A stretch of DNA of 37,846 nt from Vulcanimicrobiota bacterium (GTDB lineage: Bacteria > Vulcanimicrobiota > Vulcanimicrobiia > Vulcanimicrobiales > Vulcanimicrobiaceae): positions 1 to 37,846 of the forward strand of contig JAQBPK010000278.1 of NCBI GenBank assembly GCA_028287565.1, written 5' to 3'. The position numbers were made by a program, and so were the translations under genes. The notes beneath the pieces are model-generated. The model made no database searches. It worked only from the letters and a program-made list of their open reading frames with translations, and was not told where the DNA came from. Positions 1 to 37,846 of this stretch are shown here, piece by piece (the stretch's first letter is position 1; each line of letters opens with the position of its first letter).

Positions 1-2
1 CG

Positions 3-1475
3 GCGGTTCTCGCGGCGACGGGCGGCGCGAGCGGCGGCGCGGCGATTCACGTCGACGGCGTCGGCGACGTCGTGCTGACGGTCGCCGCGGTGTGCGGCTC
101 GGCGTGCGCGGCCGATGCCGCGGTGCCGATCACGGTGCTGGCACTTACGCGCGCCGGTGGAACCGTGGCCGCGGGACGCGACGTGCGCGTGCGCGTCGTG
201 CGCGCGCCGCACGTCCTCGCGCCCGGTGCCGGCGACGACGGCAGCGCGTGGGGCACGGCGCAAGTCGCCGACGTCCGCGTGCGAACGGACGACACCGGCG
301 TCGCGCGCTACAGCATCCCCGCGCCGACCGACGGGCTCGCGTCGACGTACGGTATCGTCGCGACGACGGGCACGTCGACTGCATCGGCGCGCGTCGTGAC
401 GCCCGCCGCGCGCGTCGCGCTCGCCGTCATGCCGCAGCGGCGCGATCTCGACATCGGCGATCCGGCGGCGATCGACGTGCGCGGTTTCGACGCGGCGGAC
501 GGCCGTCCGGCGAGCGGTCTTTCCGTGCGGCTGCGGCTCGTGCACGGGCCCACCGAGCAGTCGCAGCAGCTCACGCTCGACGCCGACGGCCGCGCGCGCG
601 CGGTGTTCCGCAACGTCGCGCCCGGCACGAACCTCGCGTTCGCGCAGGCCGACGTGGACGGCAAGAGCGCGGTGGACGTCAATGCGGTCACCGTCGCGCC
701 GCAGGCGCTGCTCGGCAGCGGCGCGCGGCGCAGCGCCGAGGCGCAGCTCACGACCGACAAGCCGCGCTATCGCGTCGGTGAGAAAGTGCGGGTCGATGCG
801 GTGCTGGCCGGTGCGGTGGGCGACGCGTTCGTCGATTTCGAGGGCGCGCGCGCGATGGGCGAGCAGACCATCGCCGCGAGCGGCGGGCGCGCGAGCGCGA
901 CGTTTACCGTCCCGGAGACCGTCGGCGACGCGGCGGTCGGCGTCGCGTTCGTGCGCGACGGCGCGATCGAGTTCGCGACGCAGCGGCTCGCGATCGACGG
1001 CCCGGGCCACGCGCGCGACACGCGGCTCGCGGCGGACAAGCCAACGTATCCGCCGGGCGGCGTCGCGCACGTGACGATCGCCGACGGCAACGAGACCGCC
1101 GGCGCGACGCTCGCGATCCGGCTCGCCGACGCGCGCGCGTCGAGCGGCGCATCGTTCGAGGACGCCGCGGCGGTGCTCGCCGGCACGGGGACGACCACGC
1201 AGAATCCGGCGTCCGCGAATCCCGCGTGGCACGCGTCCGTCGTGCCGACGCGCTCGACCGCGCTGGACCTCGCGGCGAACGAGCGCAGCGCGCCGTCGGC
1301 GGAGACGCTCGGCGCGACGTCGGAGCGCGCGCTCGTGTGGCGGATCGCGCGCGCCGCCAGGGAAGGTTTCGACGTGACGCTGCCGCAGACGCCGGGCCGC
1401 TACGTGGTCTCGGTGCTCAAAGTCTCGGACGACGGCGACGTCGGCGCGGCGACGCTCGCGATCGAGGTGCGGTGA
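3..1475 (+). CDS. Alpha-2-macroglobulin/MG-domain-like surface protein, 3' part only
   Basis: The reading frame is open from the window edge, so the N-terminus is missing and about 490 residues are visible. The fragment looks like a chain of Ig-like MG domains: two segments begin with the pattern D-K-P-x-Y-x-x-G-x-x-V (near nt 750 and nt 1035), which is typical of bacterial alpha-2-macroglobulin proteins, where each MG domain opens this way. No thioester motif (CxEQ) or terpenoid-cyclase-like domain is visible in this part, so it may be a truncated or MG-only relative. Its TGA overlaps the ATG of polA by one base (TGATG), suggesting translational coupling although the functions look unrelated. 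Bacterial macroglobulins are periplasmic protease traps; whether this protein does that is inference. Confidence is good that it is a real gene and moderate for the family. Confidence 0.6.
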   Translation, partial: AVLAATGGASGGAAIHVDGVGDVVLTVAAVCGSACAADAAVPITVLALTRAGGTVAAGRDVRVRVVRAPHVLAPGAGDDGSAWGTAQVADVRVRTDDTGVARYSIPAPTDGLASTYGIVATTGTSTASARVVTPAARVALAVMPQRRDLDIGDPAAIDVRGFDAADGRPASGLSVRLRLVHGPTEQSQQLTLDADGRARAVFRNVAPGTNLAFAQADVDGKSAVDVNAVTVAPQALLGSGARRSAEAQLTTDKPRYRVGEKVRVDAVLAGAVGDAFVDFEGARAMGEQTIAASGGRASATFTVPETVGDAAVGVAFVRDGAIEFATQRLAIDGPGHARDTRLAADKPTYPPGGVAHVTIADGNETAGATLAIRLADARASSGASFEDAAAVLAGTGTTTQNPASANPAWHASVVPTRSTALDLAANERSAPSAETLGATSERALVWRIARAAREGFDVTLPQTPGRYVVSVLKVSDDGDVGAATLAIEVR

Positions 1476-4153
1476 TGAGCACGCAAACGGCGATGGAGCT
1501 CGGCGGCGCGGCGCCCGGCAGCGCGCGGCTGATGCTGCTCGACACGTACGGCCTGGTGTACCGCGCGTTCTTCGCGCTGCCCGAGCTCACCACCACGCGC
1601 GGCATGCGCATCGAAGCGGCGTACGGCTTCACGATGATGGTCAACAAGATCATCGCGGACGAGAAGCCGACGCACGTGATCGCGGCGTTCGACAAGGGAC
1701 TGCCTGCCGCGCGCGTCGCGCTGTACAGCGAGTACAAGGCGAACCGCAACGAGACGCCGGACGAGCTGCGCGAGCAGTTCACGCTCGTGCGCCGCATCCT
1801 CGCGACGTACGACATCCCGATCATCGAGATCGACGGCGAAGAAGCGGACGACGTCATCGCGACGCTCGCGCGGCAAGCCGAAGAGGCGCGCCAAGACGTG
1901 CTCGTGGTGACGGGCGACCTCGACCTGCTGCAGATCGTCGACGCGCGCACCACCGTGCTCACCACGCGCCGCGGCATCACCGAGCTCGGCCGCTACGACG
2001 AGGATAAAGTTCGCGAGCGCTACACGCTCGAGCCGCGCCAGCTGCCGGACTACCGCGGCCTCAAGGGCGACCCGTCCGACAACCTGCCCGGCATCCCGGG
2101 CGTCGGTGAGAAGACAGCGATCAAGCTGGTGAAGAGCGCGGGCTCGCTCGACGCGCTGCTCGCGAACCCGAAGCTCGCGGGAACGCCCAAGCTCGAAGCG
2201 CTGATCCGCGAGTACGGCGAGCAGGCGCGCGTGTGCCGCGACGTGTCGCTCATCAACCGCGACCTGCCCGTGTCGGTCGATTGGGAAGGCTCGCGCTACA
2301 CGCCGCCGCCGAACGACGCGCTCTACAAGCTGTACCGCGATCTCGAGTTCAAGACGCTGCTCGCGAAGCTGGAGCCGCCCGCGACGCCGCAGCCCGTCGC
2401 CAGCGACGAAGTGCTCGAGGGCGCGTACACGTCGTACACGTCCATCACCGACCCGCCCGACTACGCGAAGCTCGCGCGGCTCATCGACCAGACTGCCGAG
2501 CGCGAGCGCGTGGCGATCGCGCTGCGCGGCGAGGCCTACGCCGTCTCGCCCGAAGACGGCGAAGCGTTCGCGTTCAACGTGTCCGCGACGCAGCTCGCGC
2601 CTGACGTCGGCGCCGCGTTCCTGGGCTTGTGGGAGCGCGTTCCGCACCTCGTCGTGTACGACGCGAAGTCCGTCGTTCACGCCGGCGATCTGCCGATCCG
2701 CTATTTCGGCGACGACCCGATGATCGGCGCGCACCTGCTCAGCCCGTCGCGCACGTTCGCCGACGCCGGACAGGCGACGAGCGAGTTCCTCGACCGCCTG
2801 CTGCCCGACGACACGCCTGCCGCAGCGGCGGACGCGGCAGGCCGGCTCGCGCTCAAGACGCGCGAGGAGCTCGAGCGCCGCGATCAGATCTCATTGTACG
2901 CGGACGTCGAGCTGCCGCTCGTGTCGGTGATTGCAGGCATGGAGCGCGCCGGGATCGCGCTCGACGCGAGCGCGCTGAGCGAGCTGTCCGCCCAAGTCGA
3001 CGCCGCCGTCGAACGCTTGCAGCGCGAGATCTTCGAGATCGCGGGCGAGGAGTTCAACCTCGGCTCGCCCCAGCAGCTCGGCCGCATCCTGTTCGACAAG
3101 CTCGGGCTGCCGGCGGGGCGCCAGAACAAGACCGGCTATGCGACGGGCGCCGACGTGCTGCAAGGTCTCGCGAAGAGCTTCCCCGTCGCGGCGAAAGTGC
3201 TCGAGTGGCGTGAAGTTTCCAAGCTGAAGAGCACCTACGTCGACGTGCTGCCGGCGCTCGTCGACGAAAACGGGCGCATTCACACGATCTTCAACCAGAC
3301 GTCGACCGCGACGGGGCGCCTGTCGTCGACGAACCCGAACCTGCAGAACATCCCCGTGCGCACCGAGCTCGGGCGCCAAGTGCGCAAAGCGTTCGTCGCA
3401 CCCTCGGACGACCGCGTGCTGCTCGCGGCGGACTACTCGCAGATCGAGCTGCGCCTGATGGCGCACCTGAGCGGCGACGAGGCGATGAACGCGGCGTTCC
3501 ACGAAGGCCAGGACATCCACGACTTCACCGCGCGGCGCATCTTCGACGTCGGACCGTTCGCGGAAGTCACGCGGGCGCAGCGCACGATGGCGAAGTCGGT
3601 CAACTTCGGCCTGCTGTACGGCATGTCGGACTTCGGGCTCGCGCAGCGGCTGGAGATCGACCGCGGCACGGCGCGCGCGATGACGGAAGCGTACTTCGCG
3701 CGCTTCCCCGGCGTGCGCGGCTACATCGACCGCTGCCTGGAAGAAGCGCGCGAGTGCGGCTACGTGAAGACGCTGCTCGGCCGCCGGCGCTACATGCCGG
3801 ATTTGCGCTCGAAGAACTACATGCTGCGCGCCGCCGCGGAACGCGAGGCGACGAACGCGCCGCTGCAAGGCTCAGCGGCCGACCTCATGAAGCTCGCGAT
3901 GGTGCGCCTCGACCGCCGGCTCGGCAGCGCAGGCCTGGACGCAGTGATGCTGCTGCAAATCCACGACGAGCTGATCTTCGAAGTGGCACGCCGCGATCTC
4001 GACGCGGTAGGCCGCATCGTGAAGTACGAGATGGAGCACGCGTACGAGCTGAGCGTCCCGCTCGAAGCGACGCTGAAGACCGGCAAGAACTGGTACGAAG
4101 TAGCGGCATTCGAGGTGGATGACGCCGCCGCGGACGCATCGGCGGCTTCGTAG
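1475..4153 (+). CDS. polA: DNA polymerase I
   Basis: 892 residues from ATG 1475; an in-frame extension upstream is a shadow of the preceding gene. The N-terminal 5'-3' exonuclease domain (about 17-290) has the LLDTYGLVYRAFFALPEL start, the VVTGDLDLLQ and LKGDPSDNLPGIPGVGEKTA signatures. The middle 3'-5' exonuclease-like region (about 330-510) lacks the DxE of ExoI and a YxxxD ExoIII, so proofreading is probably absent, as in Taq-type enzymes. The polymerase domain is intact: motif A DYSQIELRLMAHLSGD near residue 652, motif B RTMAKSVNFGLLYGMS near 702, motif C LLQIHDEL near 825. The enzyme fills gaps and removes RNA primers in replication and repair. It follows directly on the macroglobulin-like gene with one base of overlap. 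Confidence 0.97.
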   Translation: MSTQTAMELGGAAPGSARLMLLDTYGLVYRAFFALPELTTTRGMRIEAAYGFTMMVNKIIADEKPTHVIAAFDKGLPAARVALYSEYKANRNETPDELREQFTLVRRILATYDIPIIEIDGEEADDVIATLARQAEEARQDVLVVTGDLDLLQIVDARTTVLTTRRGITELGRYDEDKVRERYTLEPRQLPDYRGLKGDPSDNLPGIPGVGEKTAIKLVKSAGSLDALLANPKLAGTPKLEALIREYGEQARVCRDVSLINRDLPVSVDWEGSRYTPPPNDALYKLYRDLEFKTLLAKLEPPATPQPVASDEVLEGAYTSYTSITDPPDYAKLARLIDQTAERERVAIALRGEAYAVSPEDGEAFAFNVSATQLAPDVGAAFLGLWERVPHLVVYDAKSVVHAGDLPIRYFGDDPMIGAHLLSPSRTFADAGQATSEFLDRLLPDDTPAAAADAAGRLALKTREELERRDQISLYADVELPLVSVIAGMERAGIALDASALSELSAQVDAAVERLQREIFEIAGEEFNLGSPQQLGRILFDKLGLPAGRQNKTGYATGADVLQGLAKSFPVAAKVLEWREVSKLKSTYVDVLPALVDENGRIHTIFNQTSTATGRLSSTNPNLQNIPVRTELGRQVRKAFVAPSDDRVLLAADYSQIELRLMAHLSGDEAMNAAFHEGQDIHDFTARRIFDVGPFAEVTRAQRTMAKSVNFGLLYGMSDFGLAQRLEIDRGTARAMTEAYFARFPGVRGYIDRCLEEARECGYVKTLLGRRRYMPDLRSKNYMLRAAAEREATNAPLQGSAADLMKLAMVRLDRRLGSAGLDAVMLLQIHDELIFEVARRDLDAVGRIVKYEMEHAYELSVPLEATLKTGKNWYEVAAFEVDDAAADASAAS

Positions 4154-4778
4154 GAGCTGGCGAGGCACGCGGCTTTGGCAGCTAGAGCGGGCGTTCCAAA
4201 CCAGGTGCAGGCGTCGCTCGATCGCGATAGTTTCCGCCTTTGCCATGAGGTAGCGGACGGTATCGGATGACCTATCTGTAGACTGGTAGGCGACACGGTG
4301 CGATCTTCACGCTCGTCAAAGAGATGTGTTCGGCACGGGTCGCGCCTTCGATACAACCGATGATTCGCGAATCTCCGCTGCCCGGACGAGCGCCTGAGGG
4401 CTACCACGGGCACGGCTTTGGCGACTTGAAAGGGCTCCGTCGCATCACGGTCCGGTCAGGGCATAGCTGAACCGACCCTTGCCTGGGCACAATGGTCCTT
4501 GCATGGCTCAATGTGCGAAGTCCGGCCGACCTGGCCGACGAGGACCTGTTTCAGATGACGCCGAGCACCGATAACGTCTGATGCCTGAGCGACGATCAGC
4601 CGAGGTCTGCTTTGGGCAGTGCAGTGGTCGCCAAGCCACCGAGGACGCTGTACAGTGAGAGTCGCGCGTGCTGGCGGGCAAAGGCGGACTCCTTGAATTG
4701 CCCCAGGAAAGGGACCGCGCGGCGGACTGCCGTAGGAACCGCTAATGGCGGCTACACGCTAGCCCGTGCGGTAGACTG
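4154..4778 (+). other. Gene-poor spacer between polA and the low-GC cassette
   Basis: About 625 bases without a convincing coding region: all frames are interrupted often. No tRNA cloverleaf, strong inverted repeat or direct repeat was recognised by eye. Base composition shifts gradually from the very GC-rich polA towards the AT-richer cassette, which fits a junction left by insertion or decay of a former gene. No insertion-sequence ends or attachment site could be identified. Confidence 0.5.
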
Positions 4779-5537
4779 ATGAATCCGCCAACGGACTTGT
4801 CATATCCGACTCTCGCGCATGCACCGATCGTTGAGGGTCTGATTGATATTCAAATCATGCCACCACTGAGTGAGGCAGCACTACCGGCTCTGCAGCGGCT
4901 GCATAGCAACTTCCCGGAGTACCCTCTCGAAGGTACCAAAATTAACGTTTCCGGGCAGTTTCTCGTGTCCTCAACTAGCGCTACGTCCGTTTCCCAAACA
5001 ATCATCGGCTATCAGTTTGGAAACAGTGAAAACACTCGCGTGCTGCAGGTACGGCTAGATGGTGCCACTGCAAGCATCCTTGCGCCGTATACTACATTTA
5101 CAGACTTGGAAAATGACGCCCGCCGCCTTTGGGCTATATACCGCGACGCCATCGGGCTGGCGAAAATTGCTCGGATTGCCGTGCGGAATATCAATCGCAT
5201 CGAGCTTCCGACTTCACCGTTCGACTTTAACGAATACATTCTGACAACGCCCGAGGTGGCACCCGCTCTGCCGCAAGCCTTGTCAGCGTATTCCATGCGC
5301 TTGATGATACCCGATAACGCTTCAACATCGCAGGCCATCGTCACGCAGATTTTCGAAGGTGTTGCGGATGCTGGGCATGACGCATTACCGCTAATATTTG
5401 ACATAGACGCTTTTCAAGTCGTCGAACTAGACGCCCGCTCCGACGAGGCTTGGGAGATCGTCCAACAACTTAGGAACTTCAAAAATCGAATCTTCTTCGG
5501 AAGTATCACTGATAAGTTGAGGAGGCAATTCGAATGA
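4779..5537 (+). CDS. TIGR04255 family protein
   Basis: 252 residues from ATG 4779. The opening (Y-x-x-APIVEGLIDIQI), the central R-x-x-N-R-I-E stretch and the following D-F-x-Y-x-x-x-x-P pattern match my recollection of the sporadically distributed TIGR04255 family, usually about 250 residues long. The family has no proven function and is patchily spread between strains, typical of accessory or conflict genes. No signal peptide or membrane segment is visible. Codon use is clearly AT-richer than polA or the urease genes, suggesting horizontal transfer. The stop codon overlaps the next ATG (ATGA, 5534-5537), so the two proteins are probably coupled and may act together. Family assignment is fairly secure; any role is unknown. 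Confidence 0.75.
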   Translation: MNPPTDLSYPTLAHAPIVEGLIDIQIMPPLSEAALPALQRLHSNFPEYPLEGTKINVSGQFLVSSTSATSVSQTIIGYQFGNSENTRVLQVRLDGATASILAPYTTFTDLENDARRLWAIYRDAIGLAKIARIAVRNINRIELPTSPFDFNEYILTTPEVAPALPQALSAYSMRLMIPDNASTSQAIVTQIFEGVADAGHDALPLIFDIDAFQVVELDARSDEAWEIVQQLRNFKNRIFFGSITDKLRRQFE

Positions 5538-5983
5538 GCCTAGGTGTCGCCATCCAAGACTCTGTCGCTGAATTCATTCGTCCGCGAACGTATGTAGCAA
5601 CGCAGTCGCTTACTGGTCAACTGACTAGAAAGCTTGAGGAGACGTACCTTAGCGATTACAGCGTTCCGCTTACTCGTCCTCGTTTTGTTGAGGGCCGGCG
5701 CTTCGAGTTGTTAGCGGATTCATTGTACCGGGACACTGCGGTTTACTCTAATCCGCATCGAGTAACAAGCCATCCAGCGATGTCTGAATTGCGCCTAATG
5801 CGCCGTGATGTCTTGATTCCGCTCGTGCTGAAAAGAATTGACGCTGAGCCGAGTGTTTGGTTGAGTGCGCTTCCTGCATTGACCGGCGCGACCCCAGTCG
5901 CGCGAGAACACCGCGGGCGCGTGCGACAGATGATCGCTGATTGGCGGACCTGGGCGAAATCAAACGGCTACCTCAACGACTGA
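5534..5983 (+). CDS. Hypothetical protein coupled to TIGR04255 gene
   Basis: 149 residues, starting inside the stop codon of the TIGR04255 gene (ATGA). No family is recognised. It appears soluble and basic, with no signal peptide, membrane helix or cysteine. The C-terminal half (ending in RQMIADWRTWAKSNGYL) looks helical. The tight overlap and shared low-GC composition argue that it is the functional partner of the upstream protein, in the manner of toxin-antitoxin or other two-gene accessory modules, but nothing in the sequence shows an activity. Confidence 0.65.
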   Translation: MSLGVAIQDSVAEFIRPRTYVATQSLTGQLTRKLEETYLSDYSVPLTRPRFVEGRRFELLADSLYRDTAVYSNPHRVTSHPAMSELRLMRRDVLIPLVLKRIDAEPSVWLSALPALTGATPVAREHRGRVRQMIADWRTWAKSNGYLND

Positions 5984-6474
5984 CGGTGTGGGCCTGCGCG
6001 AGTGACCCGACGGGTGAGTATAACTGCGTGGCCTGGGCCCTGGGCTTCAACGACCGAGTCATGTGGCCAAAAGACGATTTTGAATGGCCGAGAGATCCGC
6101 CAGCGGGTCCGACAGTCAACGAATTCATTGAGGTCTTTCAAGAGTATTATGGATTCGAGGAATGCGCGAGTCACCTTTATGAGGAAGGGTTCATAAAGCT
6201 GGCGTTGTTCGTTGAGAACTCGGAGCCGCAGCATGTAGCAGTGCAGCGCCGGCATGACGGCATGTGGGAAAGCAAACTTGGATCGCGCATCGATATATTG
6301 CATAGTGGATTAGATGTGATCGCGGACTTTCCAATGAATCAACCTGACGGGCCGTGCACTGGATTTGGCGCGGCGCGGTACTTCTTTAGAAAGCGACATT
6401 CCATCCCGACGTTGCACGACTTTGCGCGTAACCTAGAGCGTTTTTCGCAACCTAGTAGCATAATGCCGCGGTGA
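5941..6474 (+). CDS. DUF7689-like protein (possible papain-like fold)
   Basis: 177 residues if the TTG at 5941 is used, which overlaps the previous gene by 43 bases; GTG 5986, just after the previous stop, is the alternative start. The conserved features are an N-terminal YNCVAWALG, a WPKDDFEWP segment, then PQHVAVQR followed by WESKLG and a DILH element. This Cys...His order is what I recall for DUF7689-type proteins and would suit a papain- or NlpC-like hydrolase. Catalysis is inference. No signal peptide is evident. Its low GC matches the two upstream genes, so it likely belongs to the same transferred cassette. It ends only six bases from the end of ureD on the opposite strand. Confidence 0.65.
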   Translation: MADLGEIKRLPQRLTVWACASDPTGEYNCVAWALGFNDRVMWPKDDFEWPRDPPAGPTVNEFIEVFQEYYGFEECASHLYEEGFIKLALFVENSEPQHVAVQRRHDGMWESKLGSRIDILHSGLDVIADFPMNQPDGPCTGFGAARYFFRKRHSIPTLHDFARNLERFSQPSSIMPR

Positions 6475-6480
6475 AGCCGA

Positions 6481-7203
6481 TCAGAACGTTGTGAGCGCCT
6501 CGCGCAAGCGGTCGAGCGCTTCGCGCACGGCCCACGCGCTCCGGCCGGTGATGCGTACCAGCACGTCACCGTCGCGCAGCCGACCGATGCCGATGCGAAC
6601 CTCGTCGTGGAGATCCGCTTCGCGGTCGAGCGCATCGAGGCACGGTTCATCGCCGCCGATCGCGTGGAAGACGGTCAGCGTGCCGATCGCGGCGTCTTCC
6701 GCGTCGTCCGCGCCGAGCGCGAGGACGTCCGCGAGCGCGCACCGTTCGCCGCGCATGACGTGCATCGCGACGCGCAGCGCCGCTCCGCGCTCGCGGCGGA
6801 CCAGCTCCGTGACGACGGCGCGCGCGCCTGGTTCGAGCGCGAGCGCCAGCCGCGCGTCGTACGAGGCGCCTGAAGCGACGAGCGTCGGTTCCGCGATCAC
6901 GTCGAGCCGCGCGCCGCGTTCGACTACCCATCTCGCGGCGTTGATGACGGGATCGGGGCCGGACAGCACGCGGGTCGCCATTTGACCCGCGACGATGAGG
7001 TGCGCGCCCGGCGCGACGCGCCCGCTGGAGGCGAAGGCGTCGCCGCGCACCATCCCCGGGCCAAGATGCGACACCACCACGCGCGCGGCCGCCCCTTCGG
7101 CGAACGCGCGGCTCGCTCGCAGCAACCCGCCCGCGCGAATCGTCCCGACGACGGTCGTGCCGTCGCGTTCGTGCGCTTCGAGCCGCAGCGTGTTGGCGGT
7201 CAT
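6481..7203 (-). CDS. ureD: Urease accessory protein UreD (UreH)
   Basis: 240 residues, ATG start overlapping the ureG stop region by four bases. UreD is the scaffold that binds the apo-urease and recruits UreF and UreG for nickel delivery. The sequence shows the typical succession [31 protein letters not shown], then [17 protein letters not shown] and [27 protein letters not shown]. It is somewhat shorter than many UreD proteins (about 260-280) but complete in outline. It is the last gene of the urease operon; placement after ureG rather than before ureA is a common variant. It faces the low-GC cassette tail to tail. Confidence 0.9.
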
Positions 7204-7811
7204 CGCGCCGCGTCGAGCAGCGCCGCCCGCTCGACGAAGCTCGCGATCTCGTCCGCGCCGATTCCGTGCCGCAGATCGGTGAAAAAGAACGGCCGCGTGC
7301 CGCGCGCCGCCGTGGCGTCACGGCGCATGCGTTCGAGATCGGCGCCGACGTGCGGCGCGAGATCGATCTTGTTGATCACGAGCAGATCCGCGCGCGTGAT
7401 CCCTGGGCCGCCTTTCGCGGGGATCTTGTCGCCGCCGGCGACGTCGATCACGTAGATCGTGACGTCGGCGAGGTCGGGGCTGAACGTCGCGGCGAGGTTG
7501 TCGCCGCCGCTCTCGACGAGCACGAGCTCCAGCGCGGGGAAGCGCCGCTCGAGATCGGCGATCGCCTGCAGGTTCATCGACGCGTCCTCGCGGATCGCGG
7601 TATGAGGACACCCGCCCGTCTCGACGCCGGCGATGCGCTCCGCCGGAAGACACCCGCTGCGCACGAGGATCTTCGCGTCCTCCTGCGTGTAGATGTCGTT
7701 TGTCACGACGGCCATCTCGATGCGCGGATACAGCCGCCGCGCGAGCGCTTCGACGAGCGCGGTCTTTCCGGCACCAACCGGGCCGCCGATCCCGACGCGA
7801 ATTGCGCTCAC
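7200..7811 (-). CDS. ureG: Urease accessory GTPase UreG
   Basis: 203 residues from GTG 7811; longer in-frame starts would add a low-complexity Arg-rich extension foreign to the family. The P-loop [15 protein letters not shown] lies at the N-terminus, followed by [15 protein letters not shown], the CPHT metal-binding motif in [27 protein letters not shown] and the NKIDLA specificity motif. This SIMIBI-class GTPase delivers nickel to the urease active site in complex with UreF, UreD and UreE. It follows ureF after a 28-base gap, the widest gap within the operon. Confidence 0.96.
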
Positions 7812-7839
7812 GACCAGATCATCCACACGCGAATCACGC

Positions 7840-8535
7840 TCACGATGCGAACAGCCGGCCGTTAAGGCGGCGGTGGCGCAGGCCGTCGATCTCGATCGCG
7901 GGCGCACCGGTACAGAGATCACCTGCGTCGCGAACGATCGCAGCGCGTGTGACCGCACCGTCGATCGCCGGGCGCAGCGTCCAGCGCGCGTGCGCAATCG
8001 CGCGCTGGCCGAGCGGGACCGCGCGCGCGGCGACCGACGCGAGCGTCGCGACGGTTGCCGCTGCATGCGCCGTCAATGCGGTTCGCCATGGGATGCCGCA
8101 CGCGTCGTAGCCCAGCGCTGCGGCGAGGACGTGCTGGCCCTCGCAGCGTTCGCGCGCGATGGCGTCGCGATAGCGTGCGAGCCGTGCCGACGCCAGCCCG
8201 ATCGCCTCGAACGTTGCGAGCGTCGCGCGCGCGAGGTGAGCGTTCGCCCGGCGCAACTCCGCGTTGACCTGTGCCGCGGCGAGCCGGTCGTCCAGCGCCT
8301 CGGCATCGGCTGCGTCGCGCGCCAGCAGGACGAACGCCGCCCCGTCGAGCGGCGCGAACACGCCGCGCAGATACGCGCGCAGCCACGCGACGAGCGCCGC
8401 CTCGTCCCGCACGGCGCCTTCCACGACGGCGGTCTCCAGCCCAAACGAGTGCGCGAACGCTCCCGCCGGAAACGCTGCGTCGGCAAGCTGCAACAGCGCC
8501 GTCAGTTCAGCCGGCAGCGCCGTCGGCTCAGTCAT
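7840..8535 (-). CDS. ureF: Urease accessory protein UreF
   Basis: 231 residues from ATG 8535. The diagnostic beginning [24 protein letters not shown] is present, as is the all-helical, Ala-rich body ending near [14 protein letters not shown]. UreF bridges UreD and UreG and acts as the GTPase-activity gate during nickel insertion. The start overlaps the ureE stop by eight bases, so translation is likely coupled. The length is normal for the family (about 225-230). Confidence 0.93.
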
Positions 8536-8979
8536 GGCCGTGCGGGGCGTGGGCGTGGCGGAACGGTTCGCGCAGCACGCGCCGTTCGCGCGCGAACGGG
8601 ACCTCGCGCTCGGCGAAGACGCCGGGCAGCAGCGGGTCGTAGCGCACCACGATCTCGTCGCCGTCGATCTGCACCGGCAGGTGGCGGTTTCCCAGCGCGT
8701 GCGCGAGCGCGAGCGCGGCGGCGATCGTCGGTGGGCGTCCCACCAGCACGTCGTCGGGCTCCACCGCGACCGCGACGACGACCGCTTCGTCCGCGTACAG
8801 CACGTCGCCGTTGCGCAGACGCCGCTCGCCCGCGAACCGCACGCCCACGTCACCGGCCGACGTCTCAAGCCGCAGCACCCGCTTCGCGTAGTCGTCGCTG
8901 CGCACGAAGACGCGTTCGATGGAGCGCGCGCCGACCGCGAAATCGCTCAGGTTTCCCAGGGGCGCGACCAGCACCATCA

Positions 8980-8980
<1 letters not shown>
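8528..8980 (-). CDS. ureE: Urease nickel metallochaperone UreE
   Basis: 150 residues from the tandem ATGs at 8980/8977, immediately at the ureC stop (TGATG). UreE is a homodimeric nickel carrier feeding UreG. Visible hallmarks are the N-terminal peptide-binding domain with KRVLRLETSAGDVGVRF and LRNGDVLY, the C-terminal ferredoxin-like domain with LGNRHLPVQIDGDEIVVRYDP, and a short His-rich tail (HAHAPHGHD) that probably binds extra nickel. The conserved metal-site His is in LGNRHLP. Confidence 0.94.
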
Positions 8981-10685
<1,705 letters not shown>

Positions 10686-10689
<4 letters not shown>

Positions 10690-10973
10690 ACGCGCACGCG
10701 CGGCGGGACGCGCTCGCCGCCCATCGCGACGAGCCCCACCGGCCGTTCGATGCCGGGCTCGAAGCGCACCGCCGTGCCGGCCGGAATGTCCAGGCACATC
10801 CCGTCCGCCGCGCCGCGGTCGAAGACCAGCGCCGGGTTGACGTCGCGGAAGTGCGCGTGCGAGCCGACCTGGATCGGCCGGTCGCCGCGGTTCGCGACCA
10901 CCACCGTCGTGCGGGCGCGGCCCGCTCGCAGCGCGATCCGGCCGGGCGCTGTGACGACCTCGCCGGGGATCAC
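10686..10973 (-). CDS. ureB: Urease beta subunit
   Basis: 95 residues from GTG 10973. The family pattern is complete: [18 protein letters not shown], then [49 protein letters not shown] and a C-terminal GGERVPP. It forms the (UreABC)3 trimer with the other structural subunits. It overlaps both ureA and ureC by four bases (GTGA at both junctions), a compact arrangement suggesting strict translational coupling. It is slightly shorter than typical UreB proteins (about 100-106). Confidence 0.95.
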
Positions 10974-11272
10974 GGGATCGGCTGGTGGACCGTCACCAGC
11001 TTGGTCCCGTCCGGGAAGGTCGCCTCGATCTGCACCTGGTGCAGCATCTCGGGGACGCCTGCCATCACGTCGTCGCGTCCCAGCACGGCGCGCCCGCGAT
11101 CCATCAGCTCGGCGACGCGGACGCCGTCCCGGGCGCCCTCGAGCACGAAGGACGAGATGACCGCGACGGCCTCCGGGTGGTTGAGCCGCACGCCGCGCTG
11201 CCGCCGGCGCCACGCGAGCTCCGCGGCGTAACTGAGAAGAAGCTTGTCACGTTCCATGTCGGTGAGCCGCAT
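10970..11272 (-). CDS. ureA: Urease gamma subunit
   Basis: 100 residues, exactly the usual length, from ATG 11272. A GGAGGG Shine-Dalgarno stretch lies just upstream. Signature segments are [78 protein letters not shown]. It is the first gene of the operon ureABCEFGD, so the operon promoter must lie in the roughly 100-base gap shared with the divergent DUF192 gene. No nickel or urea transporter gene is present in this window. Confidence 0.96.
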
Positions 11273-11310
11273 GACCCTCCATTTCGCGCCGCGCGCAGCC
11301 GTTCGTTTTA

Positions 11311-11330
11311 CCGATTGGCCAACAGATCGG
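11311..11330. promoter_or_regulatory. Nested inverted repeat between ureA and DUF192 gene
   Basis: The sequence CCGAT-N10-ATCGG encloses the 8-base palindrome TTGGCCAA. It sits about 40 bases upstream of the ureA start and 45 bases upstream of the divergent DUF192 start, where a shared operator would lie. Reading it as a regulator site is inference; the arms are short and no regulator gene is adjacent. Confidence 0.3.
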
Positions 11331-11374
11331 GTGCCGTCCAAGAGGTTGAGCCCGGCGGGGCGAAGGGGCCGCGC

Positions 11375-11893
11375 GTGAGGTACGCCTTCAACGCCGTGTC
11401 GTTCGCGCTGGCCGCGATGCTCGGGCTCACCGCGCAAGGCCCGGCCCCGATGAGCGGGACGAGCGGCCCGTGGTGCAAGAGCATCCCCCTGCCGCGCTCG
11501 GGATGCCGGCCGCTCGAGGTGCGCAGCGCCCACGCCACGCTGCACCTCGCCGTCGCCGCCAACGGCGCGCAGCGCGAGCACGGCCTGATGAACGTGCGGT
11601 TCGTCCCGCCCACCCAGGGGATGATCTTCGTGTTTCCGGATGCGGACACGTTGCGCGGCTTCTGGATGAAGGACACGATCACGCCGCTCGACATGGTGTT
11701 CGTGCGCAGCGACGGCACGATAAGCGAGGTCGCGGTGAACGTTCCCGCGACGCCTCCGCACGCACCGGATGACAAGATCGCGCGGCGCCAAGGCGTCGCG
11801 CGCTACGTGATCGAGCTGGGCGCCGGACAGGCGGGGCAGCTCGGCCTCTTGCCGGGCACGATGCTCGCGATACCGCCGGTCGTCGCGCGGTGA
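11375..11893 (+). CDS. DUF192 family exported protein
   Basis: 172 residues from GTG 11375, preceded by a GAAGGGG ribosome-binding sequence. A hydrophobic N-terminus ([18 protein letters not shown]) looks like a signal peptide. The rest is DUF192: [43 protein letters not shown] followed by DGTISEV and a C-terminal GLLPGTML segment. Members are small extracytoplasmic proteins of unknown biochemical function. The TGA overlaps the next GTG by four bases (GTGA), so the downstream exported protein is coupled to it. Confidence 0.85.
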
Positions 11894-12771
11894 ACGCGGC
11901 GCGCGCGCTCGTGACGGTCGCCGTCGCGTTCGCGTGCGCGGCGCAGTCGCCCGCGCCCGGTCCGCCGCAGCCGCTCACCGGCGACCAGATCCTCGCGCGC
12001 GCCAAAGCGGTGTTCCGCGCGTACCCGCGCCCGCCGTTCGTCGCGTACACGCTCGTTCGCCGCGACCAGCACAACGGCGAGTGGGACATGGTGAACAGCT
12101 ACACGCTCAAGATCTGGTGCCGCACGGCGGACCGCTCCGCGCTCGCGCGCAAAGCGTGGCGCGGCAAAGCGTACGGCGACCTCCAGAACATCACCGTGAT
12201 GTTCGACAAGGAGGTCGATCCCGGACCGCCGACGGCCGACATGTTCGAGAAGCGGCTGTTCGGCGCGGCGTCCGCGCGGCGCGACATGCCGCCCGTGCGG
12301 GACGCCGCCGGTGCGGCGAGCGCGCCCGGCGAAGCTGGTGAGCCGGCCGGTACCGCGTCGCCGCTGCCCGAGATCGGCCGCGTCGGCGCGCTCGACGGCG
12401 ACTACCGCGTGGCGCGCGTTGCGCGCGAAGGCGAGCTGATCCATCTGTGGCTCACGGCGAAGACCGATCCCGAGCGCAATCGCCTCGACGAGATGTGGGT
12501 CGACGCGAGCACCTACGACGTGCGCCGCGCGCGCGTGCGCGACCATCTCTATCTCGGCATGGGCGGCGGCTCGATCGAGGACGAGTTCGACGTGCGCTTC
12601 ACGCCCGGTCCCGGCGGCCTGCCGCTGATCGCGTCGATCCGCGGCCAGACCGCGTGGGGCCGCTTCGAGACCGACTACACGTACAAGGACATCACGTTTC
12701 CGGACGCGCTTCCCGACTGGTACTTCGTCCCCAAGCAATACGGTCTTCACCGCTCCGACGCACCCGGCTGA
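11890..12771 (+). CDS. Exported protein, possibly LolA/outer-membrane-lipoprotein-carrier-like
   Basis: 293 residues from GTG 11890, coupled to the DUF192 gene. The first about 20 residues form a short signal peptide ending near the AQSPAPG region. The mature part begins with [28 protein letters not shown], then beta-rich stretches and a Pro/Ala-rich insert around residues 140-160. The helix followed by antiparallel strands resembles LolA-like or related lipoprotein-binding folds, but no diagnostic motif confirms it. A hairpin just after the stop probably ends the transcript. Confidence 0.6.
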
Positions 12772-12779
12772 AGAGAACG

Positions 12780-12806
12780 GCAGCGCGCGTTTAGCGATCG
12801 CGCTGC
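12780..12806 (+). terminator. Hairpin after the exported-protein gene
   Basis: GCAGCGCG at 12780-12787 pairs perfectly with CGCGCTGC at 12799-12806 around an 11-base loop, nine bases past the stop codon. No uridine run follows, so it may act as a weak terminator or an mRNA 3'-end stabiliser. Confidence 0.45.
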
Positions 12807-13014
12807 AACAGTGATCGCGGTCATCATGCTGCGCGCAAATCCAGAAGGCGCCGTTCTGACGCTGCACGAACGGATCGCGCCCCACCTGCGTGCGCAACGT
12901 TTGCGTAGATTTGGTTTCGGGGTGACAGCATGGTGTCGCGGGCCACGGTCGTTGCATCGCAGTCGGGAAATGCGTTCGACAACGCGCGCGAAGCGCAAGA
13001 AAGAACAGACAACT

Positions 13015-15378
13015 ATGAGAGCTAAGCTCGGGTTGGCGGCCATCATAGGTCTCGCGACCCTCTCCACCCTTGTCGCATGCGGCGGCAAATCGTCTTCTCT
13101 GCCGGCGTTTCAGCCCGCATCGCACGCGGCGGCCGACGGCGCCGCGCGCACGAAAGCCTCGTATCAAGCGTACTCCGCGGCCGTGCTCGCGGACGCACCG
13201 CTCGTGTACTACCGCACGAACGAGACGTCGGGCACGACCGCGGCGGACAGCTCGGGACACAGTTACAGCGGAACGTACGGTTCGAGCGTGACGCTCGGCG
13301 GCACGGCGCTGGTCACCGGCGACGCCGCGCCGACGTTCCCCGGCGGAACGTCGTCCTCGGCGAAAGTGCTGAAATCGCCGACGAGCTCCGCGCTCGCCGT
13401 CACCGGCGCGATGAGCGTCGAGTTCTGGGTCAACGTGCCGTCGTCGGTCACGACGACGAAGATCCTGTTTACGCAACCGTTCTCGAACGGTGCGTCCTAC
13501 TATCCGGTGTACGTCTCGCTCGACAACGGCTCGCCCGCGTACTTCACGGTGCAGCTCAACACGACCAACGGTGTGGTGGCGACGTATCCGACCGCCGTGC
13601 TCGGCGCGAAGAACCACGTCGTCCTCACGTGGACCGGTTCGACGCTCACCGCGTACGTGAACGGCACGTCGGCGGGCACGGCGACCGGCAGCGGTTCGCT
13701 CACCAACTACGCGAGCCCGTACACGGGCTTCACCGTCGGCGGACCGGTCGACGCGCACGCGGCCTTCGCCGGCCAGGTCGGCGAGTTCGCGCTCTACAAC
13801 ACCGCGCTGTCGTCGACGCGCGTCTCCGCGCACTACAACGCGGCGGTCAACGCCGATCCGTCGCCGCCGCCGTCGTCATACGCGGGGATCGTCCTGGCGG
13901 ACAATCCGCTGGCCTACTACCGCACGAACGAGAGCTCCGGCACCACCGCGACCGACGCGTCGGGCCACGGCTACAACGGCACGTACGGTTCGAGCGTCAC
14001 GCTCGGCGGCACCGGCTTCGTCCCCGGTGACACGGCGCCGTCGTTCCCGGGCGGGACGTCGTCCTCGGCGAAAGTGCTGAAATCGCCGGCGAGCTCCGCG
14101 CTGGCGCTCACCGGCTCGATGAGCGTCGAGTTCTGGGTGAACGTGCCGTCGTCGGTGACGTCGACGCAGATCTTGTTCACGCAGCCGTTCTCCAACGGCA
14201 ACTCGTACTATCCAGTGTACGTCTCGCTCGACAACGGATCGCCGGCGTACTTCACGGTGCAGCTCAACACCACCGGCGGCGTGGTCGCGACGTATCCCAC
14301 CGCCGTGCTCGGCGCGAAGAACCACGTCGTGCTCACGTGGAACGGTTCGACGCTGACGGCGTACGTGAACGGCGTGTCGTCGAGCACCGCGACCGGCAGC
14401 GGCTCGCTGACCAACTTCGCGAGCCCGTACACGGGCTTCACGGTCGGCGGACCGGTCGACGCGCACACCGGCTTCACCGGCGCGCTCGGCGAGTTCGCGA
14501 TCTACAACAGCGTGCTGCCGGCGGCGCGCGTGCTCGCGCACTACAACGCGGGTTCGGGATCGTCGAGCTCCGGCGGGACCCTCGTGTGGCAGACCGGCGG
14601 CGGCACGCTCGGGCAATACGATCTCCCGAGCACGAGCGACGGACAATGCTCGGGCGTCGGGCCCGTGATCAACGGCAACAACGCGACGTTCACGTCGCTG
14701 CGGAACACCAGCACGACGTACAGCTACAACGGGCACACGTATTCGGGCGCGAGCACCTGTTACCGCAATCAGATGAACCCGCGTGACCCGAGCACGGGAA
14801 CGAACTCGCTGCTCGTCCCGGGAAACCACTACACGTTCACGTTCCAGACGGTCGTGACGTTCAACGGCAACACGCTCTACCAGGGCGCGTCGAGCGGCGG
14901 GCTCGCCGCCGACATTCCCGCGATCGTGTGGCAGACGCACAGCTATGGCGGCAGCGGCTCGCCGTGCGACTTGCTGGTGATCGGAAACACGTTCGTGGCG
15001 TACTCCAACGGCGTCACGAAGTACGGCACGGTGTCGCAGGGCGGCCTGCCGACGTGGAACTTCCACACCTGCGACGAGAGCGACTACAGCGGCAACGCCT
15101 ACAACTCGCCGGACACGCTGTACGACGGCGAGGTCGACAACTGGCAGATCGACATCACGGCCCAGATCCAGGGCCAGAGCGGCGGCTACATCGTCGTGCA
15201 GCGCAACGGCAGCGTGGTCTACAACGCCGCGAGCCACATCTGCGACAACAGCACGTCGGACTGCTTCTGGAACTTCGGCGCGTACACGTTCTACTACGAG
15301 ACCACCGAAGAACCGCCGGGGTGGAACAACGCGGGGATCACCGTGCAGTTCAACAACATGAAGCTCGTGAAGACGTAG
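13015..15378 (+). CDS. Lipoprotein with two LamG-like domains and a polysaccharide-lyase-like domain
   Basis: 787 residues from ATG 13015; upstream in-frame codons are not part of the gene because the lipoprotein signal (hydrophobic stretch ending LVAC, Cys22) starts here. Two concanavalin-like LamG/pentraxin-type domains follow (about 50-275 and 288-512), nearly identical to each other. The last 265 residues resemble the jelly-roll polysaccharide lyase family (PF14099 type), with GNHYTFTFQTVV, ADIPAIVWQTH, DNWQIDITAQIQ and GYIVVQRNGSVVY strands. It should sit at the cell envelope facing outwards and bind or cleave a polysaccharide. The C-terminal module recurs in the protein at 16246. Lyase activity is inference. 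Confidence 0.75.
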   Translation: MRAKLGLAAIIGLATLSTLVACGGKSSSLPAFQPASHAAADGAARTKASYQAYSAAVLADAPLVYYRTNETSGTTAADSSGHSYSGTYGSSVTLGGTALVTGDAAPTFPGGTSSSAKVLKSPTSSALAVTGAMSVEFWVNVPSSVTTTKILFTQPFSNGASYYPVYVSLDNGSPAYFTVQLNTTNGVVATYPTAVLGAKNHVVLTWTGSTLTAYVNGTSAGTATGSGSLTNYASPYTGFTVGGPVDAHAAFAGQVGEFALYNTALSSTRVSAHYNAAVNADPSPPPSSYAGIVLADNPLAYYRTNESSGTTATDASGHGYNGTYGSSVTLGGTGFVPGDTAPSFPGGTSSSAKVLKSPASSALALTGSMSVEFWVNVPSSVTSTQILFTQPFSNGNSYYPVYVSLDNGSPAYFTVQLNTTGGVVATYPTAVLGAKNHVVLTWNGSTLTAYVNGVSSSTATGSGSLTNFASPYTGFTVGGPVDAHTGFTGALGEFAIYNSVLPAARVLAHYNAGSGSSSSGGTLVWQTGGGTLGQYDLPSTSDGQCSGVGPVINGNNATFTSLRNTSTTYSYNGHTYSGASTCYRNQMNPRDPSTGTNSLLVPGNHYTFTFQTVVTFNGNTLYQGASSGGLAADIPAIVWQTHSYGGSGSPCDLLVIGNTFVAYSNGVTKYGTVSQGGLPTWNFHTCDESDYSGNAYNSPDTLYDGEVDNWQIDITAQIQGQSGGYIVVQRNGSVVYNAASHICDNSTSDCFWNFGAYTFYYETTEEPPGWNNAGITVQFNNMKLVKT
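13180..14551 (+). repeat. Intragenic tandem duplication, 708-base period
   Basis: Two adjacent copies of the LamG-like domain, offset by exactly 708 bases (236 codons; for example TATCC at 13501 and 14209). By eye most positions agree at the DNA level, including third codon positions, so the duplication is recent or kept uniform by gene conversion. Confidence 0.8.
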
Positions 15379-15386
15379 CGTCTCGG

Positions 15387-15446
15387 CGGCCGGCTTCGCA
15401 TCGCGCGGAGCCGGCCGTTCGCCGCGGTCACCGTCGTGCGGTGACC
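15387..15446 (+). terminator. Two consecutive hairpins after the LamG lipoprotein gene
   Basis: Hairpin one pairs 15387-15395 (CGGCCGGCT) with 15409-15417. Hairpin two pairs GGTCACCG (15426-15433) with CGGTGACC (15439-15446) around a 5-base loop. They start nine bases past the stop and lack a uridine run; they likely define the mRNA 3' end. Confidence 0.45.
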
Positions 15447-15500
15447 ACGCGCACAGCCCTGCCGGCCGGCTGACGTTGGCGTCCGGTCGTGAGGCCGGTA

Positions 15501-15542
15501 TGGTACACTGCCCGTACGGCGGCTGGGGTGCCGCCGGAGGAG
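15501..15542 (+). promoter_or_regulatory. Extended -10 promoter, 5' hairpin and Shine-Dalgarno (copy 1)
   Basis: TGGTACACT (15501-15509) is an extended -10 element (TGn-TACACT). A transcript would start near 15516. GGCGGC (15518-15523) then pairs with GCCGCC (15530-15535) around TGGGGT, so the hairpin would form the very 5' end of the mRNA. It abuts the Shine-Dalgarno GGAGGAG (15536-15542), five bases before ATG 15548. The same architecture recurs before two further genes. Confidence 0.65.
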
Positions 15543-15547
15543 TCCGT

Positions 15548-16057
15548 ATGAAGAGATTTACTTCAATCGCTTTGATCGCGCTGCTTGCCGGTTGCTCCGG
15601 CGGTGCGTCGAGCGTTCAACCGGGTCAGATCACCACGAGCACCAACCCGACGGCCGCCGTGCGCGTGCCGAAAACACAAGGGGGTCCGGGTACGACTTCC
15701 CTGACGTATCTCGACACGTACGCGCCGGTGGGTCAATGCCATCCGGGCGTGCTGAGCATCAATAACAGCACGTTCCCGGCGACGAACCTGTCGTTCCCGG
15801 CGGGACAAGGTCCGCCGCTCGTTCTTTCCAACTGCCACTTCACCACACCGCACTACGTGCGCGTCACGCTCGGCACGCCGGACTACGGCACGCCGTTCGT
15901 GCGGCAGACGGATTACACGGTCACCGTCGATGCGGCCGACTCGGCCAAGGTGACCGCCACCTGGACCGACTTGGGACCGACGCTGCCCGGCACGCCGGGT
16001 CTGAGCGGGACGGTCAACTTCACGATTGGGCCTCCGGACAACAGCTGCTGCCTTTAG
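15548..16057 (+). CDS. Small lipoprotein, single unknown two-Cys module
   Basis: 169 residues from ATG 15548. The signal MKRFTSIALIALLAGC is a clear lipoprotein signal (Cys16). The mature protein is one module of about 120 residues beginning at GGPGTTSLTYLDTYAPVGQC and containing a second conserved Cys in LVLSNCHF, then TPHYVRVTLGTPDYGTPFVRQ, TYTVTVDA-type strands and GPTLPGTPGL; it ends in CCL. The fold looks all-beta. No known family is recognised. The same module appears alone in the protein at 17779 and fused to a lyase-like domain at 16246. Its promoter region is nearly identical to that of 17779. Confidence 0.75.
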   Translation: MKRFTSIALIALLAGCSGGASSVQPGQITTSTNPTAAVRVPKTQGGPGTTSLTYLDTYAPVGQCHPGVLSINNSTFPATNLSFPAGQGPPLVLSNCHFTTPHYVRVTLGTPDYGTPFVRQTDYTVTVDAADSAKVTATWTDLGPTLPGTPGLSGTVNFTIGPPDNSCCL

Positions 16058-16075
16058 GCCTTTCACCAACGGCCA

Positions 16076-16123
16076 GCACGTGAGAACAGCGCGCGTAGCG
16101 ATACGCGCGCTGCTTTCACGTGC
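16076..16123 (+). terminator. Long hairpin after the first small lipoprotein
   Basis: An outer stem GCACGTGA (16076-16083) with TCACGTGC (16116-16123) encloses a perfect inner stem AGCGCGCGTA (16088-16097) with TACGCGCGCT (16102-16111), capped by a GCGA tetraloop of the GNRA type. A similar AGC-GCGCGT core stem follows the paralogue at 17779. Likely transcript end; no strong uridine tail. Confidence 0.55.
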
Positions 16124-16195
16124 CGCAACCGTAGTGCGATAACGCTCCTTTGCCGTATGGTGGTGCGCCGGCGGTATCGCTCACGCCCGCCGGGA

Positions 16196-16239
16196 TGATA
16201 CACTCACTTCGTGGCGGCTTTTACAGCCGCTAGAAGGGG
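16196..16239 (+). promoter_or_regulatory. Extended -10 promoter, 5' hairpin and Shine-Dalgarno (copy 2, diverged)
   Basis: TGATACACT (16196-16204) is the extended -10. GCGGCT (16214-16219) pairs with AGCCGC (16225-16230) around TTTAC. AGAAGGGG (16232-16239) is the ribosome-binding stretch before GTG 16246. Primary sequence has changed from copies 1 and 3 but stem pairing is kept, with a shifted register. Confidence 0.55.
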
Positions 16240-16245
16240 TGTTCA

Positions 16246-17637
16246 GTGAAAACGATCGCATCAATTGCGCTCGTCGTTTTGCTTGCCGGTTGTTCCGGCG
16301 GCGGATTGACCGCGCCACCGAAGAGTGGCGCCGACCCGACAGCCCAGCAGCGCGCGCCGCGCTATCTCGGCGGCCCGGGCACGACGTCGCTCACGTACCA
16401 GGACACGTACGCGCCCGTCGGCCAATGCTCGCCCGGCGTGCTTTCCCTCAATAACGGCTATGCGCCGGCGTCGAGCCTGTCGTTTCCGGCCGGGCAAGGC
16501 CCGCCGCTCGTTGTCTCCAACTGCAATTTCTCGACGCCGCAGTACGTCCGGGTAACGCTCGGCACGCCGGCGTACGGCACGCCGTTCATTCGGCAAAGCG
16601 CCTACACCGTGACCGTTGACGCGCCGGCCGCGGCGCAGGTGACGGCGACGTGGACCGCGCTCGGTCCCACGCTCCCGGGCACGCCCGGGCTCTCCGGTAC
16701 GGTGACGTACAACATCGGCCCTTCGGCGACCGGCCCGGTGGTCTGGAAGACCAACGGTTTTCCATACGACCTCCCCGGTGAGAGCGACGGTCAGTGTTCC
16801 TACGACACGACAAAGCCGACGTACGTCGTTCCGCAAAAAAGCGGCAACGACGTGACGTTCCCGCTGAAGCGAGACACGACGGCGATGTACGTGTATCCCT
16901 CGCCGCCGGCCAAGCCCGGGTCGAGCCACTGCTATCGCAATCAGCTGAATCCCGTCGACCCGAATACCGGAACGAACTATCTCCTCGCCATCGGCTCGCA
17001 GTACACGTTCACGTTCCAAACGGTGGTCACGTTCAATGGGAACTACCTGTTCGGTACGCAAGTGCCGAGTGGCGGCCTGGCTGCGGATATTCCCGCGATC
17101 GTATGGCAGACGCACACGTACAACGAGGTCGCGCCGCCGCCCGACAAGGGTGGGCCCTGCGATCTGCTGGTGATCCAGAACACCCGCCGCGCGTCGAATT
17201 CCGGCTTCACGCAATACGACCCCGTCTCGGGCGGAGGTTTGCCGACCTGGAACTTCCACACGTGTGACGACGTCGATGCCATGAAAGGCGCCGACTTCGC
17301 GGCCACCTCGTACAACTCGCCGGATACGCTGCACGACGGCGAAGTCGACAACTGGCAGATCGACATCACCGCGCAGATTCAGGGGCAGAGCGGCGGCTCC
17401 GTCGTCGTTCAGCGGAACGGCGCCGTGGTCTACAGCGGCGCCAACCACGTCTGCGACGACACCTCGCCGAAGTGCTTCTGGAACTTCGGGCCGTACGCGT
17501 TCTATTGGCCCAACAGCGAAGAGCCGACCGGGTGGAACAACGCCGGAATCACGGTCAAGTTCAACGACATGACGCTCGTGAAGAAGACGCCCGGCGGCGG
17601 CGGCGAGCTGTCGAAGCGGCGCTCCACCGGCGTCTGA
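16246..17637 (+). CDS. Lipoprotein: unknown two-Cys module fused to polysaccharide-lyase-like domain
   Basis: 463 residues from GTG 16246. Signal MKTIASIALVVLLAGC gives a lipidated Cys16. Residues about 40-160 are the same two-Cys module as the proteins at 15548 and 17779 (GGPGTTSLTYQDTYAPVGQC). Residues about 165-445 match the C-terminal domain of the LamG lipoprotein at 13015: SHCYRNQLNP, YTFTFQTVVTFNG, AADIPAIVWQTH, CDLLVI, LPTWNFHTCD, DNWQIDITAQIQGQSGG, CFWNFG. That part resembles jelly-roll polysaccharide lyases; several Cys suggest disulfides suited to an exported location. It is thus a natural fusion of modules found separately next door, likely an envelope glycan-binding or -cleaving protein. 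Activity unproven. Confidence 0.72.
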   Translation: MKTIASIALVVLLAGCSGGGLTAPPKSGADPTAQQRAPRYLGGPGTTSLTYQDTYAPVGQCSPGVLSLNNGYAPASSLSFPAGQGPPLVVSNCNFSTPQYVRVTLGTPAYGTPFIRQSAYTVTVDAPAAAQVTATWTALGPTLPGTPGLSGTVTYNIGPSATGPVVWKTNGFPYDLPGESDGQCSYDTTKPTYVVPQKSGNDVTFPLKRDTTAMYVYPSPPAKPGSSHCYRNQLNPVDPNTGTNYLLAIGSQYTFTFQTVVTFNGNYLFGTQVPSGGLAADIPAIVWQTHTYNEVAPPPDKGGPCDLLVIQNTRRASNSGFTQYDPVSGGGLPTWNFHTCDDVDAMKGADFAATSYNSPDTLHDGEVDNWQIDITAQIQGQSGGSVVVQRNGAVVYSGANHVCDDTSPKCFWNFGPYAFYWPNSEEPTGWNNAGITVKFNDMTLVKKTPGGGGELSKRRSTGV

Positions 17638-17642
17638 GGACC

Positions 17643-17675
17643 GACGCGGCACGCGTCCGGTGTTTACGGCACCGG
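17643..17675 (+). terminator. Possible hairpins after the fusion lipoprotein
   Basis: GACGCG (17643-17648) pairs with CGCGTC (17652-17657); a second pairing CCGGT (17657-17661) with ACCGG (17671-17675) overlaps it by one base. Short stems without a uridine run; weak evidence. Confidence 0.3.
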
Positions 17676-17734
17676 CGCGCTGCCGTTCACGGGTGGTCCT
17701 AGGCCGAGATGGTCATTCGGTCGCGCGGTCGGTA

Positions 17735-17774
17735 TGGTACACTGCCCGTACGGCGGCGGTTGCCGCCGGAGGAG
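17735..17774 (+). promoter_or_regulatory. Extended -10 promoter, 5' hairpin and Shine-Dalgarno (copy 3)
   Basis: TGGTACACT (17735-17743), then GGCGGC (17752-17757) pairing with GCCGCC (17762-17767) around a 4-base loop, then GGAGGAG (17768-17774) before ATG 17779. From GGTATGG through the left stem arm it is identical to copy 1 over 27 bases, while the loop differs in sequence and length. Confidence 0.65.
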
Positions 17775-17778
17775 TCAT

Positions 17779-18282
17779 ATGAAGACGATTACGTCAGTCG
17801 CTCTGATTGCGTTGCTTGCCGGTTGCTCCGGCGGTGCGTCGAGCGTTCCATCATCGAACTCGGTCACGACCACGTCGGCGGCTGTGCGCGCGCCGCAAAC
17901 CACCGGCGGGCCCGGAACGACGTCCATCACGTATCTGGACACGTACGCGCCGGTCGGCCAATGCGTCCCGGGCAAGCTCAGCATCAATAACGGCTTTGCG
18001 CCGGCTACGCATCTGTCATTTCCGGCCGGCGAAGGTCCGCCGCTGGTCCTCTCAAACTGCCACTTCACCACGCCGCACTACGTCCGCGTGACGCTCGGTG
18101 AGCCCGAGTACGGTACGCCGTTCGTGCGGCAGACGGACTACACGGTGACCGTCGACGCGCCGGGTCCGGCGCAAGTCACGGCGACGTGGACCGATCTCGG
18201 CCCGACGCTGCCCGGCACACCGGGTCTCAAGGGAAAGGTGACGTTCACGATCGGCCCGCCGTCTAGCGGCGGCGGCTTGTAG
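17779..18282 (+). CDS. Small lipoprotein, single unknown two-Cys module (paralogue)
   Basis: 167 residues from ATG 17779; upstream in-frame codons overlap the 5' hairpin and are excluded. Signal MKTITSVALIALLAGC, lipidated Cys16. The mature module (GGPGTTSITYLDTYAPVGQC, LVLSNCHFTTPHYVRVTLG, GTPFVRQTDYTVTVDA, GPTLPGTPGL) is a close relative of the protein at 15548 and of the N-terminal half of 16246. It ends in a Gly-rich tail rather than CCL. No known family or function. Two nearly equal single-module copies flanking a fusion gene suggest local duplication. Confidence 0.75.
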   Translation: MKTITSVALIALLAGCSGGASSVPSSNSVTTTSAAVRAPQTTGGPGTTSITYLDTYAPVGQCVPGKLSINNGFAPATHLSFPAGEGPPLVLSNCHFTTPHYVRVTLGEPEYGTPFVRQTDYTVTVDAPGPAQVTATWTDLGPTLPGTPGLKGKVTFTIGPPSSGGGL

Positions 18283-18308
18283 TCCCGTAAACCGAACAAC
18301 CTCGGGAA

Positions 18309-18337
18309 AGCAGCGCGCGTACGGCACGCGTGCTGCT
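18309..18337 (+). terminator. Hairpin between convergent genes
   Basis: AGCAGCGCGCGT (18309-18320) pairs with ACGCGTGCTGCT (18326-18337) with one G-U pair and a 5-base loop. It lies between the end of the lipoprotein gene and the end of the opposite-strand membrane gene, so it could serve both. Its core resembles the hairpin at 16088-16111. Confidence 0.5.
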
Positions 18338-18368
18338 TCCGTGCGGTCCGGACGCTAAGGGAACTGGC

Positions 18369-19280
18369 TCAATCGTCCGCCGCGCGACTCGCAGTTCCCC
18401 GGCTTTCTAATGATATATCGTCGTCGGGCCCAACTCCGCGACCTGTCCCGGCCGTGTGCCGCAATCCCTCCGGCATAATGGCGCGTAAGGCACTTAGGTC
18501 ACCGATCGCGCGCGCGAGCAACCTCTGATTACTGTGCCGTCGGTTTCGCTGCACGGCCAACAACTGCCGCAGGCGCGTCGCGCGCACCGATTCAACCCGC
18601 AGCGCCGCCCAAAAGGCCACGAACATACCTGTCGCAGCGAATGTCGTGACACGGACGATTTCGAGCCATGCCTTGCCTGAGCCAGCATCCGCGCCAACGA
18701 TCCCTACCCCGTGCACGACCTGGTTCGAGATCGTAAGTACGAGATAGAGATATGTGAACGACAACGCGACGAAAGCAATGAATATGGCTGTGTCCATAGA
18801 GCGTCGTTCTGGCCTTAGCGTTCGCAGAACGGTTCCTATGGCAACGGCCAGCACGATCGGGACCACTGCGAAAATCGCCATCAATGGACCGTGGTAGTTG
18901 CCAAAGGTCTTTACAATAGTCGCTGCGGCCGCAATCTCGAGCGTGGTAGCTGCGAATACGACGATGACGGCGACTTCCAGCCGCCAACCCCTCTGGCTTA
19001 TCGGTACAGCTCCCAATTCTGTGCGCACGAGATTAAGGCGTCGCTCGATAGAGATGTTGCGGATTTGGAGCTTATGAATTGTATCCGCGTGCTCTTTGAT
19101 CGAAGCCAGCAACACGTCGCTGTCAGGTTCCCACGACTGGTCCTGAGCGCGCTGGGCGGTAGACTTCCCGGATGGTTCTCGGCCCTCAATGAAACGTTGT
19201 GCCGCAAGGCGATATGGAATCGAAACGACCGCGACGATGGCGAGAAGTGCGAAGAGCACGTAGAATGCGAACGCTCCCAT
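18369..19280 (-). CDS. Unknown five-helix membrane protein
   Basis: 303 residues from ATG 19280; the longer in-frame start adds an Arg-rich non-membrane stretch and is unlikely. One N-terminal hydrophobic helix (FYVLFALLAIVAVVSIP) is followed by about 80 soluble residues with a probable coiled coil (DVLLASIKEHADTIHKLQIR), then four more helices (around LEVAVIVVFAATTLEIAAAA, MAIFAVVPIVLAVAIG, TAIFIAFVALSFTYLYLVL, FAATGMFVAFWAAL) and a cytoplasmic Arg-rich tail. No family recognised. Its start overlaps the stop of the upstream membrane gene (ATGA), so the two are one operon. GC is lower than that of neighbouring housekeeping genes. Confidence 0.65.
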   Translation of the reverse strand: MGAFAFYVLFALLAIVAVVSIPYRLAAQRFIEGREPSGKSTAQRAQDQSWEPDSDVLLASIKEHADTIHKLQIRNISIERRLNLVRTELGAVPISQRGWRLEVAVIVVFAATTLEIAAAATIVKTFGNYHGPLMAIFAVVPIVLAVAIGTVLRTLRPERRSMDTAIFIAFVALSFTYLYLVLTISNQVVHGVGIVGADAGSGKAWLEIVRVTTFAATGMFVAFWAALRVESVRATRLRQLLAVQRNRRHSNQRLLARAIGDLSALRAIMPEGLRHTAGTGRGVGPDDDISLESRGTASRAADD

Positions 19281-19720
19281 CACCGATCGTAATCGCCTTC
19301 GTATCGCAGCTGGCGAGCAGCGTCGCTGAACTTGGCGGGAACGATCCATGCGACGACGATTACGGTCACGGCACTGAACGTCCAAAGAGCACTCGCCCGG
19401 TACCAGCCAGCACTATCGCTCAGGTTCATGTGCATAGTCGTCAGCTCGTTGTACTGGAATGTCGCCACGATCGCCGCCATGAGAAAGGCGACGCTGAAGA
19501 ATCCGAACCAACCGCGTGCTTCACCGTCTGTCGTTATCGCATCCGTCCATGCCGCGATGACCAAAATGAGAATGTACAACCAGATTTCCGATGACAGCGC
19601 GAAGTCGTCGAGGCGGATACCGCCGCCGGTGCGCACGTTCGCAATGTGTACGAGCCTGAGCCAACTTGGAATCCCGCCGAGCAGATAGGTTGCCAGGATC
19701 CAGGTCGCGATCTTGGGCAT
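19280..19720 (-). CDS. Unknown four-helix membrane protein
   Basis: 146 residues from ATG 19720; an alternative ATG at 19759 would give 159. Four membrane helices are predicted by eye (around IATWILATYLLGGIP, EIWLYILILVIAAW, GFFSVAFLMAAIVATF, FSAVTVIVVAWIV), with very short loops. No family is recognised. It is translationally coupled to the five-helix protein, and both are composition outliers relative to mutM on the other side. They may form one membrane complex; that is inference from coupling only. Confidence 0.65.
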   Translation of the reverse strand: MPKIATWILATYLLGGIPSWLRLVHIANVRTGGGIRLDDFALSSEIWLYILILVIAAWTDAITTDGEARGWFGFFSVAFLMAAIVATFQYNELTTMHMNLSDSAGWYRASALWTFSAVTVIVVAWIVPAKFSDAARQLRYEGDYDR

Positions 19721-19826
19721 GGCGCGGCGCCAAGCTGCATGATGGACCAATTCCCACACTTACCGCGGTCTCCGGACGGATGCGCGACCTGAAACGTCGC
19801 GTCGCTCTGCGGTGTCTTATACGGAG

Positions 19827-20642
19827 GTGCCTGAGCTTCCTGAAGTCGAGACGATCGCGCGCGGTCTGGCCAATGCCGTCGCCGGCAAGACGATCGGCTC
19901 GGTGACGGTCACCATGCGCAAGATCGCGGTCGCGCCCGAGGGCGAGGTCTTCGAGCAAGCGCTCGCCGGCGAAACGATTGCCGGGGTGGGACGGCGCGGG
20001 AAGTACGTGCTGTTCCAGCTGGCGTCCGGGCGGCGGCTGGCGGTCCATCTGCGGATGACCGGCCGGCTGATCGTCCAGCCTGTGGGCTATTCCGAACCCT
20101 ATCCGTACACGCACGTGCGGCTGGCGTTCAGCGACGGCAGCAGCCTGTGCTTTGCGGACGTCCGGCAGTTCGGCCGCATGCGGTTGCTTGCGGCGGACGA
20201 CCCCTGGGACGCGGACGGCGGGGTCGAGCCGCTCTCTGAGGGCTTTACCAGCGAAGCGTTTCTGAGTATGCTGGACGGGCGTCGCACGCCGATCAAGACG
20301 TTTCTCCTGGATCAGACCAGGATTGCGGGTGTCGGGAACATCTACGCGTGCGAAGCCTTGTGGGAAGCGGGGATCCGGCCGAGCCGTCCGTCTCACAAGA
20401 TCAGCCGGCCCGCAAGGCGCCGGCTGCACGGCGCGATCCGAAACGTGCTCAACCGCTCCATCGAGGCGCGGGGGACGTCCGTGGACGATTACGTCGACGC
20501 TGAGGGGCTGAAGGGCGGGTTTCAAAACCAACTCGCCGTTTACGGCCGCCTCGGTGAACCGTGTTCTCGGTGCGGGAAACCCATCGTCCGCACGGTGATC
20601 GGGCAGCGTGGCACCTGGTGGTGCCGGGGCTGCCAAAAATAG
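19827..20642 (+). CDS. mutM: Formamidopyrimidine-DNA glycosylase (Fpg/MutM)
   Basis: 271 residues from GTG 19827. This start is chosen because the enzyme needs Pro right after the initiator Met as the catalytic nucleophile (PELPEVE); GTG 19812 would bury it behind five extra residues. The GRRGKYVLF lysine, the HLRMTGRL segment, DVRQFGRM, QTRIAGVGNIYACEALW and the C-terminal CSRC...CRGC zinc finger are all present. It excises oxidised purines such as 8-oxoguanine and cuts the abasic site. It directly precedes rpsA with no room for a separate promoter outside its own coding end. Confidence 0.96.
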   Translation: MPELPEVETIARGLANAVAGKTIGSVTVTMRKIAVAPEGEVFEQALAGETIAGVGRRGKYVLFQLASGRRLAVHLRMTGRLIVQPVGYSEPYPYTHVRLAFSDGSSLCFADVRQFGRMRLLAADDPWDADGGVEPLSEGFTSEAFLSMLDGRRTPIKTFLLDQTRIAGVGNIYACEALWEAGIRPSRPSHKISRPARRRLHGAIRNVLNRSIEARGTSVDDYVDAEGLKGGFQNQLAVYGRLGEPCSRCGKPIVRTVIGQRGTWWCRGCQK

Positions 20643-20673
20643 AAAAAATATAGACGAAGGAAGTTACCTCACC

Positions 20674-21894
<1,221 letters not shown>

Positions 21895-21934
21895 GTTCGG
21901 TTCGCGGCTACGGCTGCGAGCGAATCCTGATGCA

Positions 21935-21970
21935 CGAGGGAGGCGGAAACGCCTCCCTCGCGTTCGTTTT
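21935..21970 (+). terminator. Intrinsic terminator of rpsA
   Basis: CGAGGGAGGCG (21935-21945) pairs perfectly with CGCCTCCCTCG (21950-21960) around a GAAA loop of the GNRA type, followed by a T-rich stretch ending in TTTT (21967-21970). It lies about 40 bases past the rpsA stop and is the best terminator in the window. Confidence 0.85.
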
Positions 21971-21985
21971 GCGGCCGAATCCGGT

Positions 21986-22549
21986 CTACGCGGGCGCGTC
22001 TTGAGCCGGGAGCCGCGAGAGAATTTGCTTCACGTCCTCGACGTTGGCTTCGATCGCCGCCGTGATTCGAAGCAGCATGCGCTCCTGCTGCTTTTGGCAG
22101 GCGAGTACGTCCACGATGGACTGGTGGTCTTGCTCGGCGCGCTGCTCGGCGCTCCGGACCGCCTGGCGCTGCCCCACCGCCAGGACGAAGATGAGGAGTA
22201 GTTGCACGACGTTCGAGAACGTCAGCAGAAGCGCGAACGGGTACGGGTCGAACTTGAAGATAATGCCGAGCGGCATCCAAATCGCGTTGAACAGGATCGC
22301 GAAGACGAGCGCGAGCGGCGAACTGATGAGTTCACCGGCATTCTTGCAGCAGCGCTCGAGCGGCGCACCCGCGAAGTACGCGCAGTTTGTGCAAAGGCCC
22401 CGGACCGGCGCGACGATGAAGGCCGCGGCCAGCGCGCGAAACGTCAGCCGCGAGGGCTGTTCGCGGTATTCCTTTTCGACGTCGAAAATGGGCGCGGGCT
22501 CGGAGTCGTCTACATCCGCCCCGGCCGGTGCGGTGGGTGTAGCGTCCAC
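21986..22549 (-). CDS. DUF1003 membrane protein, Cys-containing paralogue
   Basis: 187 residues from GTG 22549. The DUF1003 core is present: two hydrophobic helices (SPLALVFAILFNAIWMPLGII, FALLLTFSNVVQLLLIFVLAV) separated by FKFDPYPF, then GQRQAVRSAEQRAEQDH and a C-terminal helical tail. Compared with its neighbour it has an extra N-terminal segment with four Cys (LCTNCAYFAGAPLERCC), which could bind a metal. Function of the family is unknown; the tail is probably cytoplasmic. A TATACT box sits six bases before the start, so the mRNA is probably leaderless. Confidence 0.82.
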   Translation of the reverse strand: MDATPTAPAGADVDDSEPAPIFDVEKEYREQPSRLTFRALAAAFIVAPVRGLCTNCAYFAGAPLERCCKNAGELISSPLALVFAILFNAIWMPLGIIFKFDPYPFALLLTFSNVVQLLLIFVLAVGQRQAVRSAEQRAEQDHQSIVDVLACQKQQERMLLRITAAIEANVEDVKQILSRLPAQDAPA

Positions 22550-22555
22550 GCCGTC

Positions 22556-22561
22556 AGTATA
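22556..22561 (-). promoter_or_regulatory. -10 box of a leaderless transcript (DUF1003 gene 1)
   Basis: On the minus strand TATACT is followed by six bases and then GTG 22549, with no Shine-Dalgarno between. Normal -10 to start-site spacing puts the first transcribed base at or next to the start codon. Confidence 0.6.
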
Positions 22562-22580
22562 CCCACGATGGGCCGAACGC

Positions 22581-23057
22581 TCAGGGCGCCGCGTCCTGCG
22601 AAGCCAACTGCGCGACCATCTTCTTGATGTCCTCGACGTCGCATTCCACGCGGCTCGCGATCTGGATGAGGATGCGCTCTTGCAGCTCTTGGTGGTAGAG
22701 CAGCCGCGAGATCGAGTCGTGATCGTGCTCCGCGCGCAGCTCGGCGTGCGCGCTCGACTGGCGCTGACCAACGGCGAGGATGAAGATCAGAATAAGCTGC
22801 ACCACGTTCGAAAACGTCAGCAGCAGCGTAAACGGGAACGGATCGAACTTGGTGATGATCCCGAGCGGAATCCAGATCGCCTGAAACAAGATCGCGATAC
22901 CGAGCGCGAGCGGTGCGCCGGTCGAGTCCGCGACCTTCTTGCAGAACTTCTCGACCGGCGACAGGCTGTCCGAGTGCTCCTGATTGACGTCGTGGACGAG
23001 CGGGTGCTCCGTGACGTCCGAAGGCGCCGCGGCCGGTACGGTGGGCGAAGCGTTCAT
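22581..23057 (-). CDS. DUF1003 membrane protein
   Basis: 158 residues from ATG 23057. Clear DUF1003 pattern: VEKFCKKVADSTGAPLALGIAILFQAIWIPLGI, TKFDPFPFTLLLTFSNVVQLILIFILAVGQRQ, then an acidic helical region (RAEHDHDSISRLLYHQELQERIL). Two transmembrane helices are expected. It is the tandem paralogue of the gene at 21986; the tails match in HELx-QxRxLxxIxxxxExxVEDxKxxxxxLxxQDA-like spacing. TATACT lies six bases upstream of the ATG, as for the paralogue, so each gene seems to have its own promoter and a leaderless mRNA. Confidence 0.87.
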   Translation of the reverse strand: MNASPTVPAAAPSDVTEHPLVHDVNQEHSDSLSPVEKFCKKVADSTGAPLALGIAILFQAIWIPLGIITKFDPFPFTLLLTFSNVVQLILIFILAVGQRQSSAHAELRAEHDHDSISRLLYHQELQERILIQIASRVECDVEDIKKMVAQLASQDAAP

Positions 23058-23063
23058 GCGGCT

Positions 23064-23069
23064 AGTATA
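23064..23069 (-). promoter_or_regulatory. -10 box of a leaderless transcript (DUF1003 gene 2)
   Basis: Minus-strand TATACT, six bases, then ATG 23057: the same spacing as for the paralogous gene at 22549. No ribosome-binding sequence fits in between. Confidence 0.6.
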
Positions 23070-23083
23070 CGACAGGTCGCACG

Positions 23084-24394
23084 CTAGCGGTCGCCGCGCG
23101 GCCGGGGAGGCGCTTTTTTCGCCTTCCGGCGCGGGACCGGCCGTTCCGGCGGCGCGACCCGCGTGTCGCCGGTAGCGCTCGCGAGGCGCCGCTCCAGATC
23201 TGTGAACGCATCGATGATCTCCCGGGCCTCGAAGGCGCGGTTGCGCCGTCCGACCTTGGATTGGTGCACGATTCCGGCCGCGGCGAGACGGGAAACCGCC
23301 TCGTTCGCGGCCTGAACGCTGCGGCTGGTCAATTCAGCGGCGCTTTGCACGGTGATGATGGGAGCGCCGGGGAGCTTCTTGAGGAGAAGGGCAGTCGTCG
23401 AATCGGAGCGGACCGGCCCGACACGTTTGCGCCAGTCTTGCTGGATTGCCTGGACACGCTCCTCGAAGGCGTTGGCGTCGTGCACCGCGCGGCGGCATGC
23501 AGTTGCAAAGAGCGCGACCCAGTGATTGATCCCCTCACGGGACAGCGGCGAGCCCGGTTCACCTCGATAGCGCGTCGCGGTGAGCCCTGCGACATAGCGA
23601 TCGGACCACGTCGCGAGGACGAGCGAAACCGGCGGCAAGACCCTCGGCGCGAGCCGGCGCCGGCGGAGCACCATGTGGATCAGTGTGCGCCCTACTCGTC
23701 CGTTGCCGTCGACGAACGGGTGAATCGTCTCGAATTGCGCGTGCGCCAGCGCGGCTTGTATCACCGCGGGCAGCGCGTCTTCGTTGCAGAATGCGATCAA
23801 GTCGTTCAGCAGGCGCGGCACGTCGTCGGGCGGCGGTGGTACGAAATCCGCCGAACAAGGGTTGTAGCGATTGCCGCCGATCCAGTTTTGCTCCGTGCGA
23901 ACGCGTCCGCCGTACGCGCTCAAGGCCGTCGGCGCCAGAAGACGGCGGTGGACCTCGAGCACGGTATCCACCGAGATCGGATCGCTGATACGGACCGCCT
24001 CGGCGGCAAACGCCATGGCGTCGATGTTCGCGAGCACTTCCGCAGCGCCGAGATCGTCTGCGCCTTCGCCGAGTTGGCGCACCGCATCGGCCCGAAGTAA
24101 ACGCCGGGTCCCGATCTCCAATCCTTCGATGCGCGACGACGCGACGGACTCGGCGCGGAGTAAAAGTCGAGCGAGCGCTTCGGTGTCGACGAGGGTGCTC
24201 GCGCGAGCATTGAGGGCGACGATCGCGTGCTCGGCGTCCGAGACGTCCGCAGTGACCGGGCCTTCGAAAACGAACGTGCGTCCGGCAAGCGTATCCGGCA
24301 CGTACGCTTCGTACGTGCACGATTGCCGGTCTCGTCTGGGAAGGTCGATCCCGGCGACGTTCGCATCCCAGCGGCGCCGGACGACGTGCGACAT
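23084..24394 (-). CDS. Fic family protein (predicted AMP-transferase) with C-terminal winged helix
   Basis: 436 residues from ATG 24394; a longer in-frame start would run through the operator-like repeats. The catalytic motif HPFVDGNGRVGR (225-236) fits HPFx(D/E)GNGRxxR exactly. The inhibitory helix motif SSRIEG (86-91) lies N-terminal, making this a class II Fic protein, normally self-inhibited. The N-terminal Fic_N region and the RYNPCSADFVPPPPDDVPRLL flap are present. A C-terminal segment (TVQSAAELTSRSVQAANEAVSRLAAAGIV) looks like a winged helix-turn-helix. Such proteins usually modify a target by AMP transfer; the target is unknown. The HTH and the inverted repeats upstream suggest autoregulation. 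Tail is Arg/Pro-rich. Confidence 0.9.
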   Translation of the reverse strand: MSHVVRRRWDANVAGIDLPRRDRQSCTYEAYVPDTLAGRTFVFEGPVTADVSDAEHAIVALNARASTLVDTEALARLLLRAESVASSRIEGLEIGTRRLLRADAVRQLGEGADDLGAAEVLANIDAMAFAAEAVRISDPISVDTVLEVHRRLLAPTALSAYGGRVRTEQNWIGGNRYNPCSADFVPPPPDDVPRLLNDLIAFCNEDALPAVIQAALAHAQFETIHPFVDGNGRVGRTLIHMVLRRRRLAPRVLPPVSLVLATWSDRYVAGLTATRYRGEPGSPLSREGINHWVALFATACRRAVHDANAFEERVQAIQQDWRKRVGPVRSDSTTALLLKKLPGAPIITVQSAAELTSRSVQAANEAVSRLAAAGIVHQSKVGRRNRAFEAREIIDAFTDLERRLASATGDTRVAPPERPVPRRKAKKAPPRPRGDR

Positions 24395-24407
24395 AGACCC
24401 TGTCTTA

Positions 24408-24498
24408 TTCAAGGATACGAAATAACCTTGAACAAGGGCCAACCGGGTTCAAGGGTTGGCGTGGGGGCGCATATTCAAGGAACGAGAGTAAACTTGAA
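24408..24498. promoter_or_regulatory. Paired inverted repeats upstream of the Fic gene
   Basis: Repeat one is TTCAAGG (24408-24414), 11 bases, CCTTGAA (24426-24432). Repeat two is TTCAAGG (24474-24480), 11 bases, ACTTGAA (24492-24498), flanked by TA on both sides. A lone TTCAAGG (24448-24454) lies between. The shared half-site and identical spacing mark these as operator candidates. The minus-strand TATCCT in repeat one is a plausible -10 for the Fic gene, so a bound protein would block it. The region also lies upstream of coaE. Confidence 0.6.
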
Positions 24499-24584
24499 TA
24501 ACGACGCGCGCTGGTCAAGGTTCGCGTTCCGCGTCCTTGGCCTACCCGGGATACCCGCCGATCCCGTACGAACCGGCCTCGGGG

Positions 24585-25199
24585 ATGGTGAAGCTTCGCG
24601 TCGGGCTCACCGGCGGGATCGGCTCCGGCAAGAGTGCCGTTGCGGCCGTGTTCGCCGAGCTGGGCGCCACCGTGATCGATGCGGACGTGCTCGCGCGCGA
24701 GGTCGTCGCGCCGGGCTCGGACGGCTTGCGTGAGATCGGCGCGCTGTGGCCGCAGGCGATCGCGGCGGGCGGTGGGCTCGACCGGCCGGCGCTCGCGGCG
24801 ATCGTGTTCGCCGACGAGCCGGCGCGCGCGCGGCTCAATGCGATCACCCACCCGCGCGTTCGCGCGCGCGCGGCGGAGATCGAGCGCGAGGCGCCGGACG
24901 GGCTGGTCGTTCATGTCATCCCGCTGCTGTTCGAGGGCGACTACTGGCGCACGTGCGACAAGACGGTCGTCGTCATCGCGCCGGCCGCCGCGCGAATCGC
25001 GCGCGTGATCGCGCGCGACGCCACGGAGCGCGAGGCGGTGGAGCGGCGGATGGCGGCACAGATCGATCCTGAGCTCGCGCGCACGCGTGCGGACTACGTC
25101 GTGGAGAACGACGGTGATCTCGGTGCGCTGCGCGAAACGAGCACCCGCGTGTACGACGCGCTGCTGCACGATCTCGCTGTGAAGGAGAACCGAGCGTGA
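24585..25199 (+). CDS. coaE: Dephospho-CoA kinase
   Basis: 204 residues from ATG 24585; a TTG at 24537 would add a Pro/Tyr-rich extension not seen in the family. The P-loop GLTGGIGSGKSAVA starts the protein, followed by ATVIDADVLAREVVAPG, ITHPRVRARA and VIPLLFEGDYW. It phosphorylates the 3'-hydroxyl of dephospho-CoA, the last step of coenzyme A synthesis in the cytoplasm. The stop overlaps the next start by four bases (GTGA). CoaE and the KAS III gene downstream both concern CoA-linked metabolism, though the gene between is of unknown role. Confidence 0.95.
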   Translation: MVKLRVGLTGGIGSGKSAVAAVFAELGATVIDADVLAREVVAPGSDGLREIGALWPQAIAAGGGLDRPALAAIVFADEPARARLNAITHPRVRARAAEIEREAPDGLVVHVIPLLFEGDYWRTCDKTVVVIAPAAARIARVIARDATEREAVERRMAAQIDPELARTRADYVVENDGDLGALRETSTRVYDALLHDLAVKENRA

Positions 25200-26044
25200 C
25201 GATCGTTCCTGCACCAATCCCGTTCGATACGCTGCTGTCGCGGTCGTGGGCGCTGTTCCGGCGGAACTGGATCGTCGCGCTGCCGCCAGTCATCGCGGGG
25301 CTCATCACGATCGCGGGTGCGGTCGTGTTCGCCGTGATCGCGACCGTCGCCGTGCTCGCGAGTGGTCCCCGGCATCCGTCCGCGACGCTGGGCGGAACGT
25401 TCGTCGTGAGCTATTTCGGATTCGTCGCGCTCGTTCTGGTGGTCACGCTGTGGGGCTACACCGCGATGTTCGGGATGGCGGGCGCCGCGTGGGAGCGCGG
25501 CACGGCGACGTTCGGCGACGGGTTTGCCGCGTTTCGCAGCCGTGGCGGTGCGGTGATCGTCGCGGCGATCGGAGTCTTCGGCCTTGCGATCGCGGCGGTC
25601 ATCCTCGCGATTCCGACGCTCCTGGTGTCGCTGCTCGCGCTGCCGCTGCTCGTCATGTACGTGATGCCGTCCGTGATCAGCGGCGGCCGCGGCGGATTTG
25701 AAGCGATCGGTGAATCGGTGCGGCTCGTGCGCCGGTTCTTCGGCCCGTCCGTCATCACGTTGCTGGTGCTGCTCGCGATCTGGTACGGGATCAGCTTCGT
25801 CGGCGCGTTCTTCATCCTGCCGCTCGAGTTCGCGGTGATGCCGCAAGGCGCCGACGTGATGCCGCGCATGCCGCCGATCGGGCTCGCCGTCTTCTCCGGG
25901 ATCGGCTACGTTCTTTCGATCCTCGCGTCGATGGCGTACTCGGGCTTCTTCGCGCTTGCGGTGGTGGGTTTGTACCGCGATCTCGCGCCGCGAGCGGCCG
26001 CATCGCCGCTTCCGCCGGCGCCCGCGGGGATGCCGGCCCCCTAA
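25196..26044 (+). CDS. Polytopic membrane protein of unknown function
   Basis: 282 residues from GTG 25196, coupled to coaE. About six membrane helices are visible: around PPVIAGLITIAGAVVFAVIA, FVALVLVVTLWGYTAMFG, AVIVAAIGVFGLAIAAVI, LVSLLALPLLVMYVMP, VITLLVLLAIWYGISFVG and VLSILASMAYSGFFALAVVG. The opening (PFDTLLSRSWALFRRNWIVALPP) and the layout resemble the glycerophosphodiester-phosphodiesterase-type membrane domain proteins often seen as stand-alone genes, but I cannot assign a function. The C-terminus is Pro/Ala-rich. Confidence 0.8.
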   Translation: MTIVPAPIPFDTLLSRSWALFRRNWIVALPPVIAGLITIAGAVVFAVIATVAVLASGPRHPSATLGGTFVVSYFGFVALVLVVTLWGYTAMFGMAGAAWERGTATFGDGFAAFRSRGGAVIVAAIGVFGLAIAAVILAIPTLLVSLLALPLLVMYVMPSVISGGRGGFEAIGESVRLVRRFFGPSVITLLVLLAIWYGISFVGAFFILPLEFAVMPQGADVMPRMPPIGLAVFSGIGYVLSILASMAYSGFFALAVVGLYRDLAPRAAASPLPPAPAGMPAP

Positions 26045-26106
26045 CGGCAGGCCGGCAAGGTCCCCCGCCGCGACGCCGAAGGCGGGCAGGTGGTAGAAAC
26101 AGCCCC

Positions 26107-26124
26107 ACGGTCCCGCGGGACCGT
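26107..26124. promoter_or_regulatory. Perfect 18-base palindrome upstream of fabH
   Basis: ACGGTCCCGCGGGACCGT is exactly self-complementary over 18 bases and ends 19 bases before ATG 26144. It would suit the operator of a dimeric regulator; as RNA it has no loop and so would be a poor hairpin. If the gene instead began at GTG 26090 the palindrome would be coding, which is less likely given KAS III N-termini. Confidence 0.4.
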
Positions 26125-26143
26125 TCGCACGGTGCGCTCGTCG

Positions 26144-27106
26144 ATGCGGATCGCCGCGCTGGGAACGTACGTTCCGCAGAAGCGGCTGACGAACGACGAC
26201 CTCGCGCGCCTGGTCGACACGGACGACGCCTGGATCGTGCGCCGGACGGGGATTCGCGAGCGGCGGATCGCGGACGAGCACGAGTACACGAGCGACCTGT
26301 GCCTGCAGGCGGTGCGCGACATGGAGCGCCGCGGCGCGCGGCTCGACGCGGTGGACTACATCATCGTCTGCACGGCGACGCCGGACTACGGCTTCCCCAG
26401 CGTCGCCGCGCGGTTGCAGCACCGCCTCGGCCTCACGAACTGCGGCGCGATCGACCTGACGGCGGCGTGCGCGGGGTTCATGTACGGGCTCGACTGCGCC
26501 GACGCGCTGGTGAACACGGGCCGCGCGCGCAGCGTGCTCGTCGCCGGCGGCGAGACGCTGTCGAAAGTGGTGGACTACCAGGACCGCGCGACGTGCATTC
26601 TGTTCGGTGATGGTGCCGGCGTCGCGCTGGTCGACGCGCCGGGTGACGCGCCGCCGACCCTGCTCGCGCGGCGCGCGGCGAGCGACGGCGCTTCGGGCAA
26701 GGAGCTCTTTCTCACCGGCCTGCGTGACGAGATCGCGGGGATCGTCGAGCCGGACCGCGTGCTGCGCCAGAACGGGCGCGCCGTCTACGAGTGGGCGGTG
26801 ACGAACGTGAGCGCGGGGATCTGCGAGCTGCTCGACGCGGCGGAGCTGCGCGCCTGCGACGTCGACTGGTTCGTGCCGCACAGCGCGAACGCGCGCATGA
26901 TCGAGTCGATCTGCAAACGCACCGGGATCCCGTACGACCGCGCGCTGATGAGCCTGGAGTGGTGCGGAAACACGTCGGCCGCGTCGATCCCGCTCGCGCT
27001 GGCGCCGGCGGTTCACGACGGCCGCGTTCGTCCCGGCGACGTCGTGCTGCTGTACGGCTTCGGCGGCGGGCTGGTGGAGAACGGGATGCTGATGCGCTGG
27101 TCGTAA
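26144..27106 (+). CDS. fabH: 3-oxoacyl-ACP synthase III (KAS III, FabH type)
   Basis: 320 residues from ATG 26144, beginning MRIAALGTYVPQKRLTNDDL as usual for the family. The catalytic triad is complete: Cys in DLTAACAGFMYGL, His in WFVPHSANARMI, Asn in EWCGNTSAASIPLAL. WIVRRTGIRERR and the C-terminal LLYGFGGGLVENGMLMRW also fit. It condenses an acyl-CoA primer with malonyl-ACP to start fatty acid synthesis. No other fatty acid gene is adjacent, so it may be a second, specialised copy rather than the housekeeping one; that is inference. Confidence 0.93.
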   Translation: MRIAALGTYVPQKRLTNDDLARLVDTDDAWIVRRTGIRERRIADEHEYTSDLCLQAVRDMERRGARLDAVDYIIVCTATPDYGFPSVAARLQHRLGLTNCGAIDLTAACAGFMYGLDCADALVNTGRARSVLVAGGETLSKVVDYQDRATCILFGDGAGVALVDAPGDAPPTLLARRAASDGASGKELFLTGLRDEIAGIVEPDRVLRQNGRAVYEWAVTNVSAGICELLDAAELRACDVDWFVPHSANARMIESICKRTGIPYDRALMSLEWCGNTSAASIPLALAPAVHDGRVRPGDVVLLYGFGGGLVENGMLMRWS

Positions 27107-27114
27107 TACCGCGC

Positions 27115-28950
27115 ATGCGTTCTTTCCGCTCGTTCGCGCTCGGCGCGCCCTTCCGGTCGCCGGCCGCGGCGCTCGCGCTCGCCGCGCTGCTCGCGGTTCC
27201 GGCCGCAATGCTCACGGTCGCTGCGCTGCTTGCGGTTCCGGCCGCGTCGCTCGCGCAGAGCGGCGTCGCGCTGCCGCCCGCGGGCACGGCGTCGCCGCGC
27301 GTGGGCGCGCTCGAGACGGCGTACGTGCAGGAGCTGCTGCAAGACCAGCCGTCCAGCGCCACGCAGGCCGGGATCCACGCGTACGACGACCGCGTCGCGG
27401 ACTTGTCCGCGGACGGGATCGCGCGGCGCGACGCCGCCGCGCACCGCCAGCTCGCGAACATCGACGCGCTGCTGCGCTCCGGTGAGAAGCTGAGCGACGA
27501 AGACGCGGCCGACGTGCAGATCATGCGCTCGGCGCTCGAGCGCCAGTTGCTGGACGACGAGCAGGAGCAGCGCTGGAAGCACGATCCGAGCATCTACACC
27601 TCGTCGGCATCGTACGCGGTGTACGGGCTGTTCTCGCGGGAGTTCGCGCCGCTCGCGGTGCGCGCGCGTTCGACGATCGCGCGCGAGCGCGCTATTCCCG
27701 CGCTGCTGGCGGCGGGCAAAGCGAACGTCACGACGGTCGACCCGATCAGCGCGGAGCTGGCCAAATCGAATCTCGCCGGCGCGGTGACGTTCTTCCAAAC
27801 CGTTGTGCCGGCGGCGTTCGCCGATCTGCACGATGCGGCGCTCGAGCGCGAGCTCGCGGATGCGAACGCCGCGGTGGTGGCCGCGCTGCGCGACTACCAA
27901 AGCGCGATGACTGCCGGACCCCTGGCGCATCCGAGCGGCACGTTCGCGATCGGCGCGGCGTCGTTCGCGCGCCGCCTCGAGCTTCAGGAGGGACGCGCGC
28001 TGCCGCTGGACTTGTACGAGCGCGTCGGACAGCGCGCGCTCGACGAGACGAAGGCCGCGTTCGTCGCGACCGCGGCGAAGATCGACCCGGCGAAGACGCC
28101 CGCGCAGGTCTACGCGGATCTCGGCAAGCAGCATCCGGCGCCGGAGAACTTGCTGTCGACCGCGCAGAGCTCGCTCGCGGCGCTGCGCGCGTTCGTCGAG
28201 CGCAAGCATCTCGTCACGCTTCCGGCGGAGTTCGACGTGCGCGTGCACGAGACGCCGTCGTTCAACCGGCAGACGTCGCTCGCGTCGATGAACACGCCCG
28301 GCGCGTTCGAGAAGGTCGCCACGCAGGCGTACTACTACGTCACGCCGGCCGACCCGGCGTGGACGCCCGCGCAGCAAGAGCAGCATTTATCGTTCTACAA
28401 CGACTACGCGTTCCCGATCATCAGCGCGCACGAGGTGATGCCGGGACACTATCTCAACTTCGTGCTGCACAAGTTCCAGCCGCTCTCGCTCGTGCGCGCG
28501 CTTTCCGGCAACCCGTCGTACAGCGAGGGCTGGGCGCACTACGACGAGCAGCTGATGGTGGACGAAGGCTGGGGCGACGGCGATCCGCGCGTGCGGCTGG
28601 CACAGCTCGGCCTCGCGCTGCAGCGGGAAGCGCGCTATCTCGTCGGCCTGCACGAGCACACGCAGGGGATGACGGTCGACCAAGGCACCGCGTTCTTCGT
28701 GAACAACGCGTTCATGCCGGAGATCGTCGCGCGCCGCGAAGCGCTGCGCGGAACGCAGGATCCGCTGTACGGGTACTACACGCTCGGCAAGCTGGAGATC
28801 CTCAAATTGCGCGACGACTACAAGAAGAAGGTAGGCAGCGCGTTCACGCTGCAGAAGTTCCACGACGCGTTTCTGTCGCACGGCAACCCGCCGATCGCCG
28901 TCGTGCGCAAGCTGCTGCTCGGCGCCGACGACGACGGCAAGTTGCTTTGA
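27115..28950 (+). CDS. Exported DUF885 family protein (predicted metallopeptidase)
   Basis: 611 residues from ATG 27115, eight bases after fabH ends. An unusually long hydrophobic leader (residues about 15-48) contains a duplicated segment and ends near SLAQSG. The mature part is DUF885: ETAYVQELLQDQPSSATQAGIH at the start, the zinc-binding HEVMPGH (439-445) and the downstream glutamate motif SEGWAHYDEQL (about 470-480), then LALQREARYLVGLHEHTQGM. This gluzincin-like arrangement implies a zinc peptidase outside the cytoplasm. Substrate unknown. C-terminal GSAFTLQKFHDAFLSHGNPPIAVVRKLLLG is typical of the family. Confidence 0.88.
   Translation: MRSFRSFALGAPFRSPAAALALAALLAVPAAMLTVAALLAVPAASLAQSGVALPPAGTASPRVGALETAYVQELLQDQPSSATQAGIHAYDDRVADLSADGIARRDAAAHRQLANIDALLRSGEKLSDEDAADVQIMRSALERQLLDDEQEQRWKHDPSIYTSSASYAVYGLFSREFAPLAVRARSTIARERAIPALLAAGKANVTTVDPISAELAKSNLAGAVTFFQTVVPAAFADLHDAALERELADANAAVVAALRDYQSAMTAGPLAHPSGTFAIGAASFARRLELQEGRALPLDLYERVGQRALDETKAAFVATAAKIDPAKTPAQVYADLGKQHPAPENLLSTAQSSLAALRAFVERKHLVTLPAEFDVRVHETPSFNRQTSLASMNTPGAFEKVATQAYYYVTPADPAWTPAQQEQHLSFYNDYAFPIISAHEVMPGHYLNFVLHKFQPLSLVRALSGNPSYSEGWAHYDEQLMVDEGWGDGDPRVRLAQLGLALQREARYLVGLHEHTQGMTVDQGTAFFVNNAFMPEIVARREALRGTQDPLYGYYTLGKLEILKLRDDYKKKVGSAFTLQKFHDAFLSHGNPPIAVVRKLLLGADDDGKLL
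27181..27258 (+). repeat. Tandem 39-base duplication in the signal peptide of the DUF885 gene
   Basis: 27181-27219 and 27220-27258 are imperfect tandem copies (first 26 bases differ at two positions). In protein they give two AALLAVPAA units, doubling the hydrophobic core. Confidence 0.75.
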
Positions 28951-28960
28951 GAAGCGGCGC

Positions 28961-29146
28961 TTAGTACAGGTGGTACGGCGACCAGCATTCGCCGCTGGCG
29001 TCGATGAACTCGCCCGCGGGGCATCGCGAGCTTCCGCCTCCGCTGTTCGGCTGAATCGCATTTGCCGTCGTTGGTCCGGATGCGGGGCCCGAGTGGCCGA
29101 AGACCGACATTGCCGCGACCAATGCGGCGAGTAACAAACCGTGCAT
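28961..29146 (-). CDS. Small secreted protein, 61 residues
   Basis: From ATG 29146: a signal peptide (MHGLLLAALVAAMSVFGHSG) is followed by a Gly/Ser-rich linker and a C-terminal CPAGEFIDASGECWSPYHLY with two Cys six residues from Trp-Tyr, likely disulfide-bonded. No family is recognised. It ends ten bases from the DUF885 stop, on the opposite strand. Short length lowers certainty, but a proper signal peptide and a coherent Cys motif support a real gene. Confidence 0.55.
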   Translation of the reverse strand: MHGLLLAALVAAMSVFGHSGPASGPTTANAIQPNSGGGSSRCPAGEFIDASGECWSPYHLY

Positions 29147-29260
29147 CGTCGTACTCCCGATTTGACGTGTTGCTCTGGGCAACGGTGTGACGTCGCGCAA
29201 GCATACGACGAAAAAATGCCGTGCGATCGCCGATGGCGCAAACGTGTCACACGCGACGGG

Positions 29261-30007
29261 TCAGGGCGACGGGGACGGTGCGTTTTCGAATGCCGGTGCG
29301 CTGCGGCCCACGTCGAACACGCGCTCGTCGCCGAGCGCGTCCATGAAGCCGCGCACGACGAACGTGCCGCTGGGGCGAATGCCGAGCGCGCGCGAGAGGC
29401 GGATTGTGCCGGTCGCGTCGCGCAGGCGCGGCGTGCCGCCGTCGACGTACGGTTCGCCGGCGATCGTTATGACGGTCCCCGCTTTGGTCGAGAGCGCTTT
29501 GGCAATGGTGTCCGGCGGATCGAACGCGACCGGCTTGTCGACGACCACGCCGAAGTTCGTACCGAGCATCGCGACGCGCACGGTGTAGCGGCCGGGCGCG
29601 AGCGCGCGGCGGTCGTCGGTCGTCGAGTCGACGATCACCTGCGCGACGCGCAGCAAGCCGGGCGGCACGTCGAGCTGGCGCGTGATCGGGATCGGCTTGT
29701 GGCCGGTCACGGACGACCACACCGGCGCGTCGTCGCGCAGCACGTCGACGCGAAAGAGATCCGCGGTGGGGAAACGCAGGCGCACGATGTGCCCCGTCGC
29801 GTTGTGCAGCGCGATGGCGACGGTGAACGGCGCGAGCAGCGCCGTCCCTTCGCGCTCGAGCGAGACGTCCGCCCACACGCCGCGTGGCGAGGACGTCGGC
29901 ACGGGACGGGGCGAGCCGAACGCGCCGGCACGCGGGGAGCCCGGCGCGGGCGGACGCGGCGATACAGCGGCGGCGATGAGGCCGCCGAGAAGCTCGGCGC
30001 GCGTCAC
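29261..30007 (-). CDS. Exported protein with BsuPI-like proteinase-inhibitor domain
   Basis: 248 residues from GTG 30007. A short hydrophobic start (ELLGGLIAAAVS) precedes a Pro-rich linker. Residues about 55-150 resemble the BsuPI domain: FTVAIALHNATGHIVRLRFPTADLFRVDVLRDDAPVWSS then PITRQLDVPPGLLRV, an Ig-like beta sandwich. The rest contains YTVRVAMLG and a DGGTPRLRDATGTIRLSRALGI stretch. The BsuPI domain was named for an intracellular protease inhibitor but is common in exported proteins without proven inhibition. Downstream of the D-aminoacylase with a 121-base gap. Confidence 0.65.
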   Translation of the reverse strand: MTRAELLGGLIAAAVSPRPPAPGSPRAGAFGSPRPVPTSSPRGVWADVSLEREGTALLAPFTVAIALHNATGHIVRLRFPTADLFRVDVLRDDAPVWSSVTGHKPIPITRQLDVPPGLLRVAQVIVDSTTDDRRALAPGRYTVRVAMLGTNFGVVVDKPVAFDPPDTIAKALSTKAGTVITIAGEPYVDGGTPRLRDATGTIRLSRALGIRPSGTFVVRGFMDALGDERVFDVGRSAPAFENAPSPSP

Positions 30008-30128
30008 AGCTTGCCCTGGGCTTGGCGCGGGGCGAACGGAAAAGCTTGCGGTTGCACCAGGATGATCGTCTTGTGCGCGACGCGCAGAAGTCCCACGTGC
30101 CGGAGGCACGAAGCGGCCGGGACCGGGT

Positions 30129-31724
30129 TCATCCGCCGCCGCGCAGCACGCGCCCGGGCCGCGCGCCGGTGATCGTGCCGTCGCGCAGGGCGGCGCAGCC
30201 GTTGACGTAGACGTCGCGGATTCCGTCCGGCGCGACGAACGGGTCGTCGTACGTCGCGCGGTCGACGACGTGCTCGTCGTCGAACACGACGAGATCGGCG
30301 TGCATGCCGAGCGCGATCGTGCCGCGGTCGCGCAAGCCGAACTGCCGCGCGGGCAGCGACGTCATGCGCCGCACCGCCTCGGCCGCGTCGAACACGCGCC
30401 GCTGCCGCACGTAGCGGCCGAAGACGCGCGGGAACGTTCCGTACGTGCGCGGATGCGGAACGCCGCGCGCGGTGATGCCGGAAAACGCGCGCGCGGACGC
30501 GTCGCTGCCGATGCAGCAGAACTCCGCGCTGAGCACCGTCGCGACGTCGTCCTCGCTCATCGAGAAGAACACGGACTCGACGCGCATGTCCTCTTCGATC
30601 AGCAAACGGATCACCGCGCGCGCCGGCGTGGTGCGCCACGCGCGCGCGATCGCGTCGATGCGCATGCCGGCGAGGTCCGCGTTGCGGTCGCTGCCGGTGC
30701 CCGTGACCATGATGGTGTCCCAGCCGTCGCCGCCCAGCTCGGGATCGCGCGCGAGCTGCATCGCGAGCGCCGCCGCCGCGGCCTGCTCGGGATCGCGCAG
30801 CCGCGCGAGCGCCGCCTCGTCGCCACCGTCGCGGATGCTCTTCGGCAGCACCGTCGCGAGCTCGGTCCACGACGCGACGTAGGGATACGCGTCGCACGCG
30901 GCGGCGATGCCGCGCGTGCGCGCGCGGTCGATCGCGGCCAGCGTGCGGTGCACTTTGCCCCAGTTCTTGCGGCCCGCGGCTTTGTGATGCGAGCACTGCA
31001 CGGCGGTTTCCGCGCGCTCGCCGACCGCGAGCGCTTCGGCGATCGCGGCTTCGAGCTCGTCGCCCTCGTCGCGCACGTGCGACGCGTACAGCGGCGCGCC
31101 CGCGTCGCGCGCGGCGCTCGCGCACGCGACGAGCTCGTCGAGATCCGCATAGCGCCCGGGCTCGTAGATGAGCCCGCTCGACACGCCGAGCGCGCCCTCC
31201 TCGACCGCGCCGCGGATGAGGCGGTTCTGCGCGTCGAGCTCCTCGCGCTCGAGCCGGCGCGCCGCCGGGCCCGCGACGCACAGCCGCGTGGTGCCCAGAC
31301 CGGCCAGCGACGCGACGTTGAGCGCGACGCCCTCGCGCTCGACCAGCGTGAAGAACGCGTCGAACGACGTCCACTGTACGTCGAGCCGGTAGTCGCGCGC
31401 GTCGCGCCGCTTCTTGTCGAGTGCGGCACCGTACAAAGGTGCGACCGACGTGCCGCAGTTACCGCCGATCTCCGTCGTTACGCCCTGGCGAATTTTTCCT
31501 TCGCACAGCGGGTTTACGAGCCACAGCTCGTCGGTATGTGAGTGTACGTCGATAAAACCTGGCGCGAGCGCGAAACCCTCGCAAGAGACGCGTTCGTGCG
31601 CATCGCGATCGGATAGGTCCCCGATCGCAACGACTCTGCCGTCCGCGACGGCGACGTCGGTCGTGTATGGCGTGCCGCCAAGGCCGTCATAGACCCGGGG
31701 GCGCTCGTAGATCGTCCAGAGCAG
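30129..31724 (-). CDS. N-acyl-D-amino-acid deacylase (D-aminoacylase), non-canonical start
   Basis: About 531 residues. Amidohydrolase-fold enzyme removing the acyl group from N-acyl-D-amino acids. Metal and active-site motifs: FIDVHSHTD (His61, His63), GGNCGTS (Cys90), YASHVRDEG, CSHHKAAGRKNWGK and IGSDASARAFS. The first in-frame ATG/GTG/TTG is TTG 31436, at codon 97, which would delete HxH and Cys90, so it cannot be the true start. The frame is open back to a stop at 31728-31730; CTG 31724 gives the natural N-terminus (LWTIYERPRVYDGLGG) and is my choice. ACG 31727 and ATC 31712 are alternatives. Length fits the family (480-530). Confidence 0.88.
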   Translation of the reverse strand: MLWTIYERPRVYDGLGGTPYTTDVAVADGRVVAIGDLSDRDAHERVSCEGFALAPGFIDVHSHTDELWLVNPLCEGKIRQGVTTEIGGNCGTSVAPLYGAALDKKRRDARDYRLDVQWTSFDAFFTLVEREGVALNVASLAGLGTTRLCVAGPAARRLEREELDAQNRLIRGAVEEGALGVSSGLIYEPGRYADLDELVACASAARDAGAPLYASHVRDEGDELEAAIAEALAVGERAETAVQCSHHKAAGRKNWGKVHRTLAAIDRARTRGIAAACDAYPYVASWTELATVLPKSIRDGGDEAALARLRDPEQAAAAALAMQLARDPELGGDGWDTIMVTGTGSDRNADLAGMRIDAIARAWRTTPARAVIRLLIEEDMRVESVFFSMSEDDVATVLSAEFCCIGSDASARAFSGITARGVPHPRTYGTFPRVFGRYVRQRRVFDAAEAVRRMTSLPARQFGLRDRGTIALGMHADLVVFDDEHVVDRATYDDPFVAPDGIRDVYVNGCAALRDGTITGARPGRVLRGGG

Positions 31725-31725
31725 C

Positions 31726-31750
31726 GTTTAACCTAGCTTTCGCTGGGTAC
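31726..31750 (+). promoter_or_regulatory. Sigma-B-like promoter of the KGG gene pair
   Basis: GTTTAA (31726-31731), 13 bases, GGGTAC (31745-31750) closely fits the general-stress sigma factor consensus (GTTTAA, 12-14, GGGTAT). The transcript would start near 31757, 37 bases before ATG 31794, with an AGGGGG ribosome site in the leader. The downstream KGG proteins belong to a family named for stress induction. Confidence 0.6.
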
Positions 31751-31793
31751 AGGGCAGACGGTGGGCCGACAGCTCAGGGGGACTATTTCCAAC

Positions 31794-32024
31794 ATGGCGA
31801 CCAACGACAACGTGACGACGACGACGGGCGGCGGAATGAGCGTTCGCGAGGCCGGGAAGCGCGGCGGCGATCGTGTCAAGGCGAAATATGGATCCGAGTT
31901 CTACGAAGCCATCGGACGCAAAGGCGGCGAGGCGACGAAGAGCAAGTACGGTCCGTCGTTCTATGAGGAGATCGGTGCCAAAGGCGGGCAGAAGCTGAAA
32001 CGCACGACGAAAACGGGCGGCTGA
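31794..32024 (+). CDS. KGG-motif stress protein (three repeats)
   Basis: 76 residues from ATG 31794. After a Thr-rich start, it has KRGGDRVKAKYGSEFYEAIG, RKGGEATKSKYGPSFYEEIG and AKGGQKLK: two full (K)GG-x6-9-YG-x-x-FYE-x-IG units and a terminal KGG. This is the stress-induced bacterial acidophilic repeat (KGG) family, related to GsiB of Bacillus, small hydrophilic proteins thought to protect against dehydration or other stress. Followed three bases later by a paralogue, so the pair is one operon. Confidence 0.88.
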   Translation: MATNDNVTTTTGGGMSVREAGKRGGDRVKAKYGSEFYEAIGRKGGEATKSKYGPSFYEEIGAKGGQKLKRTTKTGG

Positions 32025-32027
32025 TTC

Positions 32028-32357
32028 ATGGCCGACCCCAAGAAGACTGTGCCGAAGGCGCGGACGGAAAAGGTCGACGGGGAGATGTCGGTTCGCGAAG
32101 CCGGGAAAAAGGGCGGCGACACCGTCCGCGACCGGTACGGTTCGGGCTTCTACGAGGAGATCGGGCGCAAAGGCGGCCAGGCGACGCGTGAGCGTCACGG
32201 CGCGGAATTTTACGAAGCGATCGGCCAAAAAGGCGGCAAGGTCGTGAAGGAAAAATATGGGCCCAATTTCTATGAGCAGATCGGACACAAAGGCGGTCAG
32301 AAAGTCAAGAAGCTGATCGCCGAAGCGAAGAAGAACGCGCAGGGCAACGAGTCCTAG
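32028..32357 (+). CDS. KGG-motif stress protein (four repeats)
   Basis: 109 residues from ATG 32028. Four KGG units: KKGGDTVRDRYGSGFYEEIG, RKGGQATRERHGAEFYEAIG, QKGGKVVKEKYGPNFYEQIG, HKGGQKVKKL, with a Lys/Ala-rich tail. It has one more repeat than the gene before it, so the pair arose by duplication with change in repeat number. Highly charged, soluble and probably disordered in the absence of partners. Expected to be stress-induced from the same promoter. Confidence 0.88.
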   Translation: MADPKKTVPKARTEKVDGEMSVREAGKKGGDTVRDRYGSGFYEEIGRKGGQATRERHGAEFYEAIGQKGGKVVKEKYGPNFYEQIGHKGGQKVKKLIAEAKKNAQGNES

Positions 32358-32436
32358 CGCCACGATCTGCGACCGGCGCCGAAGCCGACACGATGCCGCG
32401 CGGTGTGCACGAAACGCCGCGCGGTTTTTCGTTTTC

Positions 32437-32970
32437 TCACTTCGTCCCCTCGATGCGTCCCAGCGTTATCTCGCCGGTGCGGAAGTTTGCGACGGCCTTC
32501 GCCACGACGACCTTCGCGGTCCCTTCGGTGATCGTCGCGGTGTGGTCGAGCTGCAGCTCGTGCGTGCCGCCGTTGTAGTGCGCGCCTTTCGTCTCGAACG
32601 TGCGCTTGTGCCCTGAAGCTGCCTGCTCCGTGAACGTTACGGGGCCTGTCACCATGAGGTCGTTGGTGATCGTGTTCACCGTCACCCCGTCGGCCTTCAT
32701 CAGCACGTCCGGCTTTCCGGCGCGGTGGAGCTTGCCGTCGCGCACGTGCGCGATCGTCGCCTGCGAGCCGTCGGGGCTCATCGTCACCGTGTCGTAGTCC
32801 AGCGACCAGGAGCGCCCGTCGATGCGTTTGCCCTGCACGCGCCCGTGGCTGAGCGTATTGGGCGCCGCCATGCGCGCCACTTGAATGTCGCCGCCCGCGC
32901 GCCCGATCTCGAACCCGACCCACGCCAGCAGCACGAGGACGGCGATCGCCGCCGGCACCCGCCAGTTCAC
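32437..32970 (-). CDS. lptC: LptC/OstA-family lipopolysaccharide transport protein
   Basis: 177 residues from GTG 32970. One N-terminal membrane helix (AAIAVLVLLAWVGFEIG) anchors a periplasmic domain of repeated short strands: WSLDYDTVTMSPDGSQATIAHV, LMKADGVTVNTITNDLMVTGPVTF, TFETKGAHYNGGTHELQLDHTATITEG. This matches the jelly-roll bridge components LptC/LptA. Family assignment is good; LptC rather than LptA is inferred from the single anchor helix and length. Translation is coupled to lnt (GTGA overlap), so it is the second gene of an lnt-lptC pair. Confidence 0.75.
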   Translation of the reverse strand: MNWRVPAAIAVLVLLAWVGFEIGRAGGDIQVARMAAPNTLSHGRVQGKRIDGRSWSLDYDTVTMSPDGSQATIAHVRDGKLHRAGKPDVLMKADGVTVNTITNDLMVTGPVTFTEQAASGHKRTFETKGAHYNGGTHELQLDHTATITEGTAKVVVAKAVANFRTGEITLGRIEGTK

Positions 32971-34424
32971 GCGCGCCTCCGCCGCAGCGCCGGTACGGCA
33001 AACCCCAGCCCGACGATCAGCGCCATCGCGAACCCCACCGGCAGCGGTCCCAGCCGCGCGAACGGGCCGGGCGCGGGCGCCCCGACGTCGCCGACGACGA
33101 CCGCTTCGCCGCCGAGCGCCGTGCGCTGCGTCCACGTGCCGTCGGGCGCGACGATCCCGCTGACGCCCGTGGCCGCCGCGCGCAGCACCCAGCGGCCCGT
33201 CTCCACGGCGCGCAGCGTCGCGGCCTGCGCGTGCTCGTACGGCCCTTCGGTCGTCCCGAACCACGCGTCGTCCGTCGCTATCAAGAACAAAGACGGATCC
33301 TCGCGCAAACGATCGTGCGCCATGTCGCCGAACACCGATTCCCAGCAGATCAGCGGCGTCGCGCCGGCGTACGACTCGCGCGCGTTGTGTCCCGGCATGA
33401 AGCCGCCGATCTGATCGGCGTACGGCAGCTTTCGCATCCATGCCGGACCGGGAAGATACTCCGCAAACGGCACGAGCTGCTCTTTGACGTAGACCGCGCT
33501 GACCTCGCGCGCGTTCACGTGCGGGTCGAAGATCAGCAGCGCGTTCTGCAGCCGCACGCCATCGTCCCAGAAACCGCCGGCCCATAGCGTCGTGTCGAGA
33601 TCCGCGGCGAGCCGCGCGAAGCGCTCGCGCAGCGAAGCGTTCTGCCGCAAGTCCGTCGTGATCACGGTCTCCGGCCACAGCACGAGCGACGGATGCTGCG
33701 CGCGCAACGCCGACGTCATCGTCGTGTACCGCGCGAGCGCGAGCCCGAGCCCGGTGTCGCTGCGCTTGACGCTCTGCGCGATCCCGCCTTGCACCGCCGC
33801 GACACGCCGATGCGGCGGCGCGTAATGCCGCGCAGGCCACAAAGCCCACGCAAGCGCGGTGCAAACGAACACACCGACCCACACCGCGACAAGAACGCGC
33901 ACACGCCGCCCATCACGCGGCGACAACAGCCACCACCCGAGCGCCGCGCCGAGCAGCACCGTCACGAACGTGAGCCCGTACCCGCCGGCGAACGCCGCGA
34001 GCGGACGCAGCGGCGAGTCGATCATCGTAATGCCGACTTGCTCGAGCGGCACGCCGAGCGCACTGCTCGAGCGCAGCTGTTCGCCCAGCGCGAACGCCGC
34101 CGCCGCGACGAACGGCACCGCGCGCACGTCGCACCGCCGCGCGGCAACCGACGCGACGTACGCCGCGAACGCGAACGCGAGCGCTTCGGCGAGCGCCGGC
34201 CCGATATCGAGAATCGGCGCCGCAGGCCCGACCAGCGCACCGGCCGTCTCGCCGAACCACGAGAAACCGAGCGTGAAGAACACGAGCCCGCTCGCGTACC
34301 CCACGAGCGCCGCCGCGCGCGGTTCGAGACTGCACCACGACCACATCAATCCCGCGCAGGCGAACGGAGCGAGCCACCACCACGTTGTCAGTGGGAAGGC
34401 CAGATGCAGCCCGAGCGCGCACAA
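32967..34424 (-). CDS. lnt: Apolipoprotein N-acyltransferase
   Basis: 485 residues from TTG 34424, the first usable start. Several N-terminal membrane helices are followed by a periplasmic nitrilase-like domain and a last helix. The catalytic triad is visible: Glu in VLWPETVI, Lys in YVKEQLVPFAEYLP, Cys in PLICWESVFGD. FLIATDDAWFGTTEGPYEHAQAATLRAVETGRWVLRAAATGVS is also diagnostic. It adds the third acyl chain to outer-membrane lipoproteins, which suits the lipoproteins encoded here. The frame stays open upstream (through CTG codons), so the first helix may begin earlier. Divergent from the lipoprotein gene at 34468 with 43 bases between. Confidence 0.93.
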   Translation of the reverse strand: MCALGLHLAFPLTTWWWLAPFACAGLMWSWCSLEPRAAALVGYASGLVFFTLGFSWFGETAGALVGPAAPILDIGPALAEALAFAFAAYVASVAARRCDVRAVPFVAAAAFALGEQLRSSSALGVPLEQVGITMIDSPLRPLAAFAGGYGLTFVTVLLGAALGWWLLSPRDGRRVRVLVAVWVGVFVCTALAWALWPARHYAPPHRRVAAVQGGIAQSVKRSDTGLGLALARYTTMTSALRAQHPSLVLWPETVITTDLRQNASLRERFARLAADLDTTLWAGGFWDDGVRLQNALLIFDPHVNAREVSAVYVKEQLVPFAEYLPGPAWMRKLPYADQIGGFMPGHNARESYAGATPLICWESVFGDMAHDRLREDPSLFLIATDDAWFGTTEGPYEHAQAATLRAVETGRWVLRAAATGVSGIVAPDGTWTQRTALGGEAVVVGDVGAPAPGPFARLGPLPVGFAMALIVGLGFAVPALRRRRA

Positions 34425-34467
34425 AAGCGCGACGGCCGTGCTGCGAACGGTCGCGGAGGAGAACAGG

Positions 34468-35301
34468 GTGCGTCGGCTCGTTACTGCCGTGGTCGTTGCG
34501 GCGATGTTAATGGTCTCGGGGTGCGGACGTCAGGTCACCGGACTGAACCAGCCGTCGCTGGGCGGCGGGATCGTTCCGGTCGGTCAAACGCTGATTCGTT
34601 TCGAGACGGCGGGCCAGCTCGACTTCCAGAACGTCACGTATCTCATCGTTTTCAACACGACCGGCAACAACGAGCAGCCGTACGCTCAAGGCTATCAGAA
34701 CAGCGACTTCAAGAACTGGTCCGCGTACTTCATCGTCGGCGGCGGCGCCGGCTTCGCGAACTCCCCAGGCTTGTACCAGATTTTTCAAGACCCCGCGTCC
34801 GGCAACGCGAACAAGTTTCAGGTCCCGATTCCGCAAGGCACCGTGAACTTTCAAACGTCGATCCCGAACGCGAACGCGCAGTTCGGTTTTCAGATCACGT
34901 TCAACCGCTGCCTGCTCGATCTTCCGCCGCCGTCCGCCAATCAGGTGCCGCCCGTCACGTCCAACCGCACCTGCCCGCCGTACACGTACATCGCCACGAA
35001 CTGGAACGTGAGCATCTTCACGCTCGACCGCACCAACTCGCCCATCGACTCGCTCGGCACCACCGGCCCCAGCGACACGAGCTACAAGTTCCTGTTCGAC
35101 ACGGCGACGCTCGTCAACACGAACAACTTCAAGCCGGGCGGAAGCGTCGCGGTGCAGAACGCCGCCGCGCAGATCGTCGGCATCGAGGTGTTCAGCACGC
35201 CGCCGAACGGCGCCGTCTCGAGCCCCTCGCCCGTCCCGTCGCCGAGCACGTCGCCGACCGCCGCACCGTCCCGCGCCCCGGTGTCCCGCACCCGCACGTA
35301 G
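34468..35301 (+). CDS. Lipoprotein of unknown function
   Basis: 277 residues from GTG 34468, with GGAGGAG (34455-34461) ideally placed upstream; longer in-frame starts are shadows of lnt. The signal ends VSGC (Cys19). The mature protein is beta-rich: LIRFETAGQLDFQNVTYLIVFNTTG, FKNWSAYFIVGGGAGFAN, KFQVPIPQGTVNFQTSIP, FGFQITFNRCL, and ends in a Pro/Ser/Thr tail typical of wall- or surface-exposed linkers. No family recognised. The promoter must lie within the start region of divergent lnt. Confidence 0.7.
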   Translation: MRRLVTAVVVAAMLMVSGCGRQVTGLNQPSLGGGIVPVGQTLIRFETAGQLDFQNVTYLIVFNTTGNNEQPYAQGYQNSDFKNWSAYFIVGGGAGFANSPGLYQIFQDPASGNANKFQVPIPQGTVNFQTSIPNANAQFGFQITFNRCLLDLPPPSANQVPPVTSNRTCPPYTYIATNWNVSIFTLDRTNSPIDSLGTTGPSDTSYKFLFDTATLVNTNNFKPGGSVAVQNAAAQIVGIEVFSTPPNGAVSSPSPVPSPSTSPTAAPSRAPVSRTRT

Positions 35302-35339
35302 CGCGCGACCGGCACGGCACCCAGCGCCGCTAGCGCCGG

Positions 35340-35507
35340 CTACTCGACGTCGCAGGGCGGGTGGCCGCAGGCGCAGGTCGTTTCCATCTCCTCGTCCGTC
35401 GTGTCGCGCGCCTCGCAGACGTCGCTGCAGTACGCCGCGCCTTCGAGGCCGCCGGTGACGGTGCAATTGCACTCCTGGTGCTCGCAGGGCTGAGTGTACG
35501 TGTTCAT
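35340..35507 (-). CDS. Bacterial metallothionein, 55 residues
   Basis: Found by reading the minus strand; it is shorter than common ORF cut-offs. ATG 35507 begins MNTYTQPCEHQECNCTV and continues to AAYCSDVCEARD and TTCACGHPPCDVE. Eight Cys (8, 13, 15, 27, 31, 45, 47, 52) and two His (10, 49) follow the spacing of bacterial SmtA/BmtA-type metallothioneins (C-x-H-x2-C-x-C, YCS-x2-C, C-x-C-G-H-x2-C). It should chelate zinc, cadmium or copper ions in the cytoplasm. It lies 34 bases past the end of the lptD-like gene on the same strand. A TGGTACAAG sequence upstream resembles an extended -10. Confidence 0.85.
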   Translation of the reverse strand: MNTYTQPCEHQECNCTVTGGLEGAAYCSDVCEARDTTDEEMETTCACGHPPCDVE

Positions 35508-35541
35508 GCTCGAGCTTGTACCATGGACGGCGGCGTTTCGA

Positions 35542-37846
35542 TCAGTACCCGCCGGTGAACGACGTGTTCGAGAAGCTCTGCGGGATGATGTTGCCCAGCG
35601 ACGTCTGCCCGATCCCGAAGTTCGCGACCCGCGACGGGAACGCGAGCAGGTCGATCGACGCGGTCACTTGCTTGGTGTCCTGGCTGTACGACAAGCGGAT
35701 CTCGTAGCAATTTCCGACGATGTGCCGGTAGTAGATGTTCTTGCTCTCAAGGCGCATGTGCGCTTTCCAGTTCACGTTGGTCGAGAACTGCAAGTCGCTC
35801 TGGTAGCCGAACGGCGTCGCGAGCTGCACGCTCGTGCGGTCGAAGCCGTTCCCCGATCCGGGCGTGAAATTGCCGCCGAGCAGCAGCGTGGAGCGCGGCG
35901 ACGGCCGCGACGTGAGCTGATACCCGACCGACTGCGCCTGGCGGTTGAAGAACGTCGTCGCGGTGAGCGAAAGCGAGTACACGTCGCCGTTGAAGATGCG
36001 CAGCACGTCGCTGGCTTGTTTGGAGCCGTTGCCGAGCACGTCGATCGACTTGAACGGCTCCGCGAACGGCCCGTTCACGTGCGACTCGTTGTACGAGATC
36101 GTGTTGATCAGATGCCCGAACAGCGGCGTCGTGAGCGTGGCCTGCTGCCCGATCTGCGCCTTGAGATCGCCCGTGCCGTACGCGTCCTGCTGCACGGTGA
36201 GCGTCGCGTTGAAATCGCTGCCGAGCACGTGCGCGAGCGCCGGCCCCATCGTGAGACGCGCCTCGCCGCGCGTGGTGGTCAAGCCGAGCTTGTTGACGTC
36301 GGGCTGCGCCTGGGGATCGCTGTAGAGCCCGAGCGTGTACTGCGCGTTGATCGGAAACAGCCGGAAGCGCGGGAACAGCGGATCGTGCGGGCGGATCGCA
36401 AGCTCCGGCTCGCGCTGCGAATAGCTGGGCGTCGTCGTGTCGTAGCGGTCGAACGTAAGGTCGTAGTCGTACGACCGCCCGGCGAAGTGCGTGAGCGTCT
36501 CGTAGTGCAGCGTGTTCGCGGCCGGATAACCGATGTTCTGGCTGGTCGTGTACGACATCGTGAAATCGTTCGACAGCCTGGTCGAGAAGATGCGGTGGTC
36601 GGTGACGCCGTAGTTGTTGGACGACGCCTGCGAACCGGTCGAGTTGCGCCGGAAGCTGTAGTTCTGCCGGTCGCCGCGCTCGTTGCCGCGATCGACCGCG
36701 GCGCTGAGGTCGAACGTCGGCGGCAGCGACACCAGCGGCCCGTAGTTCCCGGTGTAGTTGATCCCGAACTTCCCGCGCATCTTCTGCGAGAAGATCTCGT
36801 CGTCGTTGAGCGTCAGGTTGTTGCTGTTGCTGCCGTCGGCTTTGTTCTTCATGCGGTAGAAGTTGATGTCGGTCTGGCGCCGCCCGTTCTTTTTCCGCAG
36901 CGTCGCGACGTACCCGAGACCCAACCCGATCTTGGTGTACTCCTCGATGCGGTAATAGCCGTAGTAGTAGTCGCTGGGCGCAAAACCGAGCCGCGCCTTG
37001 ACATAAAAACCTTCGGACTGCGAGTAGCCGACGATCGGGATGAAGCCGGGCTGGCGCCGCGAGCCCTCCTCCTCGTGCCGCAGCGAGATCACCACCACCG
37101 GCAGGTAGAAGATCGCGAGCGCGCCGAGGAACAGCACCGCGGCGCGCGCGACGGCCTTGTCGCCGGGGTACACGTCGAGCGTCTTTGACTCGATGTGATA
37201 GCCGCCGCGCGGGTTCTCGCACGTCGTGATGTTCGCGTGGTCGACGTGCGTGACGCCGCTACGGTCGGTCACCATCGACGTGCCGGCGAAATGCAGCTTC
37301 CCCTGCTCGACGCCTTGCGTCGACTCGCCGCGCCCGCGCAGCAGCGTCGCCTTCTGCGTCATCGTGTCGAACCGCACCGAGTCCGCGAACAGCGTCGTGT
37401 CGCCGGAACGGTTCTTCACGAACGTGTTTCCGGTAACGTCGATGTAGCGCTGCCCGTCGTAGTGCGCGTGGTCGCCGCCCAGCACGCCGTCCTGGTAGAA
37501 GATGTTGACGTGCCCGTCGAGGTCGAACACCTGGCCCGGTTTGTTCACGCCGCTCAGCTTGTCGCCCAGGATCGCATACGTGTTGGGGTCGAGGATCTCG
37601 CCGACGACCGGCGAGGCGGAAGGCGAAGGCGACGGCAGCCCGATCGGCCCCGCCGTGAACACCGGCGCCGGCAGCGGGCTGCTCGAGGGGGGCGCGGTCT
37701 CCGGCGTGATGATCACGGGGCCGGGCGAGCCGCTCGGCACGGGCGTCGGGGTCGCCAGCGGCGGCGCCGTGAACCCGGGCGACGGCGACCCGGCCCGCGG
37801 GATGAGGATCTGCGGCCCGTTCGGCGCGGACGGCGACCCGACAAAG
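35542..37846 (-). CDS. lptD: LptD/OstA-like outer-membrane LPS assembly protein, N-terminus off window
   Basis: The frame runs off the window end; 767 residues are visible. A Pro/Ser/Thr-rich linker (from the edge to about nt 37620) precedes the periplasmic OstA-like jelly roll (AILGDKLSGVNKPGQVFDLDGHVNIFYQDGVLGGDHAHYDG, YIDVTGNTFVKN), then the junction ALAIFYLPVVVISLRHEEEGSRRQPGFIPIVGYSQSEGFYVKARLG typical of LptD, and a long beta-barrel ending in aromatic-rich strands (VGNCYEIRLSYSQDTKQV). LptD inserts lipopolysaccharide into the outer leaflet. The low-complexity spacer before the jelly roll is unusual. Assignment is good; the missing N-terminus prevents checking the signal peptide. Confidence 0.85.
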   Translation of the reverse strand, partial: FVGSPSAPNGPQILIPRAGSPSPGFTAPPLATPTPVPSGSPGPVIITPETAPPSSSPLPAPVFTAGPIGLPSPSPSASPVVGEILDPNTYAILGDKLSGVNKPGQVFDLDGHVNIFYQDGVLGGDHAHYDGQRYIDVTGNTFVKNRSGDTTLFADSVRFDTMTQKATLLRGRGESTQGVEQGKLHFAGTSMVTDRSGVTHVDHANITTCENPRGGYHIESKTLDVYPGDKAVARAAVLFLGALAIFYLPVVVISLRHEEEGSRRQPGFIPIVGYSQSEGFYVKARLGFAPSDYYYGYYRIEEYTKIGLGLGYVATLRKKNGRRQTDINFYRMKNKADGSNSNNLTLNDDEIFSQKMRGKFGINYTGNYGPLVSLPPTFDLSAAVDRGNERGDRQNYSFRRNSTGSQASSNNYGVTDHRIFSTRLSNDFTMSYTTSQNIGYPAANTLHYETLTHFAGRSYDYDLTFDRYDTTTPSYSQREPELAIRPHDPLFPRFRLFPINAQYTLGLYSDPQAQPDVNKLGLTTTRGEARLTMGPALAHVLGSDFNATLTVQQDAYGTGDLKAQIGQQATLTTPLFGHLINTISYNESHVNGPFAEPFKSIDVLGNGSKQASDVLRIFNGDVYSLSLTATTFFNRQAQSVGYQLTSRPSPRSTLLLGGNFTPGSGNGFDRTSVQLATPFGYQSDLQFSTNVNWKAHMRLESKNIYYRHIVGNCYEIRLSYSQDTKQVTASIDLLAFPSRVANFGIGQTSLGNIIPQSFSNTSFTGGY

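Follow-up and report, generated by a model that had tools for sequence, protein, structure and literature searches.

A recurring leader with a candidate 5'-terminal stem beside the Shine-Dalgarno sequence in a lipoprotein family of Candidatus Eremiobacterota

Three neighbouring lipoprotein genes in a Candidatus Eremiobacterota metagenome-assembled genome are each preceded by a promoter-like element, a hairpin and a Shine-Dalgarno (SD) sequence in close succession, which raises the question of whether the hairpin is kept for its pairing in RNA and, if so, what it does there. The genes stand in tandem in the window, that is, the whole stretch of 37,846 nucleotides that was analysed, and are paralogous members of a narrow lipoprotein family. 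Gene 1 (15548..16057, + strand) encodes P0001, 169 aa, with an LLAGC motif that we take to be the lipobox; gene 2 (16246..17637, +) begins with GTG and encodes P0002, 463 aa, which has an extra C-terminal domain in common with P0004; gene 3 (17779..18282, +) encodes P0003, 167 aa. No Pfam or NCBIfam family scored above cut-off for P0001-P0003 and a P0002 profile had no match among PDB sequences, which leaves the label 'glycan proteins' in the original prediction without support for these genes. The structure model of P0002 is poor (pLDDT 44); P0003 was modelled as a beta-rich protein (pLDDT 69), for which a fold search gave no significant match (best E 0.05). A family search places lectin-like LamG domains in the neighbour P0004, and TGnTACACT is absent upstream of its gene.

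Direct reading of the sequence confirms the predicted common anatomy upstream of 15548, 16246 and 17779: TGn-TACACT, exactly 7 bases, a hairpin of 7-8 bp and the SD. In copy 1 the extended -10, TGGTACACT (15501..15509, +), precedes a predicted +1 at 15516 and a hairpin at 15517..15536 (+; stem CGGCGGC/GCCGCCG, 15517-15523/15530-15536, 7 bp, loop 6), the last stem base of which is the first G of the SD, GGAGGAG (15536..15542, +), ahead of the ATG at 15548. Copy 2 has TGATACACT (16196..16204, +), a predicted +1 at 16211, a hairpin at 16212..16232 (+; stem TGGCGGCT/AGCCGCTA, 16212-16219/16225-16232, 8 bp, loop 5) and the SD GAAGGGG (16233..16239, +) before the GTG at 16246. Copy 3 repeats TGGTACACT (17735..17743, +), followed by a predicted +1 at 17750, a hairpin at 17751..17768 (+; 17751-17757/17762-17768, 7 bp, loop 4) and the SD GGAGGAG (17768..17774, +), again with its first G as the last stem base, before the ATG at 17779. 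These coordinates bear out the loops of 6, 5 and 4 bases given earlier for copies 1, 2 and 3 and correct two other figures: a constant 7 nt, rather than about 8-14, separates hexamer and stem in the three copies, and the identical run of copies 1 and 3 is 28 nt rather than 27. A consensus scan found no -35/-10 pair at the copy 1 promoter, and none of the three leaders has a terminator-like site (stem then U run). The sole gathering-score match of the Rfam models in the window, at 10250-10543, is outside the leaders, and loci L023 and L024 have none.

The reading that we favour, tentatively and with not quite even confidence, is a family-specific promoter-plus-leader cassette that supplies a 5'-terminal mRNA-stabilising stem like those of ompA and aprE. 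The extended -10 promoter would place the transcription start about one base ahead of a short, strong stem, and the mRNA would begin with the hairpin and carry the SD directly after it. Pyrophosphohydrolase and the RNases that depend on a 5' end (RNase J, RNase E/G) would then be denied that end by the hairpin, next to which ribosomes would load, and the outcome would be long-lived messages for surface lipoproteins. What we infer here are the point at which transcription starts, the stabilising effect and a possible high expression of the lipoprotein messages; the leader anatomy, its recurrence in relatives, the conservation of pairing, the position of the SD beyond the terminal stem and an RNase J-like gene in the genome are read from the DNA itself.

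Relatives were sought with protein P0003 in 99 family genomes, which led to 3 genomes, and with profile A1 in 103 order genomes, which recovered these 3 as strong matches and added four weak partial ones (two of these in two further genomes) that the leader set leaves out. Two contig scans added none and one (the G088 record), respectively. Six leaders were found in total, namely the three window copies, a dispersed paralog (C174), a congener (G091) and a sixth relative (G088). The window copies, C174 and G091 each have TGnTAYACT and a closed stem that starts 7-9 bases past the hexamer and ends at the SD; thus in 5/6 leaders the first stem base is the 7th-9th past the -10 hexamer, which places the foot at +1 to +3 of the 5' end predicted from sequence. 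The leaders of C174 and G091 are diverged and still close the stem between these points. In C174 the stem is interrupted, with its two outer positions unpaired, and no contiguous hairpin abutting its SD was found. In G088 the -10 and the start are 216 nt apart, without a clear stem. Indels among the leaders lie in the loops and the SD-to-start spacer.

Each of the five shorter leaders folds better than about 99% of its own shuffles, with P of 0.0006-0.0095 for dinucleotide shuffles (copy 1 0.0095, copy 3 0.0046, copy 2 0.0006) and 0.0012-0.0141 for mononucleotide shuffles; the Fisher combined value is 3.1e-7 for c1, c2, c4 and G091 treated as independent, which they are not fully. The stems, mostly GC-rich, score about -12 to -16 kcal/mol in folds at 37 C only. 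For covariation, the five leaders were padded by hand to the stem register, with G088 left out. In this alignment 33/35 pair cells stand, and the covariation score is 0.571; shuffles give 0.231, and slid versions no more than 0.286. Compensatory changes, the absence of which would have spoken against the original prediction, are present in this small, hand-registered set: 4/7 pairs are changed on both sides, and the score was reached by 1/500 shuffles. Weaker measures of the same test, which tell against the favoured cassette, are the changed-pair count, reached by 31/500 shuffles, and the type count, reached by 52/500. Hence, selection on the pairing of the leader stem is supported, albeit from a small set, by a stem that diverged relatives keep through two-sided changes and by the position of its foot.

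Copies 1 and 3 agree at 42/47 leader positions, against 55/96 fourfold sites and 24/56 positions further upstream, which speaks for the cassette. The likeness of the two copies carries less weight because the genes are 78-80% identical paralogs with an identical run of 36 nt, longer than that of the leader, inside the coding region; part of the likeness reflects shared ancestry or gene conversion. The copy 2 leader (26/53 and 27/50 columns) is no more conserved than fourfold sites (47/85 and 53/90). A possible, if rather unlikely, explanation is plain inheritance, in which gene duplication accounts for the likeness of the leaders and the hairpin is either a chance product of GC-rich sequence or under no more than weak selection. 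The paralogy of the genes, the long coding run with its possible gene conversion, the G088 leader without a clear stem, the two of five covariation measures that are unremarkable and the 7/112 other genes with an SD hairpin of -10 kcal/mol or better all fit this explanation, whereas the leaders of copy 2, C174 and G091 have diverged and yet the stem closes between the same two landmarks.

The pattern of changes also bears on two readings at the level of DNA and protein. An inverted repeat just downstream of a promoter could be an operator for a dimeric repressor overlapping +1, but with spacings of 4, 5, 6 and 11 bases the half-sites would not stay in helical phase, and their sequence varies with complementarity maintained, which makes this reading very unlikely. 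Translation from the ATG within ATGnTACACT, with the leader as an N-terminal extension, is barely credible. That frame is open in copies 1 and 3 and in G091, but indels shift it, the copy 1 and 3 peptides differ after MVHCPYGG, copy 2 runs into TAG and C174, read by hand, into TGA, and by eye an SD-like GAGG precedes the ATG in copy 1 only.

The original prediction named a thermosensor among the possible roles of the hairpin. The SD sits 3' of the stem and, apart from a single G in each of copies 1 and 3, outside it, which leaves a classical thermosensor unsupported. A thermosensor, or another leader in which a signal opens the SD, is given little credence, slightly less than the DNA operator. 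In its favour, the hairpin adjoins the SD, which is predicted to be only partly unpaired in transcripts from +1 (mean predicted unpaired probability 0.39-0.69 over five leaders; in the copy 1 MFE fold its GGA pairs with UCC), and in a read-through transcript from 60 nt upstream this probability is near 0 for copy 2. The partial pairing predicted for the SD from +1 also tells against the favoured stabilising stem. Against it stand the SD's place outside the stem, the strength and GC-richness of the stems, and fold predictions in which read-through clearly closes the SD in copy 2 and in no other leader.

The original prediction also envisaged that exported genes more widely are controlled together. 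The motif TGnTACACT shows no enrichment by itself: its 21 sites, against 33 for the reversed control, comprise 3 in the window, 2 that belong to the C174 paralog and 16 others inspected by eye. Neither this list, nor a strict pattern, nor a covariance model of copies 1 and 3 revealed the anatomy before an unrelated gene in this 84% complete genome; such strict or copy-1/3-based searches pass over copy 2, C174 and G091 as well and could overlook diverged copies elsewhere. Of the 72 matches that the covariance model gave at E up to 5 in 11 genomes, three are accounted for by copies 1 and 3 and by the G088 leader (15.5 bits); in the 28 viewed by eye of the other 69, -10, stem, SD and start never occurred together. 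TATACT-N18-46-GGAGG occurs at 38 places in 11 genomes, of which 30 were folded; 15 of these have an open frame after the SD, and in none of the 15 does a terminal stem at least as stable as -10 kcal/mol run up to the SD. Strong 5' hairpins are present at two TATACT places, L121 and L115. A loose scan of 360 kb gave 8 short leaders with TGnTAnnnT, in which all four family members pass and so do 2/4 others, one weak at -4.1 (L049) and one at -15.0 (L047). Among 112 non-family coding-like genes of the 360-kb sample, window included, 4 have a contiguous SD hairpin at least as stable as the weakest copy and 7 have one of -10 kcal/mol or better; an SD-abutting hairpin is therefore uncommon yet not rare in this GC-rich genome. 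There are 11 lipobox-pattern places, 2 of them in the family, and the leader anatomy was found in 0/9 of the others (starts picked by hand; SD not found by script in 4). Wider joint control thus finds no support, and the leader looks like a family leader, not a regulon.

These searches also weigh on an unlikely alternative, in which the stem would serve as the docking site of a dedicated regulator, either an RNA-binding protein or a small RNA, by which the paralogs have their translation switched, possibly under autogenous control. A loop-proximal CRGC/GCYG core is kept in all five shorter leaders and a place next to the SD fits an operator; however, the stretch enclosed by the stem ranges from 4 to 29 bases and varies in sequence, and no other gene sharing the stem was found by the strict pattern and covariance searches. 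More speculative still is a compact cassette of promoter, CRGC/GCYG stem and SD through which a putative lineage-specific RNA-binding protein would set the dose of the surface lipoprotein paralogs together. If true, this would be a kind of leader so far undescribed for Eremiobacterota.

For the proposed stabilising stem, candidate opponents are encoded in the genus. TIGR00649, which we take to be the RNase J family, scores above cut-off in 9/11 genus genomes, including the source genome, and in 9/14 control genomes too. RNase E/G is present in 10/11 genus genomes and was not found in the source genome, an 84% complete MAG. Since the genus has both RNase J-like and RNase E/G genes, these leaders could help in asking which 5'-end-dependent pathway such stems oppose. 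According to PMC3997798, a 5' hairpin stabilises bla mRNA and hinders RppH, and the B. subtilis RppH requires at least two unpaired 5' bases. In the open-access literature searched, neither 'transcription start site' nor 'stem-loop' occurred in a paper that also names Eremiobacterota. The leaders described here provide a sequence-based case, in Eremiobacterota, of a putative 5'-terminal stem that abuts the SD and is kept with two-sided changes, and the effect on the field is modest.

Several known systems resemble parts of this arrangement. Extended -10 promoters have TGnTATAAT; the leaders share the TGn before the -10, with no -35/-10 pair found in the consensus scan, and differ in the hexamer, TACACT. 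RNA thermometers such as ROSE and fourU likewise place a hairpin in the leader near the SD, whereas here the SD is not inside the hairpin. The E. coli ompA and papA mRNAs, the 5' stem-loops of which were reportedly described in Arnold 1998 and Bricker 1999, are alike in having a stem near the 5' end, here a predicted one, of the mRNA of an exported protein. The ompA leader is longer and is reported to have two protective elements; in the window copies a single stem is present and the start codon follows predicted +1 by about 29-35 nt. A further counterpart is the stem-loop at the 5' end of aprE mRNA in B. subtilis (Hambraeus et al. 2000, 2002, according to PMC11805744; also listed in PMC3997798). 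Without it, stability falls to about 5 min from more than 25, and the aprE SD matters too (PMC11805744). In contrast to aprE, the predicted stem described here directly adjoins the SD and accompanies a paralogous lipoprotein family.

Three tandem paralogous lipoprotein genes start at 15548, 16246 and 17779 on the forward strand of the window, which is contig C252 of a 4.82-Mb metagenome-assembled genome (MAG) with a listed completeness of 84%, and their products are 70–80% identical across the N-terminal domain. Read directly from the sequence, the order before each start is TGn-TACACT, seven bases, a stem of 7–8 bp and a Shine-Dalgarno (SD) sequence that begins on the last stem base or directly after it, with loops of 6, 5 and 4 bases in copies 1, 2 and 3. 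At these leaders a consensus scan found no −35/−10 pair, and no terminator-like site was found. Assuming the usual distance from −10 to transcription start, transcripts would begin at 15516, 16211 and 17750, which would leave about one unpaired base ahead of the stem.

The bases between hexamer and SD were shuffled 20,000 times per leader with dinucleotides kept, and the share of shuffles whose fold, closing the predicted 5′ end onto the SD, was at least as stable was 0.0095 for copy 1, 0.0006 for copy 2 and 0.0046 for copy 3, and 0.0071 and 0.0034 for the leaders of a dispersed fourth paralog in the same genome (C174) and of a congener relative (G091). In a set of 115 coding-like genes that have an SD (19 sources, 360 kb, C174 gene not included), a contiguous hairpin of −10 kcal/mol or lower stands at the SD of 10, three of them being the window copies. 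Comparable hairpins thus occur in 7 of the 112 other genes, and the case rests on recurrence of the predicted hairpin within one gene family. At another locus, L042, a reverse-strand gene (13559–14777) has an AT-rich 10-bp hairpin (CTGATATATT..GATATATCGG) adjoining GGAGG that, unlike the window stems, might melt with temperature.

The leaders of copies 1 and 3 are identical in 42 of 47 columns (naive binomial, 1.5e-6), whereas their genes match at 55 of 96 fourfold sites and the sequence lying further upstream at 24 of 56 columns; the leader differences are located in the loop and the SD-to-start spacer. However, a 36-nt run in the signal-peptide/lipobox coding region (15582–15617 and 17813–17848) is also identical, synonymous sites included, against 57% overall at fourfold sites, and a conversion tract could be an added source of the identity. 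The structural claim was therefore rested on copy 2, C174 and G091. The copy 2 leader matches copies 1 and 3 at 26/53 and 27/50 columns, no higher than the fourfold sites (47/85 and 53/90), and by this comparison it retains pairing and not sequence. The original prediction had read the likeness of copies 1 and 3 and the kept pairing of copy 2 as selection on RNA structure; the pairing in diverged copy 2 supports this, whereas the identity of copies 1 and 3 counts for less.

Few genomes carry proteins of this kind (3 of the 99 in the taxonomic family), and six leaders were available: the three window copies, C174, G091 and G088, the last from a second congener. In the C174 leader, CGCATGGTACACTG is followed by a longer stem with an interruption, which starts at the 9th base and ends at AAAGGG; its upstream part is present also at the end of contig C266, and since both contig ends contain the start of the fourth paralog they are probably one genomic place. 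G091 has TGCTATACT and the stem CGAGCAGC/GCTGTTCG from the 7th base, ending at GGAAAGG. G088 has ATGATACACTGCGCGCACGGCGGC, resembling copies 1 and 3, at a hexamer-to-start distance of 216 nt, perhaps due to an insertion, and folding found no clear terminal stem in it. In an alignment of the five shorter leaders, padded by hand with the register fitted to the stems and so leaning towards structure, 33 of 35 pair cells stand (the two broken ones are outer positions of C174), four of seven pairs are altered on both sides and three are invariant. The covariation score of this hand-registered alignment, 0.571, was matched by 1 of 500 shuffles and was at most 0.286 once the partner was slid, but 31 of 500 had at least as many pairs altered on both sides and 52 of 500 at least as many pair types. 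Compensatory changes in relatives are supported by the score and less clearly by the counts.

Joint control of exported proteins had also been proposed. TGnTACACT occurs at 21 sites in the genome against 33 for the reversed control, so there is no excess; by eye, the combination of the hairpin with SD and start is missing at all 16 sites that lie outside the family, and the motif is absent before the neighbouring gene P0004. The pattern and covariance searches, informative on close copies only because they miss copy 2, C174 and G091, gave two genome occurrences of TACACT-N18-48-GGAGG, namely copies 1 and 3 (reversed control, seven), and, for a model built from copies 1 and 3 and searched across 11 genomes, 82–89 bits for these copies and 27 bits for the next best. 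The 27-bit match has no promoter, SD or start, its stretch recurs in two other genomes, and it is probably coding sequence. A lipobox pattern has 11 places in the genome, two belonging to the family; in the other nine, no extended −10 precedes the best hairpin. Strong leader hairpins lie further upstream in the lipobox-pattern genes at L091 (near 1025; −17.3 kcal/mol, 22 nt ahead of the SD) and L098 (near 1461; −15.5 kcal/mol, 49 nt ahead), and the gene at L097 has a weak stem at the SD. With no close copy before other genes, joint control of a wider set of exported genes finds no support, and as far as these searches reach the leader does not appear to be a regulon element.

The second lipoprotein, P0002, and P0004 have a common C-terminal domain (65% identity; about 16770–17600 and 14599–15375, respectively). 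P0004 contains two LamG stretches, comparison with Pfam, NCBIfam and PDB sequences gave no match for P0002, and the common region appears to be an unnamed exported domain. Elsewhere in the window, 10250–10543 (+) matches Rfam 5_ureB_sRNA (57.7 bits) antisense to a urease alpha gene (−, 8980–10797), probably through coding similarity, possibly as an antisense RNA. Near 1500 in L120, L103, L110 and L125 (genomes G089, G090, G087 and G095), a TATACT and, close to the predicted start, a GTTGCCCCG hairpin are shared, and the sequence surrounding the SD is similar (CACTTCACCCGCCCGGAGGGCGGG-like). These stretches look like the rpsB leader, an S2 motif being recognised in L120 only; they have no Rfam match, and an S2 autogenous leader is possible.

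As to mechanism, the stem ends before the SD, and loop lengths and half-site spacing vary among leaders, which argues against a classical form of the thermosensor suggested earlier and against a DNA operator. The SD is nevertheless predicted to be only partly open: with 30 gene bases included, the unpaired probability from the predicted start averages 0.39–0.69. In copy 2 only (16150–16250), folding predicts almost complete closure of the SD when the transcript reads in from a point 60 or 120 nt further upstream (unpaired 0.0, versus 0.69 from the predicted start).

We give the reading of the stem as an mRNA-stabilising cap slightly less than an even chance. TIGR00649 (RNase J family) scores above its cut-off in 9 of the 11 genomes of the genus, the source genome included, though also in 9 of 14 control genomes; RNase E/G is present in 10 of 11 and was not found in the source genome (MAG 84% complete). 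Judged from these genes, the pathways that such protection would oppose are likely to be available in the genus. In the open-access library searched, no paper naming Eremiobacterota with ‘transcription start site’ or ‘stem-loop’ was found, and the proposed 5′ mRNA-stabilising hairpin, of a known kind, is as far as our searches go a new case in this lineage. Stabilisation of mRNA by a 5′ hairpin is well documented elsewhere. One study states that bla mRNA is stabilised by an appended 5′ hairpin, which impedes RppH, and that B. subtilis RppH requires two or more unpaired bases (PMC3997798); another reports that loss of the aprE stem-loop lowers mRNA stability from over 25 min to about 5 min and that the SD also plays a role (PMC11805744).
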